From Pseudodonghicola flavimaris (GTDB taxonomy: Bacteria; Pseudomonadota; Alphaproteobacteria; Rhodobacterales; Rhodobacteraceae), in contig NZ_JASNJD010000019.1 of the NCBI RefSeq assembly GCF_030164425.1, positions 34,214-98,213 of the forward strand: a stretch of DNA of 64,000 bases, in the 5' to 3' direction. This document shows positions 1 to 64,000 of the stretch, piece by piece. Numbering within the stretch: position 1 is the first letter of the stretch; every line of letters starts with the position of its first letter. The position numbers and the translations under genes were made by a program. The notes below the pieces were generated by a model. That model searched no databases. It was not told the DNA's origin and was given only the letters and a program-made list of their open reading frames with translations.

Positions 1-704
1 AAGCTCATGTCGCGGTCGTCGCCGGACAATTCGCGCAGCAGGTCGTACAGCCCGCGCGCCGGTTCGGCATGGGTGCATTGCCAGGCGATGGCGGTCAGGA
101 AGGGGGCGACGCGCATCGCCTTTTCCGGTTTCGGCGCGGTCAGCATCCGCTCCAGCGCCCTGGCACCGCGCAGCCCGGTTTCGGCCATGTCGACATGCGG
201 ATAGGTGCGGTAGCTTTCCAGCACATCGGCCTTGTCGAACATCTGCGCGGTGACATTGGCATGCAGGTCGAGACAGACGACAATGGGGATGTCGTCGCCC
301 AGCTTTTCGCGCAGCCGTGCCAGAAGCTCGCCTTCGCCATCGTCGTGATGTTCGGTCACCATCGCGCCGTGCAGATCGAGAAACACGCCATCGAGCGGCA
401 GCTCCGCCTCGATCAGCGCGATCATTTCCCCGGCGATCCGCTCATAGGCGTCCTCGGTCACATGCGCCGAGGGCGAGGTGGCGCAGAACAGCGTCGGACG
501 CAGATCCCATCCCGCGGCCTCGCCATGGCGGATGGCGCCGGAAATCGCGGCGTTGATGTCGTGGCAGGTCTCGATGATCTCGGCCCCGCGCATCATCCGG
601 CCCGACCCGCCGCCATGGGCGAAATCGTCATAGGTGGCCTTGGACGGGCCGAAGGTGTTGGTTTCATGCAGAAAACCACCGATCGCGATGCGGGGGGCAG
701 TCAT
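1..704 (-). CDS. M81 family metallopeptidase (MlrC-like), 3-prime part outside window
   Basis: The minus-strand frame opens with ATG at 704 and stays open to the window edge, so about 234 N-terminal residues are visible. It begins MTAPRIAIGGFLHETNTFGP; the HETNTF signature at residues 14-19, DLHGAM near residue 110 and DLHANV near 146 are typical of the M81/MlrC family, zinc hydrolases related to microcystinase that in most bacteria process unknown peptides or N-acyl amino acids. It lies 46 bases downstream of the fused transporter ATPase, in the same direction, and is probably the last visible gene of the transporter operon. Family assignment is firm; the substrate is unknown. Confidence 0.85.
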   Translation of the reverse strand, partial: MTAPRIAIGGFLHETNTFGPSKATYDDFAHGGGSGRMMRGAEIIETCHDINAAISGAIRHGEAAGWDLRPTLFCATSPSAHVTEDAYERIAGEMIALIEAELPLDGVFLDLHGAMVTEHHDDGEGELLARLREKLGDDIPIVVCLDLHANVTAQMFDKADVLESYRTYPHVDMAETGLRGARALERMLTAPKPEKAMRVAPFLTAIAWQCTHAEPARGLYDLLRELSGDDRDMS

Positions 705-750
705 GGTCACTCCGTGAGAACAGGTTGGGGCAAGGAAAAGGGGCGGCCCG

Positions 751-2373
751 TCAGGCCGCCACCGGTCGGAAGTTTGCGAAATCCCAGTCGCGGCCCGGCG
801 CGGCGGCCAGAAGCGATTGGGTATATTCGTGCTGCGGGTTGCCCAGCACATCGGCGGTTGCGCCCAGCTCGACCACCTCGCCGCGCCGCATCACGCAGAC
901 CTCATCACAGATCTGCGCCGCGACCCGAAGATCGTGGGTGATGAAGAGGATCGCGATGCCGGTGCGGCTCTGCACCTCGTCCAGCAGTTCGAGAACCTGC
1001 GCCTGAACCGAGACGTCGAGCGCCGAGACCGCCTCGTCCGCGACCAGCAGCTCGGGCTCCATCGCCAGCGCGCGGGCGATGGCGATCCGCTGTCGCTGAC
1101 CGCCCGAGAACATATGCGGATAGCGCTGCGCCGCCGAGGCCGGCAGCCCCACCAGTTCCAGCAGTTCCGCCGCCCGGGTGCGGGCCTGTTCCTTCGGCGT
1201 GCCGTAGTTGACTGGCCCTTCGATGATGCTTTCCTCGATGGTCAGCCGCGGGTTCAGCGACCGGTAGGGATCCTGGAACACCATCTGCAATTTCTTGCGG
1301 AACGGATGCAGCCCCTTGCGGGTCAGCCCGCCGATCTCCTGATCGCCGACGCGGATGCCGCCCGAACTGGGGTCGATCATCCGCATCACGCAGCGCGCCA
1401 CCGTGCTCTTGCCCGAGCCGCTCTCGCCGACGATGCCGAGGGTGCGGCCGGCCGTCAGGTCGAAGGTGACGTCACGGGCGGCATGGGTGGTCTTGGCCTT
1501 GGAAAGGAAACCGCTGCCGCCGTAGATCTTGTTCAGTTCGGTCACCCGCAGCGCCGGCTTCGGGCTGGTGGCGGGACGGGGGCTGCGCGGCACCAGCGAG
1601 GGCACCGAGGACAGCAGCCGCCGGGTATAGTCCTTCTTCGGCGCCGTGAGGATCTCCTTGACCGGGCCGTCCTCGACCAGATCGCCCTGGTTCATCACAT
1701 AGACGCGGTCGGCGATCTCGGCGACAACGCCCATGTCATGGGTGATGAACAGAACCGCGGTGCCGTGGTTCTGCTGCAGGTCCTTCATCAGTTTCAGGAT
1801 CTGCTTTTGCGTGGTCACGTCCAGCGCGGTGGTCGGTTCGTCCGCGATCAGCAGCCGCGGTTCCAGCACCAGCGCCATGGCGATCATGATCCGCTGCCGC
1901 TGGCCACCGGACAGCTGGTGCGGATAGCTGCGCGCCACCCGTTCGATATCGGGCAGCCCCACCTGCTCCAGAATATCCATCACCTTGGCGTGGCATTCCG
2001 TGTTGGACAGCTTGGTGTGGGCCTGCAGAACCTCGGTGATCTGTTCGCCGACCTTGATGACCGGGTTCAGCGCGGTCATCGGTTCCTGGAAGATCATCGA
2101 CATCCGGGTGGCGCGGGCATCGCGCAGCTGTGCCGGCGTCAGGTCCAGCAGGTTTTCCCCGTCGAGCAGGATGCGCCCCGAGGTCACCTTGAGCGACCCC
2201 TTGGGCAGCAGCCCCATGGTCGCCAGCGAGCTGACCGATTTGCCGGAGCCGGATTCGCCCACCAGGCAGACGGTTTCGCCTTCGTTGATCTCGATCGAGA
2301 TGCCGTGGACGACTTCGATACCGGATTTTGAATCGACGGAGACATGCAGGTCTTCGATTTGCAGGACAGGCAT
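751..2373 (-). CDS. Dipeptide/oligopeptide ABC transporter, fused double ATP-binding protein (DppD-DppF type)
   Basis: A 540-residue protein with two complete nucleotide-binding domains in tandem. The first has Walker A GESGSGKS at residues 39-46, the signature LSGGQRQR and Walker B LLIADEP; the second repeats [16 protein letters not shown] and LLVADEA in the C-terminal half. Each half ends in the oligopeptide-type C-terminal extension. It would energise the DppB/DppC-type permeases encoded just upstream. The frame stays open further upstream, but the start at 2373 fits: it begins MPVLQIEDL at a normal ABC N-terminus and lies 2 bases after the permease stop. Fusion of the two ATPases is common in alphaproteobacterial peptide transporters. 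Confidence 0.93.
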
Positions 2374-2375
2374 TC

Positions 2376-3245
2376 TCAGTCCTCCCTTTTGCCCATGCGG
2401 GGATCGAGGATGTCGCGCGCGGCATCGCCCAGCAGGTTGATCGACAGGATACACAGCGACAGCGCCAGACCCGGCCAGAGGATCAGCATCGGTTTCAGGC
2501 GGAAATAGATCCGCGCCTCGGCCATGATGTTGCCCCAGGTGGGCGTCTCGGTGGACACGCCGGCGCCGAGAAAGCTCAGGATCGCTTCGGTCAGGATCGC
2601 CGAGGCGCAGACATAGGTGGCCTGCACCGTCAGCGGCGCGAAGGTGTTGGGCATCAGATGGCGCCACAGCACCCGCGGCATCGAGGTGCCGAGCGCGATC
2701 GCGGCCTCGACATAGGGTTCTTCCCGCGCGGTCAGCACGATGGAACGGACCAGACGCACGACGCGGGGGATTTCCGGGATGGTGATGGCGGCCATCACGG
2801 TCCAGATGCTGGCGCCCATCAGCGACACGATGGCGATGGCCAGCAGCACCGAGGGCATTGCCATCAGGCCGTCCATGATCCGCATGATGATGGCGTCGGC
2901 GGTGCGGAAGAAGCCCGACACCAGACCGATGGCCAGCCCCAGCACCACTGCCATGATGGTGACGCCGATGCCGATCACCAGCGACACCCGGGCGCCGTAG
3001 ATCACCCGGCTCAGCAGGTCGCGGCCGAAGTTGTCGGTGCCCAGCGGGAAGTCGCCCGAGGGCGGTTTCAGGCGCATCACCGGATCCTGCAGGATCGGAT
3101 CATGCGGTGCGATGAAGGGGGCGAAGATTGCCGCCAGGATGATCAGCGACAGCACCACGGCGGCGATGATCGGCGCGGCGCCGACACGGGCGGCCAGCTG
3201 GCGGGTGGAGAGAGGGAAGGCGCCTCGCATGGTTTTTTCGGCCAT
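2376..3245 (-). CDS. Dipeptide-type ABC transporter permease (DppC-like)
   Basis: A 289-residue membrane protein with an N-terminal segment at about residues 27-48 followed by a periplasmic stretch (APHDPILQDPVMRLKPPSGD) and the DppC-typical phrase PLGTDNFGRDLLSRVIYGAR, then five more hydrophobic segments with the EAA-type loop EAAIALGTSMPRVLWRHLMPN that docks onto the ATPase. It forms the inner-membrane channel with the DppB-like permease. Its ATG overlaps the stop of the upstream dppB-like gene by one base (TGATG), a translational-coupling arrangement. Substrate specificity cannot be read from the permease. Confidence 0.92.
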   Translation of the reverse strand: MAEKTMRGAFPLSTRQLAARVGAAPIIAAVVLSLIILAAIFAPFIAPHDPILQDPVMRLKPPSGDFPLGTDNFGRDLLSRVIYGARVSLVIGIGVTIMAVVLGLAIGLVSGFFRTADAIIMRIMDGLMAMPSVLLAIAIVSLMGASIWTVMAAITIPEIPRVVRLVRSIVLTAREEPYVEAAIALGTSMPRVLWRHLMPNTFAPLTVQATYVCASAILTEAILSFLGAGVSTETPTWGNIMAEARIYFRLKPMLILWPGLALSLCILSINLLGDAARDILDPRMGKRED

Positions 3246-4186
3246 CAGTACCGGATCCTCGGGTCGAGCAGGGAATAGGAAAGGTCGATCAGCAGGTTGA
3301 CCATCACGTAAACGCCGGAGGTCAGCAGGATCAGCGCCTGGATCACCGGGTAGTCGCGGGCAAAGATGCTGTCGACGGTCAGCCGGCCGAGACCGGGAAT
3401 GTTATAGACGCTTTCGGTTACCACCACGCCGGAGATCAGCAGCGCGAAACCGGTGCCGATCACCGTCATCACCGGCACCGCGGCGTTGCGCAGGGCGTGG
3501 CGGAACAGCACCCGGCGTTCGGTCAGCCCCTTGGCACGGGCGGTGCGGACGTAATCCTCGTTCAGCACGTCCAGCAGGCTGGCCCGGGTCATCCGCGCGA
3601 TCAGCGCGATATAGATCGAGGCCAGCGTCAGCGCCGGCAGCACGGCGCGGGCGGCAAAGCCGGCGAAATCGTCAGAGGGCGCCTTGTAGCCCTGCACCGG
3701 CAGCCATTTCAGATCGATGGCGAAGAGCTTGATCAGCAGATAGCCGATCACGAAGACCGGGATCGAGAACCCGAGGACCGAGAAGGTCATCACCAGGTGG
3801 TCGACCCAGCTGCCTTGTTTCCAGGCGGCGAGAACGCCCATCGGCACCGCGATGGCGACCGACAGAGACAGGGTGATGATGGCGATCCAGATGGTCGGCC
3901 ACATCCGGTCTGCGACCAGGTCGATCACCGGTTTGTTCGAAATCAGCGAGGTGCCGAAGTCGCCCTGCAGCAGCGCACCGATCCAGCGGACGAATTGCAC
4001 CAGCAGCGGATCGTTCAGCCCCAGCGACTCGCGGATGCGGTCCAGCTGTTCGGGTGTGGCCATGTCGCCGGCCAGGATCGCCGCGGGATCCCCGGGCGTC
4101 AGACGCAGCAGCAAAAAGACGAAAACGGCCACGACAAGCATCACCGGGATGGCGGCCAGTACGCGGCGAAGTAGGTAGATGGGCAT
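3245..4186 (-). CDS. Dipeptide-type ABC transporter permease (DppB-like)
   Basis: A 313-residue inner-membrane protein beginning MPIYLLRRVLAAIPVMLVV, the standard DppB N-terminal helix, followed by the periplasmic LTPGDPAAILAGDMATPEQL region and a C-terminal EAA loop (VRTARAKGLTERRVLFRHALRN). It partners the DppC-like protein. It is preceded by a 114-base gap after the binding-protein gene that contains a strong stem-loop, and is followed immediately by dppC with a one-base overlap. Confidence 0.92.
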   Translation of the reverse strand: MPIYLLRRVLAAIPVMLVVAVFVFLLLRLTPGDPAAILAGDMATPEQLDRIRESLGLNDPLLVQFVRWIGALLQGDFGTSLISNKPVIDLVADRMWPTIWIAIITLSLSVAIAVPMGVLAAWKQGSWVDHLVMTFSVLGFSIPVFVIGYLLIKLFAIDLKWLPVQGYKAPSDDFAGFAARAVLPALTLASIYIALIARMTRASLLDVLNEDYVRTARAKGLTERRVLFRHALRNAAVPVMTVIGTGFALLISGVVVTESVYNIPGLGRLTVDSIFARDYPVIQALILLTSGVYVMVNLLIDLSYSLLDPRIRY

Positions 4187-4212
4187 CTCGGGTCCTTCCG
4201 GCGGGGTCGTTG

Positions 4213-4236
4213 CCCGGCCGGAAGGATCCGGCCGGG
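4213..4236 (-). promoter_or_regulatory. Intercistronic stem-loop between binding protein and permease genes
   Basis: A perfect 9-bp inverted repeat, cccggccgg at 4213-4221 and ccggccggg at 4228-4236, with a 6-base loop. It lies between the stop of the binding-protein gene (4301) and the start of the permease (4186), with no U-tract. In many ABC operons such hairpins protect the upstream mRNA or partly block read-through, so the binding protein is made in excess. The structure is seen; the role is inferred. Confidence 0.6.
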
Positions 4237-4300
4237 GGGAGTGCTATTGGGTCAGGCGCGCGTCAGGTCGGCGCGCGCCCGGGTCACGAGAGGAGCGTGA

Positions 4301-5884
4301 TCACTCCTTCTCGACACCCCAGAACACCGGGAAGGGCGCGTTGACGACGCCTTTCAGGCTGGTGCTCCAGCCCGAAGGGGCGAAGTACTGGCCGAGGTGG
4401 ATGTAGTTCACGTTGTCCATCACATGCGCCTGGATTTTCTGCGCGATGGCTTTCTGCCCTTCCAGATCCGGGGTCGAGGCGAAGTCGTTCAGCATCGCTT
4501 CGATCTCGGGGTCGGTCGGCCAGCCGAACCAGGCCTTGTCGCCACGGCCGTTCAGCATGATGCTGGCCAGCGGGTTGGAGACTTCCGGAACGATCCAGCC
4601 GGTGAAGAACAGGTTCCAGCCGCCTTCCGACGGTTTCGCCTGGCTGGCACGGCGGGTCACCAGGGTCTGCCAGTCCATCGGCTGCAGGTCGACGTTGAAG
4701 CCGGCGTTGCGCAGGGCCTGCGCCGCCACGATCGGCTGGGCGGTCAGGGTGGCGACGTCGGTGGGCTGCATCAGGACAATCGGGGTGCCGTCATAGCCGG
4801 CTTCTTCCAGCAGTTTCTTGGCGCCTTCGATATCGCCGCCGGTGGTCAGGCTTTCCGACCCGTCGGAGAATTCGAACGGGGTGCCGCAGCCGAAGATCGC
4901 GCCGCAGACCTGGAAGTAATCGGGGTTGCCGATCATGGCGGTCAGCACGTCTTCCTGGCTGATCGCCTTCAGGGCCGCCTGGCGGATTTTCTTGTTGTCG
5001 AACGGCGGGTGCAGGAAGTTCATCCGGCCGATGGTGACAGCGCCGAGTTTCTTCAGCACGTCGACCTTGACGTTATCCAGCCCTTCCAGCAGCGGCAGCA
5101 GGTCGACCGGCACGCCTTCGACATAGTCGACTTCGCCGTTCATCAGCGCGTTGATGGTGGTCTGCGCGTCGGGCATGGTGACCCATTCGACGCGGTCGAC
5201 CTTGACGTCCTTGGCGCCGGAGAACCAGCTCTGCGGGCCGGGGGCCGGCACGTAGTCGTCGAACTTCTCATAGACCACTTTCACGCCGGGCTGGAATTCA
5301 TCTTCCACCAGCTTGAAGGGGCCGGAGCCGATATATTCGGTGATCGCGGTATCGGCGGGGGTGTTGGCGATGCGCTCGGGCATCATGAACAGCGCCAGAC
5401 CCGACGGTTTGGCCATCGCCTGCAGGGTGTAGGGGAAGGCCTCTTTCAGCTTCAGAACGAAGGTCTTGTCGCCGGTGGCTTCCAGGCTTTCCATGCGGTC
5501 GTTGATCATCTGGCCGCCGCCGTCACGCACCATCCAGCGCTTGATCGAGGCGATACAGTCGGCCGGGGTCACTTCGCCGCCGTCGTGCCATTTCAGGCCG
5601 TCACGCAGGGTGAAGGTATAGGTCAGCCCGTCTTCGGAAACGTCGAAGTTCGCCATCTGCGGCTGAACCACGAAATCCGAGTCCACCGCGACCAGCGTGT
5701 CCCAGATCATGAAAGCGTTGTCGCGCGTGATGTGGGCGGTGGTGATCACCGGGTCCATCACACGCAGACCGGAGTGCATCACGGCCGTGATGGTGGTTTC
5801 GGCGGCTGCCGGCAGGGCCGAAAGCAGGGCCATCGCCGAAGCTCCGAGGATTCCGGTGCGGAGATTCCTCCAGATGGATGTCAT
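4301..5884 (-). CDS. ABC transporter substrate-binding protein, family 5 (peptide/nickel type)
   Basis: A 527-residue periplasmic protein with a Sec signal peptide (hydrophobic core GASAMALLSALPAAA, likely cleavage after AAA near residue 28) and an SBP_bac_5 body: LRDGLKWHDGGEVTPADC at about residues 94-111 and YIGSGPFKLVE are standard for dipeptide/oligopeptide binding proteins. It is the first gene of the minus-strand operon and should determine the substrate delivered to the permease pair. Association with M81 and M20 hydrolases suggests a modified peptide or N-acyl amino acid, but that is inference. Confidence 0.92.
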   Translation of the reverse strand: MTSIWRNLRTGILGASAMALLSALPAAAETTITAVMHSGLRVMDPVITTAHITRDNAFMIWDTLVAVDSDFVVQPQMANFDVSEDGLTYTFTLRDGLKWHDGGEVTPADCIASIKRWMVRDGGGQMINDRMESLEATGDKTFVLKLKEAFPYTLQAMAKPSGLALFMMPERIANTPADTAITEYIGSGPFKLVEDEFQPGVKVVYEKFDDYVPAPGPQSWFSGAKDVKVDRVEWVTMPDAQTTINALMNGEVDYVEGVPVDLLPLLEGLDNVKVDVLKKLGAVTIGRMNFLHPPFDNKKIRQAALKAISQEDVLTAMIGNPDYFQVCGAIFGCGTPFEFSDGSESLTTGGDIEGAKKLLEEAGYDGTPIVLMQPTDVATLTAQPIVAAQALRNAGFNVDLQPMDWQTLVTRRASQAKPSEGGWNLFFTGWIVPEVSNPLASIMLNGRGDKAWFGWPTDPEIEAMLNDFASTPDLEGQKAIAQKIQAHVMDNVNYIHLGQYFAPSGWSTSLKGVVNAPFPVFWGVEKE

Positions 5885-6259
5885 CGTTATTCCTTCCTGT
5901 TGTCGTCTCGTTTTTTGAGCGGTCAGTTTCGGGGTGGCATCCCCAACGCGTGGAGCGCGTTTTCAGTATCGAAGCGGCGGCTTGTCGTTCGGAAGCGAAA
6001 TGGCGTCGAAAAAGGGTCTTTCCTTAAACCGATTAAATATTGTGCAGTTTCCGGGCGGGCGCGGGAACGCCCCGGTCGGGGCGCGAATTCGCCCGGCTGT
6101 GCCGCCGGGCCGGGCGGCGCGAATCCGGTGTCGCCGCAGCGCGGCTTGACGCCGCAGGGGCCCGGATCCCAAGCTGGCTCCGCCCGAACTCCGCACCTTT
6201 GCGGGCGTTCCCCGGCCGTCCCGACCCTCTCAAGCCTCCTGCATCAGAAAGTGACTGAC
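5885..6259. other. Divergent intergenic region between peptide transporter operon and M20 gene
   Basis: These 375 bases separate two divergent genes and must hold both promoters. An AT-rich patch lies at about 6023-6050 (ccttaaaccgattaaatatt), flanked by AAACCG and CAGTTT, which form a weak imperfect inverted repeat. I could not fit convincing -35/-10 pairs. The rest, 6051-6240, is very GC-rich with short inverted repeats and no credible gene. The IclR regulator beyond the M20 gene is the obvious candidate to act here. Confidence 0.4.
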
Positions 6260-7564
6260 ATGTCTCTCGACCAGCCTCTCGACCCCAGTTTGCGCGACAC
6301 CCTGGCCCAGGCCGTGAAGGAGGGCTTCGACGATCAGATCGCTCTCACGCAGGAGTTCGTCCGCCGCCCGTCGCAGCGGGGAGAGGAGCATGCGCTGCAG
6401 GACTTCATCTTTGCCGAGCTGCGCGGCCGTGGCTATCAGATGGAGCGTTTCGCCATGGATCCGGAGGCGCTGGCCAACCATCCCGGCGCCGGGAAATGGA
6501 GCCCGCAGCATTCCGAAGCCCCGATCGTCGTCGGCATTCACCGTCCGCGGGAAGAGGCCGGGCGGTCGCTGATCCTGCAGGGCCATGTCGATGTGGTGCC
6601 GACCGGGCCGGCGCATATGTGGACCGATCCGCCCTATGGCGCGGTGATCCGCGACGGCAAGATGTACGGTCGTGGTGCCGGCGACATGAAGTCCGGGCTG
6701 GTCTGCGCCATCTCGGCGCTCGACGCGCTGCGCCGGGCCGGCTGGCAGCCGGCGGCGACGGTCTATCTGCAATCGGTGGTCGAGGAGGAAAGCACCGGCG
6801 ACGGCGCGCTGATGGCGCATATCCGCGGCTATAAGGCCGAGGCCGCGCTGGTGCCCGAACCCACTGGCGAAACCCTGGTGCGCGCCAACCTCGGCGTGAT
6901 CTGGTTCCGTGTCGAGTTCGAAGGCATCCCGCGTCACGTCAGCGAGATGGGCGAGGGCGCCAATGCCATCGATGCCGCCATCCGCACCATCGCGGCGCTG
7001 CGCGAGCTGGAAATGGCCTGGAACGACCGGCGCGGCGAACACCCGCTGTTCGGCGAGATGGCCAAGCCGATCAACCTGAATGTCGGGCGGATCGAGGGCG
7101 GCGAATGGGCCTCCTCGGTGCCGGCCACCGCGGCGGTGGATTTCCGCATCTCGCTGCTGCCGAACTGGGATGTCAAAGACTGCGCCGCCGAGATCGAGGC
7201 GCATCTGAAGGCCTTTGTCTCCGGGGATCCCTTCCTGTCGAACAACCCGCCTCGGCTGATCTGGAACGGCTTCATGTCGGATGGCTACGAGCAGCCCGAA
7301 GGCACCGAGGCCGAGGCGGTTCTGGCCCGCGCGCATGAGGCGGCGATGGGCCGTCCGCTGGAGGCGAAGGCGACCCCGGCCTATATCGACACGCGGATCT
7401 ACGCGCTGTTCGACCAGATCCCGTCGCTCTGCTACGGGCCGAAAAACGCGCTGTCGCACGGGTTCGACGAATATGTCGAGATCGACTCGCTGGAGCGGGT
7501 GACGCTCTCCATCGCTCTCTTCATCGCCGAATGGTGCGGGCTGGAGCCGGTCGACCCGGCCTGA
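6260..7564 (+). CDS. M20 family metallo-deacylase (ArgE/DapE family)
   Basis: A 434-residue protein of the acetylornithine deacetylase/succinyl-diaminopimelate desuccinylase family, a di-zinc hydrolase removing acyl groups from amino acids. It shows the first metal motif LQGHVDVVPTG, the bridging aspartate in MYGRGAGDMKSG, and the catalytic pair VVEEESTGDGAL, all in the expected order. The start ATG at 6260 gives MSLDQPLDPSL; an in-frame GTG at 6251 is also possible. The frame is open far upstream but that part is antisense to the binding-protein gene. It diverges from the peptide transporter operon and probably acts on the imported compound in the cytoplasm. Confidence 0.88.
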   Translation: MSLDQPLDPSLRDTLAQAVKEGFDDQIALTQEFVRRPSQRGEEHALQDFIFAELRGRGYQMERFAMDPEALANHPGAGKWSPQHSEAPIVVGIHRPREEAGRSLILQGHVDVVPTGPAHMWTDPPYGAVIRDGKMYGRGAGDMKSGLVCAISALDALRRAGWQPAATVYLQSVVEEESTGDGALMAHIRGYKAEAALVPEPTGETLVRANLGVIWFRVEFEGIPRHVSEMGEGANAIDAAIRTIAALRELEMAWNDRRGEHPLFGEMAKPINLNVGRIEGGEWASSVPATAAVDFRISLLPNWDVKDCAAEIEAHLKAFVSGDPFLSNNPPRLIWNGFMSDGYEQPEGTEAEAVLARAHEAAMGRPLEAKATPAYIDTRIYALFDQIPSLCYGPKNALSHGFDEYVEIDSLERVTLSIALFIAEWCGLEPVDPA

Positions 7565-7593
7565 GCCCTTCCGCGCTGGACGCCGGGCCGCCT

Positions 7594-8418
7594 TCAGGCC
7601 CGGCCGATCGCCGCCACCGTCTGCATCAGCGACGGCGAGACCGCGCGGGCGAATTCCTCCGGCGTCCAGTCCGAGGACAGCCCGGAGATGGTCACCGCCG
7701 CCACCGGCCGGCCGAGCGTGTTGGTAACGGCCGCGCCAATGGCGATTTCCCCGGGCAAAAGCTGTTCCACAGCAACGGCATAGCCGGTTTCGCCGGCCTT
7801 CTCGACCTCGGCCATGATGGCGTCTTCGTCGATCAGCGTCTGGGCCGTATAGCGTTGCCGGTCAGACCGCCGGATCAGATCGCGGGCCTCATCCTCGGGC
7901 ATTCGCGACAGCACGGACCAGCCCGCCGAGGTGCAGTAGATCGGCACACTCAGCCCCACCATCATCGCATGCAGCACCTCCCGTTTCGGCGGCAGGCGAA
8001 AGGCATAGACCAGACGGGTGTCGTCGATCAGCGACAGGTCGACCCGTTCGTTCACATTGCGCCGCAGGTCGAGCAGCAGCGGCACCGCCGGTTGCAGTTG
8101 CCGGTTCAGGCGCATGGCGTCGAAGATGTGATCGTAGATGCGGATGCCCGGCACATAGCCGCGGTCGTGCGGGTCGCGCTGCAGATAGCCGAGCTGGCGC
8201 AGCGTATGCACGATCCGCTGCGTGGTGCTGCGGTCCAGGCCGGCGGCGCGGGCGATTTCACTCAGGCTCATCGGCCGGTCGGTTTCGTGAAAGGCGGACA
8301 GCACCATCATCGTCCGCGCGGTGGCTCGGATGAAAAGGGGATCATTCTCCGCGGCCTCATCCAGGTGGCGGGCACCCGATTCGGTGTGGGGGCGGGAACG
8401 GTTCACAAAACGGGTCAT
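7594..8418 (-). CDS. IclR family transcriptional regulator
   Basis: A 274-residue regulator. The winged helix-turn-helix lies at about residues 27-88 (RTMMVLSAFHETDRPMSLSE then IARAAGLDRSTTQRIVHTL), followed by the IclR effector domain with VRGAxG-type phrases replaced here by VEQLLPGEIAIGAAVTNTLG and AAVTISGLSSDWT. It is convergent with the M20 gene, 29 bases from its stop, and is the likely regulator of the peptide/N-acyl amino acid locus. A promoter and two palindromes lie upstream, suggesting autoregulation. The ligand is unknown. Confidence 0.9.
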   Translation of the reverse strand: MTRFVNRSRPHTESGARHLDEAAENDPLFIRATARTMMVLSAFHETDRPMSLSEIARAAGLDRSTTQRIVHTLRQLGYLQRDPHDRGYVPGIRIYDHIFDAMRLNRQLQPAVPLLLDLRRNVNERVDLSLIDDTRLVYAFRLPPKREVLHAMMVGLSVPIYCTSAGWSVLSRMPEDEARDLIRRSDRQRYTAQTLIDEDAIMAEVEKAGETGYAVAVEQLLPGEIAIGAAVTNTLGRPVAAVTISGLSSDWTPEEFARAVSPSLMQTVAAIGRA

Positions 8419-8469
8419 GGCGGGCCCTCGCGCTGGAATTCCGGTAACGACAGGTGCCGTTCAAAAGTC

Positions 8470-8484
8470 GCCCAAAATTTGGGC
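8470..8484. promoter_or_regulatory. Palindrome in the iclR leader, possible operator
   Basis: Inverted repeat gcccaaa - a - tttgggc centred at 8477, about 52 bases upstream of the IclR start codon and downstream of the predicted promoter. IclR-family proteins bind short AT-centred palindromes near their own gene, so this is a candidate autoregulatory or roadblock site. Only the symmetry is observed. Confidence 0.45.
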
Positions 8485-8570
8485 ACGGCGGGCTCTGGCG
8501 GGCGAAATCGCAAATTGTATCTGATTACGGTTTAAGCAGATTATTAACAGATCATCGGTGATCACACTGC

Positions 8571-8600
8571 AGTATAGCTGTATCGCTGAGTGATACGCAA
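8571..8600 (-). promoter_or_regulatory. Sigma-70-type promoter of iclR with an embedded palindrome
   Basis: Read on the minus strand, TTGCGT (8600-8595) and TATACT (8576-8571) are separated by 18 bases, a good housekeeping promoter. Between the boxes sits a near-perfect 17-bp palindrome at 8580-8596 with arms gtatc and gatac. Its position would block polymerase if occupied, which fits repression by IclR itself. Promoter boxes are seen by eye; the regulator is inferred. Confidence 0.55.
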
Positions 8601-8950
8601 GGCTTAGTGAGAAAGGCGTTCGAATCACGATTTGTTGGTGCGCGCGTTCCGCTGCCCGACTGGCGCCATCGGCCCGATCCGGCGTGGACCGGCCCACCCG
8701 GCCGGTAATCGACGGCTCGGGGACATGCTGACGCGGGCCTGGTCGTCGACCAAGCGGTTGCATTTTCATGTGATTGGTGACCCAGCGTCAGTTTGCCGTC
8801 CCGCCATCAAAGGTGGCGATTGCGCAGGGCCGCAGCAGGAGATGTCGACGGGCTGCTGCCGGGGGGGGACCGGGAAGGGGCCCGCGGGCCGGCGCGGGTC
8901 ATGGGCTGGCCGGGCGGCGAGGGTGCCGCCCGGGGAAACGCGGGCGCGGC
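8601..8950. other. Gene-free stretch upstream of iclR and downstream of livF
   Basis: These 350 bases contain no frame with coding character. The only structure I see is the GC-rich hairpin at 8910-8933 beyond the livF stop and an 8-G run at 8861-8868. The part from 8640 to 8900 is non-descript and may be the remains of a lost gene. Confidence 0.4.
8910..8933 (-). terminator. Hairpin after livF, possible terminator
   Basis: Perfect 9-bp stem ccgggcggc (8910-8918) and gccgcccgg (8925-8933) with a 6-base loop, 17 bases beyond the livF stop codon. It lacks a U-tract, so it is at best a non-canonical terminator or an mRNA 3-prime-end stabiliser for the long amide transporter operon. Confidence 0.45.
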
Positions 8951-9662
8951 TCAGATCTTCAGGTGGTCCAGGATCCTGTCGCGGCTGCCGAGCTCGGCGG
9001 TGCCGGAATCGTCGATCTCGCCCAGTTTGAGAACCGCCCAGCGGTCGGCCACATCGAGGGCGAAGTTCAGGTTCTGCTCGACCAGCAGGATGGTGGTGCC
9101 GCGATCGTTTCGCTCGGCGCGCAGGGCAGTGGCGATCCGTGCGATCACCGTCGGCTGCAGCCCTTCCGAGATCTCGTCGATCAGAAGCAGATCGGGTTTC
9201 AGCATCAGCGCCCGGCTCAGGATCAGCATTTTCTGTTCGCCCCCCGACAGGGTTCCGGCCTTCTGTGTCAGCCGGTCGCGCAGGAAGGGGAAATGGACGA
9301 ACACATGCTCCAGCGCGGCTTCCAGCTCCCGGTCGGACCGCACCGCCAGGCGCAGGTTGTCGCGGATGCTGAGATCGGTGAACAGCGGCTGCTCCTGCGG
9401 CGCATAGCCGACGCCGGACTGGATCAGCACCTTGGGTGCCGCGCCGACGATGGAGCGGCCATCCAGCCGGATGTCGCCGCTGCGCGCCGGCACCAGCCCG
9501 AGGATGGTCTTGAGCAGGGTGGTCTTGCCCATGCCGTTCTTGCCCATCAGGGCGAAGATCTCGCCCTTGCGGACCGACAGCGATAGCGCCTTGATGATGG
9601 CGACCGGGCCATAGCCGCTGGTCACCCCTTCCAGCGCCAGCTTGGTCTCGGACTGCGGGGTG

Positions 9663-9670
<8 letters not shown>
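8951..9670 (-). CDS. ABC transporter ATP-binding protein (LivF/UrtE type)
   Basis: A 239-residue ATPase with Walker A GKNGMGKTT near residue 42, signature TLSGGEQKML, Walker B LLLIDEISEGLQP and the C-terminal LLVEQNLNFALDVADR phrase characteristic of the hydrophobic amino acid/urea/amide (HAAT) family. It is the last gene of the amide locus and overlaps the end of the LivM-LivG fusion by 8 bases. It should pair with the LivG half of the fusion to drive import. Confidence 0.92.
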
Positions 9671-11451
<1,781 letters not shown>

Positions 11452-11459
<8 letters not shown>

Positions 11460-12288
11460 GGGCGAAGCCTTTCGAACTGATGCGGAGGACCAGCGCGCTC
11501 AGCACGGCGACGGTGATGCCCCCGAGAATCGGGCTGATGAAGGTGGAGACGAGAACCTGCGCGCCGCCGAAGACCAGGCAGGCGATGGCCAGCGCGCCGA
11601 AGGAGGAGCCGGCCACCATCACCAGCATGAAGGAGCCGATCAGCCAGGAGACGCCCATGGTGGGGTCGACGCTGGTCAGGGGCGTCAGCAGGACGCCGGC
11701 CAGCGCGGTCAGCCCGGTGCCGATCATGAAGGTGAAAAGCCGGATGCGGGTGGTATCGAGACCCAGCGCGCGCGCCAGCGGCTCGTTCATGATGATCGCG
11801 CGGGCCGACAGGCCCAGCCGGGTGCCTTCCAGCAGAAAGGCAAAGCCGAGGCCGATCACCAGCGCCGCCGCCAGGGCGAAGATACGATAGAGCGAATAGC
11901 TGATGCCGAGGACATGAATGGTCCCGGAGAGCAGGTTCTCGGTGAATTGCACGTCGCGGCCGAACCACAGGGTGATCAGCTGGCCGATGACGATGCCCAG
12001 TCCCCAGGTGGCCAGGATCGCATCCAGCGGCCGGGCATAGAGCGGCCGCACGATCAGCCGCTCGGTCACGCCGCCCAGCACCGCTCCGGCGACGAAGGCC
12101 AGCGGCAGGGCCAGCCAGGGGTTCAGCCCAAGCCCGCCGGTCACCACGGCGCAATAGGCGCCCACGGTCAGCCAGGCGCCATGGGCGAAGTTGACGATTT
12201 CCAGCACGCCGAAAATGGCGAGAAGACCCGCCGAGACGATAAACAGGATGGCCGCAGTGGTCACGATATCCAGGAGAAGGGTCATCAC
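11452..12288 (-). CDS. ABC transporter permease (LivH/UrtB type)
   Basis: A 278-residue permease. It shows the family hallmark LLAIFGVLEIVNFAHGAWLTVGAY at residues 22-45 and about eight hydrophobic segments. Translation may start at the GTG at 12288 or the ATG at 12285; an AAAGGA ribosome site precedes both. That site is embedded in the right arm of a long inverted repeat in the gap after the binding-protein gene. The gene is part of the operon driven from the AmiR-controlled leader. Confidence 0.9.
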
Positions 12289-12338
12289 GCCGGGGTCCTT
12301 TCGCGGGTTCGGAGAGGCAGCCGGGGCAGGACCCCGGC
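12289..12338 (-). promoter_or_regulatory. Competing intercistronic hairpins overlapping the livH ribosome site
   Basis: In the 62-base gap between binding protein and livH, gccggggtcc (12289-12298) pairs perfectly over 10 bp with ggaccccggc (12329-12338). An alternative short hairpin uses ccgggg (12321-12326) and ccccgg (12332-12337). The two cannot form together. In the long form the GGA of the livH AAAGGA ribosome site is base-paired, so the switch could tune permease translation relative to the binding protein. Pairing is seen; function is inferred. Confidence 0.5.
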
Positions 12339-12350
12339 CGCCGTTTCAGG

Positions 12351-13499
12351 TCAGAGCTTGGGGCACTGTTCGCCCGGGTCGACATCCTTGAAGGTCTCGA
12401 CCACCACGACCGAGCCGTCTTCCTGCACCTGACCCAGGTACATGGTCAGCGGCGCATGGTGCTGCTTGCTCATCTGGATGGTGCCGCGCGGGCCGGTGAA
12501 GGACACCTCGGGAAGCACGTCCAGAACCGCCTTGGCGTCGGTGGAGCCGGCTTTCTCGACGGCGGCCTTATAGAGGTAGACGGCCTCGTACTGCGGCACC
12601 GACAGATCGTTGGGGGTGCGCAGCTCATCGCCGAACTTGGCTTTCATCGCGTCGAGGAAGGCCTTGTTCTCGGCGCTGTCGATGCCGGTGACGTAGGAGG
12701 CGGAGATCAGGATGCCGGCGGCATCCGCGCCCATGCTTTTCGCGGTGCCCTCATCCACGGCCAGGTTGGCGTAGGGCAGGTCGACACCGGCGCCGCGCAG
12801 CTGCTTGGTCAGGGTCACGTTGGGGGCGCCGCCCGCGGTGGAGGTGATCATCGCTTCGGCGCCGGAGGCCTTAAGCTTGGAGATGATCGCGGTCCAGTCG
12901 GTGCCGTCCATCGGCAGGTATTCCTCGCCGACGATCTCGCCACCGGTGCTTTCGACATAGCTGCGGGCGAAGTCCAGCATGCCGCGGCCGAAGGCATAGT
13001 CGCTGCCGATCAGGAAGTATTTCTTGGCGCCCTCTGCATTCAGGTAATCGACGATCGGCGGCACCTGCTGTTCCGGCACCCAGGCATCGACGAAGAGATA
13101 GGGGTTGCAGGACCGGCCTTCGTAGAAGGAGGTGTAGATGTAGGGCACGCGGCCACGCGACACGATCGGCAGGCCGGCGTTACGGGCGGCGCTGGTCTCC
13201 ATCGAGATCAGCACGTCGACTTCCTTCTGGAAGACCAGCGAGTCGAAGGCCTTCTGCGCGCCCGCCGCGCCGGAGGCGTCATCGGCGATCACCAGCTCCA
13301 GAGGCCGGCCCAGAACGCCGCCGGCGGCGTTGATCTCCTCGACCGCCAGCTCGGCCGATTGCACCACCGACGGGGCGACGACGCTGTTGGCGCCCGACAG
13401 CCCGACCGGCACGCCGATGCGAATGGGATCCTCTGCGGCGAAGGCCGCGCCGGCCAGCATGACGCTGGTCACGGTTGCGATGAGAGAGGGGAGTTTCAT
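12351..13499 (-). CDS. Amide/urea-type ABC transporter substrate-binding protein
   Basis: A 382-residue periplasmic protein with signal peptide MKLPSLIATVTSVMLAGAAF (cleavage near AFA-AED) and a type I periplasmic fold: IRIGVPVGLSGANS, AVEEINAAGGVLGRPLELV and YFLIGSDYAFGRGM are typical of the LivK/AmiC/FmdD group. It resembles the cytosolic sensor encoded upstream, implying both recognise related amides. The ATG at 13499 is chosen because it starts the signal peptide and has an AGGGA ribosome site; the longer frame is not supported. It is 49 bases downstream of the nitrilase gene. Confidence 0.92.
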   Translation of the reverse strand: MKLPSLIATVTSVMLAGAAFAAEDPIRIGVPVGLSGANSVVAPSVVQSAELAVEEINAAGGVLGRPLELVIADDASGAAGAQKAFDSLVFQKEVDVLISMETSAARNAGLPIVSRGRVPYIYTSFYEGRSCNPYLFVDAWVPEQQVPPIVDYLNAEGAKKYFLIGSDYAFGRGMLDFARSYVESTGGEIVGEEYLPMDGTDWTAIISKLKASGAEAMITSTAGGAPNVTLTKQLRGAGVDLPYANLAVDEGTAKSMGADAAGILISASYVTGIDSAENKAFLDAMKAKFGDELRTPNDLSVPQYEAVYLYKAAVEKAGSTDAKAVLDVLPEVSFTGPRGTIQMSKQHHAPLTMYLGQVQEDGSVVVVETFKDVDPGEQCPKL

Positions 13500-13548
13500 T
13501 GTTCTAATTCCCTGTTTGGATTGAGGTTGAGGGGAGGAGGAGGCGGGG

Positions 13549-14394
13549 TCAGCTGTAGACGTCCGTGCGTCTGTCGCCGAATATATCGTTGAATTCATTC
13601 AGTTTTCGCTTGGCCGGGACATCGGCCGGGGTGATCTGCGCATAGAGGATGTCTTCGTCCTCACGGCTGGCGGGGCCAGCCAGCGGCCAGCCGGTGGCAT
13701 CGATGATCAGGCTCTGGCCGATGAAGGGCTGGCCGCGCTCGGTGCCGACCCGGTCGGCGCAGGCGATGAACAGCCCGTTGGAATGCGCGGCCGCCTTGTG
13801 CAGGATGTTCGACATCGCTTCGGTCTGGGGATCCTGGTCCGGCATCGGCACCCAGTTGGTGGGCACGCAGATCACCTCGGCCCCATTTATCGCCAGCTGG
13901 CGGAAGGTCTCGGGGAACCAGCCGTCATAGCAGATGGCGATGCCGATCTTGCCCAGCGGCGTGTCGAAGACCGGCAGCCCCAGGTCGCCTTTCCTGAAAA
14001 ACAGGTTCTCCCGATACCACAGGTGCATCTTGCGATAGGTGCCGATGTAGCCCTCCGGCCCGCAGAGCATGGCGGAGTTGTAGAAGCCGCCATCGGCGGC
14101 CTCGGCCAGCCCCGAGACGATGTGGATGCCGAGTTCGGCCGCAAGGGCGATCAGCCGCTGCGCGCTGATACCCTCCGGGATCGGTTGCGCCAGATCGGCC
14201 AGCTCTTCGGCGCTGTCAAAGACATAGCCGCTGTCGGCCAGTTCCGGCAGAACGATCAGCCGTGCCCCATTGGCATGGGCCTGGCGCACGCGGGTTTCGA
14301 TGGCCTCCAGATTGGCCGCGAGTTCGCCGATCTTCGGTTCGAACTGGATGCAGGCGATGGTTACGGGGGCGGAATGATCAGTCTCAGGGGGCAC
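13549..14394 (-). CDS. Carbon-nitrogen hydrolase (nitrilase superfamily)
   Basis: A 281-residue cytoplasmic hydrolase with the full nitrilase catalytic triad: Glu51 in VLPEL, Lys122 in YRKMHLW and Cys155 in AICYDGWFPE. The superfamily hydrolyses nitriles, aliphatic amides or N-carbamoyl compounds; here the context (AmiC, AmiR, amide-type transporter) favours an amide. I start it at the GTG at 14394, which follows GGAG by 6 bases; the longer frame runs through the terminator hairpin and is rejected. The gene is the first behind the antitermination leader, so its expression should depend on inducer. The exact substrate is unknown. Confidence 0.88.
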   Translation of the reverse strand: MPPETDHSAPVTIACIQFEPKIGELAANLEAIETRVRQAHANGARLIVLPELADSGYVFDSAEELADLAQPIPEGISAQRLIALAAELGIHIVSGLAEAADGGFYNSAMLCGPEGYIGTYRKMHLWYRENLFFRKGDLGLPVFDTPLGKIGIAICYDGWFPETFRQLAINGAEVICVPTNWVPMPDQDPQTEAMSNILHKAAAHSNGLFIACADRVGTERGQPFIGQSLIIDATGWPLAGPASREDEDILYAQITPADVPAKRKLNEFNDIFGDRRTDVYS

Positions 14395-14411
14395 GTCGGT
14401 CTCCAAAACGC

Positions 14412-14454
14412 AAAAAGCCCCCGCCCACGGTCGAAGACCGCGGTATCGGGGGCT
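14412..14454 (-). terminator. Intrinsic terminator in the leader of the nitrilase operon (attenuator)
   Basis: On the minus strand an 8-bp stem, agcccccg/cgggggct in plus-strand terms (14416-14423 and 14447-14454), encloses an inner 5-bp hairpin (cggtc gaa gaccg, 14428-14440), and is followed by a U-run (TTTTTG, 14416-14411). It lies 18-60 bases before the nitrilase GTG and 18 bases after the two hexaloop hairpins. A terminator placed inside a 5-prime leader, directly below an ANTAR regulator gene, is the classical AmiR/NasR antitermination arrangement. Confidence 0.85.
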
Positions 14455-14472
14455 GCATAGCCGGGATGTAGA

Positions 14473-14503
14473 GCGGCAACCTTGCCGCAGAGCAATCCTG
14501 CTC
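14473..14503 (-). ncRNA. Tandem hexaloop hairpins, predicted ANTAR (AmiR) RNA target
   Basis: Minus-strand reading gives two adjacent hairpins one base apart. The first, 14503-14490, has stem GAGC/GCTC and loop AGGAUU. The second, 14488-14473, has stem GCGGC/GCCGC and loop AAGGUU. Known ANTAR targets are two hairpins with six-base loops carrying A at position 1 and G at position 4. The second loop fits exactly; the first has A1 but A instead of G at position 4. They sit just upstream of the leader terminator, where AmiR binding would favour read-through. Confidence 0.75.
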
Positions 14504-14611
14504 GTCGCCCCAAAGCTGTCACGCGGAGCGATCCGGTTCAATTTCAATATTTAGGCAAATGCACGATTTTTCAGCTCTATTTTTCAGCGCTCGTGAAACA
14601 TCGGCGCCGTA

Positions 14612-15226
14612 TCAGCGCTTCAGGCCCAACCGGCGCATGGTCTCATGCGCGGCGATCAGGTCCTCGGCGATGGCGGCCATGGTGATCCGCTCCGAGGTCG
14701 CCTGATCGCGCAGCAGGCGATAGGCGGCATCCTCCTCCAGCCCCTGTTCGTCGACCAGCAGGCGGATCGCCCGATCGACCAGCCGCCGGCCCTTCAGCGT
14801 GTCTTCCAGTTTGCGCACCTTGGCCGAAAGCCGCGCCTCGTAACCGTGTCGATAGCGGGCCAGGGTGAACTGGGTCAGGATGCCCAGCGGGCGCAGCGGC
14901 TTGCTCATCACCCCATGGGCGTTGAGATCGTAGATCGCGCGCAGCGAGGTCGGGCTTTCATAGGTGACGACGGCGATGATCGCCGGATCGTGGCCTTCGA
15001 AGACCTGAACCGCCTGATCGGTCGCGGTATCCTCGACGCTGACAAAGACGGTATCGGTGCCTTCGGGCAGCACGGCGGGCAGCGGCCAGGCGGCTTTCAC
15101 CTCGCAGCCGAGCCGGCGCAGCTGGCCGATCAGAACCTCGCCATCCTCGTCGCGGGGATGGATCACCAGCACCCGCGCCCGACGCAGATCCTCGAGTATG
15201 CGGCGGGGGTGCCCCTTCATGCCCAT
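14612..15226 (-). CDS. amiR: AmiR-like ANTAR-domain transcription antiterminator
   Basis: A 204-residue protein: an N-terminal receiver-like domain (RVLVIHPRDEDGEVLIGQLRRLGC..., lacking an obvious phospho-acceptor site), a coiled-coil linker near residues 125-145, and a C-terminal ANTAR domain (KLEDTLKGRRLVDRAIRLLV through AAIAEDLIAAHETM). In Pseudomonas AmiR binds leader RNA and prevents termination, and is held inactive by AmiC until amide is bound. The gene overlaps the amiC-like gene by 10 bases, and its RNA target lies about 110 bases below its stop. Phosphorylation-independent control by AmiC is inferred from the family. Confidence 0.9.
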   Translation of the reverse strand: MGMKGHPRRILEDLRRARVLVIHPRDEDGEVLIGQLRRLGCEVKAAWPLPAVLPEGTDTVFVSVEDTATDQAVQVFEGHDPAIIAVVTYESPTSLRAIYDLNAHGVMSKPLRPLGILTQFTLARYRHGYEARLSAKVRKLEDTLKGRRLVDRAIRLLVDEQGLEEDAAYRLLRDQATSERITMAAIAEDLIAAHETMRRLGLKR

Positions 15227-16365
15227 TCCCGCAAGGACGGCTCGTCGAACCGGGTGGTGGCCAGGTAGGGATCGGGATGCACCGGGCTGGCGCCCTCCCA
15301 GACGATGTCGAACAGCCCGTCGGGCCGCGCCACGCCGATGCGCGGCGTCAGCCAGGTGTGCCGGGTCTCCGGGTCGACGTGAATCCGGCCGCCGGGAGCA
15401 TCGAATTCCAGCCCCAGAACCTCCTGTCCGATGCGGCGGGTGTCCATGGTGCCGACCCGTTCCAGCGCCCGCGCGAAGAGATGCACCTGATTATAGGCCG
15501 GCTCGGACCAGACGCTGGTCACCGCCGATGCGCCGAAGCGCGCCTTGTAGGCCGTGACGAAGGCCCGGTTGGTGGCGGTGTCGAGGGTCTGGAAGTAGCT
15601 GGCCGCGAGGATATGGCCGGCGCATTTCTCCGGCCCGATGCGGGCGATCTCGCCCTCGGCCATGGTCAGGCTGGCGATCGGGCAGCGGCTGCGGTCGATC
15701 CCCGCCGCGTCGTAGAGCGTGTAGAAGGCCTGTGCCGAGGTGCCGACGAGAGTCGAGAACACCGCGTCGGGGCGTTTTTCCTCGATCTCGCGGATCAGGG
15801 CGATTTCCTCCGCCGCTGTGGCGCCCAGTGGCAGGTAGTGTTCGGCGACGGTCTCTCCACCGCGGGCCTCGATCAGGTCGCGCATGATCCGGTTGGATTC
15901 CCGCGGGTAGATATAGTCGGACCCGACGAAGACGATGCGGCCGCCGTAGCTTTGCAGCAGGTAATCGGCCAGCGGCAGGCACAGCTGGTTCGGCGTGGCT
16001 CCGGTATAGATCAGGTTTTCGCAATATTCGAAGCCCTCGTACATCGAGGGGTAGAACAGCAGCCCGTTGTGGCGTTCGACCACCGGCAGCACGGTCTTGC
16101 GGCTGCCCGACATCGAACAGCCGAAGATCACGTCCAGCTCCTCCTCGGACAGCATCTGCCGGGCCAGCATGCGATAGGCGTCGTTGTCCGATCCCGGGTC
16201 GCGGGCGATGGGAACGATGGGTCGCCCGAGAATCCCGCCCGAGGCGTTGATCTCGTCGATCGCCAGGACGGTACCGTTGTAATGCTCGGTTTCGGTGACG
16301 GCGGTGGTCCCGCTGCGCGAAAAGAGCACCCCGGCTCTCCAGCCGTCCCGTGCGGATGGGCTCAT
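15217..16365 (-). CDS. amiC: AmiC-like amide sensor / negative regulator
   Basis: A 382-residue protein of the type I periplasmic-binding fold but without a signal peptide, so cytoplasmic. Phrases such as VLPVVERHNGLLFYPSMYEG, IYTGATPNQLCLPLADYLL and VFVGSDYIYPRESNRIMRDL agree closely with my memory of Pseudomonas aeruginosa AmiC, the acetamide sensor that sequesters AmiR. Start ATG at 16365 has GAGG upstream and removes a non-AmiC N-terminal extension. It overlaps amiR by 10 bases, so sensor and antiterminator are likely co-translated as a complex. Confidence 0.93.
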   Translation of the reverse strand: MSPSARDGWRAGVLFSRSGTTAVTETEHYNGTVLAIDEINASGGILGRPIVPIARDPGSDNDAYRMLARQMLSEEELDVIFGCSMSGSRKTVLPVVERHNGLLFYPSMYEGFEYCENLIYTGATPNQLCLPLADYLLQSYGGRIVFVGSDYIYPRESNRIMRDLIEARGGETVAEHYLPLGATAAEEIALIREIEEKRPDAVFSTLVGTSAQAFYTLYDAAGIDRSRCPIASLTMAEGEIARIGPEKCAGHILAASYFQTLDTATNRAFVTAYKARFGASAVTSVWSEPAYNQVHLFARALERVGTMDTRRIGQEVLGLEFDAPGGRIHVDPETRHTWLTPRIGVARPDGLFDIVWEGASPVHPDPYLATTRFDEPSLREWA

Positions 16366-16543
16366 GTCAGATCGTTCCTCGTGTGAAGCCGCCCGGTCGG
16401 GGCTCCGGCCAACATAGGCGCCGCGCGGCGGGCGCCGCAAGCGCCAGAGGGGTTCTGGGGGGGAGGGGCGCCCATCGCCGTCAGGCGGGGAGGAGGCCGG
16501 AACCCGGTCGTAGCGCGAGGAGGCTAACCGATTGAGAAGGCTG

Positions 16544-16583
16544 AAAAAACAAACACTCCCGAAGGAGGCCTTCGGGAGTGTTT
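16544..16583 (-). terminator. Rho-independent terminator of the tRNA-fMet gene
   Basis: A perfect 15-bp stem (16551-16565 with 16569-16583) and a 3-base loop, followed on the minus strand by GUUUUUU (16550-16544). It begins 7 bases after the tRNA 3-prime end and should end that transcript. Confidence 0.92.
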
Positions 16584-16589
16584 TATCGT

Positions 16590-16666
<77 letters not shown>

Positions 16667-16871
16667 CCAATGCGGCCTACCTAATTAAAAGCCCGGGGAA
16701 CCACAAGGGCGCCAGAGCGACTTTTTTCAGCTTTTTGTCATTTTTCCGTTACAGCCGGCATCCGGCCGCGAAATCCTCTTTGACCGCGGGGGCGGGCGGC
16801 GAATTCCGGGCTGGTTTTTCGCCGGGTCGCGCTCCAGATTGGCGCCGGTGACCGGGTAAGGAGTGAACTGA

Positions 16872-18452
16872 GTGACCGAGGCAGGGGCGCATCCGTCGCC
16901 GGGCTGGCCGATCTACGATTCGGCACCGCCTTTCATCGATCTGGATCTGGGCGCGGGGCAACCGCGGCTGCGCGGTCAGCCGGTCTGTGACCTGGGCCGG
17001 CCGGTGCCGCGGCCGGACGGTGGGCGACCCGATGGCGTCTACGCCCGCTGGGCGTGGGACGGCAGCCGCCTGCGGGCCGAGGTCGATCCGCTGGGCTATT
17101 ACTCTCTCTTTATCTATCGCAAGGGCAGCCGGGTGATGATCTCGCCCTCGATCCTGCAGCTGATCGCCGAGGGTGCGGATCCGGCACTCGACCCGGCGGC
17201 GCTGGGGGTATTCTATCGGCTGGGCCTGTTTCTGAACGACGATACGCCGTTTCGCCACATCCGGGCGCTGCCGGCCGGGGGAGCGCTGATCTGGCAGGAC
17301 GGCGTGGTGACAGCGCCTGAGGATCGCAGTTTCATTCCGCCTCAGCGGCAGCTGAGCCGGGCCGAGGCGGTCGACGGGATCATCGAGATGCCGCGCCGGA
17401 GCCTGCGCCATATCCTGGACGCCTGGGACGGGCCGATGCTGATGCCGCTGAGCGGCGGGCGGGATTCGCGTCACATCCTGCTGGCACTGGATCACCTCGG
17501 GCGGCGGCCGGATCTGTGCGTGACGGTGCAGCAGTCCACCATGCGGCGCGACCCGGATGCCGATTCCGCCCGTGCCCTGACCGACCGGATGGGGATTGCG
17601 CACCAAGTGCTGAACCAGCCGCGCAGCCGGCCGCACGATCAGTTCCGCAGCCAGATCCTCAACAGCCTGTGTTCGGACGAACATATGCAGATGATGCCGC
17701 TGCATGATTTTCTGATCGGCGGGCCCTGGGCGGTGTTCGACGGCATCGCCGGCGACATCCTGACCAACCCCGATGACGATGCGGCGGGCTATTTCGCGCA
17801 GGCGGCGCGGGGGGATTTCACCGGCATCGCGCGCGATCTGATCGGTGGCCACGGTCGGGTGATCGGCAAGCCGGGGCAGGCGGATGCGGCGGGCCGCGCC
17901 TATGCGCCGGTGCCGCTGGAAGAGACCATCGCCTATGTCGGCGAGACGGTGGCACGGTATGGCGATGCCGCCGACCCCTATCAGGCGTTCTGGTTCTGGA
18001 ACCGCACCCGGCGCGAGATCAGCCTGATCTCCACCGCGATGCTGGGATCGGCGCAGGCGGTGTTCTGCCCGTTCCTCGATCAGGACTATGTCCGCTTCTG
18101 CCTGTCGCTGCCCTTCGCGGTGACCCGCGACCAGCAGTTGCACAACGAGGCGATCCGCAAAGGCTATCCGGCCTATGCCGATATCCCGTTCTCCGAAGGA
18201 TTCGCGCCGGATTACGGCCGGGGCAGCAGCCGGGCTGAGAAACTGCGGATGGTGTTGCAGGGGGCGGCAGTGCTGTTGTCGCTGCGGCCCGGGCATCCGG
18301 CGGCGGAGTTGCTGCGTTATCTGCGCGGGCATGAGACGCTGCACCGCCGCCCCGGTGAGGTCCTGCAGCTGCACCACCTGTTGCTTTCTGCGCTGGACGC
18401 GGATTTCGCCCGCGCCCTGCTGGAGCGCAATGCCCGGATGGCGGCGGGCTGA
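16872..18452 (+). CDS. Asparagine synthase-related protein without glutaminase active site
   Basis: A 526-residue protein. The central and C-terminal part resembles the asparagine synthase ATP-pyrophosphatase domain, with PP-loop SGGRDS at residues 194-199 and later FDGIAGD. The N-terminal part looks like a decayed glutamine-amidotransferase-like region (YSLFIYRKGSRVMISPSI, LGVFYRLGLFLNDDTPF) but lacks the obligatory Cys2. It may therefore use free ammonia or another nucleophile, adenylating an unknown carboxylate, as in some peptide or glycan tailoring enzymes. GTG start at 16872 follows AAGGAG. No biosynthetic cluster surrounds it. Confidence 0.75.
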   Translation: MTEAGAHPSPGWPIYDSAPPFIDLDLGAGQPRLRGQPVCDLGRPVPRPDGGRPDGVYARWAWDGSRLRAEVDPLGYYSLFIYRKGSRVMISPSILQLIAEGADPALDPAALGVFYRLGLFLNDDTPFRHIRALPAGGALIWQDGVVTAPEDRSFIPPQRQLSRAEAVDGIIEMPRRSLRHILDAWDGPMLMPLSGGRDSRHILLALDHLGRRPDLCVTVQQSTMRRDPDADSARALTDRMGIAHQVLNQPRSRPHDQFRSQILNSLCSDEHMQMMPLHDFLIGGPWAVFDGIAGDILTNPDDDAAGYFAQAARGDFTGIARDLIGGHGRVIGKPGQADAAGRAYAPVPLEETIAYVGETVARYGDAADPYQAFWFWNRTRREISLISTAMLGSAQAVFCPFLDQDYVRFCLSLPFAVTRDQQLHNEAIRKGYPAYADIPFSEGFAPDYGRGSSRAEKLRMVLQGAAVLLSLRPGHPAAELLRYLRGHETLHRRPGEVLQLHHLLLSALDADFARALLERNARMAAG

Positions 18453-18495
18453 GCGGCCCTTCCCCACGGCGGGGTCTTTGGATAGACCCGCGGCC

Positions 18496-19008
18496 ATGAT
18501 CTGCCGCAGTCATATCAAGGGCGATGCGCCCTCAACCGCCGTTTACTCCGATTGCGAGACCTATCGTTACAGCCTGACGAGGGTCTGGGATCCGGCGGGG
18601 CGGCGGCTGCTGTTTCTTATGCTCAACCCCTCCACCGCGACCGAGGTGCAGAACGACCCGACCATCGAACGCTGCGAGCGGCGGGCGCGGGCGCTGGGTT
18701 TCGGCGGCTTCCGGGCGGCGAATATCTTCGCGCTGCGGGAAACCGATCCCCGGGCGATGCGCCGGGCTGCCGATCCGGTCGGGCCCGATAATGACGCCGC
18801 GATTCTCGACGGGCTGGATTGGGCCGATCAGGTGATTGCCGGCTGGGGCACACATGGGGCGCATCTGGGCCGCGGTGCGGCAGTCGAGGCGCTGCTGCGG
18901 GGAACCGGCCGAACGGTGCATCATCTGGGGCTGACCAGAGAGGGCCATCCGCGCCATCCGCTCTATATCGCCTATGCCCGGCAGCCGGAGCTCTGGTTTC
19001 CGACCTGA
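18496..19008 (+). CDS. DUF1643 domain-containing protein
   Basis: A 170-residue protein starting MICRSHIKGDAPSTAVYSDC. The phrases YRYSLTRVWD, LLFLMLNPSTA and DPTIERCERRARALGFGGF are the core of DUF1643, a widespread family of unknown function. ATG at 18496 is chosen because the family begins just before this core; the frame is open further upstream only inside the previous gene. It follows the asparagine-synthase-like gene by 43 bases in the same direction and may be co-transcribed. Confidence 0.85.
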   Translation: MICRSHIKGDAPSTAVYSDCETYRYSLTRVWDPAGRRLLFLMLNPSTATEVQNDPTIERCERRARALGFGGFRAANIFALRETDPRAMRRAADPVGPDNDAAILDGLDWADQVIAGWGTHGAHLGRGAAVEALLRGTGRTVHHLGLTREGHPRHPLYIAYARQPELWFPT

Positions 19009-19040
19009 GCCCGGGGCGTCGCGGCGGCGGGCAAATTCCT

Positions 19041-19069
19041 TTGCCAAAGCCGGCAAAACCGCCTATACG
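19041..19069 (+). promoter_or_regulatory. Predicted rpsO promoter
   Basis: TTGCCA at 19041-19046 and TATACG at 19064-19069 are spaced by 17 bases, about 100 bases before the rpsO ATG. This is the best housekeeping promoter in the gap. Confidence 0.55.
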
Positions 19070-19169
19070 CCCGCATCCCGTGGCGGAATCGCTGCGGGTT
19101 TTCTCCATGGGCCTGTGCTGGACGACATCCCGGCCTGCGCCATTCCTCTAACCTGTAAAGGAGACCCCG

Positions 19170-19439
19170 ATGTCGATCACGCCGGAAGAAAAAGCCCGTG
19201 TCATGCAAGAATATGCAACCAAGGAAGGCGATACCGGTTCGCCGGAAGTCCAGGTTGCTATCCTCAGCTCGCGCATCGCGACCCTGACCGAGCACTTCAA
19301 GACCCATAAGAAAGACAACCACGGCCGCCGTGGTCTGCTGAAGATGGTCGCCCAGCGTCGTAAGCTGCTGGACTACCTGAAGGCCAATGACGAAGCCCGC
19401 TATCAGTCGCTGATCGCGCGTCTGGGCCTGCGTCGCTAA
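19170..19439 (+). CDS. rpsO: 30S ribosomal protein S15
   Basis: An 89-residue protein, exactly the usual S15 length. It begins [20 protein letters not shown] and contains [36 protein letters not shown] and LLDYLK, all hallmark S15 stretches that contact 16S rRNA helices 20-22. A strong ribosome site (AAAGGAGA) lies 8 bases before the ATG. It is flanked by its own promoter and terminator, so it is transcribed alone rather than into pnp. Confidence 0.98.
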
Positions 19440-19464
19440 GCCTTTCGGTCTTGCGAAATTTCGG

Positions 19465-19493
19465 CGCCCGTTCCGGTTGGAGCGGGCGTTTTT
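19465..19493 (+). terminator. Rho-independent terminator of rpsO
   Basis: Stem cgcccgttcc (19465-19474) with ggagcgggcg (19479-19488), a GGTT loop and a run of five T. It lies 25 bases after the rpsO stop. Confidence 0.85.
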
Positions 19494-19632
19494 CGTGGGC
19501 GGCAGGCAAACGGCCGCCCAATCGCCGCCGGAGCATGAGCGAGGCCTTGCCGGCCCGCGGTCTTTGCCGTTGAAGCGCCCGGCCGCTGCCCCAAATCTGC
19601 GTCTCAGACCAAGAGCCTGCCTGGAGTTTCGC

Positions 19633-21246
19633 ATGTCCCCCGATCATCCCGACCGTCGTGCCGTCCTCGCGGCCGCCCTGAGCGCCGGGGCGTTCTGCGT
19701 CCTGCCCGAGGTCGCCCGTGCCCAGAGCGTGGATATCGCCTCCGGGGCGGCGTTGGGCCCGGCAGAGCCGTTTTCCTTCGCCCGGCTGCGCGATATGGCC
19801 CGGGGGCTGTCCAAGGCGCCCTTCGTGCCGATGCCGATCCCAGATGCCGCGGCAATCGACAGGATCGACTATGATGCGCACGGGCAGATCCGATTTCGCC
19901 GGGACCGGGCGCTCTGGGCCGGAGATCCGGCCGACAACCCGGTGCAGTTCTTCTTTCCCGGCCGCTATTTCCCGCAGCCGGTCCATATCTATGTGGTCGA
20001 GGACGGCACCGCGCGCGAAGTGCCGTTCTCCCGCGAATTCTTCGACATTCCCGCCGACAGCCCGGCGCAGGAGCTGACCCATACCGAGGGCTTTGCCGGG
20101 TTTTCGGTTCAGGACGCCCAGACCCGGCTCGACTGGATGGCATTCCTCGGAGCCTCCTACTGGCGCACGTCGGGCTATTCCGGGCAGTTCGGCCTGTCGG
20201 TGCGCGGGCTGGCGTTGGACACCGCCATCGCCGACGGGGCGGAGGAATTTCCGCGCTTCACCCGGTTCTGGCTGGAGCAACCGGGCGACGGAAGCCTGAT
20301 CACCTACGCGCTGCTGGAAAGCCCGCGCGCCACCGGGGCCTATCGCATCACCTCGCGCCACGATCATGGCGTGGTGCAGGAGGTCTCGGCCGATATCTTC
20401 CTGCGCGGCGATGTCTCCCGACTGGGGCTGGCGCCGCTGACCTCGATGTACTGGTTCGGCAAGCACGACCGCCAGATCGCCGCCGACTGGCGGCCAGAGG
20501 TACATGACAGCGACGGGCTGGAAATTCACGCCGGCAACGGGGAGCGCATCTGGCGGCCGCTGAACAACCCGCCGCGGGTGATGGCCAACAGCTTCGCGAC
20601 CCGGGGGCCGCGTGGCTTCGGCCTGATGCAGCGCGAACGCGATTTCGCGCAGTATCAGGACGATGGCGTGTTCTACGACCGCCGCGCCTCGGCCTGGGTC
20701 GAGCCGCTGGAGGACTGGGGCGAGGGCAGTGTCACCCTGATCGAACTGCCGACGGAGGACGAGACCTTCGACAATATCGTCGCCTTCTGGACCCCCGCTG
20801 AGGCGGCGGTGGCCGGGCGTGAATATCAGCTGAACTATCGGCTGAGTTGGCTGGAAGACGCCCCGTTGCCGCCGGCGACTGCGCGGTTCCGGGCGGTGCG
20901 GCTGGGCAAGGGCGGTGTGCCCGGCCAGCCGCGCCCGGCCGATACCGTCAAGGTGGTCTGCGATTTCGATGCCCTGGGTCTTGAGGGGGTGACGCGCGGG
21001 CCGCTGACCCGCCCGGTGGTGACCGCCAGCCAGGGGGTGGTGTCGGCGGAGGTGGCCTATCCCATCGTTGGCCAGAGCGGCTGGCGGGCGCTTTTCGATA
21101 TCGACTTTTCGGCGCTGGCGCCCGAGGACGACAGGCCGATCGACCTGCGGGTCTATGTGGCGCATGACGGTGCCGCCAAGACCGAGACGATGCTGTTGCA
21201 GCTGTTCCCGAGCCAGCTGCGCGCCCTGCTGAAGGCGCGACCCTGA
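19633..21246 (+). CDS. Glucan biosynthesis protein (OpgG/MdoG family)
   Basis: A 537-residue periplasmic protein for osmoregulated periplasmic glucan synthesis or modification. The N-terminus DRRAVLAAALSAGAFCVLPE with paired arginines resembles a Tat signal, as in OpgD. The mature part has family phrases FSFARLRDMARGLSKAPFVP, YDAHGQIRFRRDRALW, FQLFFPGRY-like VQFFFPGRYF, GASYWRTSG, TSMYWFG and PRGFGLMQRERDF. Start ATG at 19633 fits the signal. Whether it is closer to OpgG or OpgD I cannot settle without alignment. An OpgH glucosyltransferase is not in the window. Confidence 0.88.
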   Translation: MSPDHPDRRAVLAAALSAGAFCVLPEVARAQSVDIASGAALGPAEPFSFARLRDMARGLSKAPFVPMPIPDAAAIDRIDYDAHGQIRFRRDRALWAGDPADNPVQFFFPGRYFPQPVHIYVVEDGTAREVPFSREFFDIPADSPAQELTHTEGFAGFSVQDAQTRLDWMAFLGASYWRTSGYSGQFGLSVRGLALDTAIADGAEEFPRFTRFWLEQPGDGSLITYALLESPRATGAYRITSRHDHGVVQEVSADIFLRGDVSRLGLAPLTSMYWFGKHDRQIAADWRPEVHDSDGLEIHAGNGERIWRPLNNPPRVMANSFATRGPRGFGLMQRERDFAQYQDDGVFYDRRASAWVEPLEDWGEGSVTLIELPTEDETFDNIVAFWTPAEAAVAGREYQLNYRLSWLEDAPLPPATARFRAVRLGKGGVPGQPRPADTVKVVCDFDALGLEGVTRGPLTRPVVTASQGVVSAEVAYPIVGQSGWRALFDIDFSALAPEDDRPIDLRVYVAHDGAAKTETMLLQLFPSQLRALLKARP

Positions 21247-21446
21247 TCTGGGCCTGACCCGCGTCTGATCCCGGCGTGACCCGGCTCTGACCGGGTCTTG
21301 CCGCCCTGACGCAGTGTTTCCCTTTCGCATCAGTCCGCCCGCCGCCGCGAGCTCCGGTCCGGGGCGGCGCATGAAATCCCTTGCGACGTGGTTTCACGGC
21401 AGATCATGGTGCCGTAAAGCTATTGTTTACCTAAGGGAATTCTCAG

Positions 21447-22454
21447 ATGACATCTTTCCGCCGATGCCCGGAGGGCCGGATTGCCACGCCCCTGTCCCGG
21501 TGGCCCGGGCTGTTGCCGTTTCTGGCGCTGTCGGTCTGGATGCTGCTGGCGATCCTGCCCGGGCGCCTCGCCGCCGAGACCCTGCCGCGGGAGGTGCGCG
21601 TCGGCGTCTATGTCACCAGCGTCTTCGATGTCGAGCCGAGCGATGGCGGCTTCGGCATCGCCGGCTATGCCTGGTTCATCGATCCGGAGGGCACGTTCGA
21701 CCCGGAACACGGCATGCAGCTGCTGGCGCGCTCGGCGCAGACGCGGATTTTCGTCGATACCGAGCTGGAGGATGGCGCCCGCTACGCGGTTATGGAATTT
21801 CAGGCGGTTTACGATCACGCCTTCGATGTGCGCAATTACCCCTTCGACCGGCAGAGCCTGCCGATGGTGATCGAGGCAGCCTCGACCGTCTCCGACATCG
21901 TCTTCGTGCCCGATACCAGGGATTCCCGGGTGGCCAGCAATGTCCGGGCCCCGGGGTGGAGCGTGGCGGGGTTCGATCTGGCCAGTTCTATGGCGACCTA
22001 TGACACCGGTTTCGGCCATCGTGCGGGCCATCCCAGCTTTTCCCGGCTGACCGCGACGGTGTCGCTGGCGCGGAACATGTCGCCCTTGCTGTTCGAGAAA
22101 TTCAGCGGGTTCTTCGTGGCCTTCGCGATCACCGCGCTGGTGATCTTCGTTCCGCTTGAAGAACTGGGGATCCGGGTGGGCATGTCCACCGGCTCGGTGT
22201 TCGCGGCGGTGTTCAACCGCTACCGGCTGGAGGATGCGGTGGGTTTCGATGCGGTGTTCGGCCTGATCGACCAGGTGTCCTTCCTGATCTTCAGCCTGAT
22301 CATCGCGACGTTGTTCTTGTCGTTGTTCTCGCACCGTTTGAGCAAGCGCCGCGGGCCTGCCGTGGCGACCCGGACCGACCACCGGCTGGGGCTGACGATT
22401 CTGATCGTGCATGCCGCGCTGCTGGCGCTGGCCTTCGGTGTGGTGCTGTTCTGA
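21447..22454 (+). CDS. Pentameric ligand-gated ion channel-like membrane protein
   Basis: A 335-residue protein with an N-terminal hydrophobic signal (about residues 19-43), a beta-rich extracytoplasmic domain (44-218) and four hydrophobic segments at about 219-236, 243-260, 271-293 and 314-334. Residues 130-138, NYPFDRQSL, match the FPFDxQxL signature at the base of the extracellular domain of Cys-loop/pLGIC receptors; no flanking cysteines are present, as in prokaryotic members. Topology and motif together support a pLGIC-like channel; sequence of the pore helix (IRVGMSTGSVFAAVF) is divergent. Ligand and ion selectivity are unknown. AAGGG lies 11 bases before the start. Confidence 0.6.
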   Translation: MTSFRRCPEGRIATPLSRWPGLLPFLALSVWMLLAILPGRLAAETLPREVRVGVYVTSVFDVEPSDGGFGIAGYAWFIDPEGTFDPEHGMQLLARSAQTRIFVDTELEDGARYAVMEFQAVYDHAFDVRNYPFDRQSLPMVIEAASTVSDIVFVPDTRDSRVASNVRAPGWSVAGFDLASSMATYDTGFGHRAGHPSFSRLTATVSLARNMSPLLFEKFSGFFVAFAITALVIFVPLEELGIRVGMSTGSVFAAVFNRYRLEDAVGFDAVFGLIDQVSFLIFSLIIATLFLSLFSHRLSKRRGPAVATRTDHRLGLTILIVHAALLALAFGVVLF

Positions 22455-22464
22455 GGGGAGGCAG

Positions 22465-22896
22465 CTACCGCTGCCGGGCCTGCGGGTCGGGCAGCGGGAA
22501 GATCAGATCGTAGCCCCAGTTGAAGACGAAGGCATAGACCAGGTAGAAACCGGCCAGGCTGATGTCCATCGTCAGCGCCTGCCACAGGCCGACATCCAGA
22601 TACCAGGCAATGAAGGGCATCAGCCCGGCCAGCAGGGTGATCTCGAAGAGCACCGCATGCACCAGCCGGTGGCCCAGGCCCTTGCGGACAGAGCCGGTCA
22701 GCCGCAGCAGCAGCCGGTCGAAGGCGAGGTTGTAGCCATAGTTCAGCCCCATCGCCAGAGTCGAACCGGAGATGGCCACCACGCTGACGGCGTGGGGGGG
22801 CATGCCGAAGACCCACATGCCCAGCGGGGTCACCAGCGCCAGGCCGAGGATTTCGAACAGAATCACATGGCGGATACGGTCGCGGGGGCTGCGCAT
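22465..22896 (-). CDS. PACE family multidrug efflux transporter
   Basis: A 143-residue four-helix membrane protein made of two repeats of the bacterial transmembrane pair domain: RDRIRHVILFEILGLALVTP at residues 5-24 and GLGHRLVHAVLFEITLLAGL at about 73-92, each followed by a second helix with AMGLNYGYNLAFDR or FNWGYDLIFP. Known PACE proteins export chlorhexidine and related cationic biocides by proton antiport. It is convergent with the pLGIC-like gene, 10 bases from its stop. Confidence 0.88.
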   Translation of the reverse strand: MRSPRDRIRHVILFEILGLALVTPLGMWVFGMPPHAVSVVAISGSTLAMGLNYGYNLAFDRLLLRLTGSVRKGLGHRLVHAVLFEITLLAGLMPFIAWYLDVGLWQALTMDISLAGFYLVYAFVFNWGYDLIFPLPDPQARQR

Positions 22897-23250
22897 GGGG
22901 GTGTCTCGGCTCGGCTCGGGTCAGATGCTCCGGGCCGTCCCGTCTGCTGGTCCCGCGCCGGCCGGGCGCGGAGGAGGTCGTCCTCGCTTCCGCGTGACTA
23001 TAGCGCCGGGGGGCGCGATCGCAACCGTCGCGCGGCGCCGATCCGGGGCGATGGCGGCGCGTTGCGTCAGCGGGGACTGCGGGAACTCCCTGCTTTCCAA
23101 ACAGGGCAAACTCCTGTATGCGCGCCCCATCTGAGACGTGACGCCTTCAGCTCCTGGGCACATGCAAGAGGATAGGGGGCGGCGGCAATGGGGCCGCCAA
23201 GCAAACGGGAGACCCGGGATACGCCTGGGAGTGCTCTCTAACAGGATACC
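22897..23250 (+). other. pnp leader and promoter region
   Basis: This 354-base gap between divergent genes carries the pnp transcription start and a long 5-prime leader. A hairpin with 6-bp stem ggcggc (23178-23183) and gccgcc (23193-23198) lies about 55 bases before the ATG. PNPase commonly autoregulates through a leader hairpin cut by RNase III, so this is a candidate. The first 150 bases show nothing I can name. Confidence 0.45.
23094..23122 (+). promoter_or_regulatory. Candidate pnp promoter
   Basis: TTTCCA at 23094-23099 and TATGCG at 23117-23122 with a 17-base spacer. Both boxes deviate from consensus but the arrangement parallels the rpsO promoter of this window (TTGCCA-17-TATACG). 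Confidence 0.4.
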
Positions 23251-25398
23251 ATGATGTTTGACGTAACGACGAAATCTATGCAGTGGGGCGAGGAAACCCT
23301 CACTCTGGAAACCGGTAAGGTTGCGCGCCAGGCCGATGGCTCGGTGATCGCGACGCTCGGTGAAACCAGTGTGATGGCCAACGTCACCTTCGCCAAGGAA
23401 CAAAAGCCCGGTCAGGACTTTTTCCCGCTGACCGTGCATTACCAAGAGAAATACTATGCCGCCGGCAAGATCCCCGGCGGCTTCTTCAAGCGCGAGGCGC
23501 GCCCGACCGAGAAGGAAACGCTGACCGCGCGCCTGATCGACCGGCCCTGCCGCCCGCTGTTCGTCCCCGGCTTCAAGAACGAAGTGCTGGTGATGTGCAC
23601 CGTGCTGAGCCACGATCTGGTCAACGATCCCGATATCGTCGCCATGATCGCCGCCTCCGCCGCGCTGACCATCTCGGGCGTGCCCTTCATGGGCCCGATC
23701 GCCGGCTGCCGCGTCGGCTTCGTCGATGGCGAATACGTGCTGAACCCGACCGTGGACGACATGCACCAGCTGCGCCTGAACCCGGAGCAGCGCCTGGACC
23801 TGGTTGTCGCCGGCACCAAAGACGCCGTTATGATGGTGGAATCGGAAGCCTACGAGCTGACCGAAGCCGAAATGCTGGGCGCCGTGACCTTCGCGCATGA
23901 ACAGATCCAGCCGGTGATCGACCTGATCATCGCCCTGGCTGAAAGCGCCGCGAAAGAGCCGTTCGACTTCACCCCGCCGGATTACTCCGCGCTTTACGAC
24001 GTGGTGAAAGCCGCCGGTGAAGAGCAGATGCGCGCCGCATTCGCCATCACCGACAAGCTGGAGCGTCAGGCCGCCGTGGCCGCCGCCGTCGAGGCGATCA
24101 AGGCGACGCTGAGCGAAGAGCAGCTGGAAGATGCGAACCTCGGGTCCGCTATCAAGAAGCTGGAATCGGTCGTGCTGCGCGGCGATGTGGTCAAGAACGG
24201 CCGCCGGATCGACGGCCGTGCGCTGGATCAGGTTCGCCCGATCGTGGCCGAAACCGGCCTGCTGCCGCGGACCCACGGGTCGGCGCTGTTCACCCGGGGC
24301 GAAACCCAGGGTCTGGTCGTGACCACGCTGGGCACCGGCGATGACGAACAGTTCATCGACGCGCTGCATGGCAACTTCAAATCGAACTTCCTGCTGCACT
24401 ACAACTTCCCGCCCTATTCGGTCGGCGAAGTGGGTCGTGTCGGCTCGCCCGGTCGTCGTGAGATCGGCCACGGCAAGCTGGCCTGGCGCGCGCTGCAGGC
24501 GGTTCTGCCGGCTCCGACCGACTTCCCCTACACCATCCGCGTGGTCTCCGAGATCACCGAATCGAACGGCTCCTCCTCCATGGCTTCGGTCTGTGGCGGG
24601 TCGCTGTCGATGATGGATGCGGGCGTGCCGCTGAAGGCACCGGTTGCCGGCGTGGCCATGGGCCTGGTGCTGGAAGACGATGGCTCCTACGGCATCCTGA
24701 CCGACATCCTGGGTGACGAAGACCACCTGGGCGACATGGACTTCAAAGTGGCAGGGACCGAAAACGGCATCACCTCGCTGCAGATGGACATCAAGGTCGC
24801 CGGCATCACCCCGGAGATCATGGAAAAAGCCCTGGCCCAGGCCAAGGACGGTCGTCTGCACATCCTCGGCGAAATGGCCAAGGCCCTGACCGAGGCGGCT
24901 GCCTTCTCGGTGCACGCACCGCGGATCGAGACCATGCAGATCCCCACCGACAAGATCCGTGAAGTGATCGGCTCGGGCGGCAAGGTGATCCGCGAGATCG
25001 TGGAAACCTCCGGCGCCAAGGTCGACATCAACGACGACGGCGTGATCAAGATCGCCTCGGCCGACGGGGATGCCATCCAGAGGGCCTATGACATGATCTA
25101 TTCGATCGTGGCAGAGCCGGAAGAGGGCAAGATCTACAAGGGCAAGGTCGTGAAGATCGTCGATTTCGGCGCCTTCGTGAATTTCTTCGGCAAGCGCGAC
25201 GGGCTGGTGCACGTCAGCCAGATCGAGAACCGCCGCCTGAACCATCCGTCGGATGTGCTGAAGGAAGGTCAGGAAGTCTGGGTCAAACTGCTGGGCTTCG
25301 ACGACCGCGGCAAGGTCCGCCTGTCGATGAAAGTGGTCGACCAGGAGACCGGCGAAGAGGCCAAGAAAGAAGAGAAGAAAGAGGAAGAGGCGGAGTAA
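23251..25398 (+). CDS. pnp: Polyribonucleotide nucleotidyltransferase (PNPase)
   Basis: A 715-residue 3-prime to 5-prime exoribonuclease of the RNA degradosome. Two RNase PH domains are visible ([20 protein letters not shown] then [20 protein letters not shown]; second with [13 protein letters not shown] and [13 protein letters not shown]), the catalytic [19 protein letters not shown] stretch, then KH ([17 protein letters not shown], about 570-586) and S1 ([19 protein letters not shown]) RNA-binding domains and an acidic-lysine tail. Start at ATG 23251 or the next ATG 23254. It ends in a strong terminator and is separated from rpsO by 3.8 kb. Confidence 0.98.
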
Positions 25399-25423
25399 TC
25401 TCCCCTTCCTTTCCCGCTTCGAG

Positions 25424-25452
25424 AGCCCCGGCAGTAATGCCGGGGCTTTTTT
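25424..25452 (+). terminator. Rho-independent terminator of pnp
   Basis: Perfect 10-bp stem agccccggca (25424-25433) and tgccggggct (25438-25447), GTAA loop, then six T (25447-25452), 25 bases beyond the pnp stop. Confidence 0.95.
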
Positions 25453-25660
25453 GTTGCGTCCATGCCGTGGCCTCCGGGTCACTGGGCCGATGGGGTGCGC
25501 GCCCGGGGCGGGAGCGGCTGGCGCAAGACGTCAACGGCTCTTGACGATGCGACTGGACCGCAGGCAGGAACAGGGCGATTATCCGGAGGTTCTCAGACCC
25601 TCAGGGACCCATAGAAACAGCCGTCCGCGGCGCATTCCCGAACTGGTCGGAAAGCACCAC

Positions 25661-26377
25661 ATGCACTCTCTCATCATCCATATGTCTTCCAGCACCGCCC
25701 GCCGCCCCAACGCAGAGCGGCTGTTGCGGGATCTGCCTGACGCGCAGCTGATCGAGGCGGTGGACGGGCGCGATCCCGGGGCGATTGCCGGGGTTCGGAC
25801 GGCGCCGGGCAATCTTTATCGGCCGCAGTATCCGTTTCCGCTGCGCCCGGCAGAGATCGGTGTGTTCCTCAGCCATCGGCGTTGCTGGCAGCGGATCCTG
25901 GACGAGGGGTGGGACTATGCGCTGATCGCCGAAGACGATCTCTCGGTCGAGCCGGAACGGCTGCAGCGGGCGCTGGCGCTGATCGACCGCGCCGCTACGC
26001 CGGAGATGTATATCCGTCTGCCGGTGAAGCAGCGCGAGACCCCGGCCCGGGTGCTGGCGGAGGATGGCGATATCCGGTTCATCCTGCCGAAGGTGATCGC
26101 GCTGCAATGCATCTGCCAGGTGGTCGGGCGCGGGGCGGCGGCCCGGATGCTGAAGGCGACCGAGGCGATCGACCGGCCGGTCGACACCTTTTTGCAAATG
26201 CACTGGATCACCCACCAGCCGGTGCATGCGATCCTGTCGCTGGGCAGTCGTGAAATCGCCTCGGAAATCGGCGGGTCGACGATCCAGCAAAAAACCCGCG
26301 CCAGGGGCAAGCTGACGCGGGAATTCAGGCGGGCCGTCTATCGGACGCAGGTGGCCCTGCGCCCGCAGCACGGCTGA
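25661..26377 (+). CDS. Glycosyltransferase family 25 protein
   Basis: A 238-residue enzyme of the LPS-type GT25 family. It opens MHSLIIHMSSSTARRPNAER, contains EIGVFLSHRRCWQRI and the acidic metal/nucleotide motif ALIAEDDLSV at about residues 87-96. Members add galactose or other sugars to lipopolysaccharide or proteins. ATG at 25661 is supported by GGAAAG upstream; the longer frame is not. It lies alone between pnp and the peroxiredoxin gene; the acceptor is unknown. Confidence 0.82.
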   Translation: MHSLIIHMSSSTARRPNAERLLRDLPDAQLIEAVDGRDPGAIAGVRTAPGNLYRPQYPFPLRPAEIGVFLSHRRCWQRILDEGWDYALIAEDDLSVEPERLQRALALIDRAATPEMYIRLPVKQRETPARVLAEDGDIRFILPKVIALQCICQVVGRGAAARMLKATEAIDRPVDTFLQMHWITHQPVHAILSLGSREIASEIGGSTIQQKTRARGKLTREFRRAVYRTQVALRPQHG

Positions 26378-26384
26378 GACCGGG

Positions 26385-27038
26385 TTACGCCGGGTTCTTG
26401 GCGAAGCGCAGATAGGGCAGCTTCTTGTCCAGCGCGCCGAATTTCTCTTCGGCGGCGGCATCGTCCAGCGACAGCGCCACGATCACGTCCTGGCCCACGG
26501 TCCAGTTGGCCGGGGTGGCCAGCGGCTGCTGATAGGTGCGCTGCAGGCCGTCGAGCGCGCGCAGCACCTCGGCGAAGTTCCGGCCCACCGACATCGGGTA
26601 GGTCATGATCAGCTGCACTTTCTTGTCCGGGCTAACGATGAAGACCGACCGGACCGAGGCGCTGTCGGCCGCGGTACTGCCATCGGGCAGATAGGCGTCC
26701 GCCGGCAGCATGTCGAAGAGTTTCGACACTTTCAGGTCGGTGTCGGCGATGATCGGAAAACTGGCAGAGGCGCCCGAAAAGCCCTCGATATCGCTTTTCC
26801 ACTGCACGTGCTCGTCGGCGCCATCGACGCTCAGACCGATCACTTTGGTGTTACGCTTGGCCCATTCGTCGGCCAGCTGCGACACGGCGCCGAATTCGGT
26901 GGTGCAGACCGGAGTGAAGTCCTTCGGGTGCGAAAACAGGATCGCCCAGCTGTCACCGATCCAGTCGTGGAAGGTGATTTCGCCCTGATCGGTCATGGCA
27001 GTGAAGTTCGGGACGATGTCGTTGATACGCAGGCCCAT
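26385..27038 (-). CDS. 1-Cys peroxiredoxin (Prx6 type)
   Basis: A 217-residue cytosolic peroxidase. The peroxidatic site is HPKDFTPVCTTEFG with Cys45 after the PxxxT motif, and the C-terminal extension (LPADAYLPDGSTAADSASVRSVFIV, then NWTVGQDVIV) is characteristic of Prx6. It reduces hydrogen peroxide and lipid peroxides. GAGGAG before the ATG at 27038 settles the start. It diverges from an aldehyde dehydrogenase gene across 171 bases; a joint oxidative/electrophile stress response is possible but not shown. Confidence 0.95.
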   Translation of the reverse strand: MGLRINDIVPNFTAMTDQGEITFHDWIGDSWAILFSHPKDFTPVCTTEFGAVSQLADEWAKRNTKVIGLSVDGADEHVQWKSDIEGFSGASASFPIIADTDLKVSKLFDMLPADAYLPDGSTAADSASVRSVFIVSPDKKVQLIMTYPMSVGRNFAEVLRALDGLQRTYQQPLATPANWTVGQDVIVALSLDDAAAEEKFGALDKKLPYLRFAKNPA

Positions 27039-27209
27039 GTGTGTCTCCTCGTTGTTGGTCAGCGACGTTCGCGCGTCGCGGCAAATGTAGTATCCCGCAT
27101 ATAAGGTTTCACCCCCCGTCTTGTCCCCATTCATCTGCAATGACAGAGTGACGCAGAATCGCAGACCGGGTGGTCTGTGCACGAGTGACGAACTGGGAGA
27201 CTCTGAGAG

Positions 27210-28649
27210 ATGATCGAGAAGCGGAATTTTTTCATTAATGGCCAATGGGTCGCACCGCTGGCGGGCCGGGACTACGAGGTGATCAACCCCTCGACCGAGG
27301 AGCCCTGCGCCGTGATCTCTCTGGGCGGTGAAGCCGATGCCGATGCCGCCGTCGCCGCCGCCAAGGCGGCGCTGCCGGGCTGGATGGCAACCCCGCCGGC
27401 GGAGCGGATCGCGCTGGTTGAAAAGCTGCTTGAGCTCTATGTCGCCAAAGGCGAGGAGCTGGCGCAGGCGATGTCCATCGCCATGGGCGCGCCGATCGAC
27501 CTGGCCCGCACCCAGCAGGTCGGCGCCGGCAGCTTCCACCTGAAGAACTTCATCACCGCCGCGAAGGAGTTCCAGTTCGACCGCCCGCTGAACGACCGTG
27601 CCCCCAACGACCGTATCATCTATGAGGCCGTCGGCGTCGCCGCGCTGATCACCCCGTGGAACTGGCCGATGAACCAGATCACCCTCAAGGTGGGGGCCGC
27701 TGCCATCGCCGGCTGCACCATGGTGCTGAAGCCGTCGGAGGAAAGCCCGCTCGACGCCATCGTCTTCGCCGAACTGATGGAAGAGGCCGGCTTCCCCGCC
27801 GGTGTCTTCAACCTGGTCAACGGCGACGGCATGGGGGTCGGCTCCCGCCTGACCGGCCATCCCGACGTGGACATGGTCAGCTTCACCGGCTCCACCCGCG
27901 CCGGTATCGCGATCTCGAAAAACGCCGCCGACACGCTGAAGAAGGTTCATCTGGAGCTGGGCGGCAAGGGCGCCAACGTGATCTTCGCTGATGCCGACGA
28001 AAAGGCGGTGAAGCGCGGTGTACTGCACATGATGAACAACACCGGCCAGTCCTGTAACGCCCCGAGCCGGATGCTGGTGCAGTCCGAGATCTACGACAAG
28101 GCTGTGGAAGAGGCTGCCGCTGTGGCCGCCAAGGTCACCGTGGGCCCCGCCTCGGAAGAGGGTAACCACATCGGCCCGGTGGTCAACGAAACCCAGTGGA
28201 CCAAGATCCAGGGCCTGATCGAAAAGGGCATCGCCGAGGGCGCCCGCCTGGTCGCCGGCGGCCCGGGCCGGCCGGAGAACTTCAACAAGGGCTTCTATGT
28301 CCGCCCCACCGTCTTCGCCGATGTCACCCCCGACATGACCATCGCGCGTGAGGAGATCTTCGGCCCGGTGTTGTCGATCATGAAGTTCGACACCGAGGAA
28401 GAGGCGATCACCGTCGCCAATGACACCGAATACGGTCTGACCAACTACGTCCAGACCCAGGACCCGACCCGCGCCAACCGCATGGCCCGGGTGCTGCGCT
28501 CAGGCATGGTGGAAATGAACGGCAAGCCGCGGGCGCCGGGCGCCCCCTTCGGCGGCATGAAGCAATCCGGCAACGGCCGCGAGGCCGGCATTTTCGGGAT
28601 CGAGGATTTCCTGGAAATCAAGGCCGTCAGCGGCTGGACCCCGGAATAA
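27210..28649 (+). CDS. NAD(P)-dependent aldehyde dehydrogenase family protein
   Basis: A 479-residue enzyme of the ALDH superfamily with all catalytic elements: ITPWNWPMNQ, SFTGSTRAG nucleotide-site motif, general base Glu249 in LELGGKGAN, nucleophile Cys282 in NTGQSCNAPSRM, and EEIFGPVLSI. Family members oxidise aldehydes to acids. It is monocistronic between the peroxiredoxin promoter region and its own terminator. The substrate cannot be predicted from sequence alone. Confidence 0.95.
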   Translation: MIEKRNFFINGQWVAPLAGRDYEVINPSTEEPCAVISLGGEADADAAVAAAKAALPGWMATPPAERIALVEKLLELYVAKGEELAQAMSIAMGAPIDLARTQQVGAGSFHLKNFITAAKEFQFDRPLNDRAPNDRIIYEAVGVAALITPWNWPMNQITLKVGAAAIAGCTMVLKPSEESPLDAIVFAELMEEAGFPAGVFNLVNGDGMGVGSRLTGHPDVDMVSFTGSTRAGIAISKNAADTLKKVHLELGGKGANVIFADADEKAVKRGVLHMMNNTGQSCNAPSRMLVQSEIYDKAVEEAAAVAAKVTVGPASEEGNHIGPVVNETQWTKIQGLIEKGIAEGARLVAGGPGRPENFNKGFYVRPTVFADVTPDMTIAREEIFGPVLSIMKFDTEEEAITVANDTEYGLTNYVQTQDPTRANRMARVLRSGMVEMNGKPRAPGAPFGGMKQSGNGREAGIFGIEDFLEIKAVSGWTPE

Positions 28650-28677
28650 CGCCGGGTCCCCGCGCCAGCGTTTCGTC

Positions 28678-28704
28678 AAAGGCCGCCCTTCGGGGCGGCC
28701 TTTT
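28678..28704 (+). terminator. Rho-independent terminator of the aldehyde dehydrogenase gene
   Basis: Stem ggccgccc (28681-28688) and gggcggcc (28693-28700) closed by the stable TTCG tetraloop, with A-run before and TTTT after. It may serve both strands for the convergent gene. Confidence 0.88.
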
Positions 28705-28721
28705 CTTTGGCGGTGGGGGGC

Positions 28722-29177
28722 TCACATCCCCTCGGCCATGACGATCAGCTGCGGCACCCCGTTCGAGGTCTTCTGCGGCGACTGGCCGGTCTCGTCGATG
28801 GTCGCGGTGACCCGCCGCCGGAACGAGGAGAAGCTATCGAAGGTGACGACATCGACGGGGTCGTCGAACTGCAGCGTGATGCGCCGGGGGCCGCCGTGGG
28901 TGCCGCCGCTCAGGCCATGGACAATGCCGGCAAAGGGCTGGCCGAGATAGCGGCCGACCACCCGGTCGCCCACCGCCAGCGGCCGGGCGTTGCCGCGGTC
29001 CGGGCGCGCCGCCAGCGCCCGCAGCGTGTTCCAGTCGCGCGCGCCCTGCTGATGCGCCACCAGTTCCAGCGCCTGTGAATGGCTGATCGGGGTGCCCTGT
29101 GCTGCCAGCAGCGCGCGCAGGGATTTCGCCTGCGCCTTGTAGGCGGTGATTTTTGCGGTGTCCTCGGATCCGGACAT
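28722..29177 (-). CDS. Hypothetical protein (glyoxalase-superfamily-type annotation)
   Basis: A 151-residue protein. Residues about 9-50 (ITAYKAQAKSLRALLAAQGT, then ISHSQALELVAHQQGARDWN) form a helical segment that I associate with proteins annotated in Rhodobacteraceae as glyoxalase superfamily; I see no clear glyoxalase metal ligands in the rest. ATG at 29177 is preceded by AGAGG at good distance. The gene is convergent with the aldehyde dehydrogenase. Function unknown. Confidence 0.65.
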   Translation of the reverse strand: MSGSEDTAKITAYKAQAKSLRALLAAQGTPISHSQALELVAHQQGARDWNTLRALAARPDRGNARPLAVGDRVVGRYLGQPFAGIVHGLSGGTHGGPRRITLQFDDPVDVVTFDSFSSFRRRVTATIDETGQSPQKTSNGVPQLIVMAEGM

Positions 29178-29437
29178 CCTGAACCTCTTTTCCATGCGGC
29201 ATGACACGGGGGGAAGACGGGCGCTCGCATTGCCATCCGACGCATGCCTCGGGAAACGGCAGGAAGGATCGAACCGGGTTTCACCACAGCGTGACGCTTG
29301 CGAACGGCAGGGCACCCGAACCTTGCCCGGCGATTACGGCAGCTTGCGGCCTCCGGTCAAGCCCTCTGCGCGCCGCCGGCTCTGGCCCTGTGGCCGAAAT
29401 CCCCCTAGAGACGGGGAAACGCACGCAGGAGAGCGCG

Positions 29438-30286
29438 ATGATCTATACCCGCCTGCATGGCCGGCTGGGCAATCAGATGTTCCAATGGGCTGCCGGCCGC
29501 GCCCTGGCCGCCCGGCTGGGGGTGCCGCTGGCCATCGATCCGCGCAGCGCGCTGCACCGTGGCGAAGGGGTGCTAACCCGGGTCTTCGACCTGCCGCTGC
29601 AGACGCCGCCGCCACCGCTGCCGCCGGCCAAGCACGAAGGGTTCCTGTCCTACGCGCTCTGGCGCGGCTTCGGCCGGCATCCTCGGTTCCGGCGCGAACG
29701 CGGGCTGGGCTACAACCCCGCCTTCGAGAGCTTCGGTGACGACAGCTACCTGCATGGCTACTGGCAATGCGAAGGCTATTTCGCCGCCATCGCCGAGACC
29801 ATCCGCCGGGATTTCACCTTCCCCGCCTTCAGTTCCGGCCAGAACGCCGAGATGGCGGCGCGGATCGGCGAAAGCCTGGCGATCTCGCTGCATGTTCGGC
29901 GCGGCGATTACCTGACCTTCGCCGCCCATGTGCTCTGCGATCAGGCCTATTACGAGGCCGCGCTGGCCCATGTTCTCGATGGCCTGCCGGGCACCCCCAC
30001 CGTCTTCGTCTTTTCCGACGATCCCGACTGGGCCAGATCCAACCTGCCGCTGCCGGTGGAAAAGGTGGTGGTCGATTTCAACGGGCCGGAGTCCGATTTC
30101 GAGGATATGCGCCTGATGTCGCTCTGCCGGCACAACATCATCGCCAATTCCTCCTTCTCCTGGTGGGGCGCCTGGCTCAACGCCCATGCCGACAAACGGG
30201 TCACCGGCCCGACCAAATGGTTCGGTGATCCGAAGCTGCAGAACCCCGATATTCTGCCCACCGGCTGGACACGGATATCCACCTGA
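29438..30286 (+). CDS. Alpha-1,2-fucosyltransferase (GT11)
   Basis: A 282-residue glycosyltransferase. It begins with the GT11 motif MIYTRLHGRLGNQMFQWAAG and has the GDP-fucose-binding motif HVRRGDYL at residues 152-159, plus NSSFSWWGAWLN near the C-terminus, all standard for bacterial alpha-1,2-fucosyltransferases acting on O-antigen or exopolysaccharide. ATG at 29438 is the natural start of the family. No fucose synthesis genes are nearby, so the donor may be made elsewhere. With the GT25 gene 4 kb upstream it is one of two surface-glycan genes in this part. Confidence 0.88.
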   Translation: MIYTRLHGRLGNQMFQWAAGRALAARLGVPLAIDPRSALHRGEGVLTRVFDLPLQTPPPPLPPAKHEGFLSYALWRGFGRHPRFRRERGLGYNPAFESFGDDSYLHGYWQCEGYFAAIAETIRRDFTFPAFSSGQNAEMAARIGESLAISLHVRRGDYLTFAAHVLCDQAYYEAALAHVLDGLPGTPTVFVFSDDPDWARSNLPLPVEKVVVDFNGPESDFEDMRLMSLCRHNIIANSSFSWWGAWLNAHADKRVTGPTKWFGDPKLQNPDILPTGWTRIST

Positions 30287-30352
30287 GCGGCCAGGGGGGG
30301 GCGGCAACGGGACCTCTGCCCGCGCCGTACCGCGGCGCCCCCGGTCCTGACC

Positions 30353-30997
30353 TCAGAACGGCGCCTTGGCGCGGAATTTCATCGACAGGCCGCCCTCGGG
30401 GTGGTTCAGCCGCAGTTCCTCAGAATGCAGCATCAGCCGGGGGAAGGCGCGGGCTGGCCCCTCGGCATAGAGCGGATCGCCCAGGATCGGATGCCCCAGC
30501 GCCAGCATATGGACCCGCAGTTGATGGCTGCGCCCGGTGCGGGGAAACAGCCGCACTCGGGTTTCCTCGGCACCGTATTTCAGCACCTTCCAATCGGTCA
30601 CAGCCGGTTTGCCGGTGTCATGGCAGACCTTCTGCAGCGGCCGGTTCGGCCAGTCGACGATCAACGGCAGATCGACGGTGCCGGCCTTCGGCTCCAGCCG
30701 GCCCCAGACCCGCGCCACATAGGTCTTTTTGGTCACCCGCTGTTCGAATTGCATCGACAGGCTCCGCTGGGCATGCGGGGTCAGCGCGAAGACGATCACG
30801 CCCGAGGTGTCGCGGTCCAGCCGGTGTACCAGCAGCGCCTCGGGAAACACCGCCTGCACCCGGCTCAGCAGGCAATCGGCCAGATGCGCGCCGCGCCCGG
30901 GCACCGACAGCAACCCGGCGGGCTTGTTCACGGCGACCAGCTGGGCATCCTCATGCAGGATCTCCAGCGGGTCCATCGGGGGGGAGTAATCGCTCAT
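30353..30997 (-). CDS. RluA-family RNA pseudouridine synthase
   Basis: A 214-residue enzyme isomerising uridines in rRNA or tRNA. The catalytic motif VHRLDRDTSGVIVFA carries Asp61; VNKPAGLLSVPGRG precedes it and RTGRSHQLRVHMLALGHPILGDPLY follows, all RluA hallmarks. The compact size without an S4 domain suggests an RluA/RluE-like or TruC-like member. The target nucleotide cannot be assigned here. Confidence 0.93.
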   Translation of the reverse strand: MSDYSPPMDPLEILHEDAQLVAVNKPAGLLSVPGRGAHLADCLLSRVQAVFPEALLVHRLDRDTSGVIVFALTPHAQRSLSMQFEQRVTKKTYVARVWGRLEPKAGTVDLPLIVDWPNRPLQKVCHDTGKPAVTDWKVLKYGAEETRVRLFPRTGRSHQLRVHMLALGHPILGDPLYAEGPARAFPRLMLHSEELRLNHPEGGLSMKFRAKAPF

Positions 30998-31092
30998 GGC
31001 CCCGTGGTAGCTGACTTCGCCCTGACGTCAAGCTTGCCGCAGGGCCGCGGGGCGGCCACTCTGCCGCCGGATCAGGAGGAGGAGACCGGTTC

Positions 31093-31527
31093 ATGAGCAC
31101 AGATTTGCATCCCGACATGCATCCCACCATCGCCCGGGCGCTGGAGATCATCGCCTCGGGCGATCACGAAAAGATCGCCACCGTGCTGGCAGAGGACGTG
31201 CGCTTTCTGCCGCCGACCTACTGGGCGACCTGGGCCGGGCGCGCGCCGGTCGCGGCGGTGCTGGGCCATGTCGGCCAGGTGTTCACCGATTTCCGCTATC
31301 GCCGGGTGATGGGCGCCGGCCGCGACTGGGCGTTGGAATTCCAGTGCAAGGTCGAGGGGCTGGATGCCGTCGGGGTCGATCTGATCACCCTGAATGACGA
31401 CGGGCTGATCGGTCTGTTCGAAGTGGTGATGCGGCCGCATAAGACCGTGGGCGCCCTGCGTGAGGCGATGAACGCCCGGGTCAAGACCGATCCGCGGTTC
31501 CTGGACTACCGCAAGGCGCTGTCCTGA
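31093..31527 (+). CDS. SnoaL/NTF2-like fold protein
   Basis: A 144-residue protein with the NTF2-like cone-fold pattern: IARALEIIASGDHEKIATVLAEDVRFLPPTYW at the N-terminus, then repeated beta strands and LNDDGLIGLFEVVMRPHKTV. GGAGGAG precedes the ATG. Such proteins bind or transform small ligands; no catalytic residues could be assigned. It diverges from the pseudouridine synthase gene. Confidence 0.7.
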   Translation: MSTDLHPDMHPTIARALEIIASGDHEKIATVLAEDVRFLPPTYWATWAGRAPVAAVLGHVGQVFTDFRYRRVMGAGRDWALEFQCKVEGLDAVGVDLITLNDDGLIGLFEVVMRPHKTVGALREAMNARVKTDPRFLDYRKALS

Positions 31528-31554
31528 CGCGGCGCGCGGCGGGGGCGTGGCCTG

Positions 31555-32475
31555 TCAGGCCCGCCGCCGCCGGCTCTGGTGCAGCAGGGCGCCGGTATAG
31601 ATTGCCAGCGCCGCCCAGATCAGCGGAAAGGCGATCATCCGGGCCCGCCCCATCGGTTCGCCGAACAGGAAGACGGCCGCCAGCATGATCATCGTCGGCG
31701 TGATGTATTGCAGGATGCCTATGGTCGATAGCCGCAGCCGCTTGGCACCATTGGCATAGGCGATCAGCGGGATCGCCGTCACCGGGCCGCAGGCCAGCAG
31801 CAACAGCGTATCGGCATCCATATGGCCGAAATGCCCGCCGCCGCTGGCCTCGAGATAGATCACATAGATCAGGGCGGGCGGCATCAGGATCAGAACCTCC
31901 AGCAGGAATCCCTGATTGGGGCCGATTGGCAGCGATTTCTTGAAGAAGGAATAAAACCCCCAGCTCAGCGTCAGGGTCAGCGCCAGCCAGGGGATGCGGC
32001 CGGTATCGATCGCCAGGATCGTCACCGCGACCGTGGCCAGGGCAATGGCGGCGATCTGCGCCCGGCCCAGCCGTTCGCGCAGCAGCACCGCGCCCAGAAA
32101 GATGCTGAACAGCGGATTGATGTAATACCCCAGCGCCGCGTCCAGTGCATGGCCGTTGTTGATCGACCAGATGTAGATGCCCCAGTTGATCGAGATCAGC
32201 GCCGCCGTCAGCGCCCCCTGGGCCAGCGTCTTTGGATGGGTCAGCGCCCGGCGCAGATCGCCGGTGCGCCCCATCGCGATCAGCAGCATGCCGGCGACCG
32301 GGATCGACCACAGGATGCGATGCGCCACCACCTCGACCGGGGTGATATGGCTCAGAAGCTTGAGGAAGAGCGGCAGCACCCCCCACATCAGATAGGCGGA
32401 GACGGCAAAGGCCAGCCCCTGCGGACTGTCCCCGCTGCCGGCAACGGGCGGGGGGGTGACGGCTTGCGATGTCAT
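31555..32475 (-). CDS. rarD: EamA family transporter RarD
   Basis: A 306-residue inner-membrane protein with about ten hydrophobic segments. Phrases YLMWGVLPLFLKLLSHITPVE, AHRILWSIP, NWGIYIWSINNGHALDAALG, YYINPLFSIFLGAVLL and SFYSFFKK-like SWGFYSFFKKSLP are typical RarD; AYANGAKRLRLSTIGILQYI completes the signature. Physiological substrate of RarD is unsettled. It stands between unrelated genes. Confidence 0.9.
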   Translation of the reverse strand: MTSQAVTPPPVAGSGDSPQGLAFAVSAYLMWGVLPLFLKLLSHITPVEVVAHRILWSIPVAGMLLIAMGRTGDLRRALTHPKTLAQGALTAALISINWGIYIWSINNGHALDAALGYYINPLFSIFLGAVLLRERLGRAQIAAIALATVAVTILAIDTGRIPWLALTLTLSWGFYSFFKKSLPIGPNQGFLLEVLILMPPALIYVIYLEASGGGHFGHMDADTLLLLACGPVTAIPLIAYANGAKRLRLSTIGILQYITPTMIMLAAVFLFGEPMGRARMIAFPLIWAALAIYTGALLHQSRRRRA

Positions 32476-32579
32476 CGCGGGATCTCCTCTTACCCTATCG
32501 CTTTAGGGCAGCGGCGCGGGCTGTGCAATGCGGGCGGTCCGGTACCATGTTCCGGGGGCGTGCCGCCGGGGCCGGTGGG

Positions 32580-33203
32580 CTACCCGGCGATCTGCGGTGT
32601 CGCTGCCAGCCCCAGCAGCACACCGTAAAGGACAAAGCAGCTGGCCAGCACCCGGCGCACCCAGACGTTGAACACCGCCCCCAGCGCCGCCCGGCCCATC
32701 AGCGCCCCGAGCGCGGTGAACCCGGTATAGCTCAGCGTGGTCAGGGTCAGCGCCGTAGGTACGATCACCGCCATCTGATCCCAGATCGGCACGTCGGGCT
32801 GCACGAAGGCGGAGAAGGCGGCAAGATAGCCGGCGACGCTCTTGGGGTTGATCGTGGCGATCGCCAGCGCGTGCAGATAGATGTGCCGCGCTGGCCGCAC
32901 CTCGGTCGGGGCGGGTTTGCTGGCATTGCGCCAGCCGCGCAGCCCCAGCCAGATCAGCACCGCGGCGCCGATGTATTTGGCGACGGTGAAACCTGTCGGC
33001 GAGGCGGCGAGCAGGGCGGTCACCCCGGCGGCCGAGAGCAGCAGGAAGCTGGCCGCCTGCGTCAGGATCGCCAGAACGCCGATCAGGGCTCGGCGAAACC
33101 CCAGTGCCATGCCGTTCGAGATGCAGTTGACCGCATTCGGTCCCGGCGTGGTGACGAAGGCGATCCAGAACAGGGCGAAGACGCTCCAGGCCTCGAAGGT
33201 CAT
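32580..33203 (-). CDS. LysE family translocator
   Basis: A 207-residue inner-membrane exporter of the LysE/RhtB family, with the N-terminal motif FVTTPGPNAVNCISNGMALGFRRAL at about residues 16-40 and roughly six hydrophobic segments. Members export amino acids or related metabolites. ATG at 33203 is preceded by GAGG and removes a hydrophilic extension. The region upstream holds a perfect 18-bp palindrome that may be an operator. Confidence 0.9.
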   Translation of the reverse strand: MTFEAWSVFALFWIAFVTTPGPNAVNCISNGMALGFRRALIGVLAILTQAASFLLLSAAGVTALLAASPTGFTVAKYIGAAVLIWLGLRGWRNASKPAPTEVRPARHIYLHALAIATINPKSVAGYLAAFSAFVQPDVPIWDQMAVIVPTALTLTTLSYTGFTALGALMGRAALGAVFNVWVRRVLASCFVLYGVLLGLAATPQIAG

Positions 33204-33536
33204 GGGCGGACCTCGATCGTCGGCAGGCTGCCGGGGCAGCGGAGCAGGTGCGGATCGGACTGGGGCATCGTCGGTGGCATCGTCATGGCACGGTGGTCTG
33301 GTCGCGGCACCCTGCCGCATTTCCCCGGGGGATGCATCCCCCGTTTTGCCACGAGTCGGCAGGCGATCTGCACGGTTTTTGATCGGTTTCCCAAGTTTTA
33401 GGGAGTAATTGCTGCCCTACTTGCTGCGCCGCAGCATTTTATGGCTCGGTAGTGGATGACCCATGGTAAACTTAACGCAACGCGACTGTGGGAGGGGCAG
33501 CGCGCCTGACCGATCTGACCGAAGGAGACGCGACCC
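33204..33536. other. Divergent intergenic region with palindromes
   Basis: These 333 bases lie between lysE-like and a small gene. They contain a perfect 18-bp palindrome at 33326-33343 (half-site cgggggatg) followed by TTTT, and a smaller inverted repeat gctgcg-c-cgcagc at 33423-33435 followed by TTTT. Either could be an operator or a terminator of an unseen small RNA. No other gene is evident. Confidence 0.5.
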
Positions 33537-33719
33537 ATGTGTCTGACCGCCGAAGCTCTGGCCCTGTTTCTCAACCTGCTGAACCCGGAGATGATCAGCT
33601 CCGAAGCCGGCCGGATCACCGTGCATGCGACCGAGGCGGATGCGGTCTGGGTGCTGACCGCAGAGGACGAGTGGTGCACCATGGCCCCGCAGATCGACCG
33701 GATGGCCCGTTTCGATTAA
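33537..33719 (+). CDS. Small hypothetical protein (60 aa)
   Basis: A 60-residue frame beginning MCLTAEALALFLNLLNPEMI and ending in MARFD. A strong ribosome site (GAAGGAG) sits 9 bases before the ATG. The sequence is acidic with a hydrophobic amphipathic N-terminal half and a beta-like second half (GRITVHATEADAVWVLTAED). I do not recognise it. It is convergent with msrC. The ribosome site and composition favour a real gene. Confidence 0.5.
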   Translation: MCLTAEALALFLNLLNPEMISSEAGRITVHATEADAVWVLTAEDEWCTMAPQIDRMARFD

Positions 33720-33730
33720 GCCCTCGCGCC

Positions 33731-34207
33731 TCAGCTGCCGGTCTTGTCGCCATGCAGCTGGCCAAAGACCCGGTCGAGGATCGCCGTTAGCGCCTCGGCA
33801 TCTGCCGGTGTGAAGGCGTCGGGCAGGTCGCTGTCGATGTCGAAGACCGCGATCAACTGGCCGTTGCCGTCGCGCACCGGCAGCACCAGTTCCGACCGGG
33901 TCGAGCTGGCACAGGCGATGTGGCCGGGAAAGGCATCGACATCCGGAACCAGCATGACCGCGCCGCTGCGGGCGGCGGCCCCGCAGACACCGCGCGAAAA
34001 CGGAATCGTCAGGCACCCGTGGCCCCCCTGGTAGGGCCCGATCTTCAGCAGTTCCGGCGCCACCACCCGGTAAAACCCGGTCCAGTTGAACCGCACGTCG
34101 GCATGATGCACCTCGCAGGCCAGCGTCGCCATCAGGGCGATGACATCGGTTTCACCCTCGGTCAGGGCGGCGATCCGCCGGGCGAGCGCCTCGTAGTCTC
34201 CGGTCAT
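33731..34207 (-). CDS. msrC: Free methionine-(R)-sulfoxide reductase (GAF-domain fRMsr)
   Basis: A 158-residue GAF-fold enzyme. Cys65, Cys75 and Cys99 reproduce the exact spacing (10 and 24) of the three redox cysteines of Escherichia coli fRMsr, in the contexts HGCLTIPF, RGVCGAA and GHIACA; LVLPVRD follows. It reduces free methionine-R-sulfoxide in the cytosol using thioredoxin. It overlaps the upstream hydrolase gene by 4 bases (ATGA), so the two are co-transcribed. Confidence 0.92.
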   Translation of the reverse strand: MTGDYEALARRIAALTEGETDVIALMATLACEVHHADVRFNWTGFYRVVAPELLKIGPYQGGHGCLTIPFSRGVCGAAARSGAVMLVPDVDAFPGHIACASSTRSELVLPVRDGNGQLIAVFDIDSDLPDAFTPADAEALTAILDRVFGQLHGDKTGS

Positions 34208-35238
34208 ATGCCGAACCTTTCCTTCAGCCAGTCTGCTGCCCGGCTGATGGCATCCTCGCCCTCGGGGATGACGCGGGTCAGGTTGAGAAAGCCGTGCAGC
34301 TGCCCCGGATAAGTCAGAAGATCGGTGTCAACGCCAGCGGTTCGCAGCGCTTCGGCATAGCTTCGCCCATCGTCCCACAGCGGATCCTGCCCGGCGGCGA
34401 TCACCAGCGCCGGCGGTTGACCGGCCAGATGCGGCGAGAACAGCGGGGAGACACGGGGCGCGCAGCGGTCCTGTCCGGGTGGAAGGTAGTGATCGAGATA
34501 CCAGGCGATCCGGGTCGAGGACAGCAGCGGGTCGTCCCTGAGATCTGCCATCGACTGCGACGTCAGCCGGGCGTCGACGCCGGGATAGATCAGCAGCTGC
34601 GCCGCCGGTAGCGGCGCGCCCGCCGCGCTCAGGCTGTGCAGCAGGCTGGCTGCCAGATTGCCGCCGGCACTGTCGCCGCCGACTGCCAGGCGCGCCGGAT
34701 CCAGCCGGTGCGGCCCGGCGGGATCGGTCAGTTGCAGATAGGCGGCAAGGATATCGTCCGGCGCGGCGGGAAACGGCGCCTCGGGCGCCAGCCGATAGTC
34801 ATAGGAGATCACCCGCAGTCCGGCGCGGTCGGCCAGCTTGGCACAGACCGCGTCATGGGTGTCGAGGCTGCCCTGTATCCAGCCGCCCCCGTGGAAATAG
34901 AGCAGCGTCGGCGCGCCCTCGCCGCGCCCGCGCGGGGTATAGAGCCGGGCCGCGCGCGGGCCGGCGGCCCCGGCCAGCTGCAATGCCTGGCGCGTGACCG
35001 TCCGGGGACCGGGGCGGTCGAACTTGCGGACGAACATTGCCAGCTGCGCCCGGCTCTCGGCGACGCTGGGCAGGGCATCGGGATCGCGCAGCTGCGCGAC
35101 CAGATCGGCCACCGCCTGCGCCTTCGGATCGGCGACGCGGCCGCTAACTGCCCGTGGCGATCCCGCAGGCAGGTGACGGGCGACCGGCGCCGGCGCCAGC
35201 ACCCGCAGGAGCGAGTATAGGAGCCTGAGCTGTTTCAT
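34204..35238 (-). CDS. Alpha/beta hydrolase, hormone-sensitive-lipase type
   Basis: A 344-residue esterase of family IV. The oxyanion-hole motif YFHGGGWIQGS and the nucleophile elbow GDSAGGNLAA are clear, with a C-terminal Asp/His pair (AGQDPLWDD, QLHGF) at the expected positions. It has an N-terminal cap-like segment with possible membrane affinity. GGAGAGG precedes the ATG at 35238. It is co-transcribed with msrC. The natural ester is unknown. Confidence 0.92.
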   Translation of the reverse strand: MKQLRLLYSLLRVLAPAPVARHLPAGSPRAVSGRVADPKAQAVADLVAQLRDPDALPSVAESRAQLAMFVRKFDRPGPRTVTRQALQLAGAAGPRAARLYTPRGRGEGAPTLLYFHGGGWIQGSLDTHDAVCAKLADRAGLRVISYDYRLAPEAPFPAAPDDILAAYLQLTDPAGPHRLDPARLAVGGDSAGGNLAASLLHSLSAAGAPLPAAQLLIYPGVDARLTSQSMADLRDDPLLSSTRIAWYLDHYLPPGQDRCAPRVSPLFSPHLAGQPPALVIAAGQDPLWDDGRSYAEALRTAGVDTDLLTYPGQLHGFLNLTRVIPEGEDAISRAADWLKERFGI

Positions 35239-35376
35239 CGGCCTCTCCTTTGTCGGCCAGTCTCCGCCTCGGGGCGGCGGCAGACAAGGTGGCGGGCAAC
35301 GGATGCCCCGGTGCCGCGGCGTCCGTTCGGAGGGTGCCGGGACGATCGCCGCGAAGGGGGCGGGCTCAGAGCGTTG

Positions 35377-36549
35377 TCAGAGCCGTTCGATGGCGATGGC
35401 CGTGCCCTCGCCACCACCGATGCAGATCGCGGCCACACCCCGTTTCAATCCACGTTTTTCCAGCGCGTTCAGCAGGGTGACGATGATCCGGGCGCCGCTG
35501 GCGCCGATCGGGTGGCCCAGGGCGCAGGCGCCGCCGTTGACGTTCACCCGGTCGCGGGGCAGGTCCATTTCCCGCATGAAGGCCATCGGCACCACGGCAA
35601 AGGCCTCGTTGACCTCCCACAGGTCGACATCGTCCTTCGACCAGCCCAGCCGGGCCAGCAGCTTCTGTGCCGCCGGGACCGGGGCGGTGGGGAACAGCGC
35701 CGGCGCCTGGGCGTGGCTGGCATGGCCGAGAATTCGGCCCCGGGCGGTCAGGCCGCGGGCCTCTGCCGCCTCGGCGGAGGCAAGCACCAGCGCCGCCGCC
35801 CCATCCGAGATCGAGGAGGAATTCGCCGCCGTCACCGTGCCGCCGGGCCGGAACGCCGGTTTCAACGTCGGGATCTTCTCGGGGCGGGCGGTCTGCGGCT
35901 GTTCGTCGATCTCGGTCACCACCTCGCCCTTGCGGGTCCTGACAGTGACCGGGGTGATTTCGCCGTCGAAGGCGCCGCTTTTCTGGGCTTCGAGCGCGTT
36001 CGAGAGGGATTTCAGCGCATAGTCGTCCTGCGCCTCGCGGGTGAACTGAAAGGCCTCGGCGCAGTCCTCGGCGAAAGTGCCCATCAGCCGGCCCTTGTCA
36101 TAGGCGTCCTCAAGCCCGTCCAGGAACATGTGGTCGATGGTCTTGCCGTGGCCGATGCGGGCGCCGCCGCGCATCGCCGGCAGCAGATAGGGCGCGTTTG
36201 ACATGCTTTCCATGCCGCCGGCGATCATCACCTCATTATGGCCGAGAGCGATCTGATCGAAGGCCAGCATCGTCGCCTTCATGCCGGAGCCGCACATCTT
36301 GTTGAGCGTGGTGGCCGGCACCTCTTCGCCAAGACCGCCGAGGAACCCGGCCTGCCGCGCCGGCGCCTGGCCCTGGCCCGCGGGCAGAACGCAGCCCATC
36401 AGAACCTCGTCCACGGTGTCGGCTCCGGCCCCGGCCAGCGCCGCGCGAATGGCTGCGCCGCCCAGCTCCGCCGCTGGTACGCCATCGTAGATCCCCTGGA
36501 ATCCCCCCATGGGCGTTCTTGCCGCACCGGCGATCAAAACGTCTTTCAT
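35377..36549 (-). CDS. Acetyl-CoA C-acyltransferase (thiolase)
   Basis: A 390-residue thiolase with active Cys86 in LNKMCGSGMKA, the HAFAVVPMAF-type NEAFAVVPMAFMRE motif and the C-terminal catalytic stretch GGACALGHPIGASGARI. It would catalyse acetoacetyl-CoA formation or beta-ketothiolysis. ATG at 36549 is chosen over the in-frame GTG at 36555, because GGAGG then has proper spacing. It is not adjacent to phaB or other beta-oxidation genes. Confidence 0.95.
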   Translation of the reverse strand: MKDVLIAGAARTPMGGFQGIYDGVPAAELGGAAIRAALAGAGADTVDEVLMGCVLPAGQGQAPARQAGFLGGLGEEVPATTLNKMCGSGMKATMLAFDQIALGHNEVMIAGGMESMSNAPYLLPAMRGGARIGHGKTIDHMFLDGLEDAYDKGRLMGTFAEDCAEAFQFTREAQDDYALKSLSNALEAQKSGAFDGEITPVTVRTRKGEVVTEIDEQPQTARPEKIPTLKPAFRPGGTVTAANSSSISDGAAALVLASAEAAEARGLTARGRILGHASHAQAPALFPTAPVPAAQKLLARLGWSKDDVDLWEVNEAFAVVPMAFMREMDLPRDRVNVNGGACALGHPIGASGARIIVTLLNALEKRGLKRGVAAICIGGGEGTAIAIERL

Positions 36550-36637
36550 CCCCACTCCTCCCTAGTTATCGGGACAACCGATTGGTAAGACTTCATCACT
36601 AGCTTGATACTACCTGAAATACCACCTGAGGAGAGCC

Positions 36638-36976
36638 ATGTTGCTGAGCAGTACGCAAAAGGGCGACGTGCGCATTGTCACCGTCAATGCGGATCGGATC
36701 GACGCGGCTGTCGCGATCCAGTTCAAGGAAGATATGCGCACGGAAACCGCAGGCGGACCGGATCGGGTGATTTTGAACCTGTCGCGGGTGACGTTCATCG
36801 ACTCAAGCGGATTGGGCGCGATCGTCGCGGCAATGAAACAACTGGGTGAAGGGCGGCGGATGGAGCTCGCCGGGCTGAGCCCGATGGTGGACAAGGTGCT
36901 TCGGCTGACGCGAATGGACACGGTCTTCAAACTGTTTCCCTCGCTCGACGATGCCATGATCGGGATCGAAGGCTGA
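36638..36976 (+). CDS. STAS-domain anti-sigma factor antagonist
   Basis: A 112-residue single-domain STAS protein with the phosphorylatable serine in FIDSSGLGAIVAAM at about residues 50-63. In partner switching the unphosphorylated antagonist binds the kinase and releases a target. The gene is followed 36 bases later by an RsbW-like kinase gene, forming a pair. It diverges from the thiolase gene. Confidence 0.93.
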   Translation: MLLSSTQKGDVRIVTVNADRIDAAVAIQFKEDMRTETAGGPDRVILNLSRVTFIDSSGLGAIVAAMKQLGEGRRMELAGLSPMVDKVLRLTRMDTVFKLFPSLDDAMIGIEG

Positions 36977-37012
36977 CCTGAGTAGCTTGTGTCATAACGG
37001 CGGATAACCGCA

Positions 37013-37465
37013 ATGCCAGAGCGTTTTACGCACAGGTTCAGGGCCACGGAGCTGGCCGCCCGCGGCGGGATCGTCGCGGTGATGGCGCGTCTGCGCGCCC
37101 TGGAACTGCCTGAGCATGTCGCGGGGGATGTCGAACTGGCGCTGGCCGAAGCGGTGAACAATGTGACCGAACACGCCTATCGCGGCCGCAGCGACGGCAC
37201 GATCACCGTGACCGGCCGGCTGGAGGATACCCGGCTGGTGCTCCGGATCTCCGATCACGGGCTGCCGATGCCCGAAGGCAAATTGCCCAAACCCCGCGCC
37301 CATGACCTGAGCGATCAGGCAGAGCTGCCCGAGGGCGGCTTTGGCTGGGGTCTGATCCACGCGCTGACCAGTTCGGTCCGCTATGACCGGCGGGCGCAGC
37401 GCAACACCCTGTCGATGATGTTCGACTTGTCCAAGGATAAGTCCGAGAAGCGCACCGCGCCCTGA
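37013..37465 (+). CDS. RsbW-like ATP-binding anti-sigma/serine kinase
   Basis: A 150-residue GHKL-fold protein. The N-box ELALAEAVNNVTEHAYRG at residues 41-58 binds ATP-Mg, followed by LRISDHGLPMP (G1 box) and GGFGWGLIHAL (G2). It would phosphorylate the preceding STAS protein. No sigma factor or phosphatase gene is in the window, so the final target lies elsewhere. Initiation may be coupled to the STAS gene. Confidence 0.9.
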   Translation: MPERFTHRFRATELAARGGIVAVMARLRALELPEHVAGDVELALAEAVNNVTEHAYRGRSDGTITVTGRLEDTRLVLRISDHGLPMPEGKLPKPRAHDLSDQAELPEGGFGWGLIHALTSSVRYDRRAQRNTLSMMFDLSKDKSEKRTAP

Positions 37466-37743
37466 AACTGCCGCAATCGGAGCAAAGTTGCGCCCGATTG
37501 CGGCGCGATAACGGAACCGTAGCTGCAACAGGCTTCCCTCGGCGCCGTGCGATCATAGCCCCCACCCAATGCGCGGTGCCGAGGACTTGTCCCGATCTGC
37601 AGTTGCGGTTTCTCTTGATTTTCTACCCCTTCCGGACTTTCCCCTCTGCCTGGTGCAGAGGGGGCGGTTCCGGCGCTGGCGGTTGGCAACCCGGCGGGCC
37701 GGGCCTAATCTCCGCCGCGAAGACATGAAGGGAGACAACCGCA

Positions 37744-39318
37744 ATGCGCGATTTCCAGAGCCCGGGCCGCTCCGAGGTGCTGACAACGAACGGGATGTGC
37801 GCCACGTCGCATCCGCTGGCCGCGCTGGTGGCGGTGGATATCCTGCGCCGGGGGGGCAATGCGATGGATGCGGCCATCGCGGGGGCGGTCCTGCTGGGAA
37901 TTTGCGAACCGCAGATGACCGGGATCGGTGGCGATTGCTTTGTCCTCTATACCGATCCGGACAGCGGCGCGCTCAAGGCGCTGAACGGCTCCGGCCGGGC
38001 GCCGAAGGCGGCCAGTGCCGCCGCGCTGCGCGACCGGGGGCTGAGCGCGGTGCCGCTCCATGGGCCAGAGGCGGTGACGATCCCCGGCGCCATCGATGCC
38101 TTTTGCCATCTGTCGGAAACCGTCGGCACGCTCGGGCTCGATGCGATTCTCGCGCCGGCGATCCAGTATGCCGAGGCCGGCGTGCCGGTGGCGGCCCGCG
38201 TGGCCTTCGACTGGGCCACGGATCAGGGCACCCTGCAGGGTGTTGCGCGCGACCGCTATCTGATCGATGGCCGCGTCCCGCGGGTGGGGGAGATCTTTCG
38301 CGCCCCGGGCCAGGCCGAGGTGCTGCGCCGGATCGCCAGGCAGGGCCGCGACGGTTTCTATACCGGTGAGGTGGCCGAGGACATCTGTGCCGCGCTGACC
38401 GCGTTGGGCGGGGTCCACACGCTGGAGGATTTCGCCGCGACCCGCTGTACCGAGACGACGCCGGTGTCGGGGCAGTACAAGGGGGCCGATCTGTTCGAGC
38501 ATCCGCCCAACGGTCAGGGCGCAACGGCGATCCTGATGCTGAATATCCTGAGCCATTTCGACATCGCCGGCATGGAGCCCTTCGGCGCCGCTCGTGCCCA
38601 TGTGGAGGCCGAGGCCGCCAAGCTGGCCTATGACGCGCGGAACCGGTTCATCGCCGATCCCGACCGCACCGCGCGGTTGCAGCATATGCTGGCACCGGAA
38701 ACCGCGGCGCAGTTGGCCGGGCGGATCGACATGGCCCGGGCGATGGCCAGCCCCGCGGCGCTGAGCGAGGCGGTGCACAAGGATACGATCTATATCACCG
38801 TGGTCGACCGCGACCGGATGGCGGTGTCGCTGATCTATTCGATCTTCCATGGCTTTGGCTCTGGCATTGCCAGCGACCGCTTCGGCGTGCTGCTGCAGAA
38901 CCGCGGTGCCGGCTTCAGCCTGGAGGCGGGGCATCCGAACGAAATGACCGGCGGCAATCGCCCGATGCATACCATCATCCCGGCGATGCTGCGCGATGGC
39001 GACACGCTGATGCCCTTCGGGGTGATGGGCGGAGCCTATCAGCCCAACGGTCATGCTCGGGTGGTCAGCAACCTGCGCGATTTCGGCATGGACCTGCAGG
39101 CGGCGCTGGATGCGCCACGCAGTTTTGCCGACACCACCGGGCTGGAGGTCGAGCGGGGCTATAGCGATGCGGTGCGGCAGGAGCTGGCCGATCTGGGCCA
39201 CAGCGTGGTGGTCCCGGAAACGCCGATCGGCGGGGCGCAGGCGATCCGCATACGTCCCGACGGGGTGCTGGAGGCAGCCAGTGATCCACGCAAGGACGGC
39301 TGTGCGCTGGGCTATTGA
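37744..39318 (+). CDS. Gamma-glutamyltransferase family protein (cytosolic form)
   Basis: A 524-residue Ntn-hydrolase-like protein. The N-terminus (MCATSHPLAALVAVDILRRG then GGNAMDAAIAGAVLLGI) and GGDCFVLYTD match GGT; the autocatalytic nucleophile is Thr348 in HKDTIYITVVDRD, although the next two residues usually Thr-His are Ile-Tyr. No signal peptide is present, unlike periplasmic GGT, so it is likely a cytosolic relative acting on gamma-glutamyl or acyl-amide compounds. GGGAG lies before the ATG. Substrate is open. Confidence 0.85.
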   Translation: MRDFQSPGRSEVLTTNGMCATSHPLAALVAVDILRRGGNAMDAAIAGAVLLGICEPQMTGIGGDCFVLYTDPDSGALKALNGSGRAPKAASAAALRDRGLSAVPLHGPEAVTIPGAIDAFCHLSETVGTLGLDAILAPAIQYAEAGVPVAARVAFDWATDQGTLQGVARDRYLIDGRVPRVGEIFRAPGQAEVLRRIARQGRDGFYTGEVAEDICAALTALGGVHTLEDFAATRCTETTPVSGQYKGADLFEHPPNGQGATAILMLNILSHFDIAGMEPFGAARAHVEAEAAKLAYDARNRFIADPDRTARLQHMLAPETAAQLAGRIDMARAMASPAALSEAVHKDTIYITVVDRDRMAVSLIYSIFHGFGSGIASDRFGVLLQNRGAGFSLEAGHPNEMTGGNRPMHTIIPAMLRDGDTLMPFGVMGGAYQPNGHARVVSNLRDFGMDLQAALDAPRSFADTTGLEVERGYSDAVRQELADLGHSVVVPETPIGGAQAIRIRPDGVLEAASDPRKDGCALGY

Positions 39319-39422
39319 ACGATGATATCGCCTGCCGGGTCCTGCGGGAGCCGGCAGATCGCAAGCGCCCGCTGCGACGGCTTCCCCGCCAGCGCGGTGC
39401 TGCCCGCCCGAGCTGGTAGATT

Positions 39423-39749
39423 TTAATTAAATTGGAAATGAAGGGGGTACGAACCGTCCTGGAACGGGCCGAACATCTCCGGGATATCGGGGTGATCCAC
39501 CGGCTCGCCAGAGTAGTCGGCGACCAGATTCTGCTCCGACACATAGGCCACGTAGTAGGTGTGATCGTTTTCGGCCAGCAGGTGGTAGAACGGCTGTTCC
39601 TTCAGCGGCCGGCTGTCTTCCGGGATCGCCTCATACCATTCCTCGGTATTCGCGAACTCCGGATCGACATCGAAAACCACGCCGCGAAACGGGTGCTTCT
39701 TGTGGCGCACAACTTGGCCCAGGTGATATTTCGCGCGCGTCTTCAGCAT
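39423..39749 (-). CDS. hspQ: Heat shock protein HspQ
   Basis: A 108-residue protein matching HspQ: AKYHLGQVVRHKKHPFRGVVFDVDPEF, then PFYHLLAENDHTYYVAYVSEQNL and HPDIPEMFG. In E. coli HspQ binds hemimethylated DNA and is an adaptor enhancing Lon proteolysis. The gene is monocistronic and convergent with the GGT-like gene; a 7-bp inverted repeat (39332-39338 and 39351-39357) between them may act as a bidirectional terminator. Confidence 0.95.
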   Translation of the reverse strand: MLKTRAKYHLGQVVRHKKHPFRGVVFDVDPEFANTEEWYEAIPEDSRPLKEQPFYHLLAENDHTYYVAYVSEQNLVADYSGEPVDHPDIPEMFGPFQDGSYPLHFQFN

Positions 39750-39950
39750 TAAACATAGCCCTCAATGACATGTTCTTAACCGTAACACCTGAGCCTTGTC
39801 CAACCCCCGCAGCCGATTTTCCAAGAAACAGACTGTCGAATTGATTTTGACAGTGCCTGCCTCGCGGCCTGAGCGGGACGCTGCCGAAAGTCTCAGGCAA
39901 ATGTGATTCCCACCGGGGCGTTTATCGGCTAAAATTCCCTCAAAAAAGGC

Positions 39951-40538
39951 ATGAGGCAGATGAGCAGACCCCTCAGCATTCTTTTGCTGGTTCTGATTCT
40001 GGCGTCCTGTGGCGGTGGCTACAAGGCGCCCCCCAGCAATTTGGACAACGCCTGCAGCATCCTCAGTCAGCGGCCGGAGTATAAACGCGCCTTCCGTGCC
40101 GTCGAGCGGCGCTATGGTGTGCCGGCGCATGTGCAGATGGCGGTGATCTATCAGGAAAGCCGGTATCGTTCCGATGCGCGCACCCCCTATCGCTATGTGC
40201 TGGGGGTGATCCCCATGGGGCGGCAGTCCAGCGCATACGGCTACAGCCAGGCGCTGGACGGAACCTGGGACGAATACCGGCGTTCCACCGGTAACCAGCG
40301 GGCGAAACGCGATAAAATGCGCGATGCCGCGGATTTCATGGGCTGGTACATGACGCGCAGTTCGCAGCGCAACGGCATCGCCCTGACCGACGCGCGCAAT
40401 CAGTATCTCGCTTATCACGAAGGGCACACCGGCTATGCCCGCGGCTCGCATCAGAGCAAGAGCTGGCTGTTGCGGGTCGCCGACGATGTCGAGCGGCGCT
40501 CGTATATGTACCGCGCCCAGCTGGCAAGCTGCTACTGA
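39951..40538 (+). CDS. SLT-domain lytic transglycosylase lipoprotein
   Basis: A 195-residue lipoprotein. The signal ILLLVLILASC ends in a lipobox with acylated Cys20. The transglycosylase domain has catalytic Glu69 in VIYQESRYRSDAR and the AYGYSQALDGTWDEYR phrase, cleaving peptidoglycan glycan strands from the outer membrane side. A second ATG at 39960 could be used. It stands alone, convergent with lolA. Confidence 0.9.
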   Translation: MRQMSRPLSILLLVLILASCGGGYKAPPSNLDNACSILSQRPEYKRAFRAVERRYGVPAHVQMAVIYQESRYRSDARTPYRYVLGVIPMGRQSSAYGYSQALDGTWDEYRRSTGNQRAKRDKMRDAADFMGWYMTRSSQRNGIALTDARNQYLAYHEGHTGYARGSHQSKSWLLRVADDVERRSYMYRAQLASCY

Positions 40539-40561
40539 CGGCAACGGGAGGAGACGCAGCC

Positions 40562-41170
40562 TCAGCGCTTGTCGGTGGGGGCGGAGCCGCCGACCGGCAG
40601 GAACAGGCTGCCGGGCAGGGACATCCCGGTTTCCAGTTTGCCCAGAATCACCGTGGTCTGACCGCCGCTGGCATCATGGATCACCCATTTGCGCAGCTCC
40701 ACCGGCGTGTCGGTGAACATCAGTTCGATTCGCCCGTAATCGGGGTTATCGGGGTCCTGCGCGGTGATTACGGTCGAGGTGCCGTCGAAGGTGTGGCCAA
40801 CCACCATATTGGCGCGGTCCAGATCGACACGGCTGGCCAGGATGATCGACAGCGGCGTGCGGCTGAGCGGATAGCTTTCCGGCGGCTGGTTCGATTTCGG
40901 ATCGCGGATCACCACGGTGCCGGCGCCGACGATCACCGCCGCATTGCCGGGGGGATCGTACTGGAACCGCGCCTTGCCCGGACGGCTGAGATAGAGCGTT
41001 CCGGTGGTCAGCGTGCCATCGTCGTTGATCTGGGTGAACGGGCTTTCCGCCGTCTTCAGACCGTTGAGATAGGCCGATATCGCCGACAGCGGCAATTTCT
41101 CGGCGGCCTGCGCCAGCGGCGCGGCCAGGATCAGCGCCGGAAGGCTGAGACTGAGCAGTAGGTTTCTCAT
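40562..41170 (-). CDS. lolA: Outer membrane lipoprotein carrier protein LolA
   Basis: A 202-residue periplasmic chaperone with signal peptide MRNLLLSLSLPALILAAPLA (cleavage near AQA-AEK). The mature part shows LolA features: FTQINDDGTLTTGTLYLSRPGKARFQYDPP and a strand-rich hydrophobic cup. It ferries lipoproteins to the outer membrane. ATG at 41170 begins the signal; a longer in-frame start at 41221 is unlikely. In related genomes lolA follows ftsK; here an RTX gene lies between. Confidence 0.9.
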   Translation of the reverse strand: MRNLLLSLSLPALILAAPLAQAAEKLPLSAISAYLNGLKTAESPFTQINDDGTLTTGTLYLSRPGKARFQYDPPGNAAVIVGAGTVVIRDPKSNQPPESYPLSRTPLSIILASRVDLDRANMVVGHTFDGTSTVITAQDPDNPDYGRIELMFTDTPVELRKWVIHDASGGQTTVILGKLETGMSLPGSLFLPVGGSAPTDKR

Positions 41171-41270
41171 GGCGATTACATAGGCATTGCCGGACGGGAT
41201 TGTCATCCCCGCACGGTCCACATCGGCGTGAAGGCGCGGAAGCGGGCCGGGGGGGTGGAAAATCGGGGGG

Positions 41271-42632
41271 TTAGAAAATCAGGTCCTCGGCCACCGTCAG
41301 AGCCGACGGGGCGACGCTCTCCAGCAGGAGGGTCAGGGGCGTGCCGATGCCGAAGCTCAGCAAGCTATCCGCGCCGCCGTGGCGGGGGGCAATCGTCAGG
41401 TCGTCGGGGGTGAGATCGAGGGCGCGCAGATCGATATGATCCCGCCCGGGAGTGAAATCTCTGATCCGGTCGCGTCCGGCGCCATCGTCCGGGGTGAAGA
41501 TGAACAGATCCGCCCCGGCGCCGCCGGTCAGCACATCGCGCCCGGCACCGCCGGCGATCCTGTCGTCGCCGCCGCCGCCGGAGAGGGTATCGTTGCCGCC
41601 CTCGCCGAACAGGCGGTCGTCTCCGGCTCCTCCGGACAGCTGATCGGCCTGGCCGCCGCCAAAGAGCCGGTCGGCCCCCGCGCCCCCCTGCAGCAGGTTG
41701 CGGAAATCATTGCCCACCAGCAGATCGCGGCCGCTGCCGCCCAGAAGGGTATCGACGCTGCGGGCGAAGTCGGTCTCGTCGCTGGCGGCGCCGCCGGCAG
41801 TCAGCCGGTCCTGGCCCGGGCCGCCATAGAGCCTGTCGTCGCCCAGCCCGCCATCGAGCGTGTCCCGGCCGGCACCGCCGCGCAGGATGTCGTCCGCCTC
41901 GCGGCCGAACAGCCTGTCGTCGCCACCCCGGCCATTCAACCGGTTGGGTCCCTGGACTCCGATCAGGGCATCGTCCTGCCCGGCCGCGGTCAGGCTGAAC
42001 CCCGCGTCGCCGAAGCCATAGCTCCAGCCGGTGGTGTCGATCGGCCCGCCATAGAGCTGTCCCAGGGCCAGTTTGTCCAACACCCCGAGCTGATCGTAGG
42101 GCGGTCCCGACAGCGTGTAGGACATCAGCGTCATCGACCGGTTGTCCAGATCGGGGGCCAGCGTGAAGCTGCCGTTGAAGGGATGGCTCAGACCCAGGCT
42201 ATGCCCCAGCTCATGCAGGATGGATTGATAGCGCGGGCCGCTCAGCCGGTCGCCGTCGGTCAGATCCATGGTCAGGTCGCCGGAGTCGGTCTCGTCCCCG
42301 GTGACATAGGGATAATGCGCCCAGCCACCGTAGATCGAGCCGGTGACACCGAAGGCCCTGATCATCGCGGGGCCGGTGGTCTCGACGAACAGCACTCCGG
42401 TCTCGGCCTCGAAGGTGCTCATCGCCTGACGCACCGCCGCCCGTTGTGCCGCGGAAAACGCCAATACCGTCTCGGCCGCATAGGGCAGCGTGTCCAGCGC
42501 GGGCAGATCGGCGGTTTCGGTGAAGGAATAGCTGACGATGACCGGGATCGGCGTCTCGTGGCCATAGCTCCAGCTGTAATATGGATCGTCCAGCCGGGCC
42601 AGGATGGCCCTCTCGTCACGCACCACGGTCAT
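41271..42632 (-). CDS. Serralysin-like M10 metalloprotease with RTX repeats
   Basis: A 453-residue secreted protein. The zinc site HELGHSLGLSH is at residues 140-150 and the Met-turn at Met170 in MTLMSY, defining an M10B (serralysin-type) protease. Residues about 218-390 hold at least ten GGxGxDxL calcium-binding nonapeptides, and the last 60 residues resemble a type I secretion signal ending in AEDLIF. No Sec signal is present, as expected for type I export; no transporter is nearby. The N-terminal propeptide region is short. It lies between ftsK and lolA behind the ftsK terminator, so is transcribed separately. Confidence 0.92.
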   Translation of the reverse strand: MTVVRDERAILARLDDPYYSWSYGHETPIPVIVSYSFTETADLPALDTLPYAAETVLAFSAAQRAAVRQAMSTFEAETGVLFVETTGPAMIRAFGVTGSIYGGWAHYPYVTGDETDSGDLTMDLTDGDRLSGPRYQSILHELGHSLGLSHPFNGSFTLAPDLDNRSMTLMSYTLSGPPYDQLGVLDKLALGQLYGGPIDTTGWSYGFGDAGFSLTAAGQDDALIGVQGPNRLNGRGGDDRLFGREADDILRGGAGRDTLDGGLGDDRLYGGPGQDRLTAGGAASDETDFARSVDTLLGGSGRDLLVGNDFRNLLQGGAGADRLFGGGQADQLSGGAGDDRLFGEGGNDTLSGGGGDDRIAGGAGRDVLTGGAGADLFIFTPDDGAGRDRIRDFTPGRDHIDLRALDLTPDDLTIAPRHGGADSLLSFGIGTPLTLLLESVAPSALTVAEDLIF

Positions 42633-42655
42633 ATCGGCGACCTGTTCTTACCATT

Positions 42656-42687
42656 GAAAAAGCCGGGCCCGGTGATCGGGCCCGGCT
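42656..42687 (-). terminator. Rho-independent terminator of ftsK
   Basis: Perfect 11-bp stem agccgggcccg (42661-42671) and cgggcccggct (42677-42687), 5-base loop, with U-run (minus strand UUUUUC, 42661-42656). It lies 26 bases beyond the ftsK stop and separates it from the RTX gene. Confidence 0.95.
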
Positions 42688-42713
42688 GAAACCGTTTCGG
42701 GGCTACGGTACCG

Positions 42714-45700
42714 TCACTGCTGTTCGGGCACCAGGATTTCCCGTTTGCCGACGTGGTTGGCCGGGCTGACCAGACCCTCGTCTTCCATCTGCTCCACCAG
42801 CCGGGCGGCCTTGTTATAGCCGATCGCCAGTTTCCGCTGGATGTAAGAAGTGGAGCATTTGCGATCCTTGATCACCACCTGCACCGCTGCGTCATAGAGC
42901 GCGTCCTCGCCATCGGTATTGCCGCCGGTCGAAAGCCCCAGCACCGCGTCGATGCTTTCGGCCTTTTCCTCGTCCGGGCCGTCCAGCACATTGCCGACAT
43001 AATCGGGCGGGCCGAACTGCTTGAGATGGGTGACAACCTCCTCTACCTCCTCGTCGGAGACGAAGGGGCCGTGGCAGCGGGTGATCTTGGCGCCGCCGGC
43101 CATATAGAGCATGTCGCCCATGCCCAGCAGCTGTTCGGCGCCCTGTTCGCCCAGGATGGTGCGGCTGTCGACCTTCGAGGTCACCTGGAAGGAAATCCGG
43201 GTGGGGAAGTTCGCCTTGATGGTGCCGGTGATGACGTCGACCGAGGGCCGCTGCGTCGCCATGATCAGGTGGATGCCCGACGCCCGGGCCATCTGTGCCA
43301 GACGCTGGATGCAGGCCTCGATCTCCTTGCCGGCGACCATCATCAGGTCGGCCATCTCGTCGACGATCACCACGATATAGGGCAGCGCGACGGGCTGGAA
43401 TTCCTCGGTCTCGAACACCGGTTCGCCGGTCTCGTCGTCAAAGCCGGTCTGCACGGTGCGGCTGAACATCTCGCCCTTCGACAGCGCCTCGCGCACCCGG
43501 CCGTTATAGCCCTCGATGTTGCGCACACCCATCTTCGACATCTTGCGATAGCGATCCTCCATCTCACCCACCGTCCATTTCAGGGCGACGACCGCCTTCT
43601 TCGGATCGGTGACGACGGGAGAGAGCAGATGAGGGATGCCGTCATAGACGGAGAGTTCCAGCATCTTCGGGTCGATCATGATCAGCCGGCATTCCTCCGG
43701 CGTCAGCTTGTAGAGCAGGCTGAGGATCATGGTGTTGATCGCCACCGATTTCCCGGAGCCGGTGGTCCCGGCGATCAGCAGGTGGGGCATCTTGGCCAGG
43801 TTGGCAACAACCGCATCGCCGCCGATATCCTTGCCGAGCGCCAGCGGCAGGCTCATCTTGCTGTCGCCGAAGTCGCGGGCGGCGAGGATTTCGCGCAGCA
43901 CCACCTTCTCGCGGTTCTCGTTCGGCAGCTCGATGCCGATGACCGACCGGCCCGGCACGGTGGAGACCCGCGCCGACAGCGCCGACATCGACCGGGCGAT
44001 ATCGTCGGCCAGGCCGATCACGCGGCTGGCCTTGAGGCCCGGGGCCGGTTCCAGTTCATACATGGTGACGACCGGACCGGGGCGAACGCTGACGATCTCG
44101 CCCTTCACCCCGTAATCGTCCAGCACGTTTTCCAGCATGCGGGCGTTTTCTTCCAGCGCCTCGTCGCTGAGGTAATGCCGTTCGATCTCGGCCGGGTTGG
44201 TCAGCAGGTTCAGCGGCGGCAGTTCGAAATCGTGGTGATGTTCTTCGAAGGCCAGGGCCGGCTGCGCCTCGGCCTGGGCGCGGCGCGACGGCTGCACCGG
44301 CTTGCGGTTCAGCGGCTGCACCACCTTGCGCGGCTCCGCCAGCGGCACCGCCATGGGTTGGGCCACCGGCTGCGGGGCGGGCCGGTCGGCCTGCGGCGCC
44401 TCTGCCGGTTGCGCGCGGTAGACCGGGGGCGCCGGCTGGGCCGGCTGCTCCGGCGCGGCGTATTCGGCATATCCGGTGTCGTCCGAATAGTCCTGATCGT
44501 GCTCCTGCGCCGGCGGCATCGGTGCCGCCTGCGGGGCAGGGGAGGGGGCGAGCTGCGGCGCGGCCATGGGGGCCTGCGTGGAGACGTGTGTGGGGGCCTG
44601 AATCGGGGCCGGGGCCGGCTGCGGTGCCACCGCCTGTACAGGCGGGGCGACCGGCGCGTCGGCGACGGTGGGCTGGACGGCCACATAGGGCGCCGCGGCG
44701 CTGAGCGGCGGCTCGGGCGGCAGGACGGCCTGGGCCGCGGTCACCGGCGGTTCCGGCGGCAGCACGTTGCCATGGCGCAGCGGGTTCAGCAGCAGCGGAT
44801 CGGGTCCGCGGCCACGGCCCTTGGTCAGCGGCCGGCTGGGATCGGGTTCGACCGGGGCCGGCGCACCAGAGCGGGCACGGATGGCATCGGCGATCTTGGC
44901 GCGGATGCGGTCGTCGCCGGGCATGTCCTGTTCCGCCGCCGACATCTCGGGCTCGACCAGTTCGGGTTCGGGCATCGGCGCCGGTTCTGCGCGGCGCAGC
45001 AGCGACGGCATGCGGGCGAGGAAGCCCGTACGTTCCTCGCTCTGCGCGGCACGGCGGGGAGCCTCCGGCGCCGGCACCGGCGCGGCAACGGCGGGGGCCG
45101 CAACCGGGGCGGGAGCCTGAGGCTGGACCGGGGTCGCCTGTTGAACGGCGGCGGAATAGTGGGGGGCTGCGTGCTGGATCGGGGCGGCGGCGCGCGGGGC
45201 TGGAGTGGGCTGCGGCTCCATCGCGGGCTGCGGCCGGTGCACCGGGATCGGTGCGCTGCGCTGGACCGGCTGCGGTGCCGGTTCGGGATAGGGATCTTCG
45301 AACAGGGCTTCGGCTTCGGCCTCGGCAGCGGCCAGTTCCTGCGCGGCGCGCGCGGCCTCGGCATCCGCCGCCAGTTGCTGGCGATAAGCCTTTTCGGCGG
45401 CGGCCTTCTCGCGCCGGGCGCTGCGGTGGGCAGCGAAATCGCCCACTTGCTTGCGGGCGGCCTGGGCGGCGCTGACCCCGCCCTTGCCGAGAAGGTTGAC
45501 GAGGAAGCCATAGACCATCACCACGCCGATCAGCACGAAGCGCAGCGCGCGCGCGATCTCGGGCCGGGTGAAGCCCAGCACATAGGCGCCCATCCCCAGC
45601 ATGGCGACGGCGGTCAGAAGCGACATCAGCTTGACGGCGAAATGCGAGCCCAGCGGCAGCAGCGTCAGCAGCGCGGCCACCACGGTATCGCCGAACAGAC

Positions 45701-46130
45701 CGCCCAGCCCGAAGCTGTGCGTTGCGCTCCACGCGGCACTGGGCACCAGCGTGGCGGCATAGACCGAGCCGACGGCGATGGCGATCGGGGCGAAGATCAG
45801 GCGGGACAGCGCGCGCTCCTCTCCCCGGTGCAGCGCATAGCGCAGGCCCCAGCCGATCAGCGCGATGGCCAGCCCCCAGCTGCCGCCACCGACCACCATG
45901 AACAGCGGTGCCGCGACCGAGGCGCCGAAGCGGCCCAGCCAGTTCTGCACCGGCGCATCGGTCGAGACCATCCAGTTGGGATCGTCCGGCGTGTAGGAGC
46001 CGATCATGGCCGCCGCCGCGAGGCCGATGCAGATCAGGACGATCCCGATCAGCTCCTTGCCCCGTTTTTCGATGGCCGCCTGCATGTTGCTGTCCAGCAG
46101 AGGGTCGCGGCTGCGAGTGTGATATGCCAT
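42714..46130 (-). CDS. ftsK: DNA translocase FtsK
   Basis: A 1138-residue septal DNA pump. Four or five N-terminal membrane segments occupy residues about 26-200, a long Pro/Ala/Gln-rich linker runs from about 240 to 640, and the RecA-type motor follows with Walker [14 protein letters not shown] and Walker [12 protein letters not shown]. The C-terminal gamma winged helix ([20 protein letters not shown]) recognises KOPS. The function is chromosome dimer resolution and segregation at the septum. It lies in a conserved minus-strand block after the aminotransferase gene. Confidence 0.98.
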
Positions 46131-46158
46131 GCCTGTCCTCGGTCCTGCTCGTTTCTTG

Positions 46159-47340
46159 TTATCCGTAGAGGCAATCGCGCAGCCGCGTCAGCGCCTGGCG
46201 GAGTTCGTCTTCGGGAGCCACCATCGCCACCCGGATATAGCTTTTGCCGGGGTTCTCGCCCGCGACCTCGCGCGCCAGATAGCTGCCCGGCAGCACCCGC
46301 ACCCCGGTTTCCTGCCAGAGCTTCAGCGCCGCGGCCTCGCCATCCTCGACCGGCAGCCAGAGGAAGAATCCGGCCTCCGGCGGCATGTAGCCCTGAGCGC
46401 CGGCGAAGACCTCGTCGGCGATGCGGTATTTGGTCTGATAGAGCGCGCGGTTCTCGGCCACATGGGTCTCATCGGCCCAGACGGCGGCGGCGGCGGCCTG
46501 CAGCGGTCCGGGCAGCGGTGCCCCGGAATAGGCCCGCAGCGTCTTCAGCCGTGCCATGCTGGCCGGCCCGCCGGCGACGAAGCCTGAGCGCAGCCCGGGC
46601 AGGTTCGACCGTTTCGACAGCGAATTGAACAGGGTCACCCGTTCCGGATCGGCGCCCAGTTCGGCTGCCACCGCGAGCGCCCCGGTGGGGGCGGCATCGC
46701 GGTAGATCTCGGAATAGCATTCGTCGGCGAAGATGCGGAAATCGTATTTCTCCGCCAGCGCGATCAGGTCAGCCCAATAGTCCCGGCTGGCCACCGCGCC
46801 CTGTGGGTTCGCGGGTGAGCAGATATAGGCGATGGCGGTGCGGTTCAGCACATCCTCGGGCAGGGCGGTGAAGTCGGGCAGATGGCCGGTGGCGGCGGTC
46901 GCCGGCAGGAACACCGGATCGGCGCCGACGGAAATCGCCGCGATCATATAGACTTGGTAGAAGGGGTTGGGGATCAGCACTGCGGGCTTCTGGCCGTTCT
47001 TGCGTTCGGGGCAGAGCGCCATGGCGGCGTTATAGAGCCCCTCGCGGGTGCCGTTCAGCGCCATGACCTGGCTGTCGGCGTCGAGGTTGACGCCATAGCG
47101 CCGCGCCGCCCAGTCGGAAATCGCCCCGCGCAGCGCCGGGGTGCCGTCGTTCGCCGGGTAGCTGTTGAAACCGGCAGCATTCTCGGTGATCACCCGGGTG
47201 ACCCAGTCGGGAAAGGCGTGCTTCGGCTCGCCGATGGTCATATGCACGACGTCGCCGCCGGGCGCATGATCGTCCAGCAGCGCGCGCAGGCGCGGAAATG
47301 CGTATGGCGGCAGGTTCGAAAACCGCTCAGGATAGTCCAT
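46159..47340 (-). CDS. Class I/II PLP-dependent aminotransferase
   Basis: A 393-residue aminotransferase with PLP lysine Lys243 in [14 protein letters not shown], the NPFYQVY and SPANPQG motifs and C-terminal SYIRVAMV arginine. It resembles N-succinyldiaminopimelate aminotransferase DapC, which would supply diaminopimelate for cell wall and lysine, but aspartate or other specificity is possible. It is directly upstream of ftsK on the same strand, 28 bases apart. Confidence 0.9.
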
Positions 47341-47460
47341 AATGTCTGCCTCTGGGTCGGGATCATTGGCGTCCCGTTTGCGAGGCAGGTTACCGCGATG
47401 GTGTCTCTCCGTCCAGCCTAAGCCGGTGAGGACTCGGGGAAATGTGGCAATCCGGCCAGA

Positions 47461-48792
47461 TCAGCGCAGGGCTGCTTCTGCCGCGGCCCCCAGCCGCAGC
47501 AGCGCGGCCTCGGTCTCCGGCGGCGCCAGCAGTTGCAGCCCGCAGGACGGCGTGCCGGTGGGCAGGCTTAGCGCGCAGAGCCCCATCAGGTTGCCGATCC
47601 GGGTGTTGCGCAGCGTCAGCAGGTTCTCGGTCACGTAATACTCCGAATCCTGTGCCAGCCGGTCCAGATCGGGCGGCAGGATCGGCGCCGTGGGGCAGAT
47701 CACCGCGTCGAAGCTGGCGGTGGCGCGATCCCAAGCCATCCGCGCCGACTCGAGCCGGGCCCAGGCGGCGACGTAATCGGGGGCGGAGAAGTCCTTGCCG
47801 GCGCGGAACCGGTCGCGGATTTCGCCGAACATCACATCGGGGTTGGCCTCGATCACATCGCGCCAGAGCCCATAGGCCTCTCCGGTATAGAGCACCGGGG
47901 CAAGCGTGAAGGCCTCGACCAGTTCCGGCACCTCGATCTCGACCACCTCGGCGCCGGCGGCGCTGAGCTTGGTGATCGCCTCGGCAAAGGCGCGCTCCGG
48001 TGCCTCGCGCAGATCGTCGAGGGCAACGGTCTTGAGGATCGCTAGCCGCTTGCCCTCCAGCGTGGCGCCGCGCAGATCGGGCGCCTTCGCGCTGCCGTCG
48101 AGCAGGGCGAAGAGCTGGGCGGCATCCTCCACCGTCCGGGTCAGCGGTCCGACGGTGTCGAATTTCAGGCACAGCGGCACCACGCCCTCCAGGCTCAGCC
48201 GGCCGGAGGTGGTCTTCAGCCCCACCAGATCGTTCCAGGCCGAGGGGATGCGCACCGAGCCGCCGGTGTCGGAACCGATCGCCGCCGCCGCCAGGCCGAA
48301 GGCGACCGAGGCCGCCGCGCCGGAGGAGGACCCACCCGGCGCGCCATTGGGGAAATTCACGTTGGGCGAGGTCGCGGTGATCGGATTGAGGCCGAGGCCG
48401 GAAAACGCCAGCTCGCTCATATGCGTCTTGCCGAGACAGACCAGCCCCAGCGCGGTGGCGTTCTGCAGCACCACGGCGTCATGCTCGGGCACCCGCCCTT
48501 CCAGCAGGGCAGAGCCGGATTCCGTCGCGGTGCCGGCGGTGTCGAAGAGATCCTTCCAGCTGACCGGCACCCCGTCGAGCGGTGACAGCCGAAACCCGGC
48601 CTGGGCGCGCGCCTTGGCCGCGGCGGCCTCGGCCCGCGCCCGTTCGGGCGTCAGCCGGGCATAGATGCGGTCGGACAGCGGATGCGCGGCGATCGCCTCC
48701 AGAAAGGTTTCGGTCAGCGCGACCGGGTCGATCGTTCCGCTTTCGATGCCGCGGCCCAGATCGCTCGCGCTCATGCTCAGCCAGTGCTGCAT
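47461..48792 (-). CDS. Amidase signature family protein
   Basis: A 443-residue amidase with the Ser-cisSer-Lys triad: Lys80 in PVSWKDLFD, cis-Ser155 in PGGSSSGAA and nucleophile Ser179 in DTGGSVRIP. The family hydrolyses carboxylic amides and includes GatA and indoleacetamide hydrolase; no GatB/C partners are here, so a catabolic amidase is more likely. It precedes the aminotransferase and ftsK genes on the same strand. Confidence 0.93.
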   Translation of the reverse strand: MQHWLSMSASDLGRGIESGTIDPVALTETFLEAIAAHPLSDRIYARLTPERARAEAAAAKARAQAGFRLSPLDGVPVSWKDLFDTAGTATESGSALLEGRVPEHDAVVLQNATALGLVCLGKTHMSELAFSGLGLNPITATSPNVNFPNGAPGGSSSGAAASVAFGLAAAAIGSDTGGSVRIPSAWNDLVGLKTTSGRLSLEGVVPLCLKFDTVGPLTRTVEDAAQLFALLDGSAKAPDLRGATLEGKRLAILKTVALDDLREAPERAFAEAITKLSAAGAEVVEIEVPELVEAFTLAPVLYTGEAYGLWRDVIEANPDVMFGEIRDRFRAGKDFSAPDYVAAWARLESARMAWDRATASFDAVICPTAPILPPDLDRLAQDSEYYVTENLLTLRNTRIGNLMGLCALSLPTGTPSCGLQLLAPPETEAALLRLGAAAEAALR

Positions 48793-48908
48793 TGTGATCT
48801 CCCTTGAGGACGACGGGGCGCAGCGGCGCCCCGGTTTTCGGTGTTTTCCGGACGGTAGCGACAGCGCCGCGCATGGACAATCCCGAAGCCTCGGTCATAT
48901 TGCAGGGC

Positions 48909-50132
48909 ATGAGCGCAGATTCCGATATCCTGATCGTGGGCGGCGGCCTGAACGGCCCGGCCCTGGCACTGGCTCTGGCCCGGGCGGGCCAGCGCGTGAC
49001 CGTCATTGACGCCCTGCCGGAGACGGCCCGCAAGGATGCGGGGTTCGATGGCCGGGCCTATGCGCTGGCGCTGGCCTCGCAGCGGCTGCTGGCCGGCATC
49101 GGCATCTGGGATCAGATCGCCGATCAAGCACAGCCGATGCTGGACATCAAGGTGACCGACGGGCATGCGGGCCTCGGCCCCTCGCCCTTCTTCATGCATT
49201 TCGACCATGCCGAGATCGAGGAAGGCCCGATGGGGTATATGGTCGAGGATCGTCACCTGCGTCGCGCCTTTCTCGACGCGATGGATGCGGCGCCGCTGAT
49301 CACCCAGGTCGATGGCCGGGTGGTGGCGCAATCGGTTGCCCCGGGCGCGGTCACCGTGACACTGGAGGACGGGCGCAGCCTGTCGGGCCGGTTGCTGGTC
49401 GGCTGCGACGGGCGGGCCAGCGGCACCGCGCGGCGCGCCGGCATTTCCCGCACCGGCTGGGACTACGGCCAGACCGCGCTGGTCTGTGCCATCGAGCACG
49501 AGAAACCGCATCACGGTGTGGCGCATCAGTTCTTCATGCCGCCGGGGCCGCTGGCGATCTTGCCGCTGACCGGCAACCGTTCCTCCATCGTGTGGAGCGA
49601 GAAGACCGCGACCGCGGCGGCGATCAACGCGCTGCCGGAGGCAGAGTACCTGGCCGCGCTGAGGCCGCGGTTCGGCGATTTCCTGGGCGAGATCCGGCTG
49701 GCCGGGCCGCGCTGGACCTATCCGCTGGGGCTGACCATCGCCAACAGTTTCATCGCCGACCGGGTGGCGCTGGTGGGCGATGCCGCCCATGGCATGCATC
49801 CGATTGCCGGGCAGGGGCTGAATGCCGGGCTGCGCGATGTCGGCGCCCTGGCCGAGGTGGTGGTGGACGCTGCCCGCCGTGGTGAGGATATCGGCGCTTT
49901 GGCCGTGCTGGAGCGGTATCAGCAATGGCGCCGCTTCGACACCGCCGCGCTGGCGCTGGCCACCGACACCTTCAACCGGCTGTTTTCCAACGACAACCCG
50001 CTGCTGCGGTTGGGCCGCGATCTGGGCATGGGGCTGATCAACTCGGTGCCGGCGCTGCGCCGCGGCTTCGTGCGGGAGGCCGCCGGCCTGACCGGCGATC
50101 TGCCCCGGTTGCTGCGCGGCGAAGCGCTCTGA
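48909..50132 (+). CDS. FAD-dependent UbiH/UbiF-type hydroxylase
   Basis: A 407-residue flavoprotein monooxygenase with FAD motifs ILIVGGGLNGPALALALARAG at the N-terminus and VALVGDAAHGMHPIAGQGLN in the C-terminal half, the latter typical of the ubiquinone biosynthesis hydroxylases. It probably adds a hydroxyl group to the ubiquinone ring; which position cannot be told. ATG at 48909 begins the family N-terminus. It diverges from the amidase gene. Confidence 0.93.
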   Translation: MSADSDILIVGGGLNGPALALALARAGQRVTVIDALPETARKDAGFDGRAYALALASQRLLAGIGIWDQIADQAQPMLDIKVTDGHAGLGPSPFFMHFDHAEIEEGPMGYMVEDRHLRRAFLDAMDAAPLITQVDGRVVAQSVAPGAVTVTLEDGRSLSGRLLVGCDGRASGTARRAGISRTGWDYGQTALVCAIEHEKPHHGVAHQFFMPPGPLAILPLTGNRSSIVWSEKTATAAAINALPEAEYLAALRPRFGDFLGEIRLAGPRWTYPLGLTIANSFIADRVALVGDAAHGMHPIAGQGLNAGLRDVGALAEVVVDAARRGEDIGALAVLERYQQWRRFDTAALALATDTFNRLFSNDNPLLRLGRDLGMGLINSVPALRRGFVREAAGLTGDLPRLLRGEAL

Positions 50133-50161
50133 CCGCCGCGGGCTGAGGGCGCGCGGACGGC

Positions 50162-50377
50162 TCAGTCCAGCTTGCGTGCCTCGTCGATCAGCAGGATCGG
50201 GATGCCGTTGCGGATCGGAAAGGCGATGCCTGCGGCTTTCGACACCAGTTCCTGACGCTCGGCATCGTAGTCCAGCGTGGTATGGGTCTGCGGGCAGATC
50301 AGCGCCTCCAGCATCCGGCGATCGAAGGCCGGCTGCGGGATGCCCGAGTCCGGGGTGGTTGCGCTCATGTCGTTCAT
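50162..50377 (-). CDS. Trm112 family protein (UPF0434-type)
   Basis: A 71-residue protein with the Trm112/YcaR core [41 protein letters not shown]. Family members activate methyltransferases. It overlaps the upstream LON-domain gene by 4 bases, so the two are co-translated. Start at 50377; an internal ATG at 50368 is an alternative. Confidence 0.92.
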
Positions 50378-51015
50378 TGCAATGTCTCCTCGCTCGATCC
50401 GCCGCGCATCGAGAATTCGATCAGCGTGATCAGCGTTTCGCGCCGGGTGCGCAGCGATGGCGCCTCAAGCAGCGCCTGTTTGTCCTCGGGGGTGAAATCC
50501 AGCAGCATCGACAGGGAATTCACCAGCAGCTCGTCCTCGGCCTCTTTCAGCGTGTCCCAGTCGGTCTGCAGCTGGCGGGCGCTGAAGAACCGTTCCAGCA
50601 GCGCCATGAAACCGTCGCGGTCGAAGCAGGGGTCTTGCTCCGCCGCGCCCAGATCGCGGTCGAACCCCTCCCACGACACGGCACAGCGGCGATAGGGGCA
50701 GAAACCGTCGACCTCGCGCTGAATGCGATAGCGGCTGATCCCGGTCAGGGTGATCAGATAGCGCCCGTCCTCGGTTTCCGAAAACTGGGTGACCCGGCCG
50801 GCGCAGCCGATGGCATGCAGGCTGTCGGCCTGCCCGGGCATCGGGCTGGGCTGAATCATCCCGATCAGTCGCTGCGGTGTCCTCAGCGCATCCTCCAGCA
50901 TCTGCAGATAGCGCGGTTCGAAAATATGCAGCGGCAACCGTGACCGGGGCAGCAAGAGCGCCCCGGGCAGGGGAAAGACAGGGATGATATCCGGCAGATC
51001 GGCGGCTTGCATCAT
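50374..51015 (-). CDS. LON peptidase substrate-binding-domain protein
   Basis: A 213-residue protein carrying only the N-terminal domain of Lon ([53 protein letters not shown]), with no ATPase or protease part. Such proteins are widespread and poorly understood. It lies between the thioredoxin-like gene and Trm112 in one minus-strand operon. Confidence 0.93.
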
Positions 51016-51042
51016 GGGGATGACTCTAGCCCCGCGATCGCG

Positions 51043-51963
51043 TTAGGCAAATATCATCGAGCTGAGCTTGCGCCGACCGTGCAGCACGATCGGATCGTTC
51101 GGCTTGAGCGCGTCGAAAATGGTGAAAAGCTGGGCCTTGGCGGCACCGTCGTTCCACTCCCGATCACGGCGGAACAGTTCCAGCAGCTGATCGACCGCCT
51201 CTTCGACCTTGCCGGAGGCATGCAGCGCCTGCGCCAGATCGAACCGTGCCTGAAGGTTGTCGGGATCGGCGGCGACGGCGGCTTCCAGCTCGGCCACCGG
51301 GCCGGCATCGGCGGCCTGGCGCGCCAGTTCCAGTTGCGCATGTGCGGCTTCCAGCTCGGGGCTGTGCGAAATCTCCGCTGGCGCGCCGTTCAGCACCGCC
51401 TCGGCCTGATCCAGATCGCCGGCGGCGATATGGGCGCGCACCAGCCCGCCATAGGCGGCGGCATGCAGCGGGTCCTCGCCGAGGATGGCTGCAAAGGTCT
51501 GGGCGGCATCCACCGCGGCACCTTCGGCCAACATCTCTTCGGCGGCGGCCACCGCCTCATCAAGCTGCCCGCCTGGCGCTTCGCCCCCGGCGGCGGCGAT
51601 CACCCGGTCGACGAAGGCCTGCACCTCGGACCCGGGCAGCGCGCCCTGGAAGCCGTCGATCGGCTGGCCCTGGTAGAAGGCATAGACGGTCGGGATCGAC
51701 TGAATCTGCAGCTGGGCGGCAATCATCTGCGACTGGTCGACATTGACCTTGACCATCCGCACCGCGCCCTTGGCGGCCTTCACCGCGCTTTCCAGCAGCG
51801 GCCCGAGGGTCTTGCAGGGGCCGCACCAGGGGGCCCAGAAATCGACGATCACCGGCACGTCCTTGGACGTGTCGATCACATCGGCCATGAAGGTCGCCTC
51901 GGTGATATCCTTGACCAGATCGGCCTCTGCGGCGCCGTCCTGGGCCTGTCCGAATTCCAGCAT
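51043..51963 (-). CDS. Thioredoxin-domain/TPR co-chaperone (YbbN/CnoX-like)
   Basis: A 306-residue protein. Residues 20-130 form a thioredoxin fold with WCGPC (Cys47, Cys50), unlike E. coli CnoX which lacks both functional cysteines but like Caulobacter-type homologues. Residues about 135-300 are TPR-like helical repeats (EDPLHAAAYGGLVRAHIAAGDLDQA, NLQARFDLAQALHASGKVEEA). It likely holds stressed proteins for GroEL or DnaK and may exchange thiols. First gene of the operon. Confidence 0.92.
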   Translation of the reverse strand: MLEFGQAQDGAAEADLVKDITEATFMADVIDTSKDVPVIVDFWAPWCGPCKTLGPLLESAVKAAKGAVRMVKVNVDQSQMIAAQLQIQSIPTVYAFYQGQPIDGFQGALPGSEVQAFVDRVIAAAGGEAPGGQLDEAVAAAEEMLAEGAAVDAAQTFAAILGEDPLHAAAYGGLVRAHIAAGDLDQAEAVLNGAPAEISHSPELEAAHAQLELARQAADAGPVAELEAAVAADPDNLQARFDLAQALHASGKVEEAVDQLLELFRRDREWNDGAAKAQLFTIFDALKPNDPIVLHGRRKLSSMIFA

Positions 51964-52147
51964 GGGTCAGACTCCTCATATTTTGCTCGCCCCTATATGA
52001 TGGGGCGTCGCGAAAAAACCAAGGGAAGATCGGGAAGGGACGGGGAGAATCGCGGCGGACGCGGCGGGGTGTCACGCGTCGGAGCGGCAGTCAGCCGCTT
52101 GCGTTGTGCCCGCATCGTGCGTGAGCCATTCCCAAGTTGTTCCCACG

Positions 52148-52960
52148 TCAGGCGCGGGCCTCCACCACATGAGACACATGCGGGAAGGTCATCGCGGTGC
52201 CGTCATAACAGGGGCCGAGCGCTGCCAGAAACGCCTCTATCGCCTGTTCGATGCGGGTTTCGCTCAATCCGGAGAGCTTGTCACCGGTGTGCATGCCGCC
52301 CATGGCGCCGGCGGCGAAGGCGCGTGCGTTTGGGTGGGACAGGGTCAGGCTGACGCTGTCGATGCGGATATCGCGAAACCCCGCCGCGGCGAACAGCCGC
52401 TGCAGCACATCCGCCTGCGGCAGGCCGCAGATGGCGCGGACGGCGGCGCCGGCCTCGGGTCCGACGCAGGTTTCCAGCGCGCTGGCCTGCGCGGCCAGCA
52501 TCGGGTTGACCGCCAGATCGCGCTGGACGCAGAAAATCGCCCGGCCTGTCGGTTTCAGCACCCGGTGCAGATCGCTGAGCGCCGCCGCCCGGTCGGGAAA
52601 GAACTGCAACGCCTGCTGGCACAGTGCCAGATCGAAACTGTCGTCCGCAAAGGGCAGCCTGGCGGCGTCGGCCTCGATCCATTCGACCGGCGGCTCTGCC
52701 GCCGGGCTGAGCCTGCCGGCCACGGCCAGCATGTCGGCGCTGTGATCGACGGCGGCAAGCCGTCCGGGGCGGACGGCCTGGGCCAGAAGCCTGCGGGTCA
52801 CCACACCGGTGCCACAGGCCAGATCGAGGATGTGCTCGCCCGGTTGCGGATCGGCACGGCGCACCATCTCCTCCGCCCAGGGTTCGAAAATCACCGGCAC
52901 CAGAACCGATTGATAGCGGTCGGCGAAGGTCGCGGCAGCAGAGGCGTCCGTGTCGTGCAT
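52148..52960 (-). CDS. Class I SAM-dependent methyltransferase
   Basis: A 270-residue methyltransferase. Motif I is ILDLACGTGVVTRRL at about residues 43-57, with VDHSADML and ADAARLPFADDSFDLALCQQALQFF following, resembling UbiE/arsenite or small-molecule methyltransferases. GGAGGAAGGG precedes the ATG at 52960. It stands alone between the thioredoxin-like gene and xthA. Substrate unknown. Confidence 0.9.
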   Translation of the reverse strand: MHDTDASAAATFADRYQSVLVPVIFEPWAEEMVRRADPQPGEHILDLACGTGVVTRRLLAQAVRPGRLAAVDHSADMLAVAGRLSPAAEPPVEWIEADAARLPFADDSFDLALCQQALQFFPDRAAALSDLHRVLKPTGRAIFCVQRDLAVNPMLAAQASALETCVGPEAGAAVRAICGLPQADVLQRLFAAAGFRDIRIDSVSLTLSHPNARAFAAGAMGGMHTGDKLSGLSETRIEQAIEAFLAALGPCYDGTAMTFPHVSHVVEARA

Positions 52961-53081
52961 GGTCCCTTCCTCCTTCGGAGCGGGCGACAGGGAAGGCGCG
53001 CCAGTGGTCACGCCACCGGCGGCTGCTGCGAGCATAGCAGATTTTGCCCGATCCCCCAAGCGGGGGATCAGAGGCGGGGGA

Positions 53082-53870
53082 TCAGAGATCGAAGCTGGCG
53101 AAGACCGGTGCGTGATCGCTGGGTTTCTCCCAGCCGCGGGCGTCGCGCAGGATGCGGCTGCCATGAGCGGCGGGCGCGATATCGGGGGTGGCCCAGACGT
53201 GATCCAGCCGGCGGCCCTTGTCAGCGGCGTCCCAGTCCTTGGCGCGGTAGGACCACCAGGAGTAGAGCTTGCCCTCGGGGATGTCGGCGCGGGTCACGTC
53301 CACCCATTGGCCGGCGCCCATCACATCGGCCAGCGCCTCGACCTCCACGGGGGTATGGCTGACGATCTTCAGAAGCTTCTTGTGATCCCAGACGTCATCC
53401 TCACGCGGGGCGATGTTCAGATCGCCCACCAGGATCGACTTGCCGAACTGTTCCTTGTGAAACCAGTCCCGCATCTCGGAGAGGTAATCGAGCTTCTGGC
53501 CGAATTTCTCGTTCACCGTCCGGTCCGGTACATCGCCACCGGCGGGCACATAGAAATTGTGGATGGTGACGCCGTTTTCCAGCCGGCCGGCGACATGGCG
53601 GGCGTGGCCCAGATCGGCGAAGTCCATATCGCCCATGTCCTCGATCGGCAGCCGCGACAGGATCGCCACGCCGTTATAGCCCTTCTGGCCACGGGCGATC
53701 ATGTGCTCGTATCCCAGCGCGCGGAAGCCCTCGACCGGGATCTTCTCGACCGGGCTCTTGCACTCCTGCAGGCAGAGCACATCGGGAGCCTGTTCCTCCA
53801 GCAGCTTCAGCACGATGGGTTCGCGCAGGCGGACGGAGTTGATGTTCCAGGTGGCGAGGGTGAACGACAT
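53082..53870 (-). CDS. xthA: Exodeoxyribonuclease III
   Basis: A 262-residue AP endonuclease/exonuclease of the ExoIII family. Catalytic motifs appear in order: TWNINSVRLR, CLQECK (metal Glu), VAILSRLPIEDM, ILVGDLNIAPREDD (Asp/Asn), and the C-terminal SDHAPV (Asp-His). It repairs abasic sites. Confidence 0.96.
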   Translation of the reverse strand: MSFTLATWNINSVRLREPIVLKLLEEQAPDVLCLQECKSPVEKIPVEGFRALGYEHMIARGQKGYNGVAILSRLPIEDMGDMDFADLGHARHVAGRLENGVTIHNFYVPAGGDVPDRTVNEKFGQKLDYLSEMRDWFHKEQFGKSILVGDLNIAPREDDVWDHKKLLKIVSHTPVEVEALADVMGAGQWVDVTRADIPEGKLYSWWSYRAKDWDAADKGRRLDHVWATPDIAPAAHGSRILRDARGWEKPSDHAPVFASFDL

Positions 53871-53935
53871 GGGGGATCTCCTGGGCCGGGTCGCGTCAGA
53901 TTAGGGGCAGGCGGGGCGGGGTCAACCTCTCGGCA

Positions 53936-55003
53936 TCAGTCCAGCGTCTGGCCCCAGTCCTTGTCCTGCATCTCGCGCAGGCGGCTGGCGGTGCGTTCGA
54001 ATTCGAAAACGCCCTCGCCCTCGACATACAGGGTTTCCGGTTCCGCCGCAGCGGAGCAGATCAGCCGCACCTTGGCCTCATAGAGCGCGTCGATCAGGGT
54101 GACGAAGCGTTTCGCCTCGTTGAAGTTCGACCGCGACAGCCGCGGGATATCCTCGATGATCAGCAGCTTTACCGCATGGGCGATGGCGAGGTAATCGCCG
54201 GGCCCGAGGTAATGCGCGCAGAGATCGTAAAAGCTCGCCCGGGCGATGCCGTTGCGGTACTGCGGCAGCCGGACCTCGCGGCCCTTGACCTCCAGCAGCA
54301 GCTCAGCGCCGGGACCTGCGGCCAGATCGTCCCAGATCCCATCGATGGCGGTGCGGGCCTCTGCCCCGGCGGGTGTGAAATAGACCCGGGCGCCGGCCAG
54401 CCGGTTCTGGCGGTAATCCTTGGGGCTGACCAGTTCGTGCACCACCATCCGCTCCTTGATGAGCGCGATGAAGGGCAGGAACAGCTGCCGGTTCAGCCCG
54501 TTCTTGTAGAGATCGTCCGGTATCCGGTTCGAAGTGGTCACGATCACCACGCCGGCGTCGAACAGCATTTCGAACAACCGCCCGACCACCATGGCATCGG
54601 TGATATCGGTGATCTGCATCTCGTCGAAGGCCAGCACCTTGACGCTGTCGATCACCGCCTTGGCGGCCGGCGCCAGCGCATCGGCGATCTCCTGTTTGCG
54701 GGCCTCGTGCATGGCGGCCTGGATTTCCTGCATGAAGGCATGGAAATGCACCCGTCGGACCGGGATATCGCCCAGCGAATCCACGAAGAGATCCATCAAC
54801 ATCGACTTGCCGCGCCCGACCCCGCCCCAGAGATAGAGCCCCTTTGGCGGCGGCGGCGGCTTGCGGAACAGGCCCCGCTTGACCGGGGCGGCGAGGGCGC
54901 TGCGGATCCGTTCGAATTCGGGCAGGACGGCCTCCTGGGCGCTGTCGTGATGCAGCGAGCCATCGGCGATCCGGGACTGATAGAGGGCGTGGATATCGGA
55001 CAT
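53936..55003 (-). CDS. zapE: Cell division protein ZapE (AFG1-type ATPase)
   Basis: A 355-residue P-loop ATPase. Walker A GGVGRGKS is at residues 60-67 in LYLWGGVGRGKSMLMD, Walker B LAFDEMQITDITDAM follows, and VTTSNRIPDDLYKNGLNR is the AFG1 signature. ZapE modulates the Z-ring under stress. ATG at 55003 gives the family N-terminus MSDIHALY. Confidence 0.95.
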   Translation of the reverse strand: MSDIHALYQSRIADGSLHHDSAQEAVLPEFERIRSALAAPVKRGLFRKPPPPPKGLYLWGGVGRGKSMLMDLFVDSLGDIPVRRVHFHAFMQEIQAAMHEARKQEIADALAPAAKAVIDSVKVLAFDEMQITDITDAMVVGRLFEMLFDAGVVIVTTSNRIPDDLYKNGLNRQLFLPFIALIKERMVVHELVSPKDYRQNRLAGARVYFTPAGAEARTAIDGIWDDLAAGPGAELLLEVKGREVRLPQYRNGIARASFYDLCAHYLGPGDYLAIAHAVKLLIIEDIPRLSRSNFNEAKRFVTLIDALYEAKVRLICSAAAEPETLYVEGEGVFEFERTASRLREMQDKDWGQTLD

Positions 55004-55181
55004 GGCGCAGCCATAGCGCGGCGCTGCGGCATTGAAAAGCACCCTGCGCCCCGTCGCCCGCCGTCAAACGACCGATCGGCCGGTCGATGATCACGTTCGG
55101 TGATGGGCTGCCCCACATTTCCGCGATTGAACCTGCCGGTCCCATCCCTAGTATGCAACTGGAACGGGAAGGGAGGATACG

Positions 55182-56429
55182 ATGACCGACACCCGCACGA
55201 CGCTGACGCCGGTTCTTGTCGCGGGCTGCATCATCATCACGGTGAGCTTTGCGATCCGTGCCTCGTTCGGGGTGTTCCAGATCCCGGTGGCGGCCGAATT
55301 CGGCTGGGCGCGGTCCGAATTCTCTCTGGCCATCGCGATCCAGAACCTGGCCTGGGGCATCGGCCAGCCGGTCTTCGGCGCGATCGCGGAGAAGATCGGC
55401 GACCGCAAGGCGATCTTCCTCGGCGCGCTGACCTATGCCGCCGGTCTGGTGCTGACCGCCGGGTCAACCACCCCGGCCGAACATCAGCTTTATGCTTGGC
55501 TGGTGGGTCTGGGCATCGCCGGCACCGGCTTCGGGGTCATCCTGGCGGTGGTCGGACGCGCCGCGCCGGACGACAAACGCTCGATGGCGCTGGCGATCAC
55601 GACCGCGGCGGGCAGCTTCGGCCAGATGATCGGCGCCCCGGTGGCCGAGGCGCTGATGAGCGTCCTGAGCTGGCAGAACACCTTTGTCGTCTTCGCCGTC
55701 GCCATCCTGGCCCTGGTGCTGAGCCTGCCACTGCTGCGCGCGCCGGAGGCTGCCGGCGGCGCGGCGGAGCCGGAGCAGAGCATGGGCCGGATCCTGCGGC
55801 AGGCGCTGCGCGACCCCTCCTTTACGCTGATTTTCCTCGGTTTCTTCAGCTGCGGCTATCAGCTGGGCTTTATCACCGCGCATTTCCCCGCCTTCGTGAC
55901 CGAGCTTTGCGGGCCGATCGCGCCGGGCGGGCTGCTGCATGGTATCGGCATCACCACCACCTCGGCGCTGGGAGCGGTGTCGATCTCTCTGATCGGGGCG
56001 GCCAATGTCGGCGGCACCCTGCTGGCCGGCTGGGCTGGCAAGTATTATTCCAAGAAATACCTGCTGTCGGGCATCTATCTGGGCCGCACGCTGGTGTCGG
56101 CCGCCTTCATCCTGTCGCCGATCACCCCAGGGTCGGTCCTGCTCTTCTCGGTGGCGATGGGGGCGATGTGGCTGGCGACCGTGCCACTGACCTCGGGGCT
56201 GATCGCCCAGATCTACGGGCTGCGCTATATGGGCACGCTCTATGGCATCGTCTTTTTCAGCCACCAGCTGGGCGGTTTCCTGGGGGTCTGGCTGGGCGGC
56301 CGGATGTACGACAACTTCGGCGATTACACTTTCGTCTGGTGGATCGGCGTCGGGGTCGGTGCCTTCAGCGCGCTGGTGCACCTGCCGGTGCGGGAACGCC
56401 CGCTGGCGTTGCGCGCCGCCGCCGTCTGA
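55182..56429 (+). CDS. MFS transporter
   Basis: A 415-residue transporter with twelve predicted hydrophobic segments. It resembles the monocarboxylate/oxalate-formate type MFS group (SFAIRASFGVFQIPVAAEFGWAR, GLGIAGTGFGVILAVVGRAAPDDKRS, and the inter-half segment GGLLHGIGITTTSALGAV). The substrate cannot be inferred. GGGAGG precedes the ATG at 55182. It is convergent with the ornithine cyclodeaminase gene. Confidence 0.9.
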   Translation: MTDTRTTLTPVLVAGCIIITVSFAIRASFGVFQIPVAAEFGWARSEFSLAIAIQNLAWGIGQPVFGAIAEKIGDRKAIFLGALTYAAGLVLTAGSTTPAEHQLYAWLVGLGIAGTGFGVILAVVGRAAPDDKRSMALAITTAAGSFGQMIGAPVAEALMSVLSWQNTFVVFAVAILALVLSLPLLRAPEAAGGAAEPEQSMGRILRQALRDPSFTLIFLGFFSCGYQLGFITAHFPAFVTELCGPIAPGGLLHGIGITTTSALGAVSISLIGAANVGGTLLAGWAGKYYSKKYLLSGIYLGRTLVSAAFILSPITPGSVLLFSVAMGAMWLATVPLTSGLIAQIYGLRYMGTLYGIVFFSHQLGGFLGVWLGGRMYDNFGDYTFVWWIGVGVGAFSALVHLPVRERPLALRAAAV

Positions 56430-56502
56430 CCCCCGCCTGAGAGAGGGGCGCCGGCCGGTCGGCAGGACCGGCGCCGGCGCCCTGTTTCCGTCGCCCGCCG
56501 TT

Positions 56503-57435
56503 TCAGCCAGCGGCCTGCGCCACTTCCCAGCGGTCGAGGATATAGCGGCTTGTCATCAGGTCGAGATGCGCACCGCCGCCGTTCTTGAACAGGGTGATCT
56601 CGTCCTCCTTGCCGGGTTCGAAGGAGTCGAGCTGATAGAAATCGGCAAGGATATCGGCCTCGGTGATCACGCCCTGATCCAGCGGCATCTGGATTTCGCC
56701 GATATGGCCGATGGTGGTGTCGCGGCTGTCGACATAGATTTTCGCCCGCCGCATCGCCTCGTCATCGGTCTCGCGCATGTCAGGGCGATAGGCCCCGATC
56801 AGGTTCAGGTGCTGGCCGGGATGCAGCCATTCACCGCGGATCACCGGCTCCGCGGACATGGTGGCGGTGACCACGATATCCGCCGCGCGCACCCCGGCCT
56901 CCAGATCGGCGGCCAGATCGACGGTGCCGATATCCTCGGCCAGCGCCTCGGCCTTGGACAGGGTCCGGTTCCAGACCGAGATCTTCGCCTTGGGAAAGGC
57001 TTCGGCAAAGGAATCGCACAGCGACCGGCCGACGGTGCCGGCGCCGCAGATCAGGATCCGCTCGCTGTCGGGCCGCGCCAGTCGCCGCGCCGCCAGCAGG
57101 CTGTCGCCGGCGGTCTTCCATTTGGTGACCAGGTGAAAATCCACCAGCGCCTCCAGCTGACCGTCGAGATCGGAGAACAGCGTCACCGATCCGTTGACCA
57201 TCGGGGTGCCGCGTTCGGGATTGCGCGGGAACACGGTCGCGGTCTTGACCAGGCTCCCCAGCCCGTCGATCCAGGCGGCGCGCGACAACAGCGTATCGGG
57301 ATCGCGGTACAGGAAGGTATCGCCGATCTCTGCCCTGGGCAGGCTGTGGCCATCGGCCAGCGCCTCGGTCAGTTCCAGCCAGTCGAGAAGCTTTTCGCCC
57401 TCGGCGAAGGGGATGATGGGGATCTGAGTGCTCAT
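56503..57435 (-). CDS. Ornithine cyclodeaminase/mu-crystallin family protein
   Basis: A 310-residue NAD-dependent enzyme. The Rossmann motif ILICGAGTVGRSLCDSFAEA lies in the middle, and GSLVKTATVFPRNPERGTP and HLNLIGAYRPDMRETDDEA are family phrases. Members deaminate ornithine to proline, or act on alanine, ketimines or other amino acids. It overlaps the upstream HAD gene by 4 bases, a coupled pair. Confidence 0.9.
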   Translation of the reverse strand: MSTQIPIIPFAEGEKLLDWLELTEALADGHSLPRAEIGDTFLYRDPDTLLSRAAWIDGLGSLVKTATVFPRNPERGTPMVNGSVTLFSDLDGQLEALVDFHLVTKWKTAGDSLLAARRLARPDSERILICGAGTVGRSLCDSFAEAFPKAKISVWNRTLSKAEALAEDIGTVDLAADLEAGVRAADIVVTATMSAEPVIRGEWLHPGQHLNLIGAYRPDMRETDDEAMRRAKIYVDSRDTTIGHIGEIQMPLDQGVITEADILADFYQLDSFEPGKEDEITLFKNGGGAHLDLMTSRYILDRWEVAQAAG

Positions 57436-58052
57436 TTCGCGTCTTCCTCGGTCAGCAACCCGGCCGCGACAAGGCGATCCGCCCAGCCGTCGGGCCCGGT
57501 GAAGAGATGGGTCTGCCAGCCGCGTGCTCGGGCGGCAGTGATATTGTCAGGGCGGTCGTCGGTGAAGAGCAACGCCTCCGGCGCCACCCCGCAATCCTCC
57601 TCGACCATCCGATAGATCTGCGGATCGGGTTTGATCACCCCCATGTGGCCGGAGATATAGGGCCGGTCGAATTCCAGCAGAAAGGGATAATGGGTGGCGG
57701 CGTAATCGAAGCTCTGAATGCCGAAGTTGGTCAGCGAGAACACCGGCACCCCCTTCGCCCGCAGCGCCCTGAGCAGCCGGACCGACCGGTCGATCACCGG
57801 GGTGGCCAGTTCGATCCAGCGGTCGTGCCACATGCGGATCTCGTCGCGCCACGCGGGGTATTCCTCGGCAGTGGCATAGATCGTCTCGGTGAAATGCTCG
57901 CCCCGGTCGACCCGGTCGTTCATGCCATGCAGATCGACGCTGGCGAACATCTCGCGCCGGCGGTCCTCACCGATCTCCGCGTCGTAAAAGCGTTCGGGCT
58001 GCCATTCGATCAGCACATTGCCGATGTCGAAAATCACCGCCTGAGGTTGCAT
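57432..58052 (-). CDS. HAD family hydrolase
   Basis: A 206-residue phosphatase-like protein. The nucleophile motif is FDIGNVLIEW, an atypical DxG in place of the usual DxD, then SLTNFG (motif II), KPDPQIYRMVEEDCG (motif III) and FTDDRPDNITAARARGW (motif IV). The DxG variant is seen in yihX/epoxide-hydrolase-like HADs. It precedes ornithine cyclodeaminase with a 4-base overlap, and two hairpins sit in its 5-prime leader. Confidence 0.88.
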   Translation of the reverse strand: MQPQAVIFDIGNVLIEWQPERFYDAEIGEDRRREMFASVDLHGMNDRVDRGEHFTETIYATAEEYPAWRDEIRMWHDRWIELATPVIDRSVRLLRALRAKGVPVFSLTNFGIQSFDYAATHYPFLLEFDRPYISGHMGVIKPDPQIYRMVEEDCGVAPEALLFTDDRPDNITAARARGWQTHLFTGPDGWADRLVAAGLLTEEDAK

Positions 58053-58070
58053 CCTGTCGGTCCCTTCCCG

Positions 58071-58118
58071 CCAGGAAAATTCCGGATTTTCCTGGCAAAT
58101 TTCTTCGAGGAAATTTGC
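58071..58118 (-). repeat. Two perfect tandem hairpins in the HAD leader
   Basis: Hairpin A: ccaggaaaat (58071-58080) and attttcctgg (58086-58095), loop tccgg. Hairpin B: gcaaatttc (58095-58103) and gaaatttgc (58110-58118), loop ttcgag. They share one base and fill the 76-base gap between the yaiI stop and the HAD start. No U-tract. Such AT-rich stems in GC-rich DNA stand out and are likely a processed or regulatory RNA element or a dispersed intergenic repeat. Confidence 0.7.
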
Positions 58119-58128
58119 GGCAGGCGCG

Positions 58129-58581
58129 TTATCGCGCGGCCGCTCTGATCTCCCGTTCCAGCGCCTCCAGAAAACGGGAGCGATCCGCCTTTGTAAAGCC
58201 GCGCCCGCTTCCCCCCGCGCCCAGCGGATTGGCCGCGCGGAGATCCGCCATCAGATCGCGCATGGCAAGCTGCTGGCCGATATTGGCCTCGGTAAAGACC
58301 TCTCCGTTGTGGCGCAGCACCCGGGCGCCGGTGGCGATGCATCTGGCCGCCAGCGGGATATCGCCGGTGACCACCACATCGCCGGGCCCGCAGCGCTCGG
58401 CGATCCACTTGTCGGCCTCGTCGGCGCCCTCGGCCACGATCACGGTCTCGACCAGCGGGTTCTGCGACAGCCTGAGCCCGCCGTTCGAGACCAGATACAT
58501 CTTCAGCCGGTGGCGGCTGGCGACCCGCTCCGCCTCGGCCTTCACCGGGCAGGCATCGGCATCGATGTAGAGCGCGGCCAA
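58129..58581 (-). CDS. YaiI/YqxD family protein (UPF0178)
   Basis: A 150-residue protein of the UPF0178 family: [19 protein letters not shown] at the N-terminus, then [26 protein letters not shown] and [20 protein letters not shown]. Nuclease-like PIN-domain relationships have been suggested; function is unproven. It starts 3 bases after the fghA stop, in the same direction. Confidence 0.93.
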
Positions 58582-58584
58582 GGC

Positions 58585-59415
58585 TCAGCGCCAGAGCGCG
58601 TTGGCGTGGAAGGTGACGTGATCTTCCATGAAGGAAGACACGAAGAAGTAGCTGTGATCATAGCCTTTCTGCATCCGGAAGGTCGCCTCCTGCCGGCGCG
58701 CGGCGATGGCATCTGCCAGCGCCTCGGGCTTCAGCAGCTCGAGAAACTGGTCGCTGGCGCCCTGATCGATCAGCACCGGCCCGTCGAAGCCCTTGTCGCG
58801 CATCACCAGGCTGGCGTCATGCGCCGCCCAGGCGGTTTCGTCGTCCCCCAGATAGGCGCTGAGCTGCTTGCGGCCCCAGTCGGAGCCGGTGGGATTGGCG
58901 ATCGGCGCGAAGGCGGAGACCGAGCGGAAGCGGCCCGGCAGCGCCATCGCCAGCGTCAGCGCGCCGTGGCCGCCCATCGAATGGCCGGTGATCGCCTGAC
59001 GCTCCATGTCGAGGGCGAAATTCTCTTCCAGCAGGGCCGGCAGCTCGTCGGCGATATAGTCCCACATGCGGAAATGCGGCGCCCAGGGGTCTTGCGTCGC
59101 GTTGACGTAGAATCCGGCGCCCTGGCCGAGGTCATAGGCCGCGTCGTCGGCGACGCCTTCACCACGCGGGCTGGTGTCGGGAAAGACCAGCGCGATCCCC
59201 TGTTCGGCGGCCCAGCCCTGGGCGCCCGCCTTGGTCATCGCATTCTCGTGGGTGCAGGTCAGCCCGGAAAGATACCACAGCAGCGGCACCGGCCCGTCCT
59301 GCGCCTCTTCCGGCAGGAACAGCCCGAAGGTCATGTCGCAGGCGCAGGCCTTGGAGCTGTGTGTGTAGACGCCTTGCACACCGCCGAAAGCGGCATTTTC
59401 AGAGAGGGTTTGCAT
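58585..59415 (-). CDS. fghA: S-formylglutathione hydrolase
   Basis: A 276-residue esterase-D family enzyme with nucleophile Ser146 in ITGHSMGGHGALT, WYLSGLTCTHEN near residue 47 and the catalytic His in KGYDHSYFFV. It hydrolyses S-formylglutathione to formate and glutathione, the second step of formaldehyde oxidation. ATG at 59415 gives the family N-terminus. The partner glutathione-dependent dehydrogenase probably begins at the right window edge, 4.3 kb away. Confidence 0.95.
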   Translation of the reverse strand: MQTLSENAAFGGVQGVYTHSSKACACDMTFGLFLPEEAQDGPVPLLWYLSGLTCTHENAMTKAGAQGWAAEQGIALVFPDTSPRGEGVADDAAYDLGQGAGFYVNATQDPWAPHFRMWDYIADELPALLEENFALDMERQAITGHSMGGHGALTLAMALPGRFRSVSAFAPIANPTGSDWGRKQLSAYLGDDETAWAAHDASLVMRDKGFDGPVLIDQGASDQFLELLKPEALADAIAARRQEATFRMQKGYDHSYFFVSSFMEDHVTFHANALWR

Positions 59416-59477
59416 GATCTTTCGCTCCCGTATCGGTTTGCCTCTGGCTATCGGGCCGGGGCGCCTGCGTAAAGGGC

Positions 59478-59605
59478 GGGAGCCTCCGGCGGGGATATTT
59501 AGGGCCAGAAAAAGACGCGGCCCCCGGTCTTCTTTCCCGGTCTTCTTTCCCGGCAATCTTCTTCTCTGCCGAAATACTCCGGGGTCCGGGGCAGCGCCCC
59601 GGTCC
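59478..59605. repeat. Facing pair of Rhodobacteraceae-type intergenic repeat units
   Basis: The plus strand at 59478-59515 contains gcctccggcggggatattt followed by AGGGCCAGAAAAAGA. The minus strand from 59605 to 59555 reads CCGGGGCGCTGCCCCGGAC, then CCCGGAGTATTTCGGCAG and AGAAGAAGA. Both resemble, from memory, an intergenic repeat frequent in Rhodobacteraceae; they face each other. Between them ggtcttctttccc is duplicated in tandem (59526-59538 and 59539-59551). The hairpin 59586-59602 may end AEC transcription. Confidence 0.55.
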
Positions 59606-59643
59606 GGTGGCTGCCCTTCGCGGTGCGGCCGGGTTGCCTGGCT

Positions 59644-60570
59644 CTAGCCGGTGAGCAGGGCGATCACCGCGGGCAGCGACAGGATGCTGACCATGGTGGA
59701 GATCAGGATCGCGGCGGAGGCGCGGTGCGGCGCGGTGCCGTAATGCTGTGCGATCATATAGACGTTGCTGGCCACCGGCAGCGCCGCGATGGTGATCACT
59801 ACGGTGGCGGCGAAGGGATCGACGGGGAAGATCACGAGAAGGGCAAGAGCCACCGCAGCCGGGTGCAGCACCAGTTTGCAGAACGACAGCCAGCCGGCGA
59901 TCTGCACCCGTTCCGCGGATTTCCCGGCCAGAGAGGCGCCGATGGCGAAGAGCGCGCCGGGCGTGGCCGCGCCGCCGAGGATCGAGAGGAAATCGTTCAC
60001 CGGCACCGGCACCGGCAGGGCGGCGGCGGACCAGATCAGGGCGGCGACCAGCGAAACGATCATCGGGTTGCGGAGCAGCCCCATGCCCATCATCCGGAAG
60101 GTGGACAGCTTGATCCGCCCGTCGCGGGCGCCGTTGATCAGCATCACCACCAGCGACGAGAACACCAGCAGATCGACCACCAGAACCAGCATCAGCGGTG
60201 CCACCGCCTGCGGGCCGAACATCATCGTCAGCATCGGCAGGCCGAGAAAACCGGTGTTGCCGATCACCGCGCATTGCGCCTCGATCGCGGTGGTGGGGAT
60301 GTCCTGGCGGCGCAGCAGCGCCACCGCGGTGGCCAGCAGATAGATTGCCCCGGTGCCGCAGAGATACCCCAGCATCAGCCGCAGATCGAGCACCTCGGGC
60401 AGCGACAGGTTGATCACCACCCGGAAGATCAGCGCGGAAAGCGGGAAGAAGAAGACGAACTTCGTCAGATAGGCAGTCGCGTCCTGGCTGATGAACCGCG
60501 TCCGCCCGGCCCAATAGCCAAGGCCGATGATGGCGAAAAAGGGCAGGGTTCTGAGAAAGATATCGATCAT
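59644..60570 (-). CDS. AEC family transporter
   Basis: A 308-residue inner-membrane protein of the auxin efflux carrier family with about ten hydrophobic segments. Family features include IIGLGYWAGR at the start, NTGFLGLPMLTMMFG in the first half and a C-terminal LPVASNVYMIAQHYG. ATG at 60570 is preferred to TTG at 60576. Some bacterial members export organic acids; the substrate here is unknown. Confidence 0.88.
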   Translation of the reverse strand: MIDIFLRTLPFFAIIGLGYWAGRTRFISQDATAYLTKFVFFFPLSALIFRVVINLSLPEVLDLRLMLGYLCGTGAIYLLATAVALLRRQDIPTTAIEAQCAVIGNTGFLGLPMLTMMFGPQAVAPLMLVLVVDLLVFSSLVVMLINGARDGRIKLSTFRMMGMGLLRNPMIVSLVAALIWSAAALPVPVPVNDFLSILGGAATPGALFAIGASLAGKSAERVQIAGWLSFCKLVLHPAAVALALLVIFPVDPFAATVVITIAALPVASNVYMIAQHYGTAPHRASAAILISTMVSILSLPAVIALLTG

Positions 60571-60639
60571 GCGCAACCGCTAGCGGCAGGGGCGAGGCGC
60601 CGCAAGCGCAACGGGCTGTCGGGGCGGCGGATCGGCGGC

Positions 60640-61611
60640 TTAACCGCTGCCGATCAGAATCCCTGCCGCCAGAACCAGCGCCCCGCCCAGTACCACCTGG
60701 ATCGCGGCGCGGAAGAAGGGGGTTTCCATATAGCGTTTCTGAATCCAGGCAATCGCCCAGAGTTCGCAGAACACCACCGTGAAGGCGATGATGGTGGCGA
60801 CCCAGAAGTGCGGGATCAGATAGGGCAGCGCATGGCCCAGCCCGCCGAGCGCCGTCATCACCCCGGAGGCGATGCCGCGCTTGATCGGCGAGCCGCGCCC
60901 GGAAAGCTGGCCATCGTCCGAGGCGGCCTCGGTAAAGCCCATGGAAATCCCCGCCCCGACCGAGGCGGCGAGCCCGACCAGAAAGGTCGTCATGGTGTTC
61001 TGGGTGGCGAAGGCGGTGGCGAAGATCGGCGCCAGGGTCGAGACCGATCCGTCCATCAGCCCGGCCAGCCCTGGCTGCACCCAGGTCAGGACGAACTGGC
61101 GATGCGCCACGATGTTTTCGTCGTGGCGGTCGTCGTCGGTGAGGTATTCATCCGCCAGATTGCCGGCGAGCGTTTCATGCTTCGCCTCGGCGGCGGCCAG
61201 ATCGCCCAGAAGCTTGCGGGTCGAGGCATCCTGACAGCGCGCCGCAGCGTTGACATAGAAGGTCTCGGCATCGCGCTCCATCGTCACCGCCTCTTCGCGG
61301 ATCCGTTCGATGCCCAGATTTTCAACCAGCCAGATCGGCCGGCGGGTGTAATATCCGGCGACATGTTCGCGCCGGATCAGCGGGATGGTGTCGCCGAACC
61401 GCGATTTGTGCAGGTCGATCAGCCGCTGGCGATGGCCGTCCTCTTCTTCGGCCATGCCGTCGAACATCTTGGCGGTGGCGGGGAATTCCGCCCGCAGCCG
61501 TTCGGCATAGCCGCGATAGATGCGCGCGTCGTCCTCTTCCGAGGAGATCGCCAGCGCCAGGATTTCTTGCTCGTTCAGATCGCTGAATCGCTTGCGTGAG
61601 AAAATTTGCAT
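60640..61611 (-). CDS. mbfA: Membrane-bound ferritin MbfA (ferritin-like/VIT1 fusion)
   Basis: A 323-residue fusion. Residues 12-150 are a ferritin/rubrerythrin-like domain with di-iron ligands (SSEEDDARIY, MAEEEDGHRQR, AETFYVNAA, EAKHE). Residues about 175-323 are a VIT1/CCC1-type membrane domain with GLMDGSVSTLAPIFATAF and GISMGFTEAASDDGQ. MbfA exports iron in rhizobia and protects from peroxide and iron excess, under Irr repression. An Irr-type palindrome lies 13 bases upstream of the ATG. Confidence 0.93.
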   Translation of the reverse strand: MQIFSRKRFSDLNEQEILALAISSEEDDARIYRGYAERLRAEFPATAKMFDGMAEEEDGHRQRLIDLHKSRFGDTIPLIRREHVAGYYTRRPIWLVENLGIERIREEAVTMERDAETFYVNAAARCQDASTRKLLGDLAAAEAKHETLAGNLADEYLTDDDRHDENIVAHRQFVLTWVQPGLAGLMDGSVSTLAPIFATAFATQNTMTTFLVGLAASVGAGISMGFTEAASDDGQLSGRGSPIKRGIASGVMTALGGLGHALPYLIPHFWVATIIAFTVVFCELWAIAWIQKRYMETPFFRAAIQVVLGGALVLAAGILIGSG

Positions 61612-61623
61612 CTGCCCGCCTCA

Positions 61624-61642
61624 ATTTAGATCGATTCTAAAT
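61624..61642. promoter_or_regulatory. Iron control element (Irr box) of mbfA
   Basis: The inverted repeat atttaga - tcgat - tctaaat gives on the minus strand TTTAGAATCGATCTAAA, close to the ICE consensus TTTAGAA-N3-TTCTAAA bound by the haem-sensing regulator Irr. It is 13 bases upstream of the mbfA start, a position that would repress transcription when iron is low. Site seen directly; Irr itself is not in the window. Confidence 0.8.
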
Positions 61643-61758
61643 ACTGTGCAGCCGCGATCTCCGCAAGCCTGTGAAGGCAGGCAACTGTTGCGCCAGAGGC
61701 AGGCGTTTCCTATCACGGTTGATATTGCCAAACCGGGCATCAACCGGAGAAAAAAATA

Positions 61759-62376
61759 ATGGGTGAGGTTTCAGACGTCGTCCGGACGGGCCGCAAATTC
61801 CATCAGGTCCTTTCCGGCGCGCGTGAAGTGTTCATGGCCGATGGGTTCGAAGGCGCCAGCGTCGACGATATCGCCCGCGCCGCCGGCGTCTCCAAGGCGA
61901 CGCTTTACAGCTATTTTCCCGACAAGCGGATCCTGTTCATCGAGGTGGTCACCAACGAATGCAACCTGATGGCGGAGCGCGCCCTGAACGAGCTCGACGC
62001 CAGCCGCCCCCCGCGTGAGGTTCTGACCACGGCGGCCCACCATATCCTGTCTTCGCTGCTGTCCGAATTCAGTCAGCGGATCTTTCGTATCGTGCTGGCC
62101 GAACGGGAGCGGTTTCCCGAGCTTGGCAGCGCCTTTTATGCCTGCGGCCCGGAAATGGGGACCAGGCGGCTCAGCGAATATCTGGCGGAGGCGGTGGCCC
62201 AGGGATCGCTGGTGATCGACGATATTCCGATGGCCGCCGAGCAATTCAGCGAGCTGTGCAAGGCCCGGCTCTGGGTCCGGGCGATGTTCGGGGTTCAGAA
62301 CCGGTTTTCCGAGGCCGAGATCGACGAGGTCGCGCGCAACGCGGTCGACATGTTCATGTCGCGCTATGGCGCGTGA
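61759..62376 (+). CDS. TetR/AcrR family transcriptional regulator
   Basis: A 205-residue regulator with an N-terminal helix-turn-helix at about residues 15-60 (AREVFMADGFEGASVDDIAR, then AAGVSKATLYSYFPDKRILF), and a C-terminal domain resembling the TetR_C type with AERERFPELGSAFY. It diverges from mbfA across 147 bases; whether it regulates mbfA or a distant target is unknown. The upstream A-rich patch precedes the ATG. Confidence 0.93.
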   Translation: MGEVSDVVRTGRKFHQVLSGAREVFMADGFEGASVDDIARAAGVSKATLYSYFPDKRILFIEVVTNECNLMAERALNELDASRPPREVLTTAAHHILSSLLSEFSQRIFRIVLAERERFPELGSAFYACGPEMGTRRLSEYLAEAVAQGSLVIDDIPMAAEQFSELCKARLWVRAMFGVQNRFSEAEIDEVARNAVDMFMSRYGA

Positions 62377-62382
62377 TCCGGG

Positions 62383-63111
62383 TCAGTCGATCCTCCGCAC
62401 CAGCAGCTGGTTGCCGTCGCCATGCTTGGTCTCGAACCGCTTGAGTTCCTTGATCAGGTCGGACAGCTTCTTCTTGCCATAGCTGCGGGTGTCGAAATCC
62501 GGGTTCGAGGCGGTGATATACTGGCCGATCTGCCCGAGCGAGAACCACTCGTCCTCCTGTTCGATCGCATCCATGGCGCGGATCACCAGTTTGGCGGGAT
62601 CCTCCAGCTCTGCCGGAGCCTCGGCATCGCCGGCCGGCTTGCTGACCGGTTTCGGTTTTTGCCGGCTGGGTTCCTGCAGCAGGTTCTCGACATAGATGAA
62701 CCGCTTGCAGGCGCGCACGAAGGCGGCCGGCGTCTTGCGCATGCCGATGCCGTAGACGTCCAGCCCCTGTTCGCGGATACGGCTGGCCAGGCGGGTGAAA
62801 TCGCTGTCCGAGGAGATCAGGACAAACCCGTCGAACCGGCCCGAATGCAGGATATCCATGGCGTCGATCACCAGCGCGATGTCGCTGGAGTTCTTGCCGG
62901 TGGTATTGGCGAATTGCTGATGCGGGATGATCGCCAGCGCCGCCAGCTTGTCCTTGCTCCAGCCCTGCGGGCTGCCTCCCGAGAAATCGCCATAAATGCG
63001 CCGGATACTGGCCTCGCCGAAAGAGGCGATCTCCTCGAAGATCGCTTCGGCGTATTTGGCCGAGATATTATCGGCATCGATCAGGACCGCGAGCAGCGGG
63101 GCCTGGGACAT
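62383..63111 (-). CDS. NYN domain protein with C-terminal OST-HTH/LOTUS-type domain
   Basis: A 242-residue protein. Residues 6-145 are a NYN (LabA/DUF88) PIN-like nuclease fold with acidic residues in VLIDADNIS, DIALVIDAMD and ISSDSDFTRL. Residues about 175-242 (DEWFSLGQIGQYITASNPDF, DTRSYGKKKLSDLIKEL) form an OST-HTH/LOTUS-like RNA-binding domain. An RNA-processing role is likely by family. Start at 63111 gives MSQAPLLAVLIDADN. Confidence 0.92.
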   Translation of the reverse strand: MSQAPLLAVLIDADNISAKYAEAIFEEIASFGEASIRRIYGDFSGGSPQGWSKDKLAALAIIPHQQFANTTGKNSSDIALVIDAMDILHSGRFDGFVLISSDSDFTRLASRIREQGLDVYGIGMRKTPAAFVRACKRFIYVENLLQEPSRQKPKPVSKPAGDAEAPAELEDPAKLVIRAMDAIEQEDEWFSLGQIGQYITASNPDFDTRSYGKKKLSDLIKELKRFETKHGDGNQLLVRRID

Positions 63112-63194
63112 GGCGGAACTCCCTTGCGCTTGGGGCAGTCTAGGCGGGCGGCCGCCGTCTGCACAACCGTAACGACCGGTATTTATCTGTCGGG

Positions 63195-63686
63195 TCATAG
63201 CGGCCGGAACATCACCAGCGCGTCGACATAGCCGTCGCGGGGATGTTGGAACGCCCCGGGCAGCCGACCGACGATCTCGAACCCGGCGCGGCACCAGGTG
63301 TCGATCGCACGGTTGTTGGTGGAAATGACGAAATTATACTGCATCGCGCGAAAGCCCGCGTCTTTCGCCCGGGTGAGCGAATCCGCCAGCATCGCGCGGG
63401 CGATGCCGCGCCCCTGGGCCTCCGCGGCGGTGACATAGCCGCAGTTGCAGACATGGGCGCCGCCGCCTTTCTGGTTGGCGCAGAGGTAATAGGTGCCCAG
63501 TATCTCGCCGCCGGCCTCGGCCAGCTGCACGCTGTGACCGGGCAGGAACCAATACTCCAGAGCCGCCGCGCGCGGCATGTCGCGGGGCAGGGCATAGGTC
63601 TCGCCGCCCCGGATCACTGGCTCCAGCATGGCCCAGATCGCATCGTCGTCGTCCCGCGTCGCGGTCCGAAGCCTCACGTCGTTCAT
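63195..63686 (-). CDS. GNAT family N-acetyltransferase
   Basis: A 163-residue acetyltransferase. Acetyl-CoA site ANQKGGGAHVCNCGYVTAAE, then AQGRGIARAMLADSLTRA in the centre, and MQYNFVISTNNRAIDTWCRAGFEIVGRLPGAF at the end are standard GNAT elements. Substrate unknown. It lies between the NYN gene and the alcohol dehydrogenase gene on the same strand. Confidence 0.93.
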   Translation of the reverse strand: MNDVRLRTATRDDDDAIWAMLEPVIRGGETYALPRDMPRAAALEYWFLPGHSVQLAEAGGEILGTYYLCANQKGGGAHVCNCGYVTAAEAQGRGIARAMLADSLTRAKDAGFRAMQYNFVISTNNRAIDTWCRAGFEIVGRLPGAFQHPRDGYVDALVMFRPL

Positions 63687-63738
63687 TGTCTTGTCCGAAG
63701 GAAGGCGCCGGCCTGTCAGCGGGCCGGCGCGCAGGGTG

Positions 63739-64000
<262 letters not shown>

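Follow-up and report, generated by a model that had tools for sequence, protein, structure and literature searches.

A predicted AmiC–AmiR antitermination leader with a terminator-overlapping hairpin before a nitrilase and transporter operon

Genes and leader elements at the locus

The window analysed here, a stretch of 64,000 nucleotides from Pseudodonghicola flavimaris, carries on its minus strand an amiC–amiR pair, a leader, a nitrilase-type gene and four transporter genes. The product of amiC (15217–16365), an AmiC-like ligand sensor, scored 307 bits against Pseudomonas aeruginosa AmiC 1qnl and 306.9 bits against 1pea (365 residues; Peripla_BP_5 family); by eye its N-terminus has no obvious signal peptide, unlike that of the downstream binding protein. 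The product of amiR (14612–15226) matched AmiR chain 1qo0_D at E 1.1e-23 and exceeded the cutoffs of both the AmiR_N (120.5 bits) and the ANTAR (49.9 bits) Pfam models which, with the AmiC-type sensor adjoining, places the pair by sequence in the AmiC–AmiR system. A tRNA gene and a strong terminator-like hairpin lie upstream of amiC on the same strand (window 16551–16666), and this hairpin likely separates amiC from upstream transcription.

A gap of 217 nt divides amiR from the gene for a nitrilase-superfamily hydrolase (13549–14394, with a GTG start at 14394; CN_hydrolase, 182.5 bits), for which no NCBIfam model reached its cutoff and the closest solved chain was PH0642 (1j31). From knowledge of the family, we take Glu51, Lys122 and Cys155, at positions read in the sequence, as its candidate catalytic triad. 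The genes that follow on the same strand encode a periplasmic substrate-binding protein (12351–13499; Peripla_BP_6, 287.5 bits), a UrtB-like permease (11452–12288; TIGR03409, 176 bits, below the cutoff of 250.3), a fused UrtC–UrtD-like permease and ATPase (9663–11459; TIGR03411, 206.5 bits, and TIGR03408, 188.7 bits, both below cutoff) and a UrtE-like ATPase (8951–9670; TIGR03410, 215.1 bits, below the cutoff of 285.8). As none of the four transporter proteins reached an NCBIfam equivalog cutoff with the Urt models, they were not assigned to the UrtABCDE urea transporter; judged by sequence, theirs is a HAAT transporter related to Urt. An earlier note on this DNA had placed an ANTAR protein and its AmiC-like sensor directly upstream of the leader, and a nitrilase-superfamily hydrolase with transporter genes behind it; the profile matches bear out both, the transporter genes being of the HAAT/urea type.

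Read 5′ to 3′ on the minus strand, the leader consists of a promoter-like site, hairpins 1 and 2, a linker, hairpin 3, a terminator with its U-tract, and a GGAG. The predicted promoter-like site TTGAAC-17-CAGCTT (14513–14541) contains a conserved −35-like TTGAAC at 14536–14541; a generic consensus promoter scan of the leader called no promoter. Hairpin 1 (GAGC-AGGATT-GCTC, loop AGGAUU; 14490–14503), recognized by pairing in the leader alignment, and hairpin 2 (GCGGC-AAGGTT-GCCGC, loop AAGGUU; 14473–14488), recognized by loop code and pairing, are the two adjacent six-base-loop hairpins that the earlier note had described. A 10-nt linker, UCUACAUCCC (14463–14472), with a column-conserved ACAU at 14466–14469, leads to hairpin 3 (GGCU-AUGC-AGCC; 14451–14462), which that note had overlooked, as it had the TTGAAC. 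The intrinsic terminator and U-tract (14412–14454; stem 14416–14454, U-tract 14412–14416) end before the nitrilase start, as previously claimed.

Hairpin 3 and the 5′ arm of the terminator overlap by 4 nt: the AGCC that forms the base of the terminator stem can partner either with the GGCU upstream, giving hairpin 3, or with a second GGCU immediately ahead of the U-tract, giving the terminator. Because AGCC is common to both stems, hairpin 3 and the terminator are mutually exclusive at the base adjoining the U-tract. Only 7 bases lie between the U-tract and GGAG, the nitrilase gene's ribosome-binding site (14401–14404, identified from sequence and present in most rows of alignment A4), so that a transcript started at any promoter further upstream has to cross the terminator. 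The leader folded better than 200 of 200 shuffles (z −2.78).

Leader conservation and the P1 and P2 hairpins

An AmiR-alignment scan of 84,980 species genomes, which used two peptide patterns and reached close relatives only, gave 32 loci, presumably all alphaproteobacterial to judge by their record titles (ten titled MAG); L022, L027 and L031 among them are L005–L007 of the family search. A nitrilase orthologue (54–89% identity) came directly after amiR at 32 of 32 loci. In A2, an unfitted MAFFT alignment of 33 leaders in which hairpin 1 is visibly misaligned in several rows, the paired cells amounted to 89.7% for hairpin 1, 90.9% for hairpin 2, 100% for hairpin 3, and 97.7% and 86.2% for the outer and inner terminator stems. 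Two-sided changes were seen at three pairs of hairpin 1 (where some rows are misaligned) and three of the terminator outer stem. None of 500 shuffles of A2 equalled the alignment in percentage of cells paired, in cells changed on both sides or in covariation score; two other measures were reached by 4 and 15 of 500 shuffles for hairpins 1–3, and by 1 and 25 with the terminator included. Slid-partner controls paired in 30–52% of cells. One control ran contrary to this: for hairpins 1–3 alone a +3 slide scored 0.137 for covariation versus 0.111, though with 51.7% of cells paired. As hairpin 3 is invariant, it shows conservation without covariation.

In 56 sources, together 704,052 bases, the covariance model R1, built from 21 leaders and covering hairpins 1 and 2 and the terminator, matched 58 sites (E up to 0.02), with one or more per source; among them are the 21 from which it was built. 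In the alignment of these sites 95.9% of cells were paired, a figure that leans towards the model because the alignment was fitted to R1. The 38 alpha-type sites are those of the window, the 32 loci, three genomes of the same class and two Rhizobiaceae plasmids; the other 20 come from genomes of the family of genome G636 and from a Comamonas antarctica plasmid (L154), and we infer the name Burkholderia-type for them from the L154 leader beside amiR, which is nearly the same as that of G636. In 48 of 54 leaders TTGA stood 76–103 nt 5′ of hairpin 3, and a TANANT −10 lay 17 nt from TTGA in 14 of 15 Burkholderia-type nitrilase leaders.

Both GGCU and AGCC of hairpin 3 were intact at 58 of 58 sites, although the upstream GGCU is not part of the terminator. 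The minimum-energy fold contained the terminator in 53 of 54 leaders (a set that counts one genome twice, as L007 and L031), the exception, L026, being an incomplete leader sequence. Forcing hairpin 3 cost 3.2–10.6 kcal/mol in those 53 (mean over all 54, 6.1 kcal/mol), which could be within reach of a bound protein; the energetics suggest that the switch would be off by default and turned on by a protein.

Published ANTAR targets, in the available text of PMC3369931, have two hexaloops with A1 and G4, of which P2 overlaps the terminator; there the P1–P2 linker of eut genes is 5–12 nt, and changing A1 of P2 in the eut system lowered induction. We counted six-base loops and set aside other lengths (4 of 38 for hairpin 1, and 3 of 58 each for hairpins 2 and 3). 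Alpha-type hairpin 1 loops had A1 in 31 of 34 and G4 in 2 of 34; hairpin 2 had A1 in 53 of 55 and G4 in 43 of 55, with A in place of G4 in 12; and hairpin 3 had U1, not A1, in 55 of 55, with G4 in 53. Positions 1 and 6 were complementary in nearly all loops of hairpins 2 and 3. The hairpin 1 stem beat its own shuffles at p 0.05, in single sequences, at 7 of 38 alpha-type and 11 of 20 Burkholderia-type sites; at the remaining 31 alpha-type sites it was not longer than in shuffles, and there it rests on comparison. In its place, the Burkholderia-type sites have a long, differently built stem (11 of 20), a 6-bp stem (two) or none longer than 3 bp (seven).

From these sequence comparisons, hairpins 2 and 3 are the core, as P1 and P2, and hairpin 1, which fails the loop code and is absent or differently built in the Burkholderia-type group, is auxiliary. 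The earlier note had both loops of hairpins 1 and 2 obeying the ANTAR code and the two together forming the AmiR-binding pair; hairpin 1, mostly without G4, has A1 but A4 in the window, neither hairpin overlaps the terminator, and neither claim was supported. Hairpins 2 and 3, by comparison, are two small hairpins whose 10-nt linker is within the roughly 5–12 nt of ANTAR dual hairpins (5–12 nt in 49 of 54 leaders and longer in five, the automatic stem register being off in a few rows), and P2 overlaps the intrinsic terminator through AGCC. A1 and G4 were not found together in both six-base loops, given U1 throughout P2, and we therefore call the leader a variant that would work like an ANTAR dual-hairpin antiterminator.

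Within the linker between hairpins 2 and 3, every column of the unpaired ACAU was 93–98% conserved over the 58 sites; neighbouring linker letters vary.

Distribution, gene orders and the AmiR residue

R1 found one site in the window's own genome, where the next match was at E 1.17 (150 of 4,458 first-look candidates scored) and for that reason we claim no regulon. A class-wide search of 385 genomes matched the own genome only, a result that says little on absence since the filters were stricter and at most ten candidates were scored per genome. In 15 genomes of the Rhodobacter-type family with AmiR, R1 gave four strong matches and two weak ones (G343, E 0.024; G013, E 0.037), the latter having, by eye, no GGCU–AGCC hairpin before the terminator. 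Across 249 genomes of the G636 family, R1 occurred in 17, an AmiR-like match (E up to 1e-15) in 36 and both in 16 (one-sided Fisher p 1.8e-14, kinship ignored). The 17th genome, G721, was without an AmiR-like match, and its site (L111) without GGCU–AGCC; we think this match a false positive but kept it in the statistics. A laxer R1 search of the family added G711 (E 0.0015).

The gene order in that family differed. A nitrilase lay behind the element at 15 of its 18 sites, the rest being two sites of G636 and L111, and in every one of the 16 genomes measured (the 15 and G711) amiR was found on the strand of the leader, 6.8–8.2 kb downstream of it. Two stretches inspected had the order nitrilase, binding protein, UrtB, UrtCD, UrtE, AmiC, AmiR; with amiC–amiR distal behind the leader operon, AmiR would control its own expression there. 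A third order, amiC–amiR–leader–transporter–nitrilase, was found in G636 (L086) and L154. An automatic terminator search beside 23 AmiRs gave candidates at two only.

L154 has a second R1 site (982–1086) 14 nt before an annotated urease gene, and L086 has one (1333–1437) before a gene that resembles urease by its reading frames; on each replicon the urease-preceding leader would be a second target besides the amiR–transporter–nitrilase operon. Among plasmid records, six of seven had amiC–amiR, ABC genes and a nitrilase-type hydrolase together. On an Agrobacterium vitis plasmid (L151, 108–4937) the operon has annotated genes for nitrile hydratase, amidase and phenylacetaldoxime dehydratase in its vicinity, which hint at a nitrile–amide route, and the Rhizobium leguminosarum operon has an additional amidase-family gene behind the last ATPase gene (L150, 15176–16336).

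Met172 of EutV is described as essential (available text of PMC3369931 and PMC8934654). The window AmiR has Thr177 at this position in alignment A6, in which Thr or Ser occurred in 27 of 29 AmiRs, those beside R1-type leaders, and Met in L083 and the paralogue L084. A wider reading of this residue in two families covered all 17 AmiR places of one and 30 of 48 of the other (those with the locus). Thr was present in all 20 AmiRs tied to R1-positive genomes and in that of G711 (further copies in some R1-positive genomes are outside the count), while the 26 other AmiRs comprised 23 with Met (L131 by eye), two with Gln (L009 and L010, by eye) and one unreadable (L138). The Thr type is possibly a single clade, so that its match to the leader may be one correlated change. 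Leaders beside the amiR genes of R. johnstonii and A. fabrum, which encode AmiRs only 37% like that of the window, have GGC-AAGG[A/G]U-GCC before the terminator, with a loop closable by A1–U6, which speaks against a simple loop-size explanation. The proposal that Thr-for-Met co-evolved with closable loops is weakened by these leaders and by the possible single Thr clade.

Predicted mechanism, rival readings and known systems

Antitermination by AmiC–AmiR is an established mechanism, and we consider it likely that this leader terminates by default and is read through once AmiR, probably released from AmiC by an amide-type ligand, has bound hairpins 2 and 3. Transcription would start just 5′ of hairpin 1. 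Without inducer, AGCC would pair with the downstream GGCU and RNA polymerase would stop; an inducer, probably an amide-type ligand, would likely free AmiR from AmiC, and AmiR would dock on hairpin 2 first and hairpin 3 second, with hairpin 1 serving as a structural helper at the 5′ end and not as a recognition loop. AGCC would now pair with the upstream GGCU, which would cost the terminator the four pairs at its base and let transcription run on into the nitrilase and transporter genes. This mechanism is supported by the protein matches, the nitrilase linkage, the intact GGCU and AGCC, the fold energetics and the co-occurrence with AmiR, while the 10-nt linker and the P2–terminator overlap fit the published ANTAR model. 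Counting against it are U1 in P2, the A for G4 in P1 loops, Thr at the EutV Met172 position, the invariance of hairpin 3, the +3 slide score, the empty generic promoter scan and G721. The antitermination switch proposed in the earlier note survives as a prediction, backed by proteins, RNA, conservation and co-occurrence, with its antiterminator misplaced.

Other readings of the leader fared less well. AmiR might sit on hairpins 1 and 2 and block a separate downstream terminator through contact with RNA polymerase or sterically, with no competing hairpin; in alpha-type leaders these hairpins are neighbours that are conserved together and show two-sided changes, and in L049 and L051 a hairpin 1 is kept 11 nt away. 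The scarcity of G4 in hairpin 1 and the seven Burkholderia-type sites with no adjacent stem longer than 3 bp led us to reject the two as the binding pair, the invariance of GGCU would go unexplained, and we hold this reading to be unlikely. It is less probable still that the stem-loop is only an amiCR terminator or constitutive attenuator, with the nitrilase under other control, such as a nitrogen-limitation regulator acting at the promoter. The stem-loop is a good terminator and closes a gene pair, as that reading would have it, but the leader stays with its target genes and not with amiR, remaining at the nitrilase where amiC–amiR is about 7–8 kb downstream, which argues against a plain amiCR terminator; there is also no promoter space behind the stem-loop, the conserved hairpin 3 competes with the terminator, and the element co-occurs with AmiR. 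We give marginally less credence again to a small-molecule riboswitch or translational element, with AmiR acting elsewhere: strong conservation that includes the unpaired ACAU would agree with it, but Rfam covariance models gave no match on the leader, either at the gathering threshold or with E relaxed to 5, the ribosome-binding site lies 3′ of the U-tract and outside the hairpins, and the element tracks with AmiR.

Compared with known systems, antitermination through hairpins 2 and 3 would resemble the AmiC–AmiR control of amiE in P. aeruginosa in its AmiC sensor, AmiR ANTAR protein and terminator leader before an amide hydrolase (in part from the available text of PMC3369931). It differs in that amiC–amiR comes first here, with the leader between amiR and nitrilase, and in its three hairpins, HAAT-type ABC transporter and Thr for Met in the ANTAR loop; L083 has the Pseudomonas order, hydrolase first and amiC–amiR later. 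Like the Enterococcus faecalis EutV RNAs, as far as the available portions of PMC3369931 and PMC8934654 describe them, the leader has A1/G4 in P1, a P2 over the terminator 5′ arm and a linker in their range; unlike them it has a U-initial P2 loop, loops complementary at positions 1 and 6 and an additional upstream hairpin, and an AmiC ligand sensor takes the place of phosphorylation. A Klebsiella plasmid with amiC–amiR adjoining amidase and ABC genes is already in print (PMC13209695, available in part), sharing with our locus the grouping of amiC, amiR, hydrolase and ABC genes. Its AmiR is distant, with 32.6% identity for Klebsiella record H69, and R1 had no match at E up to 1 in the H69 stretch (L153). 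The earlier note's view that the layout is unlike the Pseudomonas ami operon holds, but such a layout is not rare, given this plasmid and the six plasmid records. NasT/NasS leaders of alphaproteobacteria likewise use ANTAR antitermination freed from a binding-protein partner but, in the accessible part of PMC6759348, have a nitrate signal and nitrate or denitrification genes.

Our searches of the open-access literature found no paper linking an ANTAR domain with a nitrilase, nor AmiR and AmiC with a nitrilase and antiterminator. To our knowledge, the following are new: where the antiterminator sits in this leader, its auxiliary hairpin, a P2 loop with U1, the linker with ACAU, an ANTAR domain of the Thr type, three different operon orders and the site before urease. 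Comparable loci may already be among the hit tables of PMC3369931, in whose available text the predicted ANTAR targets include urea transporter genes. A regulator known mainly from one species becomes a system of 58 comparable leaders with a covariance model, and with the antiterminator pinpointed the mutations to test are defined. Two published features of ANTAR–RNA recognition are also questioned, A at P2 loop position 1 and methionine at the EutV-172 position.

More tentatively, and with the odds against it, AmiRs of the Thr/Ser type together with the three-hairpin leader, its 1–6-closable loops (A–U in P1, U–A in P2) and fixed ACAU might constitute a distinct ANTAR–RNA pairing that is insulated from the cell's own Met-type paralogue and, in betaproteobacteria, makes up amide/urease regulons. 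If the Thr-type pair were orthogonal to that paralogue, the two would form a naturally occurring set of amide-responsive RNA switches insulated from each other.

The window's own genome has a second AmiC–AmiR pair (G000:C57:166857–167438; L020, L084), whose AmiR is 35–36% identical and has a Met-type ANTAR domain. Behind it lie a terminator-bearing leader and a Urt-like transporter with a CN-hydrolase; R1 had no match up to E 10 at this locus except fragments. A third ANTAR protein is encoded at G000:C55:194269–194427 (L001, L085); it is perhaps NasT-like, the next reading frame resembling, by eye, a NasS/NrtA-type binding protein.
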